A DNA stretch of 39,759 bases from a virus. Positions 1 to 39,759 of this stretch are shown piece after piece. The notes below the pieces were generated by a model. The model made no database searches. It was not told the origin of the DNA and worked only from the letters and a program-made list of their open reading frames with translations. The position numbers were made by a program, and so were the translations under genes. Location: IMG/VR virus record IMGVR_UViG_3300043775_001742, positions 1 to 39,759 of that record; one strand, given 5' to 3'. Each line of letters begins with the position of its first letter. Positions within the stretch are counted from its first letter, which is position 1.

Positions 1-1
1 T

Positions 2-340
2 TTGCCAGACGGCCGTGTTTTCTGTGTCCCCCACAACTCAAACAATGCGAGGATATACGACCCGGCTACCAACACGCTTACAGCTCCAGCAGGAACGTAT
101 CCGGTGGGGGGTGCGTTTTTTGGAGGGGTGCTTTTGCCAGACGGCCGAGTTTTCTGTGTCCCCTACAACTCAACCAGTGCGAGGATATACGATCCGGCTA
201 CCAACGCGGTCACGACTCCTGCAGGCACATATCCGGGGGGGGGTGCGTTTTATGGAGGGGTGCTTTTGCCAGACGGCCGTGTTTTCTGTGTCCCCTCCAA
301 CTCAACTAGCGCGAGGATCTTTTCCGGGGATTTCTCCTCT
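2..340 (+). repeat. 132-bp tandem repeats, left end
   Basis: Near-identical units begin at 2, 134 and 266, exactly 132 bp (44 codons) apart; the third is incomplete and diverges into the C-terminal tail near 320-340. They continue the array at 39523-39759. The near-identity at DNA level points to recent expansion or gene conversion. Confidence 0.9.
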
Positions 341-397
341 GCAAATTTTAATTTCGACCCGACCACACTCCGCAGCGCTTACCTCAATAAATTATAA
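2..397 (+). CDS. C-terminal part of kelch-like repeat adhesin (5' partial)
   Basis: This reading frame is open at the left edge and is the C-terminal end of the gene that starts at 39253, if the molecule is circular. It holds two full 44-residue repeats and part of a third, each of the form LPDGRVFCVP-(N/S-rich)-ARIYDPATN-TTPAGTYPGG-AF-GGVL. The pattern 'DGRV...ARIYDPAT' is the one seen in kelch/galactose-oxidase beta-propeller blades. After the repeats a short non-repeat tail ends in SAYLNKL. A surface or receptor-binding role is inferred from the repeat type and from the neighbouring fiber-like genes. The initiating residue at position 2 is an internal Leu codon, not a start. The fold assignment is moderately sure, the function less so. 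Confidence 0.7.
   Translation: MPDGRVFCVPHNSNNARIYDPATNTLTAPAGTYPVGGAFFGGVLLPDGRVFCVPYNSTSARIYDPATNAVTTPAGTYPGGGAFYGGVLLPDGRVFCVPSNSTSARIFSGDFSSANFNFDPTTLRSAYLNKL
235..243 (+). repeat. Poly-G tract (9 G) in adhesin repeat
   Basis: A run of nine G residues encodes part of a Pro-Gly-Gly-Gly stretch between two repeats. The equivalent place has six G in the preceding unit and nine at 39492-39500. Such a tract inside a coding region can slip and change frame; whether it does so here is not shown. Confidence 0.7.
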
Positions 398-399
398 AT

Positions 400-591
400 A
401 TGTTCGAGCACACCATCACCATAAACAACGGCGTCACCACCTACGGCGAATGGGCCAGCGAGGCTGATTTCCGCGCAGCCACGCCGCCACTCCGCACATG
501 GACAGAGGGCGAGCCGCTCACCCCAGAAATCCCACCGCAACCCGCCGAAGGTGGGCCTTGGAAGCTCGAATGGGTTCCATCCAACTCCTAA
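400..591 (+). CDS. Small hypothetical protein downstream of adhesin
   Basis: This 63-residue protein starts two bases after the adhesin stop codon, so it is probably translated by coupling. It is rich in Thr, Glu and Pro with several Trp (GEWASEADF, WTEGEPLTPEIPP, WKLEWVP). No signal peptide, membrane segment or recognised domain is visible. The tight spacing and its place at the end of the fiber island suggest a virion accessory protein or a chaperone for the adhesin, but this is only inference from position. Confidence 0.6.
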   Translation: MFEHTITINNGVTTYGEWASEADFRAATPPLRTWTEGEPLTPEIPPQPAEGGPWKLEWVPSNS

Positions 592-603
592 CCAACCACG
601 ACC

Positions 604-1065
604 ATGGCCAACGAACTCAACATCGCCCTCGCAAAATCCGGTCTCACCGTCACCGCTCAACGCTACCAATCCGGCGCTGCCGTAGGCGCTGCCATCTCCT
701 GCCCCGAAACGGGAAGCACCGGATTCTACTCTGGCAACATGACCGGCGCGGCTGGCACATACCAACTGGCATTCCGCGCCGCCGGAGCCAATGTCGGCAG
801 CGGCAGCATCGTTTGGAACGGCAACACCGAAGTTCCAGCAAGCACATTCAACGCTGCGTCGGATGCAGTGGCTAATGTGACACTCTGCGCCACCACGACA
901 ACTCTCACCAACGCGCCGACCGTGCCGACGCCAAGCCAGATCGCCGCTGAGGTCTGGGCCAAGCCGACCACCGAGCTGACGATCACCGGCAGCATCGGCG
1001 AACGCGCAAAAAATCAAAGCACGGTCAGCACTACCGGCGCTCAACTCGCAGCAGCCCTCTCATAG
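604..1065 (+). CDS. Putative Ig-like/beta-rich structural protein
   Basis: The 153-residue product opens with short beta-strand-like segments (ELNIALAKSGLTVTAQRY, then STGFYSGNM and GTYQLAFRAAG) typical of phage virion proteins with an Ig-like sandwich. A Thr/Pro-rich linker and a short helical tail with QIAAEVWA follow. The start ATG is preceded by TAACCAACCACGACC with no Shine-Dalgarno site, like the other late genes here. It is the last gene before a strong terminator at 1083-1116, so it closes the transcription unit that begins with the terminase. A decoration or fiber role is inferred from fold style and context; no family was identified. Confidence 0.6.
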   Translation: MANELNIALAKSGLTVTAQRYQSGAAVGAAISCPETGSTGFYSGNMTGAAGTYQLAFRAAGANVGSGSIVWNGNTEVPASTFNAASDAVANVTLCATTTTLTNAPTVPTPSQIAAEVWAKPTTELTITGSIGERAKNQSTVSTTGAQLAAALS

Positions 1066-1082
1066 TTGGTTCATAGGTTATC

Positions 1083-1116
1083 CCGGCGTGGGGCAAAACC
1101 CACGCCGGTTTTTTTT
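1083..1116 (+). terminator. Rho-independent terminator before capsid gene
   Basis: A perfect 10-bp stem (1083-1092 with 1099-1108) closes a six-base loop and is followed by eight T residues at 1109-1116. It lies 17 bp after the stop of the 604-1065 gene and separates the terminase-to-fiber operon from the capsid-to-tail genes. The capsid gene should therefore need its own promoter or antitermination; I see no convincing promoter between 1117 and 1206. Confidence 0.92.
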
Positions 1117-1162
1117 GCCTCCGTGGCCTCTGTGTCCTCCGTGGTTAAACCTCCACGGAACG

Positions 1163-1176
1163 CCCCGCAGAAGACA
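1163..1176 (+). repeat. Dispersed 14-mer CCCCGCAGAAGACA, copy 1
   Basis: This is one of four exact copies (others at 6523, 10445 and 34168). It follows CCTCCGTGG-type sequence here and at 6494, and a looser CCTCCGGTGG match at 34154. Three copies lie in short gaps between genes and one inside the terminase coding sequence. Its function is unknown. Confidence 0.8.
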
Positions 1177-1206
1177 GCCCGCCCCGCGCTGGCAAAATTC
1201 GCGCAC

Positions 1207-3081
1207 ATGAAAAAGCCAGCCGCCGCCGATTTTTACAGCGCACCGATGCGCCGAGTCATGACCATCGGCACGATCAGCGCCGAGTCGCGCACCATCGAGC
1301 TGGCCTTTTCCAGCAACGCCGAGATCGAACGCTGGCCCGGCATGGTCGAAGTCCTGGATCACTCTGCCGATGCCTGCGACCTATCGCGGCTCAACGACCG
1401 CGCAAATCTTTTGTTCAACCATGACGCATCCGAAGTCCTCGGAGTCGTCGAGACCGCCCGCATTGACGCTGACGGGATGGGCCGAGCGTTGGTTCGCTTT
1501 GGCAAATCTGAACGCGCCGAGGAAGCATGGCGTGAGGTTGAGGACGGAATCCTCACGAAGGTCTCAGTCGGCTACCGCATCCGCGAAGTCAAGTTGACCG
1601 AAGAACGAGAGGGAATGGATGTCTACACCGTGACCCGGTGGGAACCCTACGAAATCTCCCTCGTAACAATACCCGCCGACCCATCGGTCGGAGTGGGGCG
1701 CAGCCTTAACAACCCGCCAGCGCCAATCGGCAACGGCAAAAATCAACCAAATCCCATGCTCATAAACACACCTACACCCGCGCCACAAGCGCCCGCACCG
1801 GCGGCCCCGGAGATCAACATCGTCGCCGAGCGCAATGCCGCTGTGAAAGGCGAGCAAGACCGCACCCGCTCGATCCTCGAAGCAGGCGACAAATACGGCA
1901 TGCCAGCACTCGCCGCACAGATCGTGCGTGACGGTGGCAACCTGGTCGACTTCCAAGCCGCCGCTCTTGCCGAGAAAGACAAGCGCAGCGCCCAAGTCCG
2001 CGAAGCCTCCTCGCCCATCGGCCTGAACGAACGCGAAGCATCGAGCTTCTCGATTGTAAATCTCATCCGTGCCTTGTCAGCCGATCCGACCGACAAGAAA
2101 GCCCGTGAAGATGCACGCTTCGAGTTGGAAGCCTGCGCAGCTGCATCCTCTCAAGTCTCTCACCGCTCACTCAAGGGAACCATGATCCCTGTAGATGTGC
2201 TCATGGCACCCTTCGCACTGCGAGGCACAAATACCGTGTCGATCAAATCCGGCACTGGATACACTGGCACGGGCGGGAACACCGTCCAAACCAACCTCCT
2301 TGCCGCTTCGTTCATCGATGTCCTGCGCAACAAAGCAGTCATCATGAATCTCTGCACTGAGCTTTCGGGGCTGGATGGAAATGTCGATATTCCAAAACAG
2401 ACAACCTTTGGAACTGGAACATGGATCGGTGAAGACGAAGACGCCGGAAAATCGGATATCGATTTCGGCCTCGTCGGTCTCCGCCCACGCACGGTTTCAG
2501 CTGAAGGCGGAATTACCCGCCGCATGTTGAAACAGCCTTCGCTGTCCGTGGAAGCCTTGCTTCGCAATGATATCGCCAAAGCACTTGCTTTGACAATCGA
2601 CTTAGCAGCGTTCTACGGAACAGGCTCCAATAATCAACCCGTCGGAATCAAAGCCGCTCCCGGAGTGCTCTCCAAGAGCTTCGTTGCGGTCCAGCCTACA
2701 TTCCAAGAGTTGGTGGACATGGAAACTCTCGTTTCTGCTCAAAACGCCGATGTGGACAGCATGGCTTTCATCGCCAATCCAACCACTCGCGGCATGGCCA
2801 AGACATCGCTCAAATTCCCAACCGGCTCCACCAACGGCGGAACCATCTGGGAAAATGGCACGATGAACGGATACCGCACCGAGATCACCAACCAGATCAC
2901 CTCTGGCGATGTGTTCTTTGGCAACTTCGCTGATTTCATCGTTGGCCTCTGGGGTGGCCTCGAAATCACCGTGGACCCATACAGCAACAGCAGCAAGGGA
3001 CGCATTAAAATCGTCTGCATGCAGGATGTGGATTTCACCATCCGCCGCGCACAGAGCTTCGTTTACGGCAAAAAGCCCTAA
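1207..3081 (+). CDS. HK97-type prohead protease-major capsid fusion
   Basis: This 624-residue protein joins a maturation protease to the capsid subunit. Residues 1-165 match the S78/U35 prohead protease pattern, with candidate catalytic His72 (LLFNHD), Ser120 (TKVSVGY) and Glu149 (WEPYEISLVTIP). Residues about 170-330 are a Pro/Ala linker and a helical delta-like region (AERNAAVKGEQDRTRSILEA). The rest is an HK97-fold capsid: the PVDVLMAPFALRG entry, WIGEDEDAG, TRRMLKQPSLSVE, YGTGSNNQPVGI, and the C-terminal VDFTIRRAQSFVYGKK. In the family the protease cleaves the delta domain off after assembly. I chose the ATG at 1207 because an upstream TTG at 1066 would translate the terminator and a dispersed repeat. 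No separate scaffold gene is seen. Confidence 0.93.
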   Translation: MKKPAAADFYSAPMRRVMTIGTISAESRTIELAFSSNAEIERWPGMVEVLDHSADACDLSRLNDRANLLFNHDASEVLGVVETARIDADGMGRALVRFGKSERAEEAWREVEDGILTKVSVGYRIREVKLTEEREGMDVYTVTRWEPYEISLVTIPADPSVGVGRSLNNPPAPIGNGKNQPNPMLINTPTPAPQAPAPAAPEINIVAERNAAVKGEQDRTRSILEAGDKYGMPALAAQIVRDGGNLVDFQAAALAEKDKRSAQVREASSPIGLNEREASSFSIVNLIRALSADPTDKKAREDARFELEACAAASSQVSHRSLKGTMIPVDVLMAPFALRGTNTVSIKSGTGYTGTGGNTVQTNLLAASFIDVLRNKAVIMNLCTELSGLDGNVDIPKQTTFGTGTWIGEDEDAGKSDIDFGLVGLRPRTVSAEGGITRRMLKQPSLSVEALLRNDIAKALALTIDLAAFYGTGSNNQPVGIKAAPGVLSKSFVAVQPTFQELVDMETLVSAQNADVDSMAFIANPTTRGMAKTSLKFPTGSTNGGTIWENGTMNGYRTEITNQITSGDVFFGNFADFIVGLWGGLEITVDPYSNSSKGRIKIVCMQDVDFTIRRAQSFVYGKKP

Positions 3082-3102
3082 ACGATAACTGACAACTCAA
3101 CC

Positions 3103-3136
3103 GCCTCCTCCGTGTGCATTCGCGGAGGAGGCTTTT
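3103..3136 (+). terminator. Hairpin terminator after capsid gene
   Basis: A perfect 10-bp GC-rich stem (3103-3112 with 3123-3132) with a ten-base loop is followed by TTTT. It sits between the capsid stop and the next small gene. The short T tract may let some transcripts through, so that capsid mRNA exceeds downstream mRNA. Attenuation is inferred. Confidence 0.8.
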
Positions 3137-3153
3137 GTTAGGAACCGCAGATT

Positions 3154-3321
3154 ATGGAACCTCAAAAAATCACCCTTCTTCAAGAACTCATGATTGGTGG
3201 AGAACGCTGCTTGGTCGGCAGTGATGTCGAAGTCTCGCGCGCTTTAGCCCGCGAGCTTGTATCATACGGCCTCGCCAAGCCATTCATCGAAACAGCCGCC
3301 GAGCCTAAGAAGAAAAAATGA
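3154..3321 (+). CDS. Small head-region hypothetical protein
   Basis: A 55-residue protein begins MEPQKITLLQELMIGGERC and ends in a basic EPKKKK tail. The middle (VEVSRALARELVSYGLAKPF) resembles the short 'attribute-sensing' proteins often found right after phage capsid genes, but I cannot name a family. It starts 18 bases after the terminator and its stop overlaps the next ATG by ATGA. Its place suggests a head completion or lysis-linked role; confidence in coding is fair because frame, overlap and composition all fit. Confidence 0.6.
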   Translation: MEPQKITLLQELMIGGERCLVGSDVEVSRALARELVSYGLAKPFIETAAEPKKKK

Positions 3322-3584
3322 GCCTCGACGAAAAGGACGGACGCCCCGCCGTGAGGCTGAACCTCGCCGAAGCCATCGCCGCTCTGGCCCTCGTGGCAAC
3401 GGTCTTCTCTTCGCTCAACGGCTGGATCGTGCTGCCCGAACAAATGCGCCAAGTCAGAAATGAAAACGAACGCCAAGACATCCGCCTCCAAGCCATCGAA
3501 CGCCTCGCCAGCGAGCGAAGCGAAACCCTCGCCCGCATCGATGAAAGAACCAAGCGCATCGAGGAAAGCCTCAAAGCCAAATGA
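3318..3584 (+). CDS. Putative inner-membrane spanin (i-spanin)
   Basis: The 88-residue product has one membrane segment near residues 17-40 (AEAIAALALVATVFSSLNGW) followed by a charged coiled coil (QMRQVRNENERQD, RLQAIERLASERSETLARIDERTKRIEE). An N-terminal membrane anchor with a periplasmic coiled coil is the layout of Rz-type i-spanins. The next gene, overlapping by ATGA, encodes a tiny lipoprotein, the expected o-spanin partner. Together they would fuse inner and outer membranes at lysis, which implies a Gram-negative host. At 88 residues it is short for an i-spanin, and an XhlA-like membrane protein is an alternative. Confidence 0.6.
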   Translation: MSLDEKDGRPAVRLNLAEAIAALALVATVFSSLNGWIVLPEQMRQVRNENERQDIRLQAIERLASERSETLARIDERTKRIEESLKAK

Positions 3585-3760
3585 AGCGCCTGCTGGCACT
3601 CGTGCCGCTCCTGCTCCTGCCCGCCTGCGTCAGCGTCCCGCTGCCGCCAAGCGGAGACAAGATCGGAAGCCTCGGGCGCGTGGAGGTCGGAATCCGCTAT
3701 TTCCCACCAGTCAAAATCGACTGGTTCAACCCGCAAATCCCCAGCCTCAAAAACAAATGA
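3581..3760 (+). CDS. Putative outer-membrane lipoprotein spanin (o-spanin)
   Basis: The 59-residue protein begins with a classic lipoprotein signal, MKRLLALVPLLLLPAC, with lipobox LPAC placing the lipidated Cys at residue 16. The mature part is short and Pro-rich (VSVPLPPSGD, YFPPVKIDWFNPQIP), as in Rz1-like o-spanins. It overlaps the preceding membrane/coiled-coil gene and the following holin-like gene by ATGA at both ends. The size, lipobox and neighbours support the spanin call; the exact pairing is inferred. Confidence 0.7.
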   Translation: MKRLLALVPLLLLPACVSVPLPPSGDKIGSLGRVEVGIRYFPPVKIDWFNPQIPSLKNK

Positions 3761-3933
3761 AAGCACTCGATTACATCCTCACCCGCCTCGCAGAGGCTTC
3801 CACATGGCGCGGCCTCGTCTTCGTCGCTTCCGCTGCCGGAATCGCGCTCGACCCCGACAAAGCCAACGCCATCGCAGCTGCAGGCATGGCCCTCGTAGGA
3901 GCCATCAACATTTTTCGCAAAGAGAAAAAATGA
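3757..3933 (+). CDS. Putative holin
   Basis: A 58-residue membrane protein starting at the ATGA overlap with the lipoprotein gene. It has an N-terminal amphipathic stretch (MKALDYILTRLAEAS) and two short hydrophobic segments (WRGLVFVASAAGIAL and ANAIAAAGMALVGAINIF), ending with a positively charged RKEKK tail. Size, hydrophobic segments and charged C-terminus fit small class II-like holins, and the next gene is the endolysin. A holin would form the hole or pore that releases the endolysin. The upstream reading frame is a shadow of the two preceding genes, so ATG 3757 is used. Confidence 0.68.
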   Translation: MKALDYILTRLAEASTWRGLVFVASAAGIALDPDKANAIAAAGMALVGAINIFRKEKK

Positions 3934-3942
3934 TTCACTGAA

Positions 3943-4452
3943 ATGCTTCACCGACTCCTCGCCATCGCCCAAGCCGAGATCGGAATCCGCGAAGAAGGCG
4001 GCAACAATCGCGGCCAGCGGATACGCGACTACCAACGCGCCACCGACCTGCCACCCGGCCCGTGGCCTTGGTGCGCCGCTTTCGTTTCGTTTTGCGTGCA
4101 GGAATGGCTCAAAGAAAACAATGTTCCTGAGTGGCTGCGCCTCACTCGCTCGCCCGCCCAATGGCAGCCGCGCACCGCGCTGGCCTACGGATTCCGCCAA
4201 TGGGCAAAAGATCGCCCTCGCACCACGAGCATCTACACCGACCAAGACGCCGCACAGCCGGGCGACATCGTGACCTTCGATTTCTCGCATGTCGGCATCG
4301 TTCTTGAAGACGATGGAAAGAACCTCGTCACCGTCGAAGGGAACACCAACTTTTCTGGCACACGCGACTCAGAGGCAGGCGATGGAGTCTGGCGCAAAAT
4401 CCGGCCAAAATCCCTCGCTCGAAACTTCATCCGCATCCACCCCGCCCGATGA
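3943..4452 (+). CDS. CHAP-domain endolysin
   Basis: This 169-residue enzyme is a cysteine amidohydrolase/peptidase of the CHAP type that cuts peptidoglycan at lysis. The catalytic Cys44 lies in WPWCAAFVSF, His116 in FDFSHVGIV, and the acidic/polar third residue in VEGNTN (Glu132/Asn134). The N-terminus (LLAIAQAEIGIREEGGNN) is the usual helical lead-in of this family. There is no signal peptide or membrane anchor, so export depends on the holin just upstream. It overlaps the next gene by ATGA, which places a whole lysis cassette between capsid and tail-joining genes. Confidence 0.87.
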   Translation: MLHRLLAIAQAEIGIREEGGNNRGQRIRDYQRATDLPPGPWPWCAAFVSFCVQEWLKENNVPEWLRLTRSPAQWQPRTALAYGFRQWAKDRPRTTSIYTDQDAAQPGDIVTFDFSHVGIVLEDDGKNLVTVEGNTNFSGTRDSEAGDGVWRKIRPKSLARNFIRIHPAR

Positions 4453-4742
4453 CCTACGGCAACCTCGATGTTTTTTTCTCGGGTCTCGACAACACCGAGA
4501 TTCTGTTTGCCCTGCCCACAGGCACCAAGATCGTGCGTGGCTATTTCGACAACGCCTTTTTCGACAGCGCCGTGGGCGAGGTAGTCCTCGACAGCACACA
4601 GCCTCGCTTCCAGTGCAAGGAATCGGATGTCGCAGGCATCCCCCGCGAAACCGCCTGCAAGGTGGAAGGAAAAAATTACACCGTCATGGAAGTCCAACCA
4701 GACGGCACCGGCCTCGCCACCGTCACCCTCGCGCATGAGTGA
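4449..4742 (+). CDS. Head-tail joining protein (lambda FII-like)
   Basis: The 97-residue protein is mostly beta: LDVFFSGLDNTEILFAL, RFQCKESDVAGIPRE, CKVEGKNYTVMEVQPDG, ATVTLAHE. The 'V.GK.Y.V.....DGTG...L.L' ending is typical of the phage head-tail attachment (FII) family, whose members bind the portal-proximal end of the head to the tail. Length and position just before the gpZ-like gene fit lambda and P2-like orders. It overlaps the endolysin by 4 bp and the next gene by 8 bp. Confidence 0.72.
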   Translation: MTYGNLDVFFSGLDNTEILFALPTGTKIVRGYFDNAFFDSAVGEVVLDSTQPRFQCKESDVAGIPRETACKVEGKNYTVMEVQPDGTGLATVTLAHE

Positions 4743-5250
4743 CATGATTTTCATCAACGCCAAGGGACTCGACCGCATCGGGCGCGACCTTGGGGCAACG
4801 CAAAAACAGATCGAGCCAGCCATGCGCAGCGTCGTCTCTCGCGTCACCCGCTGGGCAGGAAACGAAGCAGCCCGACGCATCAGCAAGGCCACCAAAGTCA
4901 CGGGCAAAGTCATCAAAGGCCGCATGCGCGTCGAAGTCATGGGAAAAGATGGCGTCCTCGGGCGTGTGTGGGCTGGCCTGCGCAACATTCCGCTGAAGGC
5001 AATGAAGCCCCGCCAAACAAAAAGCGGAGTCACCGCAGGCCCCGCCAAAAGACCCGGTGCCTTCATCTCCAAAAAAATGGGCGGGCATGTCTTCGAGCGG
5101 GTCGGAAAAAAACGCCTGCCCATCAAAAAATCCGAAGGCGTCAACATCCTCGACCCCGGAATGGATGCCATGGGCAGTCTGGAAAACGAAATCGGCGAAC
5201 GCCTGCAACGCGAATTTGAATCCCAACTAAAATGGCAACTCAGCAAATAG
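4735..5250 (+). CDS. Minor tail protein Z-like (neck/tail completion)
   Basis: A 171-residue basic protein: GLDRIGRDLGATQKQIEPAM, then RWAGNEAARRISKATKVTGKVIKGRMRV, and PGAFISKKMGGHVFERVGKKRLPIKKSEG. This order (N-terminal helices, a 'tk.....ikkri' basic stretch, then an 'AF.....hvf.R.gk.RlPi....g' segment) is that of prophage minor tail protein Z (gpZ/HK97 gp10-like), part of the neck. The ATG at 4735 overlaps the preceding stop; a second ATG at 4744 is possible. It overlaps the next gene by 19 bp. Confidence 0.82.
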   Translation: MSDMIFINAKGLDRIGRDLGATQKQIEPAMRSVVSRVTRWAGNEAARRISKATKVTGKVIKGRMRVEVMGKDGVLGRVWAGLRNIPLKAMKPRQTKSGVTAGPAKRPGAFISKKMGGHVFERVGKKRLPIKKSEGVNILDPGMDAMGSLENEIGERLQREFESQLKWQLSK

Positions 5251-5774
5251 ACCTCGCCGTTCTCCACACCAAGATCGCCGAGAAGATCAACGCCAAGTTC
5301 GGCGCATCGGTCAAAACCATCGCCGCATATTCACGATTCAACGACAAGATCGAGGTGCCTGCCATCACTTTCGAGTTGGACACCATCGAGCCATCCGACC
5401 CCGCAGACATCGGCACGCAGCAACTCCAGGTCGACATCCGCTTTTCTGCATCGCTCATCTACTCCTACAAACAAGGCAACAAATTCGCCGTGCGCCTCAT
5501 GGCCACAAACTTCGCCTCATTCCTGCAAGGCCAGCGGTTCGGAATGCCCGTCACGCCCGCCCGATTCATCGCCGCCACCCCGCAAGAGTTCGACGCCGAA
5601 AATCCCGAATATGAAACATGGCGCGTCGAATGGGAGCATACCTGCCTCCTCGGCGAAACCGCATGGCCAGAAGGTGGAGCACTGCCCACGGACATCCGCG
5701 CTTCATGGGTGCCCAAGATCGGCATCCCCCACGAGCCGGACTATGTGCCGATACAAGACATCCTTGCCACATGA
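5232..5774 (+). CDS. Putative tail terminator/completion protein
   Basis: The 180-residue protein starts with a short helix (DLAVLHTKIAEKINAKFG) and then alternating beta strands (VPAITFELDTIEPSD, QLQVDIRFSASLIYSY), a long helix (FAVRLMATNFASFLQGQRFG) and a C-terminal strand with TWRVEWEHTCLLG. The helix-sheet order and the place between gpZ and gpV fit phage tail terminators or connectors that cap the tube. I cannot match a named family by eye. It overlaps both neighbours, so it is in the same operon. Confidence 0.62.
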   Translation: MATQQIDLAVLHTKIAEKINAKFGASVKTIAAYSRFNDKIEVPAITFELDTIEPSDPADIGTQQLQVDIRFSASLIYSYKQGNKFAVRLMATNFASFLQGQRFGMPVTPARFIAATPQEFDAENPEYETWRVEWEHTCLLGETAWPEGGALPTDIRASWVPKIGIPHEPDYVPIQDILAT

Positions 5775-6493
5775 GCAACGCCCGCCTCGGAGAGCTTGAG
5801 CGTCGTCTCAGCAACACCATCCGACCCGGCACGGTCTTAGAGGCCGACTACGCCAAGGCCCGGATCCGTGTCACGATGGGAGAAAACACCAGCGCATGGC
5901 TCCCGTGGCTCACCAGCCGCGCCGGTGAAGACCGCACATGGCACGCCCCCGAAGTCGGCGAGCAAGTCATCGTCATTGCCCCCGGCGGCGAACTCTCCGC
6001 CGGCTATGTCATGCCAGGAGGCGTGTATAAAAACGACTACCCCGCCAACGCCGACAAAGCCGAGATCAGCCGGACCACCTACAAAGACGGGGCCGTCATC
6101 GAATACGACCGAGAAGCCCACGCACACCGCATCCAACTCCCCGAAGGAAAAGCCATCGTCAAAGTCGGAGACGATGCCCAGACAGAGATAACGCCCGACA
6201 AGATCACGGCAAAAGTGGGATCGGACGCAAAGACCGAAATCACCGCCAGCAAGATCACCCACACCCTCGGCAGCAGCAGCAAAATCGAAGTCACATCCGG
6301 CAGCGTGAAAATCACAGTCGGCGGAACCTCCCTCGAAATCTCCAGCAGCGGAATCACGATCAACGGCAACATCACGCAAACCGGAAACTACGACCAGACG
6401 GGTCTGATGAAATCCAACGGCATAACGCTCTCGACGCACACGCACGGCGGCGTCATGCCCGGCACAAGCATCACAGCAGTCCCCAATCCATAA
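5771..6493 (+). CDS. V: Baseplate spike protein V (P2 gpV-like)
   Basis: The 240-residue protein has an OB-like N-terminal domain (GTVLEADYAKARIRVTMG, WLPWLTSRAG, WHAPEVGEQVIVIAPGGEL, GYVMPG) diagnostic of the gpV/gp5 baseplate assembly family. A repetitive beta-helical stem follows, with repeats of the kind 'KTEITASKITHTLGS' and 'KIEVTSGSVKITVGG'. Near the end is STHTHGGV, the His-X-His that binds iron at the tip in P2 gpV. It trimerises into the membrane-piercing spike of a contractile tail. The ATG at 5771 overlaps the preceding stop by ATGA. Confidence 0.92.
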   Translation: MSNARLGELERRLSNTIRPGTVLEADYAKARIRVTMGENTSAWLPWLTSRAGEDRTWHAPEVGEQVIVIAPGGELSAGYVMPGGVYKNDYPANADKAEISRTTYKDGAVIEYDREAHAHRIQLPEGKAIVKVGDDAQTEITPDKITAKVGSDAKTEITASKITHTLGSSSKIEVTSGSVKITVGGTSLEISSSGITINGNITQTGNYDQTGLMKSNGITLSTHTHGGVMPGTSITAVPNP

Positions 6494-6610
6494 CCTCCTC
6501 CGTGTTCTCCGTGGCGGGAAGTCCCCGCAGAAGACACCCCCCAGCGCCGCCATAAAATCCTGCGTCATGCACAGCAATCAATCTGACATACGGAGGTCTG
6601 AGCCAGTAAA
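6494..6610 (+). other. Intergenic gap with repeat sequence upstream of W
   Basis: This 117-bp gap holds a CCTCCGTG-TCTCCGTGG stretch (6494-6513), an exact copy of the dispersed 14-mer CCCCGCAGAAGACA (6523-6536) and the start of a 274-bp segment copied from the end of gene J and start of gene I (from 6577). No gene or clear promoter is visible. Confidence 0.75.
6523..6536 (+). repeat. Dispersed 14-mer CCCCGCAGAAGACA, copy 2
   Basis: An exact copy of the 14-mer in the V-W gap, again preceded by CCTCCGTG-type sequence and a GGAAGT flank shared with copy 3. Confidence 0.8.
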
Positions 6611-6850
6611 ATGAGCCGCTCGATTTACCAATATCTGTCAGACCAAGACGGCCTCTTTTGGTATTACGGGCAGGCTCCAGACGCCGCCGCCGTCACGGAT
6701 TTACTCTGGAATATCCTGCGGCACGAATACAGCTCGTCCGGCGAGCTTGTCGAGACCCGCGTCGCTCTTAACACCTCGTGGGAGCAACGCACAAACGCCG
6801 ATTACCAAATCCCTTCGACGGAAACGGAGCCAATCGCCCCCGACCTCTCG
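6577..6850 (+). repeat. 274-bp direct duplication, copy A (gene I start)
   Basis: This segment matches 8050-8323 at an offset of 1473 bp with about three differences (two adjacent changes near 6597-6598 and one near 6766). It carries the last 33 bp of gene J, the gene I leader and the first 80 codons of gene I, placed in frame upstream of gene W. Confidence 0.93.
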
Positions 6851-7186
6851 ATGCGAGGCATGAGCAGCGAGACCGGCAAGGCGCTTTCCGGGCTGAACCA
6901 TTTAAAGCAGTCAATTCGGGACATCTTAACGACCCCGCTCGGATCTCGCGTCATGCTCCGAGACTACGGCTCACGCCTGTTTGACCTCGTGGACGCCCCC
7001 ATAAATCGCGGAACCATCGTGGAAATCTATGTCGCAACCATCGAGGCCATTCGCAAATGGGAGCCTCGCGTTGAGATCACGCGCGTCATCGCTCAGGCCA
7101 TCGAACCCGGAAAGATCACAATCGGCCTCGAGGGGGTCTATCTCCCGACCGGAACGCCTCTCACTCTGGACGGCATGGTTGTATGA
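6611..7186 (+). CDS. W: Chimeric gene: gpI N-terminus fused to baseplate protein W (gp25-like)
   Basis: The reading frame encodes 191 residues. Residues 1-80 are copied from the N-terminus of tail protein I. From residue 81 (MRGMSSETGKALSGLNHLKQ) the sequence is a full gpW/gp25-like baseplate wedge protein: SIRDILTTPLGSRVMLRDYG, IYVATIEAIRKWEPRVEITRV, ITIGLEGVYLPTG. gpW normally has about 110-130 residues, so the W part is complete. Native starts would be ATG 6851 or ATG 6860. Translation may begin at 6611 (chimera), internally, or both. The 3' end overlaps J by ATGA. The duplication has replaced whatever lay upstream of W. Confidence 0.85.
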   Translation: MSRSIYQYLSDQDGLFWYYGQAPDAAAVTDLLWNILRHEYSSSGELVETRVALNTSWEQRTNADYQIPSTETEPIAPDLSMRGMSSETGKALSGLNHLKQSIRDILTTPLGSRVMLRDYGSRLFDLVDAPINRGTIVEIYVATIEAIRKWEPRVEITRVIAQAIEPGKITIGLEGVYLPTGTPLTLDGMVV

Positions 7187-8082
7187 GCTACACGCCAATC
7201 GATCTTTCAAGTTTGCCAGCGCCGAAAGTGATCGAAGGCCTGCACTACGTCGCAATTTTGCAGGAAATGGTGGACGACCTCAAAGCCCGCAATCCCGCAT
7301 TCACGGCCATCGTGGAAAGCGACCCCGCCTTTAAAATTCTGGAAGTTTGCGCCTACCGCGAAATGCTCATCCGGCAGCGCGTCAACGATGCCGCCCGTGG
7401 CGTCATGCTCGCCTACGCGACCGGCAGCGACCTCGACCAACTCGGAGCGCTCTTCGGCACAACCCGCAAAGTTCTCGTTCCAGCCGCCCCGACTGCGATC
7501 CCGCCGCGCTTGGCCGTCATGGAAACGGACACCGATTTCCGCTATCGCGTCACACTCGCCCTTGAGGGCTTGAGCACCGCCGGCCCGGAAGGAAGCTATC
7601 TTTACCACGCGCTCAAAGTGGCTGGAGTCAAACACGCGACTATCGTCGGCCCTCCTACCGTCTCCCCCGGCAATGTCCTCGTGACCGTCCTCGGCCTCAC
7701 AGGTAACGGCGCACCCTCGGCAACCGTTGTCAGCAATGTATCACTGGCACTCAACGCCGAAAGCGTCCGCCCGCTAACCGATGCCGTGACCGTGCAAGGC
7801 GCATCGATCCAGAACTACACGATCACCGCGACCATTTTCACTTTCCCCGGCCCTGACTCGTCAGTGGTCATGGCCGAAGCCCAAGCCAGCGCCCAAGAAT
7901 TCGCAACGCAGAATCACAAAGTCGGCAACGACATCAACATCTCCGCGATCTACGCAGCACTGCATGTGGACGGCGTGCAAAAAGTCAACCTTGCCGCCCC
8001 CACGGCCAACATCGTCTGCGACCACACGCAAGCCCCCTTCTGCACCGCGATCAATCTGACATACGGAGGCTTGAGCCAGTAA
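7183..8082 (+). CDS. J: Baseplate assembly protein J
   Basis: The 299-residue product matches P2 gpJ: IDLSSLPAPKVIEGLHYVAILQEM at the start, DPAFKILEVCAYREMLIRQRVNDAA, the 'A.G..LD.LG...G..R' segment (YATGSDLDQLGALFGTTRKVL), FRYRVTLALEGLSTAGPEGSY, and a C-terminal beta domain with VQKVNLAAP. gpJ is the outer baseplate wedge protein related to T4 gp6. It overlaps W by ATGA and is followed after one base by gene I. Its last 33 bp are part of the duplicated segment. Confidence 0.93.
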   Translation: MSYTPIDLSSLPAPKVIEGLHYVAILQEMVDDLKARNPAFTAIVESDPAFKILEVCAYREMLIRQRVNDAARGVMLAYATGSDLDQLGALFGTTRKVLVPAAPTAIPPRLAVMETDTDFRYRVTLALEGLSTAGPEGSYLYHALKVAGVKHATIVGPPTVSPGNVLVTVLGLTGNGAPSATVVSNVSLALNAESVRPLTDAVTVQGASIQNYTITATIFTFPGPDSSVVMAEAQASAQEFATQNHKVGNDINISAIYAALHVDGVQKVNLAAPTANIVCDHTQAPFCTAINLTYGGLSQ

Positions 8083-8323
8083 AATGAGCCGCTCGATTTA
8101 CCAATATCTGTCAGACCAAGACGGCCTCTTTTGGTATTACGGGCAGGCTCCAGACGCCGCCGCCGTCACGGATTTACTCTGGAATATCCTGCGGCACGAA
8201 TACAGCTCGTCCGGCGAGCTTGTCGAGACCCGCGTCGCTCTCAACACCTCGTGGGAGCAACGCACAAACGCCGATTACCAAATCCCTTCGACGGAAACGG
8301 AGCCAATCGCCCCCGACCTCTCG
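8050..8323 (+). repeat. 274-bp direct duplication, copy B (native gene I start)
   Basis: This is the copy in its expected context: the end of J and the first 80 codons of I, continuous with the rest of gpI. It is therefore the likely source of copy A at 6577-6850. Confidence 0.9.
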
Positions 8324-8854
8324 CTGCGCGACCTGCTTCCTTCCAACGCGACAGCGCCAGAGCGATCCCTTTCTCTCGCCACCGCCCGCCTCGGCTCAAT
8401 CGACACCCCCATCCGCTCACTCTGGAATCCCGACACCTGCCCGGAGGAGCTCCTGCCATGGTTAGCCTGGGCGACATCCGTCGACGAGTGGGATGCCAAC
8501 TGGACGACCGCAACCAAGCGAAATGTCATCAAGAACTCTGCCGAGATTCACCGCAAAAAAGGCACCGTCGCCGCTGTCAAAACACTCCTCGACTCATTCG
8601 GCATCGCGCTGCAACTCAGCGAGTGGTGGCAGACCACGCCAAAAGGCACCCCCCACACTTTCGGCATCGCCCTCGGCTGGCTCCAAACCCCCGCCGAAGT
8701 GCAGGACTCGATCAGCAAAGCAGTCTCTGCCGTCAAACCCGTGCGCAGTTCGTTCACCCTATCAGCCCTCGAATCCTTCGTCGGCAGCGTGAACATCGTC
8801 GGCATCTGCCGCCCCGCCACATTCAACCGCCTCGATTGCGCAGCCACCTACTAA
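8084..8854 (+). CDS. I: Tail protein I (baseplate)
   Basis: The 256-residue protein has an N-terminal extension shared with the chimeric W gene and then the gpI signature: SLRDLLPSNATAPERSLSLATARL, PIRSLWNPDTCPEELLPWLAWATSVDEWD, NSAEIHRKKGTVAAVKTLLDSFG. The 'LLPWLAW..SVD.WD' and 'H..KGT..A' motifs are typical of P2 gpI, which links wedges to tail fibers. The N-terminal part (about 80 residues) is longer than in P2. It lies between J and H as in P2. Confidence 0.92.
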   Translation: MSRSIYQYLSDQDGLFWYYGQAPDAAAVTDLLWNILRHEYSSSGELVETRVALNTSWEQRTNADYQIPSTETEPIAPDLSLRDLLPSNATAPERSLSLATARLGSIDTPIRSLWNPDTCPEELLPWLAWATSVDEWDANWTTATKRNVIKNSAEIHRKKGTVAAVKTLLDSFGIALQLSEWWQTTPKGTPHTFGIALGWLQTPAEVQDSISKAVSAVKPVRSSFTLSALESFVGSVNIVGICRPATFNRLDCAATY

Positions 8855-8860
8855 CCCATC

Positions 8861-10438
8861 ATGGCCCTTCAATTCATCATCACCGACGCAGGCCGCGCCG
8901 CCATCGCCCAAGTTGGCGGGGCCATCGGCCCTGTAACACTCACAAAAATCGCCATCGGCAGCGCAGGCTACACGCCCACAGCCAGCCGCACATCGCTTCA
9001 AACAGAGATCAAACGGTTCGATCCAAGCGGAAGCAGCGTGCCAGTGCCGGGAACGATCCACATGACCGCGCAGGACGATTCCGCAGACTCCTACTCGGTC
9101 AAAGAAATCGGCCTTTACACAAACAACAATGTCCTGTTCGCCATCTGCTCGCAACCAGGCGTGATCCTCACCAAAGGGAGCACGGCATCGGCACTCTTCG
9201 CACTGGATTTTGTGATGACCAATGTGCCAGCGGGAACGGTTGTCGTCGGAGACGCAGGATTTTCCTACGCACAAGCCAACGAAACCCGTCTCGGCGTGCT
9301 TGCCATCGCTACCACAGCGGAGGCGCAGGCAGGAACAATAGACACCAAAATCATCACGCCGCTCAAGCTGGCGCAGGTCACCGCCACAGAATCCCGCCGT
9401 GGCGTCATCGCGCTGGCAACAACAGCCGAGGCGCAAGCTCTCGCGCCCGACGCAACCAAGGCGCTCACCGTTGCCCGGCTCGTGGATCGAACGGCGACAA
9501 CTGGTCGCGCTGGGGTGGTCGCGCTGGCAAGCAACGCCGAAACCCAGACAGGAACGGACGCAAACAAAGCGGTCACTCCTGCATCATTGGCTAGTCGCAC
9601 GGCCACAGACGCACGGGCAGGAATCGTGGAGTTAGCAACAAACGCCGAGACGCAGGCGGGAACAATTACAACTCTGGCCGTGACACCCGCTGGCCTCGCA
9701 AGTCGCATAGCAAGCACTGGACAAGCTGGGCTTGTAGCGCTCGCAACAATCGATCAAACGCAAACTGGAACGGACACCGGGCGCGCAGTGACCCCCGCAG
9801 GCCTCGCCAGTCGCACCGCCACAGACACACGCGCTGGCATTGTGGAGCTGGCGACAAATGTTGAAACCCAGACAGGAACGGACACAGCCCGTGCAGTCAC
9901 TCCTGCCGGCCTCGCCAGCGCAGCCGCTCTCTTTGTCCCTCCCGGCGCAGTCCTGCCATTTGCCATGAATGTCGTGCCATCGGGCTGGCTCGCTGCAAAT
10001 GGCGCGGCGGTTTCAAGGGCATTATACCCCGCACTTTTTGCCGCCATCGGCACGCTCTACGGAGTCGGAGACGGCAGCACAACCTTCAATGTGCCAGACC
10101 TGCGCGGATACTTCGTGCGTGGCAGTGGGACAAATGCGGACGGCACGGCAGCGGGAACGTTTGGAACGAAGCAGGCGGACGATTTTAAGAGTCACAAACA
10201 CCCTGCAACAAACTCGTCCGATGGCGAGCATAAGCATACTTACAACTCCCACTCCGCAACCTTTAATTTGCAGGGCGGAAGCTCTGGCGGCGCTGTGCAG
10301 AACATTATGCGTAACCCTGACTCAAACGGGCAAACTAGCACCGTTGGAAACCACAGCCACACAATTACCATGACAGAAACAGGCGGCACCGAAACCCGCC
10401 CCAAAAACATCGCCCTCCTCTACTGCATCAAATTCTAA
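8861..10438 (+). CDS. H: Tail fiber protein H-like with collar domain
   Basis: The 525-residue fiber starts with the DUF3751-like attachment domain (FIITDAGRAAIAQVGGAIGPVTLTKIAIGSAGY, SVKEIGLYTNNNVLFAI), about residues 1-145. The shaft (about 150-355) holds repeated units of the kind 'ATDARAGIVELATNAETQAG' and 'AVTPAGLASR'. The end is a phage tail collar domain (PSGWLAANGAAVSRALYPALF, VPDLRGYFVRGSG) and a His-rich tip (SHKHPATNSSDGEHKHTYN, NHSHTITMTETGGTETRPKN). It binds the host surface. No gpG-type fiber chaperone follows; the next gene is the sheath. Confidence 0.93.
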   Translation: MALQFIITDAGRAAIAQVGGAIGPVTLTKIAIGSAGYTPTASRTSLQTEIKRFDPSGSSVPVPGTIHMTAQDDSADSYSVKEIGLYTNNNVLFAICSQPGVILTKGSTASALFALDFVMTNVPAGTVVVGDAGFSYAQANETRLGVLAIATTAEAQAGTIDTKIITPLKLAQVTATESRRGVIALATTAEAQALAPDATKALTVARLVDRTATTGRAGVVALASNAETQTGTDANKAVTPASLASRTATDARAGIVELATNAETQAGTITTLAVTPAGLASRIASTGQAGLVALATIDQTQTGTDTGRAVTPAGLASRTATDTRAGIVELATNVETQTGTDTARAVTPAGLASAAALFVPPGAVLPFAMNVVPSGWLAANGAAVSRALYPALFAAIGTLYGVGDGSTTFNVPDLRGYFVRGSGTNADGTAAGTFGTKQADDFKSHKHPATNSSDGEHKHTYNSHSATFNLQGGSSGGAVQNIMRNPDSNGQTSTVGNHSHTITMTETGGTETRPKNIALLYCIKF

Positions 10439-10444
10439 GGAAGT

Positions 10445-10458
10445 CCCCGCAGAAGACA
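10445..10458 (+). repeat. Dispersed 14-mer CCCCGCAGAAGACA, copy 3
   Basis: An exact copy in the 74-bp gap between gene H and the sheath gene. The gap is otherwise A/C-rich (CCGCAAACCACTAAATCACC before the ATG) and contains no Shine-Dalgarno site or hairpin that I can see. Confidence 0.8.
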
Positions 10459-10512
10459 CCGCAACACGATCCCCGCACACTCTCACCCGCAACCGCAAAC
10501 CACTAAATCACC

Positions 10513-11619
10513 ATGTCAAATTTTCTCCACGGCGTCGAAGTCCAAGAAATCACAGGCGGGCCGCGCCCGATCAAAACCGTTTCCTCAAGCGTCATCGGCC
10601 TCGTAGGCACAGGCGCGACACACGTTGATTTCCCGCTGAATACGCCCGTCCTCGTCACCTCGCCCACGGGAGTCTCAACCAAGCTCGGCGCGACCAGCTA
10701 CCTCGGCAAGGCCATTGAGGCCATCTACGCACAGACCGGCGCGGTTGTCGTCGTCGTTCGCGTTGCAGCGGCAGCGGATGTCGCTGGCAGCTCCAGTCTG
10801 CTCACAGGCGTCCACGCCCTGCGCAAAGCGCAGGCAGAACTCAATGTCACGCCTCGCCTCATCGTTGCTGAAGGCGCTTACGAAACGACCACGATTGACG
10901 ATGTAAAACTCGTCGCCTCCGCTCTCCGTGCGGTTGCCATCGCTGGACTCGTTTCAAGCGTTGCCGCAATCGACACCGCCACCGAAGCCTCCGCATGGGT
11001 CACAGCAAACGGCAACGACCGCATCTATGGCATCTGGCCAGCCGTCAACGGCGGCGGAGACCCCGCGCCATATGTGGCAGGCGTCATGGCTCGCATCGAT
11101 AACGAGCGTGGCTTTTGGTGGTCACCCTCCAACAACGAAGTTTCCGGCATCGAGAAGATCGACAAAGCCGTTGATTTCGTCCTCGGTGACACCTCCTCGC
11201 TGGCCAATGTGCTCAACCTCGGCAATGTCGCCACCTTCATCCGCAGCGGTGGCTTCCGCCTCTGGGGCAACCAGACCGGATCGACCGATGCAAAATACCA
11301 ATTCGTCAATGTTCGCCGCACAGCCGACCTCATTTTCGACAGCCTGCAACGCGCCCACCTCTGGGCAGTGGATCGCCTCATCTCGAAAACATACCTCGAA
11401 GATGTCACCGAGTCCGTCAACGCCTACCTCGCGAGCCTCAAAAACCAAGGCGCAATCCTCGGCGGCAAATGCTGGGCAGACCCAGATTTAAACACCCCGG
11501 CAAACATCCAACTCGGAAAGGTGTTTTTCAACTTCGACTTCACACCGCCTTACCCAGCCGAGCACATCACTTTCCGAGGCGAACTGACCAACGAATACCT
11601 CAAAGAAATCCTCAACTAA
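10513..11619 (+). CDS. FI: Contractile tail sheath protein FI
   Basis: The 368-residue protein opens FLHGVEVQEITGGPRPIKTVSSSVIGLVGTGA, the hallmark of P2-type sheath proteins ('HGVeV.Ei..G.RPI..v.ssVIG.vGTA'). Later motifs include TPVLVTSPTGVSTKLGATSY, NERGFWWSPSNNEVSGI, FRLWGNQTGS, and the C-terminal VFFNFDFTPPYPAEHITFRG followed by NEYLKEIL. The sheath contracts to drive the tube through the envelope. The C-terminal domain is the conserved inner part that hooks to the tube; length is close to P2 FI. Confidence 0.95.
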   Translation: MSNFLHGVEVQEITGGPRPIKTVSSSVIGLVGTGATHVDFPLNTPVLVTSPTGVSTKLGATSYLGKAIEAIYAQTGAVVVVVRVAAAADVAGSSSLLTGVHALRKAQAELNVTPRLIVAEGAYETTTIDDVKLVASALRAVAIAGLVSSVAAIDTATEASAWVTANGNDRIYGIWPAVNGGGDPAPYVAGVMARIDNERGFWWSPSNNEVSGIEKIDKAVDFVLGDTSSLANVLNLGNVATFIRSGGFRLWGNQTGSTDAKYQFVNVRRTADLIFDSLQRAHLWAVDRLISKTYLEDVTESVNAYLASLKNQGAILGGKCWADPDLNTPANIQLGKVFFNFDFTPPYPAEHITFRGELTNEYLKEILN

Positions 11620-11628
11620 AAAAAGACC

Positions 11629-12138
11629 ATGGCAACCGCATCGAACATCCTCAAAAACTTCAACCTCTACGTTGACGGGCGCGGCTTCGCAGGCGTCGTC
11701 GACGAGCTGCAACTTCCGACCCTCGGCCTCGTAGTCGAAGATTTCCGCGCTGGCGGAATGGACGCAAGCGTGGCCGTGGAAATGGGCCAGGAGAAACTGG
11801 AAGCCTCCTTCGTGCTCTCAGGCTACGAGGAAAATGTCCTCAACCTCTGGGGCATGGGACAAGGCCAGACCGTGCCACTCGTGGCCCGTGGCGCTCTCGA
11901 AAGCCTCGACGGCTCAGTGACGCCCGTGGTCGTTTACATGAACGGCACAATCCGCACGATGGAACCCGGCGCGTGGAAGGCTGGCGAGAAATCAACCATC
12001 AGTTTCACGATGGACCTTCGCAGCTACAAATACACCCAAGCAGGCCGGACCATCAACGACATCGATGTTCCAAACATGGTTCGCATCGTGAACGGCACAG
12101 ACCGCCTCGCAGCCCAGCGCAACGCCATCGGCATCTAA
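11629..12138 (+). CDS. FII: Tail tube protein FII
   Basis: This 169-residue protein matches P2 FII: NILKNFNLYVDGRGFAGVVDELQLPTL near the start, FRAGGMDASVAVEMGQEKLEASFVLSGY, and SFTMDLRSYKYTQAGRTINDIDVPNMVRI at the end. It forms the inner tube of the contractile tail, in direct contact with the sheath. It follows the sheath gene by 9 bp, and the upstream sequence AAAAAAAGACC lacks a Shine-Dalgarno site. Confidence 0.95.
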   Translation: MATASNILKNFNLYVDGRGFAGVVDELQLPTLGLVVEDFRAGGMDASVAVEMGQEKLEASFVLSGYEENVLNLWGMGQGQTVPLVARGALESLDGSVTPVVVYMNGTIRTMEPGAWKAGEKSTISFTMDLRSYKYTQAGRTINDIDVPNMVRIVNGTDRLAAQRNAIGI

Positions 12139-12150
12139 TCCAGCGCAAAA

Positions 12151-12414
12151 ATGGCGAGCAAAAAATCCACCGTCGAAATCGAACTCGATTTCCCGATCAA
12201 AATTGAAGGCATCGAATGCCGGCGCCTCACCCTCCGCAGGCCGAAGGTTGGCGACATGCTGGCGGCTGAAGAAGGAAGCAAAGGACAGAGTGAACAAGAG
12301 ACAGAGATTCTCGCCTTCGCCAACCTCTGCATGGTGACTCCGGTCGAAATCCGCGACCTCGACCTCGGCGATTACAAGAAGCTGCAGAAAGCCTTTTCCG
12401 GTTTTTTAGGCTGA
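12151..12414 (+). CDS. E: Tail assembly chaperone E
   Basis: The 87-residue product (KSTVEIELDFPIKIEGIECR, LTLRRPKVGDMLAAEE, then AFANLCMVTPVEIRDLDLGDY and KKLQKAFSGFLG) matches the P2 gpE/TAC-7 chaperone family that coats the tape measure during tail assembly. It ends at TGA 12412-12414, just after a slippery heptamer at 12402-12408. A -1 shift there gives the longer E+E' form. It lies between tube and tape measure genes, as in nearly all P2-like phages. Confidence 0.92.
   Translation: MASKKSTVEIELDFPIKIEGIECRRLTLRRPKVGDMLAAEEGSKGQSEQETEILAFANLCMVTPVEIRDLDLGDYKKLQKAFSGFLG
12402..12408 (+). promoter_or_regulatory. Programmed -1 frameshift site T TTT TTA
   Basis: In the E frame the heptamer reads T TTT TTA (codons GGT TTT TTA GGC TGA). 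After a -1 slip the ribosome reads TTT TTT AGG CTG ACG and stays open to TAA at 12534. The sequence is the classical X XXY YYZ form and sits where P2-like E/E' genes shift. GC-rich sequence follows, which could fold, but I did not define a structure. Confidence 0.88.
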
Positions 12415-12536
12415 CGCGGGAGGACGCCATGCGCGGCACTCTCGCACTGGCCAGTCACACCGGATGGAGCCTCGCAGAGATCAGCGCAATGACCGCCGAG
12501 GAGCTTGTGGACTGGTGCGGGAAACTTCCTAAATAA
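12408..12536 (+). CDS. E' extension made by -1 frameshift
   Basis: The -1 frame adds about 42 residues to the first 86 of E, giving an E+E' protein of about 128 residues. The added part reads LTREDAMRGTLALASHTGW, then SLAEISAMTAEELVDWCGKLPK, which has the 'dlW..t..El..w' style ending typical of E' proteins. An internal ATG at 12429 exists, but separate translation is not needed to explain the conservation. The extension ends two bases before the tape measure start. Confidence 0.85.
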   Translation, partial: RLTREDAMRGTLALASHTGWSLAEISAMTAEELVDWCGKLPK

Positions 12537-12538
12537 TC

Positions 12539-14551
12539 ATGGCCACCGAGAAAAAATTCAAAGCGACAATCGAGATCGGCGGGGCCGTTGCTGGCTCGCT
12601 GAAATCGTCGTTTGCCGCCGTAACGGGAAACACCAAGATTCTCGGATCGGCGCTCTCTAAGCTGACCTCCCAGCAAAAGAAGCTCGAAAGTTTCAACTCA
12701 TCACAACTGCGAATCGGCGAGACGCAAAAAAAGCTGATGCAGGCGATGAAAGCTGGTGACACCTCCGGCGTGGAGCGCCTTCGCAAATCGCTCGATACGC
12801 AACGCCAATCGCTCGCAAAACTTGGCGAGGAACTCAAGAAGGCCAAGATCAACACAAATGACCTGTCCGGCGAAATGGAACGCCTCGGCAGGAAGGCGGA
12901 CGCGACCAAAAAAGTCATGGACTCATGGGGCAAGATCAAACCCATCGGCGACAACTTTCAGACCGTCCTCAAGCGCACCGCAGGCGGATTCGTCGCCATC
13001 GGCGCAGCAGCCGCAGGAGCCAGTGCCGCCGTGTGGAAACTCGGAACGGGCTTTGGTAACTTCGCCGACTCCGCAGCCGAAGGAGCGGCAACACTCGGCA
13101 CTGATGCAAACTTCCTCCTCTCCGTGCGCTACGCCGCGAGCCAAGTCGGAGCCTCCGCCGAAATGGCCGACAAGGCGCTTTCAGAAATGAACATCCGCCT
13201 TGTGGATGCTGGCGAGGACGGCAACAAGACCGGCGAGGCACTCAGCGAGCTTGGTCTAAACATCGGCAAGCTCCAAAAGATGGACCCCGCCTCGCAGTTT
13301 GCCACCATCTCGCAGGCGTTCAGCAAATACACTGGCAGCGTAAACAAAGCCAAAATCGCCACAGACATCTTCGGCAAGGCAGGGCGCAAAATCCCGAACC
13401 TCCTAAACCTCGGCAAGGAAGGACTGCAAGGATACGCGCAAGCCGCGCAAGATGCCGGATACCTCCTCAGCGATTCCGACATGCTCATGGGCGATGCGTT
13501 CGATGAGGCAATGGGCCAATTCAACCTCGCCCTGCAAGGCTCACAAAACATCATCGGGCGCGAACTCCTGCCCGTCCTGACCGAGCTGATGACATCGCTT
13601 GGTTCATTCATCCGCGAAAACGCCCCAAACATCAAAGCCGTGGCGCAAGAGTTTGGCGGCTGGCTCAAAACCAACGGCCCCATCATCGGCACACAGATCC
13701 GCGACATGGCAAAGAGCCTGGTCGAAATGGGCAAGGCCGCTTGGCCATTTATCGAGTCGGTGGGCGGCGTCAAAACCGTGCTAATAGGAATAGGAACGAT
13801 TGCCTTCGCACCAGCAATCGCCGCAGTTGTCTCGCTTGGTGCATCCATCGTCACGGCCCTGATTTCAGTCGTTTCCCTCACAACCGGACTCTGGGGCATG
13901 GCCGCAGCCGCAGCAGGCGGAAGCGCAGCACTCCTGCCAATCATCGGCACGGTTGCCGTTGTCGCCGCTGGCGTGGTCGCCCTCGGCTTTGCGGTCAAGC
14001 ATGTCTCTGACAACTGGGACACATGGGCATGGGCGCTAAACGAGGCATGGACAGCCACCACAGGCTTCATTTCAAACATGGGCAGCGCAATCGGTGAATG
14101 GGTCAACAATACCACCATGGCCATCGCGGACATGGGAACGAGCATCTACAACTCAATCGCAGGAGCCTTCGACCGGCTCACAGGCAAAATCGGTGCGTGG
14201 TTCTCCTGGGTTCGTGAAAAATTCGTTGGCCTCGGAAGCTCGATCAAAGGCGTCTTCACCGGCGGCGACGGCCCCGCACCGATTGACGGCGCACGCGCAT
14301 CTGGTGGACCCGTGTCCGCTGGCAAAAACTACCTCGTCGGAGAGCGAGGCCCCGAAATCTTCTCGCCCTCCTCATCCGGGTCGATCATCCCCAACCACCG
14401 CGCAGGCGGGAGCGTGCGAAATGACAACCGCACGATCAACATCACCATCAACGCCAGCCCCGGCATGAACGAGCGCACGCTTGCCGACCTCGTTCTCGCC
14501 CGCCTCGATGGACGCCAAGCCGCCCTTGCTGGTGGCGCACTCTACGACTAA
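12539..14551 (+). CDS. T: Tape measure protein T
   Basis: The 670-residue protein sets tail length. The N-terminal third is coiled coil (SSFAAVTGNTKILGSALSKL, SQQKKLESFNSSQLRIGETQ, RLRKSLDTQRQSLAKLGEE). A phage-related minor tail core follows (AAEGAATLGTDANFLLSVRY, GKAGRKIPNLLNLGKEGLQG). Two or three hydrophobic stretches lie near residues 415-485 (TVLIGIGTIAFAPAIAAVVS and LLPIIGTVAVVAAGVVALGF). The C-terminus has the ASGGPVSAGKNYLVGERGPE motif common at tape-measure ends. At 670 residues it predicts a rather short tail, roughly 100 nm by the usual 0.15 nm per residue rule. Confidence 0.93.
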   Translation: MATEKKFKATIEIGGAVAGSLKSSFAAVTGNTKILGSALSKLTSQQKKLESFNSSQLRIGETQKKLMQAMKAGDTSGVERLRKSLDTQRQSLAKLGEELKKAKINTNDLSGEMERLGRKADATKKVMDSWGKIKPIGDNFQTVLKRTAGGFVAIGAAAAGASAAVWKLGTGFGNFADSAAEGAATLGTDANFLLSVRYAASQVGASAEMADKALSEMNIRLVDAGEDGNKTGEALSELGLNIGKLQKMDPASQFATISQAFSKYTGSVNKAKIATDIFGKAGRKIPNLLNLGKEGLQGYAQAAQDAGYLLSDSDMLMGDAFDEAMGQFNLALQGSQNIIGRELLPVLTELMTSLGSFIRENAPNIKAVAQEFGGWLKTNGPIIGTQIRDMAKSLVEMGKAAWPFIESVGGVKTVLIGIGTIAFAPAIAAVVSLGASIVTALISVVSLTTGLWGMAAAAAGGSAALLPIIGTVAVVAAGVVALGFAVKHVSDNWDTWAWALNEAWTATTGFISNMGSAIGEWVNNTTMAIADMGTSIYNSIAGAFDRLTGKIGAWFSWVREKFVGLGSSIKGVFTGGDGPAPIDGARASGGPVSAGKNYLVGERGPEIFSPSSSGSIIPNHRAGGSVRNDNRTINITINASPGMNERTLADLVLARLDGRQAALAGGALYD

Positions 14552-14553
14552 CC

Positions 14554-15003
14554 ATGGCCAACGACACCATGCTCGCCCTTGGCGCTTTCCGGTTCTCGAT
14601 TTCGACTGCCGCATATCAGCAGTTGGAACGGCAAAGCTCCTACAAATGGGAAGAAGTCGAACGATTCGGACAAGCCCCGTTGATGCAATACTGCGGATAC
14701 GACTCCGAAACCATCAGCCTGCAAGGAACGATCCTCCCCGAATACAAAGGCGGACTTGGCCAGATGTCGCAAATGCGCGTGCAAGCCTCCCTCGGAATCG
14801 CCCTGCCGCTCGTCACAGGAACGGGAAACTATTACGGCCTCTGGGTCGTCGAATCGATCAACGAGGCGCAGGAGGTTTTCTGGAGCAACGGAACGCCCCG
14901 CAAAATCGATTTTCAGATCAATTTGAAAAAATACGCCGAGGTAACGCTGAAGATCGGACCATTCAATGTCTCTGCCTCCGGGCTTTTAGGATCACTGCAA
15001 TGA
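14554..15003 (+). CDS. U: Tail protein U
   Basis: The 149-residue product matches P2 gpU: MLALGAFRFSISTAAYQQLE, ERQSSYKWEEVERFGQAPLM, QYCGYDSETISLQGTILPEY, and PRKIDFQINLKKY. gpU has a baseplate or tail completion role and always precedes X and D in this module. It starts two bases after T (CTAACC ATGG) and overlaps X by ATGA. Confidence 0.93.
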   Translation: MANDTMLALGAFRFSISTAAYQQLERQSSYKWEEVERFGQAPLMQYCGYDSETISLQGTILPEYKGGLGQMSQMRVQASLGIALPLVTGTGNYYGLWVVESINEAQEVFWSNGTPRKIDFQINLKKYAEVTLKIGPFNVSASGLLGSLQ

Positions 15004-15215
15004 ATGTCTACAAAACAAAGCAGGGTGACATGCTCGATGAGATTTGCCACCGGCATTACGGCAGCACCTACGGCCAACAGGTCGAAACCGTGCTCGAGGT
15101 CAACCGCTCTCTCCGCCTGGCTGAACAAGGCCCCTACCTCCCCGCTGGCATCCACATCGTCCTGCCCATCATCGAAGCGCCAAAAGCAAAAGAAACGGTC
15201 AGCCTTTTTTCGTAA
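15000..15215 (+). CDS. X: Tail protein X (LysM-like)
   Basis: The 71-residue protein (MNVYKTKQGDMLDEICHRHY, then VLEVNRSLRLAEQGPYLPAG and IHIVLPII) is a P2 gpX-like single LysM-type domain: 'GD.LD.Ic..hYG' then 'LP.G..I.LP'. It probably glues spike and hub. ATG 15000 overlaps the U stop codon, and the gene is separated from D by three bases. Confidence 0.9.
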   Translation: MNVYKTKQGDMLDEICHRHYGSTYGQQVETVLEVNRSLRLAEQGPYLPAGIHIVLPIIEAPKAKETVSLFS

Positions 15216-15218
15216 GGG

Positions 15219-16223
15219 ATGAAGCCAGATTTCCGCATCACCGGCACAGGCGGCGACCTCACGAAAACCTACGCCCAACGCCTCGCCTCGCTCACGATCA
15301 CCGACAACTCGACCGAACAGGCCGACACGGTTTCCATCGAACTCTCCAATCACGACGCGAAGCTCCCGATTCCCTCCGAAGGCGAAATCCTGAGCATCGC
15401 CATAGGCTACGAGGGAAACACGGTGGACAAAGGCCAGTTCGTCATCGATCAGATCAGCCTTTCCGGGTTCCCCGAACGCATGAGCCTTTCAGGCAAAGCA
15501 GCCCCCTTCGCATCGGCGGGTGGATTCACGCCATTCCAAAGCCGAAAAACTCGCTCGTTCGATGACATCACCCTCGGTGCGCTCGTCACCAACATCGCCG
15601 CCGAGTGTGGTCTCATTCCCGGCATCGCTCCGCAATACTACACGGTGACGATTCCACACCTGGACCAAACGAACGAGTCGAACATGAACCTCCTCACGCG
15701 CCTCGCCCGCGATTACGAGGCGCTCATGAAACCCACCTTTGGCCGTCTCCTCTTCCTGCCGCGATCCACCGGCGCGAGCATCACCGGCGCAGCCCTACCC
15801 GGCCCGACGATCACCAAAAGGGAAGTAGCCAGCTACAGCGCCCAATTCAGCCAGCGCACCAAATACGGCAGCGCGACAACCCGCTGGCACGATCCCGAAA
15901 CGGGCGAAACCAATGCATTCAAGCTCGACGGCGAAGGAAGCGGGGCCGACTACGAAGCCCCGAACCTCTACCCCGACGAAACCGCCGCCAAAAACGCCGC
16001 CAAATCCTTCCTCAGATCCAGCGAGCGAGGCAGCGAATCGATAACGCTCTCCATGAGCGGACGCCCGGACATAATAGCCGAGGGCTTGATAACCCTCTCA
16101 GGATTCCCCGACGCAATGAACAAAAGCTGGACGATAAAGACCGTGACTCACTCTCTCAGCCCATCCGGATTCACGACCAGCGTCCAAGCCGAAATCAAAG
16201 ACCTGACACGGAGACCCTCATAA
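15219..16223 (+). CDS. D: Baseplate hub protein D
   Basis: The 334-residue protein matches P2 gpD (T4 gp27-like hub): PDFRITGTGGDLTKTYAQRL, SLTITDNSTEQADTVSIEL, the 'G..I.iaiGYeG..vdkGqFviDqis.sG.P' segment, and a late LSGFPDAMNKSWTIKTVTHS followed by LSPSGFTTSVQAEIKD. The hub binds the gpV spike and caps the tube. It is the last recognised tail gene; after it the sequence becomes AT-rich and the moron block starts. Confidence 0.93.
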   Translation: MKPDFRITGTGGDLTKTYAQRLASLTITDNSTEQADTVSIELSNHDAKLPIPSEGEILSIAIGYEGNTVDKGQFVIDQISLSGFPERMSLSGKAAPFASAGGFTPFQSRKTRSFDDITLGALVTNIAAECGLIPGIAPQYYTVTIPHLDQTNESNMNLLTRLARDYEALMKPTFGRLLFLPRSTGASITGAALPGPTITKREVASYSAQFSQRTKYGSATTRWHDPETGETNAFKLDGEGSGADYEAPNLYPDETAAKNAAKSFLRSSERGSESITLSMSGRPDIIAEGLITLSGFPDAMNKSWTIKTVTHSLSPSGFTTSVQAEIKDLTRRPS

Positions 16224-16230
16224 ACACTCA

Positions 16231-16250
16231 TTCTGCGGACGCCCGCAGAA
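16231..16250 (+). repeat. Short perfect hairpin after gene D
   Basis: TTCTGCGG (16231-16238) pairs with CCGCAGAA (16243-16250) around a four-base loop. No T tract follows, so it may be a Rho-assisted or processing hairpin rather than a true intrinsic terminator. Confidence 0.55.
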
Positions 16251-16308
16251 CCCCTTAAACACTACATCTGCGGGCTTCACAGAAAAATAATTCCAAACGC
16301 ACCCGCTG

Positions 16309-16335
16309 AGCCAGTATTCATGCGGCTCTGCGGGC
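16309..16335 (+). repeat. 27-bp repeat, copy 1 (partner at 19035)
   Basis: The segment starting AGCCAGTATTCATGCGG and ending CTCTGCGGGC recurs at 19035-19061 with two differences. The two copies bracket the moron-attP-integrase block. A looser third match lies near 19142-19170. Confidence 0.75.
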
Positions 16336-16355
16336 CACTCTGTTTTTGTTTTTGT

Positions 16356-16418
16356 GTCAACAATTATTTTTCAAGTCCCGTAAAATTATTTTTATTTTTT
16401 TTGAAAATAATTGTTGAC
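16356..16418. repeat. Large AT-rich inverted repeat overlapping a promoter
   Basis: GTCAACAATTATTTTTCAA (16356-16374) is the reverse complement, apart from one extra T, of TTGAAAATAATTGTTGAC (16401-16418), with a 26-base T-rich spacer. The right arm ends inside the -35 box of the promoter at 16414. It could be an operator dyad or a transcription-ending hairpin. The 16224-16516 gap holds no gene. Confidence 0.75.
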
Positions 16419-16442
16419 GAGAAATCAAGATCGTGAGATAGT
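16414..16442 (+). promoter_or_regulatory. Candidate sigma-70 promoter for moron block
   Basis: TTGACG (16414-16419), a 17-base spacer and GATAGT (16437-16442) form a plausible promoter upstream of the 16517 gene. The -10 box matches TATAAT at four of six positions. The -35 overlaps a long dyad, so repression is likely. Confidence 0.55.
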
Positions 16443-16480
16443 CATTCCAGATCGAAGCCACCACGGCGACGACGAAAACA

Positions 16481-16499
16481 AAAAAACCAACCAAACCAA
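16481..16499 (+). repeat. A/C-rich leader repeat, copy 1
   Basis: AAAAAACCAACCAAACCAA occurs here upstream of the 16517 start and again exactly at 17101-17119 upstream of the 17128 start. No Shine-Dalgarno site is present in either leader. An unstructured initiation-enhancing leader is a reasonable guess. Confidence 0.7.
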
Positions 16500-16516
16500 G
16501 AAACGAAAATCAAAAT

Positions 16517-17098
16517 ATGAAAACCTACATCCTCCTAACCGGAGAGGGCTACGCCACAATTCAATTTACTCCAGACAATTGGCATACAACTCAATCCCTC
16601 GATGACCCCTCTCTTTACACATTTGAGGCCGATTCTTTGGAAGCAGCCATCGAAAGCTTCGGCGAATTTTTGGGCGGGATTAGTTACAGGCTGGGAGGCC
16701 GCGACTTCTTTCAAGACAAAAAAAACAATACTTTCACCGTGCTTGACCTTGCCAAAGAAATAGCACGAGAGGCTGAAGGAGAGGCAATCGGTTCGGAGGC
16801 TGAAGCTGACGAACCAGTAATCGCAACAATCGACCAAACACGCGCTGAATCCCTTAATTTTTATGTCCCGCCCATTTGCCAGGGACAAATGGTCGAGTAT
16901 GCATACGCAGTTGATGGAGATAGAGCCGACCGAGGGTATAACGACTACATCATCCGACGCCGTCGCGAACACGGAGAGCCGGATATTTATGAGCGATTCA
17001 TCGACCCCGAGCACGAAAAAGAAGGGCGGAATCTAGATTTTTGGGACCTTGAACCAGATTTAGGGGATTTAACAGACGAATGGACCGCATCTAGTTAG
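16517..17098 (+). CDS. Acidic hypothetical protein (moron candidate)
   Basis: The 193-residue protein is strongly acidic and has no recognised domain. Visible features are an N-terminal MKTYILLTGEGYATIQF, an Asp/Glu-rich centre (AREAEGEAIGSEAEADEP), a basic patch with YNDYIIRRRREHGEPDIYER, and an acidic C-terminus (LEPDLGDLTDEW). Codon and base use are more AT-rich than in the tail genes. It stands after the tail operon with its own promoter, as do lysogenic-conversion or anti-defence genes. An acidic DNA-mimic or antirestriction role is possible but unproved. Confidence 0.72.
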   Translation: MKTYILLTGEGYATIQFTPDNWHTTQSLDDPSLYTFEADSLEAAIESFGEFLGGISYRLGGRDFFQDKKNNTFTVLDLAKEIAREAEGEAIGSEAEADEPVIATIDQTRAESLNFYVPPICQGQMVEYAYAVDGDRADRGYNDYIIRRRREHGEPDIYERFIDPEHEKEGRNLDFWDLEPDLGDLTDEWTASS

Positions 17099-17100
17099 CC

Positions 17101-17119
17101 AAAAAACCAACCAAACCAA
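17101..17119 (+). repeat. A/C-rich leader repeat, copy 2
   Basis: An exact 19-base copy of 16481-16499, immediately after the stop of the 16517 gene and nine bases before the ATG at 17128. Confidence 0.7.
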
Positions 17120-17127
17120 CGCATAAA

Positions 17128-17400
17128 ATGAAAATCACAATCCGCCACGACCAGAGCAGCATTGACCCATCCGCAACCTACAACGAGGAGCAATTCGTCC
17201 AGGTGAAAGAATCACTCGAACGCGAATACAGAAAAGCTATCCTCGCCGAATATCCTGACGCAGAGATTGAGTTTGAGGAATCGACAGATACTAAATCAAT
17301 CGTTGTAAAAACCAGCGGCCTCGATGACCCCAGCGAGATTGAGGACAACATCCAGCGCATCACCGATAGCGTTTTCGAAACAGGTCTTTTTTGGCTATGA
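17128..17400 (+). CDS. Small acidic hypothetical protein
   Basis: This 90-residue protein has an alpha/beta look: MKITIRHDQSSI, a helix (FVQVKESLEREYRKAILAEY), two strands (DAEIEFEES, SIVVKTSG), then a helix (IEDNIQRITDSVFETGLFWL). No family is recognised. It shares its leader sequence with the preceding gene, and its stop overlaps the next ATG by ATGA, so it is likely co-expressed with the RHH-like gene behind it. A toxin/antitoxin-like or regulator pairing cannot be excluded. Confidence 0.68.
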   Translation: MKITIRHDQSSIDPSATYNEEQFVQVKESLEREYRKAILAEYPDAEIEFEESTDTKSIVVKTSGLDDPSEIEDNIQRITDSVFETGLFWL

Positions 17401-17669
17401 GCAAACCCAACACCCACGGCGGCCCGCGCAAAGGCGCGGGCCGCCCGCAAGGCAAGAAATCCGCCAACGCCAAAGGCCGAACCGCCGTCACGCGATCCGT
17501 GTCAATGCAGCCCGAATCGTGGGCCCAGCTCGACCGGCTGCGCACGATGAGCCGAGGCAAGTTCATCGAGTCGATGCTTCCAGCCGGGGAAGGCGGTAAA
17601 CAATACGAGGTTGTTTGCGATATCCAAAAAAGCCAAATCCATTTAATGGAGCTGACTGGCAAGAGGTAA
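17397..17669 (+). CDS. GGPRKGAGRP-type small DNA-binding protein
   Basis: The 90-residue basic protein starts MSKPNTHGGPRKGAGRPQGK, a motif common at the N-terminus of small phage and plasmid DNA-binding proteins. A ribbon-helix-helix-like part follows (TRSVSMQPESWAQLDRLRTM, then RGKFIESMLPAG). It overlaps the preceding gene by ATGA and is the last gene before the attP region. A transcriptional or integration-control role is inferred from the motif and position. Confidence 0.7.
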   Translation: MSKPNTHGGPRKGAGRPQGKKSANAKGRTAVTRSVSMQPESWAQLDRLRTMSRGKFIESMLPAGEGGKQYEVVCDIQKSQIHLMELTGKR

Positions 17670-17700
17670 TCTGCGTCATTTTTCCAATTGTCCAAAACCA

Positions 17701-17710
17701 TTGACATTTT
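17701..17710 (+). repeat. TTGACATTTT arm-type site 1
   Basis: The first of three copies of the 10-mer around attP; it begins the degenerate duplicate of the att site. An integrase arm-binding role is inferred from placement. Confidence 0.55.
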
Positions 17711-17799
17711 CACTGGGGAGTAAGTTGGAGTCAAAACCTACCTTTTTGGCCTTTTTCTCTCTACTGAACGGGCCTCAAAAATCCAAAAAGTGTCAATCG

Positions 17800-17809
17800 T
17801 TGACATTTT
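17800..17809 (+). repeat. TTGACATTTT arm-type site 2
   Basis: The second copy, 99 bp after the first and 17 bp before the tRNA-like core. It overlaps a TGTCAA-TCG-TTGACA palindrome (17791-17805). Confidence 0.55.
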
Positions 17810-17826
17810 CATTAGGAGCAAAGGTA

Positions 17827-17851
17827 GGTTCGAATCCCACCTCCTCCGCCA
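17827..17851 (+). other. attP core: 3' end of a tRNA gene
   Basis: The sequence holds GGTTCGAATCC (T-arm), an acceptor strand CTCCTCC, discriminator G and CCA. This is the 3' end of a bacterial tRNA and no tRNA 5' half is present, so it is a captured attachment-site identity block. Discriminator G73 and the acceptor sequence fit tRNA-Ser best. The T-stem has one mismatch (GTAGG/CCCAC), so perfect identity probably starts near 17827. Confidence 0.85.
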
Positions 17852-17953
17852 TTTTTGACTCTATTTTACTGATTATAACGACGGCTTCAGGAGTAGACTG
17901 GGAGCGGGTTTGCCGGGGTTTTTCTATTTTTTACCAAATCTTCCGAATTTGAT

Positions 17954-17963
17954 AAAATGTCAA
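17954..17963 (-). repeat. TTGACATTTT arm-type site 3 (inverted)
   Basis: AAAATGTCAA is the exact reverse complement of the other two sites, on the integrase side of the core, 20 bases before the int start codon. Further TGTCAA and TGACA elements follow, so the integrase may also regulate its own gene here. Confidence 0.55.
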
Positions 17964-17982
17964 TGGGTGTCAATGTAGTGAC

Positions 17983-19023
17983 ATGGCCAATCTAAAAACT
18001 CTTATTCCGAGGTTTGACCGCAAGCTGGCGCGGTGGGTGATTGATGTCCCTAAGGCGATGAATAACGGGAAGCGGCGGCGGATGTTTTTTCAGGATCAAT
18101 CGGACGCAAACAAGGCTCATGCGGAGCTTGTTTTTTCTTTGGCGCATACGGGGGCTATTCCGTCCAAGGCAGAAGCAGGGGAGACGACGGCGCATTATAT
18201 CGCTGCGTTCCTCGCCAAGAAGTCGGTGGAGGTGGAGCAGGTCACGCTGCGCCAGCTAAAATGGGGCTTGCTGAAACTCTCAGAGGCGCATGGGACAAAG
18301 AAGCCCGAAGACCTCGATGCAGAGGAGATGCGGCGATGGGTGGGCAAGTTGCCGCTCACGACTCGCGGGAGGTTCAATGTCTTTGCCGTGTGCCGAGATT
18401 TTTTCTCGTCACCCGCCATGAAGAAAATTGTGCGGGATAGTCCTTTTTCCGACGCTCCACCGAAGAAGGATAAAGGCGCACGCTTGCCGATCCTCACGGT
18501 TGACCAGATGCGGGCGCTCCTAGATCACGAGTGGCCTGATTGGTTCAAGGCGTGGCTTGTGGCCGGTGCGTTTGCGGGCCTTCGCACGCGAGAAATTTTT
18601 TCGATTCCTGCCTCGGCGATTGATTGGGAATATGAGGAGATCGTGATTCGCCACGAGGACGCCAAGCAGGGCGAGGCGGCACGACCTCGCAGTGCAAACA
18701 TCTATGAGCCGCTCAAGCGCCACATGCCGCGCAGGGACGCAGACAAGGCGCTGGTGGATGGGTATTCGGTGAAAAAGTGGAAGCCGGTGATCCGCGAAGC
18801 CTGCCGAGTGATTGGGGTGAAGCCGAGCGCGTCGCCTTCCGGCGTGATGACGCTGAAGTGGCCTGACAATTGCCTGCGCCATTCTTTTGCAAGCTACCAC
18901 CTGGCGCACTTCAAGGATGCGACTAAGACGGCGTTCCTCATGGGGACATCGGCGCGCCTGCTTTACGAAACATATGCAAACCTTGTTTCACGCCGCGATG
19001 CTGCCAAATGGTGGGAGCTTTGA
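17983..19023 (+). CDS. int: Tyrosine integrase
   Basis: The 346-residue protein has an N-terminal arm-binding part, a SAM-like core-binding domain (about 70-150) and a catalytic domain (about 165-340). Arg201 is in AGLRTREI, Arg299 in NCLRHSFASYH, and the nucleophile Tyr331 in LLYETYANLV. Two usual His positions differ: Asn296 replaces His in the H-x-x-R box and Thr322 replaces His in the LGH box (MGTS). It lies next to attP, as integrases normally do, and should catalyse insertion into the tRNA gene. The ATG is preceded by TGTCAA repeats and no Shine-Dalgarno site. Confidence 0.93.
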   Translation: MANLKTLIPRFDRKLARWVIDVPKAMNNGKRRRMFFQDQSDANKAHAELVFSLAHTGAIPSKAEAGETTAHYIAAFLAKKSVEVEQVTLRQLKWGLLKLSEAHGTKKPEDLDAEEMRRWVGKLPLTTRGRFNVFAVCRDFFSSPAMKKIVRDSPFSDAPPKKDKGARLPILTVDQMRALLDHEWPDWFKAWLVAGAFAGLRTREIFSIPASAIDWEYEEIVIRHEDAKQGEAARPRSANIYEPLKRHMPRRDADKALVDGYSVKKWKPVIREACRVIGVKPSASPSGVMTLKWPDNCLRHSFASYHLAHFKDATKTAFLMGTSARLLYETYANLVSRRDAAKWWEL

Positions 19024-19034
19024 AAAATCCGCGC

Positions 19035-19061
19035 AGCCAGCATTCATGCGGTTCTGCGGGC
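19035..19061 (+). repeat. 27-bp repeat, copy 2 (partner at 16309)
   Basis: It matches 16309-16335 with two differences and lies just after the integrase stop codon. The rest of the 19024-19228 gap is a mix of GC-rich and AT-rich sequence with a related fragment near 19142-19170 and no gene. Confidence 0.75.
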
Positions 19062-19228
19062 GGGGTGCGTTGTGCGGTGCTGGTTTTTCTAAAATGCGCG
19101 AAGCCAGCAGAGCGTCTGTTTAAGCGGTTGAAAATTTATTTCCGCCCGCTGCGCTTGTATCCATGCGGGTGTCAATAGTTTTATTCTGGCAGGTTAACAC
19201 CCTATTGAAAATTTTTTGAGATTTGCTG

Positions 19229-19257
19229 TTGACGGTGTCAGACACCTTCAGTAATGT
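19229..19257 (+). promoter_or_regulatory. Promoter with palindrome in spacer, leaderless start
   Basis: TTGACG (19229-19234), a 17-base spacer and TAATGT (19252-19257) precede the ATG at 19264. Seven bases separate the -10 box from the expected start of transcription, which would be the A of the ATG itself, so the mRNA is probably leaderless. The spacer contains the palindrome GGTGTCAGACACC. Confidence 0.65.
19234..19246. promoter_or_regulatory. Operator candidate GGTGTCAGACACC, site 1
   Basis: A perfect 13-bp palindrome between the -35 and -10 boxes; bound protein would block RNA polymerase. The identical palindrome recurs at 19562-19574. The two RHH proteins encoded next are natural candidates to bind it. 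Confidence 0.65.
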
Positions 19258-19263
19258 TCTCTT

Positions 19264-19443
19264 ATGCCTGATAAAAGAGCAGCAAATAAAGTCCGAGTCA
19301 CGGTGCCTATGGAGGACACCTTGCTGGCAAGGATCATGGAGTTCGCGAAGGAGCATGGCATTGACCGCGTCGCTGCCATGAAACTCATGTGCGACTCTTA
19401 CATGAAAGAAAAGAAACAACCAAAAACCAAAAAACCACGATGA
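19264..19443 (+). CDS. Ribbon-helix-helix regulator 1
   Basis: The 59-residue protein (KVRVTVPMEDTLLARIMEFA, then KEHGIDRVAAMKLMCDSYMK) has a short strand followed by two helices, the Arc/CopG layout, and a Lys-rich tail (KEKKQPKTKKPR). Such dimers bind palindromic operators. It starts right at the predicted transcription start of the 19229 promoter and overlaps the next RHH gene by ATGA. It is a good candidate for autoregulated control of lysogeny or early genes. The strand KVRVTVP would supply the DNA-contacting residues. Confidence 0.75.
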   Translation: MPDKRAANKVRVTVPMEDTLLARIMEFAKEHGIDRVAAMKLMCDSYMKEKKQPKTKKPR

Positions 19444-19625
19444 CAAAAATCACCTTTCCAATTGAACGGGGCATGAGGGATCAACTGGCGGAGATCGCCA
19501 AAAACGAGCGTAGGTCGCTGGCTTTTATTATGCGAGAAGCCGCAACTATTTTTTTGGATAGGGTGTCAGACACCCCCGAGAAAAACACACCTAAAACCAA
19601 AGCAACCAAAAGAAAGGCAGCGTGA
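19440..19625 (+). CDS. Ribbon-helix-helix regulator 2
   Basis: The 61-residue protein (MTKITFPIERGMRDQLAEIA, KNERRSLAFIMREAATIFLD) again shows the RHH order: the strand ITFPIE, helix A, turn, helix B, and a Lys/Thr-rich tail. It overlaps the preceding RHH gene by ATGA. The 3' part of its coding sequence (VSDTP) contains the second copy of the palindrome. Two adjacent RHH proteins may form a hetero-pair or compete for one operator; this is inference. Confidence 0.75.
   Translation: MTKITFPIERGMRDQLAEIAKNERRSLAFIMREAATIFLDRVSDTPEKNTPKTKATKRKAA
19562..19574. promoter_or_regulatory. Operator candidate GGTGTCAGACACC, site 2
   Basis: An exact copy of site 1, extended to a 15-bp palindrome (19561-19575), inside the end of the second RHH gene and about 50 bp before the next start. 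It is 328 bp from site 1, so looping between the two is conceivable. Confidence 0.6.
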
Positions 19626-20185
19626 TGAAAACAACTCCAGATTCAAAAAGCGCCTCGGCGCAGATCACCAAAGGAAGGGCTTCATATCGAGGCGCAGGAC
19701 AACGACAGCCCGAAATCGTCACCGTGAATCGGATCGATGGCGACAGGGCGGACATAACACGATCCACGGGAGAGTGGATGCGCGTGGATCTGGATCGGCT
19801 CGCGCCGCTGGAATCAAACAGCGTCGTCGGATCGCAGCGCGGAGGCGACTTTGCCAAGCCCCTCTTCAAGACTCATGCCGATTTTCTCGATAGCGCCGGG
19901 ATGGGAGTTGGTGCCCATCCCAAGATAACGAATGGCGGAGGCAATTTCTTTGAGCGCCTCCGCAATGGTGTCGGCGCTTTCTTTGTTGGAGTTGGCAAGG
20001 TTGTTCAGGGCGGTGACGAGGTTTTCGTTGCAGGTCATAGGGTGGGAGACATCACCACATATCGGCTCCCGTATCAACGAAAACAGAGGAGGGGGAGGAT
20101 CACTGGATTTGATGGTGATGATGTTCGGCTTAGCACGGGCGATGAGGTGCCGCTCCAACTGACTCAAGCGGGGAGGACGGCGTGA
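19625..20185 (+). CDS. Hypothetical protein with two SH3/KOW-like ends
   Basis: The frame encodes 186 residues. Residues about 27-58 (PEIVTVNRIDGDRADITRST, then GEWMRVDLDRLAP) and the C-terminal part (RGRITGFDGDDVRLSTGDEV, PLQLTQAG) look like two related small beta-barrel units. The centre (about 60-140) is Gly/Val/Phe-rich and looks like the shadow of an opposite-strand gene at 19814-20038. The protein may be real throughout, or may be an older gene split by an inserted minus-strand gene. ATG 19625 is preferred over GTG 19622. Confidence 0.45.
   Translation: MKTTPDSKSASAQITKGRASYRGAGQRQPEIVTVNRIDGDRADITRSTGEWMRVDLDRLAPLESNSVVGSQRGGDFAKPLFKTHADFLDSAGMGVGAHPKITNGGGNFFERLRNGVGAFFVGVGKVVQGGDEVFVAGHRVGDITTYRLPYQRKQRRGRITGFDGDDVRLSTGDEVPLQLTQAGRTA
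19814..20038 (-). CDS. Small helical protein on the minus strand
   Basis: From ATG 20038 the minus strand encodes 74 residues (MTCNENLVTALNNLANSNKE, SADTIAEALKEIASAIRYLG, AIEKIGMSLEEGLGKVASAL). The helical pattern with regular Leu/Ala heptads is much more protein-like than the opposite frame. No Shine-Dalgarno site is seen; a longer TTG start (20167) would cover sequence that looks coding on the + strand. The function is unknown. Convergent or antisense placement inside the early block suggests separate expression. Confidence 0.5.
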   Translation of the reverse strand: MTCNENLVTALNNLANSNKESADTIAEALKEIASAIRYLGMGTNSHPGAIEKIGMSLEEGLGKVASALRSDDAV

Positions 20186-20496
20186 TGGACATGGATGAGG
20201 TGAAGCGGAAGCGGGAGGAACTATGGGGGCGCGTATTGCAAGAGGCGGAATGGGTCCGAGTGCAGGAGGAGCGTGTCCAAAAAGAGGCGCGGCCTGATGG
20301 AGCAGATTTTCTCCTCGAATACGAACTGAACAGGCTGGAAGTGGCGGTGCTGCGCCTGCGCTCGGCGCTCAACCTGGTGCGCCAACTCACGGCCAAGATT
20401 TGCAATGTGGAGAACAAGCAGGCCCTGCGCGAGGCGGCGGAGTGGCTGCGGGCGACCAACCCAGCCGCCCGCAAACGGAGAAAGGAGACGAGATGA
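20185..20496 (+). CDS. Coiled-coil hypothetical protein
   Basis: The 103-residue protein is almost wholly helical: MDEVKRKREELWGRVLQEAE, WVRVQEERVQKEARPDGADF, LNRLEVAVLRLRSALNLVRQ, with a basic tail (RKRRKETR). GGGAGG lies 8 bp before the ATG. It overlaps the next, excisionase-like gene by 4 bp. No family is recognised; a structural or DNA-associated accessory role is possible. Confidence 0.7.
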   Translation: MDMDEVKRKREELWGRVLQEAEWVRVQEERVQKEARPDGADFLLEYELNRLEVAVLRLRSALNLVRQLTAKICNVENKQALREAAEWLRATNPAARKRRKETR

Positions 20497-20666
20497 AACC
20501 TGGCTATCTGAAACCAAAAGAGGCCGCTGAATACCTCAGCATCAGCAGGCCCACCCTCTACGCACTGAAAGGGCAGGGGGTCATTAAATTCTACAAACTC
20601 GGCGGATCGATCTTGGTCAAGGTCTCAGAACTCGACGCAGCTGTTGAGAAAGGGGTGCAAGAATGA
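20493..20666 (+). CDS. Excisionase-like helix-turn-helix protein
   Basis: The 57-residue protein (YLKPKEAAEYLSISRPTLYA, then LKGQGVIKFYKLGGSILVKV) is a MerR-type HTH_17/excisionase-family domain: 'EAAeyLsISrpTLYaL...G.I..yklGgsilvk'. Such proteins act as Xis factors that direct integrase toward excision or as small regulators. It has a strong Shine-Dalgarno site (AAAGGAGA) and overlaps genes on both sides. Since the integrase lies 1.5 kb upstream, a Xis role is likely. Confidence 0.82.
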   Translation: MKPGYLKPKEAAEYLSISRPTLYALKGQGVIKFYKLGGSILVKVSELDAAVEKGVQE

Positions 20667-20788
20667 ACCCCCAAGAAAATTTGTGGATTTTGCAATCCGC
20701 GTGGGAGGCGATCAAGGCCCTCGGACCCGTGGCGATTCTGGCCGGAGTCACGCTCTGGCTAACAACATGGGGGGAGCGGACACGATGA
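20663..20788 (+). CDS. Tiny single-pass membrane protein
   Basis: A 41-residue protein (ENLWILQSAWEAIKALGPVA, ILAGVTLWLTTWGERTR) with one hydrophobic segment near residues 19-36 and a basic end. It overlaps the excisionase-like gene by ATGA. Its stop codon overlaps the copy of ATGAGCGCCAC at 20785, where an antisense cassette starts. Function unknown; small membrane proteins here could act in exclusion. Confidence 0.6.
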   Translation: MNPQENLWILQSAWEAIKALGPVAILAGVTLWLTTWGERTR

Positions 20789-20795
20789 GCGCCAC
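20785..20795 (+). repeat. Direct repeat ATGAGCGCCAC, left copy
   Basis: An exact 11-base repeat of 21135-21145. The two copies are 350 bp apart and enclose the minus-strand gene at 20798-21082. The right copy is the start of a real + strand gene. Confidence 0.7.
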
Positions 20796-20797
20796 CA

Positions 20798-21082
20798 TCA
20801 ATCGTCCTTCGGCCATGTCGTTAGCGACACAGAAAGACCATTGCGAACGGCTCTGTCTGCATGAAGTGCAAGTAGTGGCTTCTCGGGAGGAAGCGGAAGC
20901 TCTATCGGACCGCTTTCGCCCCAAACTAAGGGGACAAGCAAATACTCTTCCAGATAGCGGTCCAAGCGCCGACGAGCCGAATCGTAGTCTTTGTCATACA
21001 CATAACAATCGGCCAAACCCTCTGGATAATCCGGCTTCTCTGTCTGCCGAACTCGAAGGTGGAAATACCAAAGATCGCTCAT
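20798..21082 (-). CDS. Minus-strand hypothetical protein
   Basis: The minus strand encodes 94 residues with convincing protein character: SDLWYFHLRVRQTEKPDYPE, GLADCYVYDKDYDSARRRLD, RYLEEYLLVPLVWGESGPIE. The order strand, helix, strand and the aromatic residues are unlike a shadow frame, while the opposite + frame is low in hydrophobic structure. ATG 21082 has no clear Shine-Dalgarno site. It is one of the few minus-strand genes and sits between short direct repeats. I recognise no family with certainty; function unknown. Confidence 0.72.
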   Translation of the reverse strand: MSDLWYFHLRVRQTEKPDYPEGLADCYVYDKDYDSARRRLDRYLEEYLLVPLVWGESGPIELPLPPEKPLLALHADRAVRNGLSVSLTTWPKDD

Positions 21083-21134
21083 TCAATGATGCTGGCAAAT
21101 TGGCTGAGGCTTGCAAGCCGGAAGGGAGAGCGAA

Positions 21135-21145
21135 ATGAGCGCCAC
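21135..21145 (+). repeat. Direct repeat ATGAGCGCCAC, right copy
   Basis: The right copy of the 11-base repeat, containing the start codon of the 21135 gene. Confidence 0.7.
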
Positions 21146-21284
21146 TCTCGCCATTTCCATCGCCGCGCTGACGCTCGGCTCGTGCATCGCCTCTTACATC
21201 CTTGGACGCGATTCGATGCGCCAAGAGATCAAGGACTTCCAAGAGCGGAGACGCCGATGGGAAGAGTTCGACGACGAGGACTAA
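21135..21284 (+). CDS. Tiny membrane-anchored charged protein
   Basis: A 49-residue protein: MSATLAISIAALTLGSCIAS, YILGRDSMRQEIKDFQERRR, RWEEFDDED. An N-terminal membrane helix (about 3-23) is followed by a charged cytoplasmic or periplasmic helix. The ATG has a good Shine-Dalgarno site (AAGGGAGAGCGAA). It may originally have followed the 20663 gene directly, because the ATGAGCGCCAC at its start is repeated at 20785. Function unknown. Confidence 0.62.
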   Translation: MSATLAISIAALTLGSCIASYILGRDSMRQEIKDFQERRRRWEEFDDED

Positions 21285-21378
21285 CCAATTTTCCACCCCG
21301 GAAATTCCCCGAGCGGCGCGGTGCGGCGGCGCGGCGAGGGCAAACACAACAACAGCCGCGATTTATTAGGCGAATAAT

Positions 21379-22122
21379 ATGAAACTGACAAAAAAAGGCG
21401 GCGGGGCCTTCAACCCGCATGACGAGGGGGCATTTCGCGCGGTGTGCGTGGATGTGACCCCATTGGTGAAGCAGACGAGTGGGAAATACGGCGATCGGGA
21501 GGTTTTCCGTCTTGTTTTTGAGACGGATGCCCCGGCGCGTGAGGATGGGAGTCGCCAATGCGTGTGGAGCCGAGGGTTTACTCCGAGCCTCAACGAGAAG
21601 GCGAATTTCCGCAAATTTTTACGCCAGTGGTTCGGGCGTGACCTGACAGCAGCTGAGGAAGCGGAGTTCGATACCGACGCGCTTCTGCTTGGCAGGGCGG
21701 GACAGGTGACGATCAGCCACGAGCTTTCTGACAACGGAGAAACGTATGCGACCATCGTGGCCTGCCTGCCTTACAGGGAAAACGATCCGCTCAAGCCCTC
21801 GGGCAAATTCACACGCAAAAAGGACCGTGAAGACAAGGGCGAGGAGGCCAGCTATCGCGGGGCAGCAAGCCCCACGGAGCCGGTGCGCGAAGCCGAAGCG
21901 GTTGACTCAACCCAAGCCGGTGATGACTGGGCAGCCGTGAAAGTGCATGTTGGCAAATTCGCAGGCGTGGAAGTGCGTGACCTTGATCCCGAGGCCATCG
22001 AGAAGCTGAACAAGAACTGGGTGCCGAACGCCGGAACGACTGCCGCCGATCAGCGGTTGGTCAAGGCGCTCAAGCGTGCCCAAAAGGAATTGGCAGCGGC
22101 CACAGCCGGGGAGGAATACTAA
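21379..22122 (+). CDS. Putative ssDNA-binding-like early protein
   Basis: The 247-residue protein has a beta-rich first half (FRAVCVDVTPLVKQTSGKYG, DREVFRLVFETDAP, CVWSRGFTPSLNEKANFRKF, GQVTISHELSDNGETYATIV) like phage DUF669/OB-type proteins that modify nucleic-acid substrates or act as SSBs. An acidic linker and a helical end (EKLNKNWVPNAGTTAADQRL, KALKRAQKELAAA) follow. It is the first gene of the replication block, and its stop TAA overlaps the next ATG. The SSB-like call is inferred from fold pattern and place. Confidence 0.62.
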   Translation: MKLTKKGGGAFNPHDEGAFRAVCVDVTPLVKQTSGKYGDREVFRLVFETDAPAREDGSRQCVWSRGFTPSLNEKANFRKFLRQWFGRDLTAAEEAEFDTDALLLGRAGQVTISHELSDNGETYATIVACLPYRENDPLKPSGKFTRKKDREDKGEEASYRGAASPTEPVREAEAVDSTQAGDDWAAVKVHVGKFAGVEVRDLDPEAIEKLNKNWVPNAGTTAADQRLVKALKRAQKELAAATAGEEY

Positions 22123-22448
22123 TGGGTGCCGCAACCAAAGTGGAGATCCGCACCGCAGGGGGCGAGACGATTGACGCGACGGCGGCGTTCGCCGCGATGG
22201 ATTACAATGTGGTGGAATTACAGTGTGTGACAGCGCTGGTCAATTCCCTCCTCGAAACTCACTGGGCTGGCATTCAACAGGCGGTGGCTGAGAGCGAGGA
22301 TGCCACGGGCAGCGTGAGCTTGTCCGTCAAGCTCGACCACTCAGGCCCGTCTCGCATTGTGAAAACGAAGTTGAGCTATGCGGTGAAAACCTCAGACGAG
22401 GCCGAAGCCTATGTGCAAGACCCCGCTCAGAAGGAGTTCGATCTATGA
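22122..22448 (+). CDS. Hypothetical early protein
   Basis: The 108-residue protein (TKVEIRTAGGETIDATAAFA, VVELQCVTALVNSLLETHWA, SVSLSVKLDHSGPSRIVKTK) looks alpha/beta with an even charge. A GGAGG Shine-Dalgarno site is 10 bp before the ATG. It overlaps both neighbours in the 21379-23603 string. No family recognised; likely part of the recombination/replication accessory set. Confidence 0.65.
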   Translation: MGAATKVEIRTAGGETIDATAAFAAMDYNVVELQCVTALVNSLLETHWAGIQQAVAESEDATGSVSLSVKLDHSGPSRIVKTKLSYAVKTSDEAEAYVQDPAQKEFDL

Positions 22449-23188
22449 GCGACACACTTGAAATCGTTGTCTCGGGCAGTCTTCCCAGCCCGCAGATCGA
22501 GTTGTCCGTGGCAGCTTTCAACGCCAGAACCTTGGCGTTGGAGGCGAGCGGGCGCATCAAGGCGATTGCCTCGGTGGCTGACCTGGACTCGGCAGCAACG
22601 GCTTTGACAAAGCTCAAGGCGCTGACCCGTTCGGTGGAGGATAGCCGCAAGGAGGTGAAGGCGCCCGTGCTCGAGGTTGGCCGGCGGATTGATGCGGTGG
22701 CGAAGGATTACCTCACGCCGCTGGAGTCGGAGGCCAAGCGACTCTCGGTGATTGTTGGCTCTTATCAAGAAGCCCAACGCCGGAAGGCGGAGAAGGAACG
22801 CGAAGAAGCGGCCCGTGCACAGGCAGATGCCATCGCGGAAATGAATGCCAAGCAGGCAAAAGCCGTCGCCCAAGGCAATGAGGAGGCAGCAGATGCCGCC
22901 CGTGCCGAGGCAGCGGATAAGATTGCCGCAAGCCAACTGGCTGCCATCAATGCCGAGGGGCCAAGACCGGAAGGCATCACGAGCCGGACGAGTTGGAAAT
23001 TTGAGGTGGTGGACATCGCCGCTCTCTATGCCGCTCGCCCGGAACTCTGTGTCATCACCCCAAACAACGCTGCGATCCGTGCCGTGGTGAAGATGGGGGC
23101 AAAAATCCCCGGTCTTCGCGTTTGGCAGGAGGCAGCGGCCATCGTGCGGGTGGCCGGTCCGGTGAAGGTGGAGGAATACGATTACTGA
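22445..23188 (+). CDS. Coiled-coil early protein (DUF1351-like style)
   Basis: The 247-residue protein begins with a beta/helix part (EIVVSGSLPSPQIELSVAAF), then a long helical region (SVEDSRKEVKAPVLEVGRRI, then EAQRRKAEKEREEAARAQAD, with alternating Ala/Glu), and ends with a globular domain (TSWKFEVVDIAALYAARPEL, CVITPNNAAIRAVVKMG). This 'helical stalk plus W-F-V-D C-terminal domain' is common in phage early genes next to SSB or recombinases, but the biochemical role is not established. AAGGAG precedes the ATG. Confidence 0.65.
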   Translation: MSDTLEIVVSGSLPSPQIELSVAAFNARTLALEASGRIKAIASVADLDSAATALTKLKALTRSVEDSRKEVKAPVLEVGRRIDAVAKDYLTPLESEAKRLSVIVGSYQEAQRRKAEKEREEAARAQADAIAEMNAKQAKAVAQGNEEAADAARAEAADKIAASQLAAINAEGPRPEGITSRTSWKFEVVDIAALYAARPELCVITPNNAAIRAVVKMGAKIPGLRVWQEAAAIVRVAGPVKVEEYDY

Positions 23189-23189
23189 T

Positions 23190-23603
23190 ATGCCAACCCT
23201 CGCCGAAATCCTCGCCAAGAAAGCGGCCAAAACCGCTGAGTCACAACCAGCAGCCACCGGCCTCAAGATCACGCCGGACAGCGAAAAGGGAGACCTCGCT
23301 GCCAGCATTAAGCAGGGACTCGACGCCTGCGCCCCAAAAGTCAAACCCCCGGCTCCACGCGAGCTGGGGGCATTGACCCTCGGGGAGCGCGTTCCGATGG
23401 ATCAACCAAAGGAGGGAGCACCAGAAGCGGAGTGGGAGTGGTTCGACTCGCTTCACTCCTTCGAAAGCGACCTGGGGATCGTGATCGATCCGAACGGGCA
23501 ACAAGCATGGATCGCGGTGCAGGCGTTCCAAAGCAAGCCGCCAATCCTACTGCACCGCCTGCCACTCCTGAACCGGAACCTCAACGAATCCGACCCGTTT
23601 TAA
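23190..23603 (+). CDS. Hypothetical early protein
   Basis: The 137-residue protein starts with a Lys/Ala-rich helix (TLAEILAKKAAKTAE), a flexible Pro-rich middle, and a C-terminal part with EWEWFDSLHSFESDLGIVID and QQAWIAVQAFQSKPPILLHR. A GGAGG site lies 13 bp upstream. Its last 97 bp overlap the next small gene in another frame. Function unknown. Confidence 0.65.
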   Translation: MPTLAEILAKKAAKTAESQPAATGLKITPDSEKGDLAASIKQGLDACAPKVKPPAPRELGALTLGERVPMDQPKEGAPEAEWEWFDSLHSFESDLGIVIDPNGQQAWIAVQAFQSKPPILLHRLPLLNRNLNESDPF

Positions 23604-23749
23604 GCGATGATGACCCTGAACCCCACCGCATCGCGGGCGAACTCTGCGCAGCCGTCCGCATGGGATACCTCGACGGGCCAGACGACCCCGAGGCGCGTTT
23701 CCTCGCCAAGGCCATCCAACTCTTTCGGGGGCGAGTCAGTGAATACTGA
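23507..23749 (+). CDS. Small overlapping hypothetical protein
   Basis: This 80-residue frame overlaps the 3' end of the previous gene by 97 bp. The N-terminal third is Pro/Ala-rich and may be a shadow, but the rest (VLSDDDPEPHRIAGELCAAV, MGYLDGPDDPEARFLAKAIQ, LFRGRVSEY) looks genuinely coding. It overlaps the GTG start of the helicase by 11 bp, so it may couple translation of the two. The start at 23507 is the weakest point. Confidence 0.5.
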   Translation: MDRGAGVPKQAANPTAPPATPEPEPQRIRPVLSDDDPEPHRIAGELCAAVRMGYLDGPDDPEARFLAKAIQLFRGRVSEY

Positions 23750-25058
23750 GCCCTCGATAACCCTTTCGCCAGGACAAGCAACGGCGGTGGACCTCATTCA
23801 ATCCGGTGAAAATGTGTTCCTTTCCGGTATGGCAGGGACGGGGAAATCCACCGCTCTCCTGCAATACATTGGGCAGGCATTCCGTCGGGTTGATGTCTGC
23901 GCGACCACGGGGATCGCTGCGCTGAACCTCCAAGACCAATTCCGCAAGAATGCCGGCGTGGGGATCGCAGCGCATACGATTTACCGCTGGGCAGGCATGG
24001 CGCTGGGGCCAGCACCCGGGCAAAAGTTCGAGGACTACTTGGCATTCCTTCAAAAGAAACCGATGCCGTTCTCACGCCATTCGGCATTTGCTCGGGTGAA
24101 GGCAGCCGAATGCCTTGTCATTGACGAGATTTCCATGTTGCCGGGGCGGATTATCGACTACCTCGATTTCCACTGCCGCGCAATCCGCAAGAGCGACCGG
24201 CCCTTTGGCGGCATCCAACTCGTGGCCGTGGGGGATTTCCTCCAACTCCCTCCGGTGGCCAAGGATGGGAAATACGACTGGGCCTTTGCCTCCGAGGCAT
24301 GGCGCGGGGCGGGATTCCGTAATGCCTACCTCACGCAGATTCACCGCCAAAAGGAACCCCTCTTCACCGAGGCGCTGAACAACTTCCGCGAGGGGCGCAT
24401 CTCCAAAGCGGTGGCAGATACGCTCTCAAGCAGGGTGAAGATGTTTGTCGATCGGCGCGTGGTGCGCCTGATGACTCACAACGCACAGGTGGACAAGTGG
24501 AATGCCTACCAGATCGGGGAGATCGAATCGCCCGAGGTGAGCTATGAAGCCGAATTCACCGGAGCCGAGCACGAGGCGGAATTCCTTGCCAAGAACTCGA
24601 TCACGCCGACCTGCCTCACGATCAAACGCGGGGCGCGCGTCATGGCGACCTGCAACATGGAGGTGTCAGACGAAGAGGACAAAACCCAAAAGCAAACCGT
24701 GGTCAATGGCCTCTGCGGGACCGTGCAGGACATGGATCCGGAATCGGTGTGGGTGGCCTTTGACAATGGCGAGACGGTGAACATCGCCAAGCGGTCATCC
24801 CAATTTGACCCTCAGCGCGAGGATTCGGCGACCATGACACAAATCCCTCTTCGCCCGGCCTATGCGCTGACCATCCACAAGTCACAGGGCCTCACGCTCA
24901 ACAGCGCCCACATTGACATCCGGGCCGCTCGTGAGCCTGGGCAAGCGTATGTGGCGCTTTCCCGCCTGCGTTCGCTCAGTGGGCTTTACCTCAAAGACTG
25001 GATCAAGGGCGTCCATGTTAGCGAGGCGGCAATCAATTTTTATAAAAATCTACAATGA
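23739..25058 (+). CDS. PIF1/RecD-type SF1 helicase
   Basis: From the GTG at 23739 (GGGGG eight bases upstream) the protein has 439 residues. Motifs in order: Walker A LSGMAGTGKST (about 28-38), TTGIAALN (57-64), Walker B CLVIDEISML (125-134), GDFLQLPP (165-172), QIHRQKE, and the late YALTIHKSQGLTLN and GQAYVALSRLRSLSGLYL. This is the PIF1-like 5'-3' DNA helicase family, which helps replication or recombination. A longer frame from 23607 would translate the preceding gene out of frame and is not used. Its stop overlaps the next ATG. Confidence 0.92.
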   Translation: MNTEPSITLSPGQATAVDLIQSGENVFLSGMAGTGKSTALLQYIGQAFRRVDVCATTGIAALNLQDQFRKNAGVGIAAHTIYRWAGMALGPAPGQKFEDYLAFLQKKPMPFSRHSAFARVKAAECLVIDEISMLPGRIIDYLDFHCRAIRKSDRPFGGIQLVAVGDFLQLPPVAKDGKYDWAFASEAWRGAGFRNAYLTQIHRQKEPLFTEALNNFREGRISKAVADTLSSRVKMFVDRRVVRLMTHNAQVDKWNAYQIGEIESPEVSYEAEFTGAEHEAEFLAKNSITPTCLTIKRGARVMATCNMEVSDEEDKTQKQTVVNGLCGTVQDMDPESVWVAFDNGETVNIAKRSSQFDPQREDSATMTQIPLRPAYALTIHKSQGLTLNSAHIDIRAAREPGQAYVALSRLRSLSGLYLKDWIKGVHVSEAAINFYKNLQ

Positions 25059-25498
25059 AGAAATTAACCACAGAGGACACAAAGAACACGGAGAGGGAGA
25101 CGCTTACAACGATTTACCGATGGATTGAGAGAAATCACCCTGACGGATTTGTCGATTCCCTGACTTTTTCTCAAAATTTAGAGCGGGTCGGTGACCGTTG
25201 GTATGACCGTCTTCATCGTCTGGAGCGCGAGCGAGACGAGGCGCGACATAAACTTGAGCTTTGCATGGCAGCAAATAGCGATGTCGCAAGAATAGCAAAA
25301 GAGCGGGACGAGGCGCGGGAGCAAAACGCCAAGTTACGAGAGGCATTGCTTCGCGTTCGAACATGGGGGCTAGCATCAAAAAACTGGTCAGCAACCCACG
25401 GGGATGACATGGCCCAGTGGATCGACGCTGGCTGCGTAGGTGAGCTGCCACCGCCTCGTAGCGAGTGGATTTGCGGAAAATTGGAGGGCGCGAAATGA
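25055..25498 (+). CDS. Coiled-coil protein with repeat-derived N-terminus
   Basis: The 147-residue protein begins KKLTTEDTKNTERETL, encoded by an ACCACAGAGGACAC-type repeat, then has TIYRWIERNHPDGFVDSLTF and a coiled coil (RLERERDEARHKLELCMAAN, VARIAKERDEAREQNAKLRE). A Trp-rich tail follows (WGLASKNWSATHGDD, AQWIDAGCVGELPPP). A 92-bp part of the coiled coil is shared with the 28864 gene. Phage early proteins of this type are common but have no known activity. The stop overlaps the next ATG by ATGA. Confidence 0.72.
   Translation: MKKLTTEDTKNTERETLTTIYRWIERNHPDGFVDSLTFSQNLERVGDRWYDRLHRLERERDEARHKLELCMAANSDVARIAKERDEAREQNAKLREALLRVRTWGLASKNWSATHGDDMAQWIDAGCVGELPPPRSEWICGKLEGAK
25225..25316 (+). 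repeat. 92-bp shared coiled-coil coding repeat, copy 1
   Basis: This matches 29160-29251 with about five differences and encodes REARHKLEL-type coiled coil in both genes. The high DNA identity across 3.9 kb suggests gene conversion or recent duplication. Confidence 0.85.
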
Positions 25499-25758
25499 GT
25501 GAACGGCAATCAACTCGGAATTTTTCTCAGGCCGGTTACGCAATAGTAGAAAATCGCATTCGCGGATTACCCATAACTCTCGGGTTTGAACTTACGAAGT
25601 GGGAAGCTGAGGCGTCAATGGGTAAGTTGCGGACTAAAGTTGGAAACGAGTTTTATCAGGAACTTCAGGTCGTTTGCGCTACGCTGACTTTCTCCGTGCA
25701 GGAAAATGGGGACGCCGAACTCGACCAACTTGAACAGATCAAGGAGGAAGGGAAGTGA
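25495..25758 (+). CDS. Small hypothetical early protein
   Basis: The 87-residue protein (NFSQAGYAIVENRIRGLPIT, LGFELTKWEAEASMGKLRTK, EFYQELQVVCATLTFSVQEN) has an alpha/beta look and an acidic-basic tail. GGAGGGCGCGAA precedes the ATG, a leader identical to that at 29424-29435. It overlaps the primase gene's GTG. Function unknown. Confidence 0.65.
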   Translation: MSERQSTRNFSQAGYAIVENRIRGLPITLGFELTKWEAEASMGKLRTKVGNEFYQELQVVCATLTFSVQENGDAELDQLEQIKEEGK

Positions 25759-28187
25759 AAACACTCCAGACCAACATTTCCATCTTCTCCAACGCTTTTG
25801 CCGATGAACCGGACGAGGCGATCACGCTGGAGGTATTCTTTCAAGGCGTGAAGGATGGGCGGTGGCAGAGGCAGGTGGACATCCTGCGCGAACACCTCAA
25901 GCGCGGTGACGAGCCGCGCTACACAGCCAAGAAGCGTGACCTCCCTGCCGTTACCATTTCTTGCCATTGCCTCTCCCGTGAGCGCGACCTTTCACCCGAG
26001 GCGAAGGCGATCACTCACAGCGGATGGCTGCAGGCAGATTTTGACCTGAAGGACAACCCGATTCTCGCAGATGATTCCGTGGTTCGCGCCAAGCGGGCGG
26101 AACTCCTCGCCGATCCCTATGTGGGTGCGGTCTTTGTGGGACCATCCGGGCAGGGACTCAAGGCGGTGGTATCAATTGATCCTGAGCGTCACAAAGATTC
26201 GTGGTTTGCGGCGGAACTTCATTTTTCCGAGAAGCATAAGCTCAAGCTCGACAAGGCGACCAAAGACCCGATGCGCCTGTGCTTCGTGTCCTACGATCCG
26301 GACATGGAGACCTCGGACATTTATCAGCCGATCCCCGTGCCGGACAAAATGCCTGAGCGTGAGGTGTGGCGTCCACCAGTGGAAACGACAGCGGCGGACA
26401 TTGCCGAGATGCTGCGCTACATCCCACCGCGCCCGGACTACGACACATGGCTCAAAATTGCTTCGGCAGTGTGGAGCGTCCTGCCGATGGCGGACGGGGC
26501 GAGGCTTTTGCATCAGTGGTCCCCGGAAGAGAAGGAGGGCGAATATGCTTCCAAGCACAAGGCACGCCTCAAGCAGGTGGGCATCGGCACGCTGGCACAT
26601 ATCGCCAGTGAACATGGATTCGACGCCCGTGAGGCATGGCGGCGGAAACGCTGGGCGGGTCGGATTCGTTTTGCCGATTCAACCCGTGGACCAGGCGAGG
26701 GCGAAGATCCGCTGGCCGGTGGGGAGGTGGCGGCGATTGCGAACGAGATTTCCCGCGAAAGGATTATGGTGGCCTACGCGCAGGCCCACAAGGGAGACGC
26801 CCGCCTATGGGCAGAACTCCGAAAGGGCCTGCGCGTTTGGAACATCCATGCCAAGACATGGATGACCTACGAGGACGGTCTCTGGCGGCGGGACAATGGG
26901 AATACGACGCTTCTCGATATTTCCGACACGCTCACGGAGGTTTATCAGCGGGTGGCGGACTCGGTGCGGGCCGAAATGAAGGCGCATCCGGCGGAGGATG
27001 ACAAGAAGGACCCGCGCATCAAGGAGATCAAGGGCCTCGAGGACCGCTGCCATCGGCTCTGCCATGCGGAATATCTGGCCTCTGTCGAACGCATCGCCAA
27101 ATCGGAAATGAACCTCCCGGCGACGGCTTTTGACGCCAACCCCGAAATTCTCGTGGTGCTCAATGGCACGCTGGATTTTGCCGAGGGCATTTTTCGCGAA
27201 CATCGCGCCTCGGACTATGCGACGACCCGCTCACCGATCAATTTCGACACAGCGGCGGAGTGTCCGAAATGGGATGCGTTCCTGAACCGATTCATGCCGG
27301 ATGTCGAGACGCGCGTCTATCTGGCCCGCGCCTTCGGGTATTCGCTCACCGGGCGCGTTCACCATGACGCCCTCTTTTTCGCCTACGGCAAGGGCGCCAA
27401 CGGCAAATCCACCCTCTTCGGCGTGCTCAAAATCCTCCTTGGCGACCTGATGACAACGGTCCCGATTGCCGCCCTCCTCGCTGCCAAGTCGGACAACAAT
27501 TTCGACTACTACAAGGCTTCCATGGAGGGAAAGCGGGTAGTCCTTACCGACGAAATCCCCGAGAAGCGCAAGCTGGCTGATAGCCAGGTGAAAGCGATCA
27601 CCGGCGGCGATGCCATCAATGCCCGGCGTCCATTCGAGCAACCTTACGCGTTTTTTCCAACCCATAAGCTCTGGCTCATGGGCAACCACAAGCCGGATGT
27701 CGAAGGCACGGACGAAGGAATCTGGCGGCGCGTCCACATGATCCCGTTTACCGTCACGATTCCCGAGAACGAACGCCGCGACCGCCATGAAATCCTCGGG
27801 GAATTTGAAGCGGAATCCGCCGGCATTCTCAACTGGGCGATCCGTGGACTCCTCGAAAGCCGAGACATCGGCCTCAAGCCACCGCCCCAAGTCGTAGAGG
27901 CGACAAAAAACTACCGCGAGGAAAGCGACCAGTTCGGCTCGTTCCTCATCGAGTGCACCGAGAAGGACATCACCGGGCGCTGCGGGATAGGCTCGCTGTC
28001 GAAAACCTATGCGATCTGGTGCGACCAGAACGGCGAACAGCCACGCTACCGGGGGACACGCCAACTCAGAAAGGTGATGTCCGAGCGCGGCTATCACATC
28101 GAGCCGGACAGGAACGATCACCCGACCATTCACGGAATGAAACTCAAACTGGAGGAAAGAAAAGATGCGTTCGGACTATCCGCTTGA
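25755..28187 (+). CDS. Primase-SF3 helicase replication protein
   Basis: The 810-residue protein carries an N-terminal BT4734/VirE-like primase part (HSGWLQADFDLKDNP, DPYVGAVFVGPSGQGLKAVV; about 1-200), a PriCT-like region (ADIAEMLRYIPPRPDYDTWL), a D5_N-like domain and a P4/D5-type SF3 helicase. The Walker A is AYGKGANGKST (about residue 545), followed by KRVVLTDEIPEKRKLADSQV and KLWLMGNHKPDVEGTDEGIW. It would initiate and unwind at the phage origin, plausibly the iteron region just downstream. The GTG start is supported by AAGGAGGAAGGGAA. Confidence 0.92.
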   Translation: MKTLQTNISIFSNAFADEPDEAITLEVFFQGVKDGRWQRQVDILREHLKRGDEPRYTAKKRDLPAVTISCHCLSRERDLSPEAKAITHSGWLQADFDLKDNPILADDSVVRAKRAELLADPYVGAVFVGPSGQGLKAVVSIDPERHKDSWFAAELHFSEKHKLKLDKATKDPMRLCFVSYDPDMETSDIYQPIPVPDKMPEREVWRPPVETTAADIAEMLRYIPPRPDYDTWLKIASAVWSVLPMADGARLLHQWSPEEKEGEYASKHKARLKQVGIGTLAHIASEHGFDAREAWRRKRWAGRIRFADSTRGPGEGEDPLAGGEVAAIANEISRERIMVAYAQAHKGDARLWAELRKGLRVWNIHAKTWMTYEDGLWRRDNGNTTLLDISDTLTEVYQRVADSVRAEMKAHPAEDDKKDPRIKEIKGLEDRCHRLCHAEYLASVERIAKSEMNLPATAFDANPEILVVLNGTLDFAEGIFREHRASDYATTRSPINFDTAAECPKWDAFLNRFMPDVETRVYLARAFGYSLTGRVHHDALFFAYGKGANGKSTLFGVLKILLGDLMTTVPIAALLAAKSDNNFDYYKASMEGKRVVLTDEIPEKRKLADSQVKAITGGDAINARRPFEQPYAFFPTHKLWLMGNHKPDVEGTDEGIWRRVHMIPFTVTIPENERRDRHEILGEFEAESAGILNWAIRGLLESRDIGLKPPPQVVEATKNYREESDQFGSFLIECTEKDITGRCGIGSLSKTYAIWCDQNGEQPRYRGTRQLRKVMSERGYHIEPDRNDHPTIHGMKLKLEERKDAFGLSA

Positions 28188-28296
28188 ATCGAAAGGAATC
28201 CTTCAACTCCCCGCGAATCCCGCGCGGGGAATGCGGGGTTTCATGAACATCCTTTTTCTTGAAGTGCCCAAAAAAGGCTTTTTGAGGGCTATATCT

Positions 28297-28310
28297 GCGG
28301 GAAATGCGGG
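28297..28310 (+). repeat. Iteron GCGGGAAATGCGGG
   Basis: A 14-bp iteron-like element; exact inverted partner at 28398-28411, about 100 bp away across the AT-rich patch. A related form is at 28224-28238. Confidence 0.75.
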
Positions 28311-28397
28311 ATTGGCGGGATGGTTTATATTAAATGCTAGGAAATCAATTTTCCTATCTGTGTTTTCCACAGAGCTAGGTTTCACCACCCCTCTTTT

Positions 28398-28411
28398 CCC
28401 GCATTTCCCGC
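28398..28411 (-). repeat. Inverted iteron CCCGCATTTCCCGC
   Basis: The exact reverse complement of 28297-28310, 25 bp before the next start codon, followed by C/T-rich sequence. Confidence 0.75.
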
Positions 28412-28435
28412 ACCCCCGTTTTTTCCCGTTTTCCT

Positions 28436-28867
28436 ATGCCAACCTTCACCCAACACGACCTTGAACGCCTCGGATACACCCTGCAACCAGACGGCTCCTA
28501 TGCTCGAGCCGGTCATCGTGCCGCCCCACGACCCGACGGAACCTACCAGCAAACCGGCACCCATCATTTTATCCCTGCCCGGCTACCTGACCCCAAGCCT
28601 CAACCGGCTCTTCGGCAAACACTGGACTGCCAGCCACCGCGAAAAGCAACTCGCCCGGGCCGCGTTACTCTCCGCATTACGCGCCACGCCTGCCGACTCC
28701 TCGACGCCGACAATTTCGCAGGCGGCTGCAAACCTCTCATCGATCAACTCCGATACGCCGCCCTCATCCCGGACGACGACCCGGCAAGCGTCGAACTCCA
28801 ATTCCGCCAGGAGAAAGTCACCAAGAAAACCCTCGAAATGACCACCATCGAAATCACGAACCCATGA
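28436..28867 (+). CDS. RusA-like Holliday junction resolvase (possibly frame-disturbed)
   Basis: The 143-residue frame starts MPTFTQHDLERLGYTLQPDG and ends with a RusA-type core: RVTLRITRHACRLLDADNFA, then GGCKPLIDQLRYAALIPDDD and ELQFRQEKV. The D-A-DN and IPDDD acidic residues are the metal-binding type. The middle (about residues 25-75) is Pro/Arg-rich and does not look like RusA. The usual N-terminal RusA segment instead appears in another frame (28500-28841). The gene is either a natural short variant or carries two compensating shifts. It would resolve recombination intermediates before packaging. Confidence 0.68.
   Translation: MPTFTQHDLERLGYTLQPDGSYARAGHRAAPRPDGTYQQTGTHHFIPARLPDPKPQPALRQTLDCQPPRKATRPGRVTLRITRHACRLLDADNFAGGCKPLIDQLRYAALIPDDDPASVELQFRQEKVTKKTLEMTTIEITNP
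28500..28841 (+). other. Overlapping frame with RusA N-terminal-like sequence
   Basis: A second frame inside the RusA-like gene, starting at ATG 28500, reads PIILSLPGYLTPSLNRLFGK, then HWTASHREKQLARAALLSAL. 'PPSLNRLFG.HW..RH..K' is the usual start of RusA proteins. After about residue 60 it becomes Ser/Thr/Arg-rich and shadow-like. It is listed because the coding signal moves from this frame to the 28436 frame near 28650-28670. Confidence 0.45.
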
Positions 28868-29439
28868 AAGACATCCTCGAAGAAAACAACCGCCTCAAAG
28901 CCGAGGTCGAAAAGCTCATCAGCGACAACATGGAGCTGACTGCCGTCATCCGGTCACTGCGCAGGAATGCCCAGGAAGAGGCGGCGGCGCTTGAAACGGC
29001 ACAGCATGAAGTGTGGCTCTGGGAAAATGGCAAATATGAAAAGGAGGGACGGGCAATGAATGACACGCCAGAGACGGATGACCAGCCAATCATCTACGCG
29101 ATAAACGATAACGGCTACCAAGTGCCGTGCGTTGATTTGGAATTTGCCCGCAGACTGAAGCGCGAGCGCGACGAGGCGCGACATAAACTTGAGCTTTGCA
29201 TGGCAGCAAATAGCGATGTTGCAAGAATAGCGAAAGAGCGAGACGAAGCGCTGGAGCACGCTGCCCGTTACAGATTAGAAGCAAACAAACTAATTATGAT
29301 GGGTATCGAGTTGCGCGAGCAAAACGCCAAGCTGTGCGACATCGCAGAGAGGGCCATTGATGACCTCCGATGGTTTTACGAAGGAAAATCAGACAGCCTC
29401 GTTTACGAACTCGACAAGCTCAAGGAGGGCGCGAAATGA
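28864..29439 (+). CDS. Coiled-coil hypothetical protein
   Basis: The 191-residue protein has a basic leucine-zipper-like N-terminus (ILEENNRLKAEVEKLISDNM), more helix (LRRNAQEEAAALETAQHEVW), and a central VDLEFARRLKRERDEARHKL segment shared at DNA level with the 25055 gene. It ends AERAIDDLRWFYEGKSDSL and LDKLKEGAK. It overlaps the RusA-like gene by ATGA. No enzyme motif. It could be a scaffold or DNA-associated protein; function unknown. Confidence 0.72.
   Translation: MKDILEENNRLKAEVEKLISDNMELTAVIRSLRRNAQEEAAALETAQHEVWLWENGKYEKEGRAMNDTPETDDQPIIYAINDNGYQVPCVDLEFARRLKRERDEARHKLELCMAANSDVARIAKERDEALEHAARYRLEANKLIMMGIELREQNAKLCDIAERAIDDLRWFYEGKSDSLVYELDKLKEGAK
29160..29251 (+). repeat. 92-bp shared coiled-coil coding repeat, copy 2
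   Basis: The partner of 25225-25316. The 3' ends of both host genes also share GGAGGGCGCGAAATGAGTGA, which includes the start of the following gene. Confidence 0.85.
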
Positions 29440-29663
29440 GTGAGGACGCAGACATAAAATCACCAGCAAAACCTTTGCATGGTAAACTTTACCATTCGCG
29501 TGGACACCACGCAGCCCGTGGTTATGTCGTGCTCTGGGCAACGCTCATGGCTAACGCCAAGCCAAACCATCGCGGCTCCATAGCCGAGATCAGCCGCGAA
29601 ATGATGGAAGCCATAGACCTCGATGAGCAACGCCAGGACAAAGGGGAGGCGCATGAACTCTGA
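29436..29663 (+). CDS. Small hypothetical protein
   Basis: A 75-residue protein (KPLHGKLYHSRGHHAARGYV, VLWATLMANAKPNHRGSIAE, SREMMEAIDLDEQRQDKGEA). The His/Gly-rich first half and helical second half match no family I know. The leader AAGGAGGGCGCGAA is a strong Shine-Dalgarno site identical to the one before 25495. It overlaps the next gene by 11 bp. Confidence 0.63.
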   Translation: MSEDADIKSPAKPLHGKLYHSRGHHAARGYVVLWATLMANAKPNHRGSIAEISREMMEAIDLDEQRQDKGEAHEL

Positions 29664-30126
29664 AATCCCTCTACCTCCAACGGCGCAGGTCGTTGCCGAT
29701 GTCATCGGACGCGATGCCACGCTGGCCCTTGCCATGTCCTGCTTGTATCGCTGCCTTTATGTGCCAAAGGGAAAGCTGGCACCGGACAGCTATCTCGTGC
29801 GCACAATCGGAGAAGAGAAAGCAAAGCTCATGCAAAGGGAGTTCTGCGGGATGCTCTTACCGCTGGCAACATGCCATCACATCGCCGTATTTGAACGCCA
29901 GCAACGCATCCGTGCTGCCGTGGCAGAAGGGAAGACACACGCGCAAGTCGCAGTCGCTTACGGTCTCACGGTCAAATGGGTGCGCAACCTCTGCGCCCGC
30001 AAGCCAGACGAATATCGCTACCCACTCAAAGCCTACGACCAGCCACCAGCCGGGGGGGTATTAGTTACTCCTGACGGGGGACGGGAGCGGGGGTGCGGAA
30101 ACTCGCAGAGTTTGGTTAGAGATTGA
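29653..30126 (+). CDS. Mor-like transcription activator
   Basis: The 157-residue protein has a helical N-terminal domain (ADVIGRDATLALAMSCLYRC, REFCGMLLPLATCHHI) and a helix-turn-helix (IRAAVAEGKTHAQVAVAYGL, TVKWVRNLCAR). The 'GKTHAQVAVAYGLTVKWVRNL' order is like the Mor/C family of middle and late activators. The last 30 residues (AGGVLVTPDGGRERG) look disordered. Its place before the terminase operon makes late-gene activation plausible. GGGGAGG precedes the ATG. Confidence 0.62.
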   Translation: MNSEIPLPPTAQVVADVIGRDATLALAMSCLYRCLYVPKGKLAPDSYLVRTIGEEKAKLMQREFCGMLLPLATCHHIAVFERQQRIRAAVAEGKTHAQVAVAYGLTVKWVRNLCARKPDEYRYPLKAYDQPPAGGVLVTPDGGRERGCGNSQSLVRD

Positions 30127-30152
30127 CCAAAAAACCGCAGTTTGCTTTTCAA

Positions 30153-31334
30153 ATGAAACAACAAAACTACCAGATTGAACAGATCGAAACGGGGAGCCTT
30201 ATTCCCTACGCACGCAACGCCAAAAAGCACGATGACGCACAGGTGGCAAAAATCGCCGGAAGCATCCGAGAGTTTGGATTCAACAACCCCGTGCTCATCG
30301 ATTCGGAGAACGGAATCGTTGCCGGCCATGGTCGCGTGCTTGCCGCGCAGAAGTTGGGGTTGGCATCCGTGCCGTGCCTCCGGCTCTCGCACCTCACGGA
30401 CTCGCAACGCCGCGCTTACATCCTCGCAGACAACCGCCTCGCGGAAATCGGCGGCGGGTGGGATGAGGAAATGCTGAAGCTCGAACTCGCGGACCTTGGC
30501 GAACTGGATGTTGACCTCGAAGCAATTGGGTTTGGAGAGGAAGACCTTGCGGAAATGGAATTGCAGGAACAGCCAGAACAATCAGACGCCGACGCCGAAC
30601 CACAGATCGACAAGGCCGAAGAACTCCGCGCCAAGTGGGGCGTCGAGCCGGGGCAACTTTGGGAGCTTGGCGACCATCGTTTGCTGTGCGGGGATAGTTC
30701 TAAAAGTAAATTTGGAGCAGATTGCCCAACATTGTTTTTCGACCCGCCGTGGGATGCGATGAATTCAACAGAGCGGAGAAATAATGTTTTAGCATTTGCT
30801 GACGGGCAACGGTTGCACGATGTCGTCAATATATTTGGCGCTCCAAATTGGCTGTTCGTATGGGATTGCGTGTCCTCTTGGTATACCCCAAACCGACCGC
30901 TTCGTAGAATGAAGTTGTGCGCTTTTTATGGGGAAATAGAAAACTACAATTCCGATGGATCGCACTATGGAGACGCTGGGCAGCAACGAGAAGTATTCAA
31001 CAGCCGAGGCTCTTATACATTCAAACCTGACCCGCGCGGCAAACATTTGTCGGATGTTTTTTCTCAACCCATAACCAAACTTCATGCGGATAGTGAGCAT
31101 TCCCATAGCAAGCCGATGGATTGGATTAGGATGCTATTAGCGAACTGCACAAGCGGCGATGTCTATGACCCGTATGCAGGTTCTGGGACATGCTTAATGG
31201 CGTGCGAACAGTTAAAACGAAAATGCCGAGCCGTTGAAATCGACCCGGCATTTTGCGCTGTGATTATTGATAGGTGGGCTACGGCAACAGGTGGAGTCCC
31301 AAAAATTTCTGATGAAACTATTCTTCCATTATAG
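30153..31334 (+). CDS. ParB-domain DNA methyltransferase
   Basis: From ATG 30153 the protein has 393 residues. The ParB/Srx-like N-terminal domain (about 5-110) contains NAKKHDDAQVAKIAGSIREF, VLIDSENGIVAGHGRVLAAQ and AYILADNRLAEIGG. The methyltransferase domain has motif IV FFDPPW (Asp197-Trp200) before motif I YDPYAGSGTCLM (about 337-348), the beta-class order, so an N6-adenine or N4-cytosine enzyme. Positions 30700-31300 are more AT-rich than the N-terminal half, which suggests a swapped target domain. A TTG at 30123 would add ten residues. The likely role is self-protection of phage DNA. Confidence 0.88.
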   Translation: MKQQNYQIEQIETGSLIPYARNAKKHDDAQVAKIAGSIREFGFNNPVLIDSENGIVAGHGRVLAAQKLGLASVPCLRLSHLTDSQRRAYILADNRLAEIGGGWDEEMLKLELADLGELDVDLEAIGFGEEDLAEMELQEQPEQSDADAEPQIDKAEELRAKWGVEPGQLWELGDHRLLCGDSSKSKFGADCPTLFFDPPWDAMNSTERRNNVLAFADGQRLHDVVNIFGAPNWLFVWDCVSSWYTPNRPLRRMKLCAFYGEIENYNSDGSHYGDAGQQREVFNSRGSYTFKPDPRGKHLSDVFSQPITKLHADSEHSHSKPMDWIRMLLANCTSGDVYDPYAGSGTCLMACEQLKRKCRAVEIDPAFCAVIIDRWATATGGVPKISDETILPL

Positions 31335-31668
31335 CCGCCCGGACTTCGGTGTAATCCGTAGGGCGAACCGAACGGCGACCGCTCGGCAGAATATAGTTGG
31401 CCGATGCGCTCCACAGCACATCAGGGTCCGCAGGATGAATCCCGCTTTCAACATGGAATCCGCGCGCATGGCTGTATCGAATGGTAGGGTTACTCGCAGG
31501 AGTGCGAAACGCCTCATCAATTGCGATGACAAAACCTGCCCTACCACCTGTGAGTGTGAGCGGGCGGCCACCGCGCTTGCCATTAGTGCGGGCAGCAGTG
31601 GCTTTGGATTCTGTGGTGATGCTACCGAGCAGTGCGGCGGCTTTGCTTGTGGTTGCTTGTGTTTTCAT
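31318..31668 (-). CDS. Convergent small basic protein with KRGGRP motif
   Basis: The minus strand encodes 116 residues from ATG 31668: QATTSKAAALLGSITTESKA, TAARTNGKRGGRPLTLTGGR, AGFVIAIDEAFRTPASNPTI, FHVESGIHPADPDVLWSASA, and a C-terminal YTEVRAAIM. The 'KAAALLGS...A..RtNGKrGGRP' stretch is a familiar N-terminal motif of small accessory-gene products. It overlaps the end of the methyltransferase tail to tail by 17 bp. A dyad ATAACC/GGTTAT lies just upstream. It may regulate, or pair with, the methyltransferase; function unknown. Confidence 0.76.
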   Translation of the reverse strand: MKTQATTSKAAALLGSITTESKATAARTNGKRGGRPLTLTGGRAGFVIAIDEAFRTPASNPTIRYSHARGFHVESGIHPADPDVLWSASANYILPSGRRSVRPTDYTEVRAAIMEE

Positions 31669-31680
31669 TACGCACATAGA

Positions 31681-31700
31681 ATAACCCAACGCTCGGTTAT
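31681..31700. promoter_or_regulatory. Dyad ATAACC-N8-GGTTAT upstream of minus-strand gene
   Basis: A six-base inverted repeat with an eight-base spacer, 12 bp upstream of ATG 31668. On the minus strand TTGAAA and TATAAC are only 14 bases apart, so the promoter itself is weakly supported. The rest of 31669-31781 holds no gene apart from a 15-codon frame at 31727-31774 and is otherwise A/T-rich. Confidence 0.45.
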
Positions 31701-31781
31701 ATGCAAAACAATTTTTTTCAAATAAAATGACCCCCGCCGCCGAACCCCTGCGCGAACTTGCGCTAACTCAATAAAAAACTT

Positions 31782-32342
31782 ATGCCAAACAAAACCGAAG
31801 CTCAGACCGTCCCCGTTGCCGCTCTGGCGAGCATCTTCAGTATTACGCCCGTGCGGGTGCAGCAACTCGCCAAAATGGGAGTCGTAGTAAAATCCTCGCG
31901 TGGCACATACGAGCTGTGGAAATCCGTGAAGGGATACATCAAATACCTCCAAGAGCGAGCAGCAGGGAAAGGCATGGGGGAAGGAGACGGAGGCGACTAC
32001 GAAAAGCACCGAACCCGCCTCTACGCCGCCCGTGCTGACGCGCAGGAAGTCATTTCCGCCAAGCTCAAACGAACCGCTCACGATGCCGAGGCCGTGGCCG
32101 AGGTGATGAACGACATGGTGGCCAACGCCCGCAGCCGCATCTTGGCAATCCCTACGCTGGTCGCGCCAAGGGTTGCCGACGAAAGCGATCCGGCGGTGTG
32201 TCTGGAAATCATTCGTGACGCCGCGCATGAAGCCCTCACCGAACTCACGGACTACAACCCTGACAAAGTTGTGGCCCGTTTTTACAAACAACTGGAAGCA
32301 GAGCGCAACGAAAGCCCCGAAGCAGACGAGGCGGAAGAATGA
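31782..32342 (+). CDS. Terminase small subunit (Nu1-like)
   Basis: The 186-residue protein has an N-terminal winged HTH (TVPVAALASIFSITPVRVQQ, LAKMGVVVKSSRGTYELWKS, VKGYIKYLQERA) like lambda Nu1, which recognises the packaging site. A helical rest (YEKHRTRLYAARADAQEVIS, ARSRILAIPTLVAP) and an acidic tail bind the large subunit. It precedes the GpA-type large terminase with ATGA overlap. No Shine-Dalgarno site is present (AATAAAAAACTT before the ATG). Confidence 0.85.
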   Translation: MPNKTEAQTVPVAALASIFSITPVRVQQLAKMGVVVKSSRGTYELWKSVKGYIKYLQERAAGKGMGEGDGGDYEKHRTRLYAARADAQEVISAKLKRTAHDAEAVAEVMNDMVANARSRILAIPTLVAPRVADESDPAVCLEIIRDAAHEALTELTDYNPDKVVARFYKQLEAERNESPEADEAEE

Positions 32343-34258
32343 CCGGAGAGCAGCAAGAGTTGGCCGGCCTCGGGCGGGTGATTTCCAAAACATGGTCACC
32401 CCCTCCAAAATGGACAATCAGCGAATGGGCAGACCACCGGCGCAAACTCTCCGGGGAAGCGGCAGCAGAGAAGGGGCAGTGGCGAACAAACCGCGCCGAA
32501 TACCAGCGAGGCATTATGGACGCCGTAGCCGATCCGACCATTGAGCAGGTTGTCGTTATGTCATCGGCACAGGTTGGAAAAACGGAAATCCTCCTCAACT
32601 GCATAGGCTACTTCGTGGATTTCGACCCCTCGCCCCTCATGCTCGTCCAGCCGGACGAGGCCATGGCAGAGACATTTTCCAAGGATCGCCTCGCGCCAAT
32701 GTTCCGAGACTCGCCCAGCCTCCGCTCCAAGGTGCGACCGGCCAAGACCCGCGACAGCGGAAACACGATCCTGCACAAACGATTCCCCGGCGGGCATGTC
32801 ACGCTGGTCGGAGCCAACGCCCCCAGCGGCCTCGCCTCCCGCCCGATCCGCATCCTCCTGCTTGACGAGGTGGACCGCTACCCGGCAAGCGCCGGGAGCG
32901 AGGGCGATCCGGTAAATTTGGCCATCGCCCGCACGAAGAATTTTTGGAACAGAAGAATCGTCATGGTCTCGACCCCGACCGTGAAGGGCCTCTCTCGCAT
33001 CGAGCGAGCTTTTGAGATTTCCGATCAGCGCCATTTCCTCGTGCCGTGTCCTCATTGCAAACACGAGCACCCGTTGCGGTGGGGCAATGTCGTATGGCAG
33101 GACGGACGCCGCGACCTTGCAACCCTCCGGTGTCCCGCCTGCAACGGCACGATCACCAACGCGCAGAAAAACCAAGCGGTCTCCCGTGGTCGGTGGCAGG
33201 CCAGCGCCGGACCCAGCAAGATCGCGGGGTTTCACTTGAACGAACTTTATTCGCCGTGGCGAAGCATCGCAGACATCGCCATCGAGCATGGACGGGCGAA
33301 AGACGATCCCTCAACTTTGCAAGTGTGGATCAACACCAGCCTCGGCGAAACATGGGAAGAGGGCGGTGAACGCATCAGCGAGCATGCCTTGATCGAGCGG
33401 TGCGAACCCTACCCGCAGGCAGATGTCCCAGCCCGTGGGTTGATCCTCACGGCAGGCGTGGACACCCAGCAAGACCGGCTCGAAATCGAAGTGGTCGCAT
33501 GGGCAGGCGGCGAAGAAAGCTGGAGCGTTGCCTATCATGTCATTCTCGGCGACCCCGACATCCCGGAGGGAACGGCAGGCAGCCCGTGGACGCACCTCAC
33601 CGACTACCTCCGCAAGCGGTGGACCTCCGAGGCAGGCGGCGAAATGGTCATCGAAACCACCTGCATCGATACCGGCGGCAGCAACACCCAAGCCGTTTAC
33701 GGCTATGTCAAACGCCACAAGGGAGACAGAGTTTACGGCGTGAAGGGACAAGGCGGACCCGGCTTGCCCATCGTCGGCAACCCCGCCCGCCGCAGAGCAG
33801 GAAAAAAAACCACACGCCCCATCGATGTCTACATTGTCGGCGTCGATTCCGCGAAGAGCATCGTTTACAAACGCCTCCGCATCACGGAACCCGGCTCTGG
33901 ATATTGCCATTTCCCGCAGGGACGGAGCGCAGAGTATTTCCGAGGGTTGACCGCAGAAAAGGCCGTGACGAAATTCGTGAAGGGATTCCCGCGCATGGAG
34001 TGGCACAAAACATCCGGCGCACGGAACGAACCGCTCGACTGCCGAGTCTACGCCTTCGCCGCCCTCGTCCTTCGCGCCCCGCAGTTTGACAAGCTCGCTT
34101 TGAGGAGGCGGCAGACCATGCCCACGCCCAAGCCCGCCGAGGTCGAAACGCCCCCTCCGGTGGAACGCCCCGCAGAAGACACCCCCAGACCGGATGCTGA
34201 GAATGCCGCGAAACGCAGGCGCACCACGCGCAGGGCGTCCTTCGTGCATTCATGGTGA
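32339..34258 (+). CDS. Terminase large subunit (GpA family)
   Basis: The 639-residue packaging motor has an ATPase with Walker A SSAQVGKTE (about 75-83) and Walker B RILLLDEVDR (171-180), a zinc-finger-like pair CPHC/CPAC (237-240, 265-268), and a nuclease domain with TAGVDTQQDRLEIEVVAWAG and DTGGSNTQAVYGYVK, then DCRVYAFAALVL. This is the lambda gpA family, which cuts at cos. The Arg/Pro-rich tail (RRRQTMPTPKPAEVETPPPV) contains the dispersed 14-mer. Lambda-type terminase predicts cos-type ends, which should be searched for near 31.6-31.8 kb. Confidence 0.95.
   Translation: MTGEQQELAGLGRVISKTWSPPPKWTISEWADHRRKLSGEAAAEKGQWRTNRAEYQRGIMDAVADPTIEQVVVMSSAQVGKTEILLNCIGYFVDFDPSPLMLVQPDEAMAETFSKDRLAPMFRDSPSLRSKVRPAKTRDSGNTILHKRFPGGHVTLVGANAPSGLASRPIRILLLDEVDRYPASAGSEGDPVNLAIARTKNFWNRRIVMVSTPTVKGLSRIERAFEISDQRHFLVPCPHCKHEHPLRWGNVVWQDGRRDLATLRCPACNGTITNAQKNQAVSRGRWQASAGPSKIAGFHLNELYSPWRSIADIAIEHGRAKDDPSTLQVWINTSLGETWEEGGERISEHALIERCEPYPQADVPARGLILTAGVDTQQDRLEIEVVAWAGGEESWSVAYHVILGDPDIPEGTAGSPWTHLTDYLRKRWTSEAGGEMVIETTCIDTGGSNTQAVYGYVKRHKGDRVYGVKGQGGPGLPIVGNPARRRAGKKTTRPIDVYIVGVDSAKSIVYKRLRITEPGSGYCHFPQGRSAEYFRGLTAEKAVTKFVKGFPRMEWHKTSGARNEPLDCRVYAFAALVLRAPQFDKLALRRRQTMPTPKPAEVETPPPVERPAEDTPRPDAENAAKRRRTTRRASFVHSW
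34168..34181 (+). repeat. Dispersed 14-mer CCCCGCAGAAGACA, copy 4, inside terminase
   Basis: The only copy inside a confident coding sequence, in the low-complexity Pro/Glu-rich tail of the large terminase (encoding RPAEDT). It is preceded by CCCTCCGGTGGAACG, close to the flank of copy 1. Confidence 0.75.
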
Positions 34259-34749
34259 CTATTACGGCAGGCGAAACATTTGAGGTTACGGTATCGGCAG
34301 ACCCAGCCGCGACCGTCCTTGTGCAATTCGCTGGGATGCAGTCGCGCAATGTCGCCGCCACAGGCACGGCAGGAACCTTCACCGCCGCCGCAAATACGAC
34401 CGGATGGATACCAGGGCATTACATCTGGGAGGCATGGGCCACCGTTGCCGCACACCGCGCCCTTGTCGGAACCGGCGACCTCCTCATCCGCGAATCCGCT
34501 GCCACCCTCGCACCCGGTGCCGAGGTGCGCACGCAGGCCCGCATCGCCGTGGCACACATCCAAGCCATGCTCGCCGGTGGCGCAACGCTTGAAGCCAAAC
34601 GCTACAAAATCAACAACCGCGAACTGGAGCGCCACAGCATCGCCGAACTCCTGCAACTCCTTTCGTTCTGGAGACGTGAGTTGTCCCGCGAGTCCCGACT
34701 TTCATCCGGCATCTCCTCCATCGGGCAATCAATTTCCGTCCGCATCTAA
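34252..34749 (+). CDS. Ig-like domain fused to gpW-like head-tail joiner
   Basis: The 165-residue protein has a beta-rich N-terminal half (TITAGETFEVTVSADPAATV, HYIWEAWATVAAHRALVGTG) and a helical C-terminal half (ARIAVAHIQAMLAGGATLEA, KRYKINNRELERHSIAELLQ, LLSFWRRELSRE). The 'Y.i..Rel.R.sl.eLl..l..wrrEl' pattern is that of lambda gpW/DUF6148 connectors, which sit between terminase and portal genes exactly as here. The N-terminal Ig-like part is not present in lambda gpW (68 residues), so this is a fusion. Confidence 0.7.
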   Translation: MVTITAGETFEVTVSADPAATVLVQFAGMQSRNVAATGTAGTFTAAANTTGWIPGHYIWEAWATVAAHRALVGTGDLLIRESAATLAPGAEVRTQARIAVAHIQAMLAGGATLEAKRYKINNRELERHSIAELLQLLSFWRRELSRESRLSSGISSIGQSISVRI

Positions 34750-34751
34750 TC

Positions 34752-36278
34752 ATGGGCCTCCTCGACATTTTTTCCCGCACCACCACGAAGACGCCCGCGC
34801 CAAGCCGTGCCGACCAGCCTCGCCTCTGGTCGGCGCGGTCCATTCTTTCCGACACCATCGGCAGCTTCGCCACAGCCGGGATGCCGCAAGCCGCCGGTGC
34901 AGGCCGTCTGGAATCCACATGGGCAGGCACACCAACCACGATTGACGCATGGATTTTCCAATACTGGAGCCGCATCGTCGCCCGCTCGCGTGAACAGGCA
35001 GAGAACAACGACCACCTCAAAAAATTCCTTCAAATGGCCCGCGATAACATCGCAGGCCCGACAGGCTTCACCTTCAACGCCCAAATCCGCGACCCCAGCG
35101 GAACGATGGACACCGTGGCCAGCAGCGCCATCGAGGACGCCTTTGCAGACTGGAGCAAGCGCGGAAACTACGACATCACCGGCCAACTCTCCCGCGCCGA
35201 TGGCGAGCGGCTCGCAGTCACCACCGCCGCGATGGATGGCGAGGTCATCGCCGTGAAACGCTACGGAGAAGACCTCAACAAGTGGGGCTTCGCCGTGCAG
35301 TTCATAGACCCCGTTTTGCTCAACCCCACAAAGTGGGAAAAATTGAACAACGGCAATGTCATCCGCCACGGAATCGAGTTTAACCCGAACGGACGCCCGG
35401 TCGCCTACCATTTCCGAAACTACGACGAGATGATGATGGGCTACATCAACCACAACGGCGAAAGTTTCCAGCGAGTCCCCGCCGATCAGGTCATCCATCG
35501 TTTCCTCCCGGAGCGAGTCGGCCAAAAGCGCGGCCTCCCGTGGGCACGCACAGCCCTCTGGCGCATGCGCATGTTGGCAGGCTTTGAAGACGCCGCCGTG
35601 GTGAACGCTCGCGTGTCCGCCAGCAAGATGGGTTTCTTCCGCAACATCGACGGCGACAGTGACGACATCCTCGAAATGGACGCCGAGCCGGGCAAGTTCG
35701 AGGACATCGGCAACAGGGAATTTATCCCCTACACGCCGCAATTCCCAGACCAAGCATTCGATCCATTTTGCAAAGCCATGCTTCGGTCGATTTCCTCCGG
35801 CCTCGGCGTGAGCTACAACAACCTGGCCAGCGACCTGACGAGCGTCAATTTCTCTTCGATCCGCCAAGGCGCACTCGACGAACGCGAAGTGTGGAAGGGC
35901 CTGCAAGAATGGCTCATCTCCGGCTTCGTCATGCCGATCTACGAGGCATGGCTTGAGCGTTCACTACTCGCCAACAAAATCCTCATCGCTGGCAAGCCCC
36001 TCAAGTTCGACCGACTGGAAAAATACAAGCAAGTCGCGTTCACCGGACGCCGCTGGGCATGGATCGACCCATCCGCAGAAATGGCAGCAAACGAAAAGGC
36101 CATCTCGCAAAAACTCAAATCCCGCAGCGAAATCATCCGCGAGACATCGAACCGAGACCCCGAAGATGTCTGGAGCGAGATCGAGCGCGAGGAAGTCGAA
36201 CTCAAAAAGCGCAACATCGTGCCGCTCGTCCCCGCAGGCGCAGCCGCCCCGGTGGCACAGCCCGACCCTCAGCCATGA
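34752..36278 (+). CDS. Portal protein (lambda B family)
   Basis: The 508-residue portal matches lambda gpB: SWARIV-like RSREQAENNDHLKKFLQMAR, DNIAGPTGFTFNAQIRDPSG, AFADWSKRGNYDITGQLSRA, DGEVIAVKRYGEDLNKWGF, IEFNPNGRPVAYHF, RPVGQ-like PERVGQKRGLPWARTALW, GLGVSYNNLASDLTSVNFSS. It forms the dodecameric vertex through which DNA is pumped. It follows gpW directly. No ClpP-type protease gene (lambda C) follows; that role is taken by the protease-capsid fusion. Confidence 0.95.
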   Translation: MGLLDIFSRTTTKTPAPSRADQPRLWSARSILSDTIGSFATAGMPQAAGAGRLESTWAGTPTTIDAWIFQYWSRIVARSREQAENNDHLKKFLQMARDNIAGPTGFTFNAQIRDPSGTMDTVASSAIEDAFADWSKRGNYDITGQLSRADGERLAVTTAAMDGEVIAVKRYGEDLNKWGFAVQFIDPVLLNPTKWEKLNNGNVIRHGIEFNPNGRPVAYHFRNYDEMMMGYINHNGESFQRVPADQVIHRFLPERVGQKRGLPWARTALWRMRMLAGFEDAAVVNARVSASKMGFFRNIDGDSDDILEMDAEPGKFEDIGNREFIPYTPQFPDQAFDPFCKAMLRSISSGLGVSYNNLASDLTSVNFSSIRQGALDEREVWKGLQEWLISGFVMPIYEAWLERSLLANKILIAGKPLKFDRLEKYKQVAFTGRRWAWIDPSAEMAANEKAISQKLKSRSEIIRETSNRDPEDVWSEIEREEVELKKRNIVPLVPAGAAAPVAQPDPQP

Positions 36279-36622
36279 GCCAGCCCTTCGACATCACCAT
36301 CCCAGCCGGCGAGTGGTTTTTTTTGGAAATCACGCTGAAAGAATCCACATTGCCCAATGCCCTACCCATCAATCTCACCGGTTTCACCGCAGCCGCCCAA
36401 CTGCGCGAAGATTGGGACAAACCATTGCTTGCTGAGTTTACCGTCACATTCCCGATTCCGCGCACGAGCGGCGAATTGCGGGTCATGCTCACAGGCGAGC
36501 AGACCAGCGCCCTGCCAGTAAATCGCGCTCGATACGATGTTTTCATCACCGACCCCTATGGCAACAGCCGAAAGCTCGTCGGAGGCATTGCCTCTATCGA
36601 GCGATTAATAACACGCACCTGA
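36275..36622 (+). CDS. Beta-sandwich (Ig-like) hypothetical protein
   Basis: The 115-residue protein is all-beta: FDITIPAGEWFFLEITLKES, PINLTGFTAAAQLREDWDKP, EFTVTFPIPRTSGELRVMLT, ARYDVFITDPYGNSRKLVGG. This is the pattern of small Ig-like phage proteins such as baseplate or fiber accessory domains. It overlaps the portal by ATGA and is the first gene of the fiber island. Precise role unknown; a capsid- or neck-fiber anchor is plausible. Confidence 0.66.
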   Translation: MSQPFDITIPAGEWFFLEITLKESTLPNALPINLTGFTAAAQLREDWDKPLLAEFTVTFPIPRTSGELRVMLTGEQTSALPVNRARYDVFITDPYGNSRKLVGGIASIERLITRT

Positions 36623-36626
36623 CCTC

Positions 36627-38327
36627 ATGGCATCCGTTGACCTCACCCTCGTTCCAACCGCGCAAGTTGTCGTGACGCCAGGCATCGCCATGCCTATCGG
36701 CAATGTGACAAAAGCGGATATCGGCCTCGCAAATTGCGACAACACCAGCGACGCGGACAAACCAATCAGCACCGCCACGCAGGCCGCGCTCGACGGCAAA
36801 GCGGCGACATCGCACACGCACCCGGCCTCGCAGATCACTGATTTCGCCGCTGCCGTCGCTGCAGCCGCGCCTCCCACGACTAACGCCAGCCTCCTCACGT
36901 CCGGCACGCTCCCTGACGCTCGCCTGTCGGCAGGCGTCGCCACATCGCTTGGCAAGGCCGACTCGGCTCTGCAAGCCACGGCGCTGACCCCCTACCGCAC
37001 CAGCGCCGCACAGGACACCATCGACGCAGGCAAACAGCCCGCAGGCTCCTACGCCACCACCACCGCGCTCAACTCCGCGATCAGTGGGCTCGCCTCAGTC
37101 TATACGACCACGGCAGCAGTGGCGACGCAGATCGCAGCCTACGGCTACCAGACGGCGTCGCAAGTTTCCACAGCGATTTCCTCCGCCATTGCCTCCTACG
37201 CGACGACTGCCAGCGTATCCGCAGCGATCTCCGCCCTCGTTACCGGCGTTTCCTCCGTGGCGGGCAAAACCGGAGCAGTCACGCTGGCAAAATCCGATGT
37301 CGGCCTCGCAAATTGCGACAACACCAGCGACGCGGACAAACCAATCAGCACCGCCACGCAGGCCGCGCTCGATGGCAAGGCGGCGACCACGCACACGCAC
37401 TCCCTGAGCGACATCGCTCAAAGTGGAGCAGCGCTCAACCAAACGCCTGTCTGGAACGGCACGGCTTGGGTCCCGCAGACGCCAAGCAGTGGAGGCGGGG
37501 CCAGCAATGTAGATGTTCAAATTTTTACATCAAGCGCAACTTGGACAAAACCAGCAAACGCTAAATCCGTAAACGTCCAGCTTTTTGGTGCTGGCGGCGG
37601 CGGCGGCGGCGGCAGGAAAAATACTAGTGCGGGAGTGGCAAAAGGTGGTGGCGGCGGTGGTGGAGGAGGAGGTTATTTGAATATAACAATTCCAGCAATT
37701 GTTTTAAATAATATTGAAAACGTTACTATAGGAGCTGGTGGAGCCGGCGGCGCAGGGACTGCAATAACCGCGAATGGTGGGAATGGTGGGAATGGTGGGG
37801 ATACAACATTTAAGTCGCTAATTTGTTTAGGAGGGACTGGGGGTGCAGGCGGCTCGAGTAGTGGAGGAGGGGGAGGTATTGGAATTTTACAAGCAAATAA
37901 CGGCGCGACTGGCGGAGCAGCGGGCCCTGGAGGTGGGGGGTCGCCAATTTCTACTGCTACGCTTACTCAATATGGTGGGGCTGGCGGTGCTGGCGGAGGC
38001 GGACTTGGCAGTACAGCTGGTAGCGTTTTTTCAGGCGGCACAGGAGGGCGATCAAGTGTATTAAATTTAACCGGCGGATCGGGTGGGGGAAGTGGAGGCA
38101 ATGGAGGCGCAGGGGCAAATAACGGATCTGCAACAACTGGTCTGTTTGCCGTTGGATCAGGTGGAGGTGGAGGTGGCGGCGGAATTACTGTTTCTGGTGG
38201 GAATGGAGGCGCAGGAGGATTTCCCGCAGGCGGTGGTGGTGGGGGGGGGGCAACTGAAACTGGCGCATCGTCTGGTGCTGGTGGCGTTGGTGGGGCAGGA
38301 ATGGCAATTATTACAACTTATTTCTAA
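36627..38327 (+). CDS. Fiber protein with glycine-rich adhesin tip
   Basis: The 566-residue protein has two copies of a shaft unit (KADIGLANCDNTSDADKPIS, then TATQAALDGKAA; about residues 30-60 and 225-255), Ala/Thr-rich coiled or triple-stranded parts, and THTHSLSDI. From about residue 290 (VQIFTSSATWTKPANAKSVN) it becomes strongly Gly-rich with GGX repeats, like polyglycine-II tips of phage adhesins, ending GVGGAGMAIITTYF. The two halves differ in base use (the tip is richer in A and T outside the Gly codons). A poly-G run of ten lies near the end. Receptor binding is inferred. Confidence 0.78.
   Translation: MASVDLTLVPTAQVVVTPGIAMPIGNVTKADIGLANCDNTSDADKPISTATQAALDGKAATSHTHPASQITDFAAAVAAAAPPTTNASLLTSGTLPDARLSAGVATSLGKADSALQATALTPYRTSAAQDTIDAGKQPAGSYATTTALNSAISGLASVYTTTAAVATQIAAYGYQTASQVSTAISSAIASYATTASVSAAISALVTGVSSVAGKTGAVTLAKSDVGLANCDNTSDADKPISTATQAALDGKAATTHTHSLSDIAQSGAALNQTPVWNGTAWVPQTPSSGGGASNVDVQIFTSSATWTKPANAKSVNVQLFGAGGGGGGGRKNTSAGVAKGGGGGGGGGGYLNITIPAIVLNNIENVTIGAGGAGGAGTAITANGGNGGNGGDTTFKSLICLGGTGGAGGSSSGGGGGIGILQANNGATGGAAGPGGGGSPISTATLTQYGGAGGAGGGGLGSTAGSVFSGGTGGRSSVLNLTGGSGGGSGGNGGAGANNGSATTGLFAVGSGGGGGGGGITVSGGNGGAGGFPAGGGGGGGATETGASSGAGGVGGAGMAIITTYF
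36721..36808 (+). repeat. 88-bp fiber-shaft repeat, copy 1
   Basis: Matches 37300-37387 with a few differences, 579 bp (193 codons) away and in frame, so it is an internal duplication of the shaft unit. Confidence 0.85.
37300..37387 (+). repeat. 88-bp fiber-shaft repeat, copy 2
   Basis: The partner of 36721-36808. The first copy is preceded by TPGIAMPIG and this one by VAGKTGAVTL, so only the shaft unit is shared. Confidence 0.85.
38241..38250 (+). repeat. Poly-G tract (10 G) in adhesin tip
   Basis: Ten G in a row encode part of a Gly stretch about 25 codons before the stop. Gain or loss of one G would replace or remove the C-terminal end (GMAIITTYF). Phase variation is a possibility, not shown. 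Confidence 0.75.
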
Positions 38328-38329
38328 TT

Positions 38330-38593
38330 ATGGTCGATCGATATGTTATTTTAAACTCCGCAGGCGGGTGGCTGGAAAACACGATCCTCTGGGACGGCGT
38401 CACGCCATTTGAGGTTCCGCCTGGCACCGAGATAAAAAAAGAAAGCGAGATCGACCACCCCACGCTGCCGCCAAGGCCAGAGCAGACCACGCCAGAGGCC
38501 GAGGCAGCGCCGATATTTGACCTCGCAGCGACACTCCCTGCCGACAAACAAGATCAGCTTAAAGCACTAGTCCAGCAACTCGCATCCGAATAA
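38330..38593 (+). CDS. Small fiber-associated protein
   Basis: The 87-residue protein begins MVDRYVILNSAGGWLENTIL, then WDGVTPFEVPPGTEI, the 'RYvil...G.v.N...WDG.tp..pp.G' style seen in small proteins next to phage fiber genes. The middle is acidic and Pro-rich; a C-terminal helix (LPADKQDQLKALVQQLASE) could form a coiled coil. It starts two bases after the glycine-rich fiber. A fiber chaperone or minor fiber role is inferred. Confidence 0.65.
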   Translation: MVDRYVILNSAGGWLENTILWDGVTPFEVPPGTEIKKESEIDHPTLPPRPEQTTPEAEAAPIFDLAATLPADKQDQLKALVQQLASE

Positions 38594-38615
38594 ACGCCCT
38601 GCCTCCAGCTAAACC

Positions 38616-38861
38616 ATGATCGCCACACCCACACCCTCAGCCTCCAGCGAACCGACCATCGACTCCAGCGCCGCCGATGTCCTCTCCGTCACCGACGGGA
38701 AAGTCTCCGCCGCCGACGCAGGAGCAGACAGCCTCGTGTATTTCAACAACACCACCAAGTCGCTCAAGCATGTCACTCTAGGCCCCGGCCTCACCGTCTC
38801 CGGCAACACCATCACCGCCGCCAGCGCCGGGCGCGTCATCGCTTTCAGCCTCATTTTCTAA
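38616..38861 (+). CDS. Small fiber-like structural protein
   Basis: The 81-residue protein (ADVLSVTDGKVSAADAGADS, LVYFNNTTKSLKHVTLGPGL, TVSGNTITAASAGR) has the 'fn...k.l..vtlG.GLtvsGnti.a' pattern common in phage fiber shafts. Pro/Ser-rich start, all-beta centre. It follows the 38330 gene after a 22-bp gap with GCTAAACC before the ATG. Probably a minor virion fiber or decoration. Confidence 0.62.
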   Translation: MIATPTPSASSEPTIDSSAADVLSVTDGKVSAADAGADSLVYFNNTTKSLKHVTLGPGLTVSGNTITAASAGRVIAFSLIF

Positions 38862-38882
38862 ACCTCTAACCACCACGCAAAC

Positions 38883-39248
38883 ATGGCCGCTCCAAACCTC
38901 GTCAACACCACATCCATCATCGGCAGGACCACCGCCTACGCCGTCACCGAATCCCTCGCCACCACCGGCGTTCAGAACCCTGCAAATAGCAACAAGCTGC
39001 TGCGCCTCTCCACCATCATCGCCGCCAACAAGAGCGCCGCCACCGTGGCATTGAGCGTCACCCATTTCCGCGCCAGCACGCACCGCTACATTGCCAGCAC
39101 CATCCCCGTTCCGGCCAATGCCTCCATCGTCATCCTCTCCAAAGTCGACGGCGGCGGATTAAACCTCGAGGAGGGCGACGCCATCCACGCCCTAGCCGGA
39201 GCAGCCGGAGCCCTCGACCTGCTTATCTCCTACGAAGAAATTGCCTAA
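38883..39248 (+). CDS. Putative phage structural protein
   Basis: The 121-residue protein reads NTTSIIGRTTAYAVTESLAT, KLLRLSTIIAANKSAATVAL, SVTHFRASTHRYIASTIPVP, ANASIVILSKVDGGGLNLEE, GDAIHALAG, LISYEEIA. This 'nvnsI.gkT....vt.....ll.....nk...Vnis...........la..i.VPa.atl.vl.kd....LeegD.i' profile is typical of phage virion proteins of beta-sandwich type that decorate capsid or fibers. No membrane segment. It precedes the kelch-repeat gene by 4 bp. Confidence 0.72.
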   Translation: MAAPNLVNTTSIIGRTTAYAVTESLATTGVQNPANSNKLLRLSTIIAANKSAATVALSVTHFRASTHRYIASTIPVPANASIVILSKVDGGGLNLEEGDAIHALAGAAGALDLLISYEEIA

Positions 39249-39252
39249 CCCC

Positions 39253-39759
39253 ATGCGCGAACACGGATATATCGGCCATGAGCCAATCACCAGCAGCACA
39301 TCCGCCAGCGGCATGTGGAGCCGCATGCGAGTCATGGAACTAGTCCGCCGCAGCCTCTGGCCTCTAAATAATAACTACTACCTCTCCGACATCCTCAGTA
39401 GATTGCAATACACCCGCACCGCGCAGGCAAACCGCATCCCGGCAAATAACATCGCCAACGACGCCACCGCAACTCCAGCAGACACATATCCGGGGGGGGG
39501 AGCGTTTATTGGAGGGGTGCTTTTGCCAGACGGCCGAGTTTTCTGTGTCCCTCACATATCAAACAATGCGAGGATATACGACCCGGCTACCAACGCGGTC
39601 ACGACTCCTGCAGGCACATATCCGGGGGTGGCTGCGTTTGTTGGAGGTGTGCTTTTGCCAGACGGCCGAGTTTTCTGTGTCCCCCACAACTCAAACAATG
39701 CGAGGATATACGACCCGGCTACCAACGCGGTCACGACTCCTGCAGGCACATATCCGGGG
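39253..39759 (+). CDS. N-terminal part of kelch-like repeat adhesin (3' partial)
   Basis: From ATG 39253 (CTAACCCC before it) the frame gives a unique N-terminal region of about 80 residues (MREHGYIGHEPITSSTSASG, RMRVMELVRRSLWPLNNNYY, SDILSRLQYTRTAQANRIPA) and then 44-residue repeats beginning at 39523 and 39655. It runs off the right edge inside a repeat and probably continues at position 1. The basic N-terminus looks like a virion attachment domain; the repeats are kelch-like. At least five units exist in total, and the true number cannot be known from this contig. Confidence 0.75.
   Translation, partial: MREHGYIGHEPITSSTSASGMWSRMRVMELVRRSLWPLNNNYYLSDILSRLQYTRTAQANRIPANNIANDATATPADTYPGGGAFIGGVLLPDGRVFCVPHISNNARIYDPATNAVTTPAGTYPGVAAFVGGVLLPDGRVFCVPHNSNNARIYDPATNAVTTPAGTYPG
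39492..39500 (+). repeat. Poly-G tract (9 G) at start of repeat array
   Basis: Nine G in the codons for Pro-Gly-Gly-Gly just before the first full repeat. The next unit at the same place has GGGGGTGG, so the tract varies between units. Confidence 0.7.
39523..39759 (+). repeat. 132-bp tandem repeats, right end
   Basis: Units start at 39523 and 39655; the second is cut by the window edge after 105 bp. Joining to position 1 needs 26 more bases plus any whole number of units. Confidence 0.9.

Follow-up and report, generated by a model that had tools for sequence, protein, structure and literature searches.

A Copied gpI N-Terminal Module at the Start of gpW in a P2-Like Phage Baseplate Cluster

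The Baseplate Locus and the Chimeric W Gene

The window, meaning the whole 39,759-base virus record that was analyzed, contains a baseplate cluster in the order V-W-J-I-H, with W placed between V and J as in its relatives; a collar/fibre protein is encoded downstream, and the cluster is of the P2-like baseplate type (Table 1). Typical gpW/gp25 proteins have about 110−120 aa, with the W domain right at the start, although this trait is not strictly defining. The gene in the window departs from this short architecture: the open frame encodes 191 aa, of which the first 80 form an added module and the remaining 111 correspond to the protein read from the native start. As for its W part, the GPW_gp25 profile matched residues 94−174 of the chimera with 56.2 bits, above the curated cutoff of 27.2, and the chimeric protein matched phrog_43 (baseplate wedge) with an E value of 1e-40.

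The W core is intact in the chimera and differs from that of its relatives by 26−36 synonymous and 4−6 amino acid changes, so that its divergence is almost wholly synonymous. The window W carries a mean of 4.7 amino acid changes, against about 1.0 in most relatives; faster evolution after the fusion was considered and set aside, because W of the unfused relative L009 is equally divergent (4.4) and the window J is elevated as well.

Table 1. Features of the Baseplate Locus and of the Repeat in the Window
Feature	Position	Strand	Evidence or remark
gpV-like baseplate spike gene, upstream of the insertion	5768..6493	+	Pfam Phage_base_V, E 1e-16; Apex motif
CCCCGCAGAAGACACC element	6523..6538	+	lies 44 nt before the old W start, as it does in the related phages checked
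TAAAAT leader of native W	6553..6558	+	now ahead of the orphaned ATG at 6567
Mini-ORF of 15 codons (MHSNQSDIRRSEPVK) from the old W ATG	6567..6614	+	its TGA and the chimeric ATG overlap as ATGA
Copy 1 of the repeat: J tail and I codons 1−80, at the W start codon	6568..6850	+	differs from copy 2 at five positions
Chimeric gene: 80-aa gpI N-module and complete gpW, 191 aa	6611..7186	+	in-frame ORF
Native gpW (gp25-like sheath initiator), 111 aa, start ATGCGAGGC	6851..7186	+	PF04965, E 3e-15
gpJ	7183..8082	+	Baseplate_J, E 2e-26
Copy 2 of the repeat, at the donor site: 3′ end of J with its stop, I codons 1−80	8041..8323	+	
gpI: accessory N-module (residues 1−80) and Tail_P2_I (85−221)	8084..8854	+	PF09684, E 5e-46

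The Direct Repeat

Positions 6577−6850 and 8050−8323 form a direct repeat of 274 bp with an offset of 1473 bp and three differences (6597 T/C, 6598 C/T, and 6769 T/C); the match is far above chance (blastn E 4e-140), and the comparison bears out the sequence-only reading, which had described this repeat and its in-frame fusion to W. The similarity extends back to 6568/8041, giving 283 bp with five differences in all, the additional ones being 6573 A/C and 6576 A/G; the repeat includes an exact stretch of 170 bp. Of gene J, copy 1 contains the last 12−13 codons and the stop; the gap base follows, and then codons 1−80 of I.

Read in the J and I frames of the donor, none of the five differences alters an amino acid, whereas only about a quarter of random changes there would be expected to be synonymous. 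Four of them fall within the J part, and of these three are known as alleles from the J genes of relatives (GGTCTG, GGCAATC); the T at 6769 also occurs in several relatives, leaving the A at 6573 as the sole private base. The differences had earlier been taken as accumulated since the duplication, a claim that does not hold given their synonymous nature and the occurrence of most of them as alleles of relatives; they look mostly inherited via a slightly different donor, or due to later exchange in copy 2, rather than the product of decay after duplication. Between the two module copies there is a single difference in 240 coding nt, also synonymous, which is too little for a selection test.

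The Copied Module

Regarding the nature of the copied piece, residues 1−80 contain no part of Tail_P2_I (PF09684), which begins at residue 85, and they had no match by sequence in Pfam, PHROG, or the PDB; the module was not found among 50,697 phage records, nor in a pattern scan of bacterial and archaeal genomes. A collagen-like protein of the tail-fibre type in related phages has a C-terminal domain homologous to the module (HMM E 5e-11), and the profile−profile comparison of the two gave an E value of 9e-8 with 36% identity over 78 columns, the whole domain. A fibre gene with such a module-like end is present in 27 contigs. The window fibre (36627−38327) resembles the one at L160:588−1337 in the first 25 residues and differs in the remainder: the relatives' fibres end with the module-like domain, whereas that of the window ends with a glycine-rich part, and the copies of the domain found in the window are on W and I only. 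AlphaFold models of gpI and of the chimeric W had poor confidence over the module (pLDDT about 25−43).

A small fibre-type protein at L160:2344−2757 has a C-terminal stretch that resembles the module weakly (profile E 0.05 against gpI and 0.002 against the fibre), and another, at L162:2314−2727, has a module-like C-terminal stretch of similarly weak resemblance (profile E 0.002−0.05). The domain family may be wider, although at this level the L160 protein is not counted as a member.

About 32 viral contigs have a gpI with the 80-residue front module. It comes in two types, one more than 90% and the other about 65% identical to that of the window; every clade relative bearing I has it on gpI. 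The outgroups L035 and L036, with gpI 58−59% identical, have a gpI free of the module. Judged by these profiles and alignments, the module is a complete, lineage-specific accessory domain placed ahead of Tail_P2_I, and not part of the conserved gpI body. The proposal that the fusion lends W a gpI docking surface is therefore not sustained, because the 80 residues precede Tail_P2_I, are absent from the outgroup gpI and from the 50,697 phage records, and are homologous to a fibre C-terminal domain.

Breakpoints and Polarity of the Fusion

L009 has the same upstream sequence (TAAAATCCTGCGTC) and was used as the reference for the breakpoints. Compared with it, the insertion falls precisely on the codon with which W used to start: CCTGCGTCATGC / ACAGCAATC...GACCTCTCG / ATGCGAGGC. 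At the 5′ join there is a TGC overlap with the donor, and ATGC is duplicated; the 3′ join, at 6850/6851, coincides with the boundary between the module and canonical gpI (Tail_P2_I). No inverted repeat pair was found in the window, where the repeat is present in two copies only; a mobile element or transposon is unlikely because terminal inverted repeats and further copies are both missing from the window. A tandem duplication of a fibre domain was also considered and does not describe the locus, since the copies are 1473 bp apart and in two genes.

The sequence-only reading had suggested a comparison of V-W junctions among related phages: in all 22 related contigs aligned at this junction the order is plain V-W-J-I, and W begins at ATGCGAGGC and bears no module; scanning with the chimera itself returned no further fusion. 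By these alignments the fused W is the derived state. Ancestral presence followed by loss was rejected, as the aligned relatives and the outgroups all have plain W. The simplest history would have gpI acquire the module in the clade's ancestor, followed by one recent copying to W in the window lineage.

The mechanism that we propose has the fibre-type domain placed earlier on the front of gpI in this phage clade; a single, recent illegitimate recombination would then have copied the J 3′ end through I codon 80 into the W start codon, the donor being the window genome or a very close relative. The copied piece would bring along one complete accessory domain together with gpI's own translation start. 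The account that we favor, with somewhat better than even confidence, is that the sheath initiator received a fibre-type accessory domain in one recent event, possibly a neutral one, and that the chimeric W is probably translated from the copied start.

Start Signals of W

TAAAAT stands ahead of the W ATG in all 22 relatives. After the insertion the native start at 6851 has no TAAAAT/TAAA leader, and the chimeric start at 6611 keeps gpI's own context, AGTAAAATG, which includes TAAA. The chimera is favored as the main product because the native start lost its TAAAAT and the copied gpI start keeps its leader; translation from 6611 is likely, and W would then be read from the gpI-type start that came with the copy, perhaps by coupling to the mini-ORF that begins at the old one. 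It had been suggested that the duplication could give W a new start signal, and the copied start with its own leader agrees with this. It should be noted, against this reading, that TAAA immediately adjoins the ATG at 6611, nearer than at most other starts, and that several other genes have no TAAA.

As for starts elsewhere in the window, most are without a Shine−Dalgarno sequence, and several genes have TAAA ahead of the ATG (for example those at 10513, 11629, and 12539, with TAAA 4−14 nt before it), against a background of 5% of all ATGs.

Recurrence and Alternative Explanations

An exact junction search found both new junctions together in three other contigs, L114 (3300044530), L115 (3300043539), and L037 (3300042299), which are 99.98−100% identical to the window, come from three other IMG metagenomes, told apart by record name, and share its order V-copy-W-copy-I. 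In L116 (3300042315_000376), from a further metagenome, the V-copy junction is present and is followed directly by I; W-J is absent, and the bases change from those of copy 1 to those of copy 2 between 6598 and 6769. L023 (3300044638) begins within the repeat. A repeat-induced misjoin that placed a second copy in front of W might be suspected from these two contigs and from the 170-bp exact stretch, which could confuse short-read assembly. Such a misjoin is highly improbable: both junctions occur in four contigs of different metagenomes, the window included; five copy-1 bases differ from copy 2, some of them near each junction; and copy 2 alone cannot yield the V-copy and copy-W joins, so that the artefact, if any, is L116. 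The duplication is real DNA and not the artefact of one assembly, since its junctions recur in contigs of other metagenomes, and the chimeric gpI(N)-gpW gene is real by its frame, its profiles, and this recurrence; the earlier view that the repeat is no artefact thus stands, albeit not for the reason then given, the accumulated differences. L116 itself arose either by genuine recombination with deletion or from a misjoin over the exact stretch. In the former case it is precisely the product expected from recombination between the direct copies, with the switch between 6598 and 6769, and the duplication could mark a decaying or defective lineage in which W and J are deleted. This is very unlikely, because an intact, near-identical segment with open W, J, and I frames is found in several metagenomes and L116 may also be misassembled.

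Another possibility is that the module is a neutral passenger, either useless and tolerated on W or serving as a mere leader, with W made mainly from the native start at 6851. The intact W core and the retained native ATG agree with this, as does the youth of the event; with one difference in 240 nt, selection on copy 1 is not measurable. On the other hand, the native start no longer has the leader found in each of the 22 relatives, whereas a leader precedes the chimeric start, the 3′ breakpoint falls precisely on a domain boundary, and the fused state is common to all the contigs found of this phage that reach W. A neutral passenger is accordingly a real but minority possibility, and the transfer of a domain to a W translated from the copied start is preferred.

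Predicted Placement in the Baseplate

P2 gpW, gpJ, and gpI correspond to T4 gp25, gp6, and gp7 (PMC6300606). The gp25-like initiator of XM1 rests on a core bundle to which proteins of the gpJ and gpI types contribute their N-termini (PMC10457771); the sheath initiator of diffocin touches the hub with its N-terminal loops (PMC10996793). From these arrangements, a module on the gpW N-terminus would be expected inside the baseplate, near the gpI set; the sheath initiator would carry the domain at its N-terminus and so provide a second set of domains in the baseplate. The possible benefit would be a further attachment point near the hub or the fibre sockets. The diffocin contacts also argue against the main reading, because an addition of 80 aa may be poorly tolerated where N-terminal loops touch the hub. 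We infer the assembly of the chimeric W, and any benefit from it; the module might supply a point of attachment, or W may just tolerate it.

More tentatively, and with doubt outweighing confidence, a small domain may be shuffled among fibre ends, gpI, and now gpW, adding an adhesin or fibre-associated function to the ring that triggers contraction. If so, the window would represent the newest step, in which the accessory domain was first placed on a gp25-type protein.

Comparison with Known Systems

Few parts of contractile injection systems are as conserved as the gp25/gpW proteins, which normally consist of a bare small domain. The window W resembles the initiators of this family (P2 gpW, T4 gp25, XM1 gp15, TssE; PF04965) in its normal core and in the usual V-W-J-I order, and differs from them in the 80-residue N-terminal accessory domain; 426 phage records match the chimeric W, and none covers at least 80% of its length. 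Similarly, the donor gene I has a full Tail_P2_I like that of other gpI proteins (PF09684; T4 gp7, TssG, XM1 gp17 type), unlike which it has an extra N-terminal module absent from the outgroups and known phages; this module is the only part of gpI that was copied.

Domain duplications with an effect on host range have been described in the tail-fibre genes of Xanthomonas phages OP1, Xp10, and Xop411 and in the T4 adhesin (PMC2248197). These cases and the window share short duplications of virion-protein domains among close relatives; theirs are tandem within one fibre gene, whereas in the window the domain moved to a different gene encoding a core baseplate protein, and no effect on host range is known. 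The phage records and the literature searched yielded no earlier case of a gp25-type protein that had received an accessory domain. A core part of the injection machine thus gained a domain absent from W in all the relatives examined. Being clean, recent, and natural, and having unfused close relatives, the fusion shows how baseplate cores can gain modules; the fused and unfused forms of W offer a ready test of the tolerance of the gpW N-terminus.

Other Features of the Window

Among cellular proteins, gpI is closest (53%) to one from a Verrucomicrobia bacterium MAG, and the hosts of the phage are therefore probably Verrucomicrobiota. The CCCCGCAGAAGACACC element occurs four times in the window with at most one mismatch (1163−1178, 6523−6538, 10445−10460, and 34168−34183), and three of the four lie shortly before gene starts; at up to three mismatches there are five matches against 0.56 expected, and the element may be a leader element or a promoter of late genes. 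A second duplicated coding segment of 104 bp, with 93% identity, lies at 25220−25323 and 29155−29258, in two different ORFs. Finally, the contig ends (1−318 and 39472−39759) have a common array of similar repeats, 85−94% identical, seemingly from a single repetitive gene, and the genome is possibly circular or permuted.
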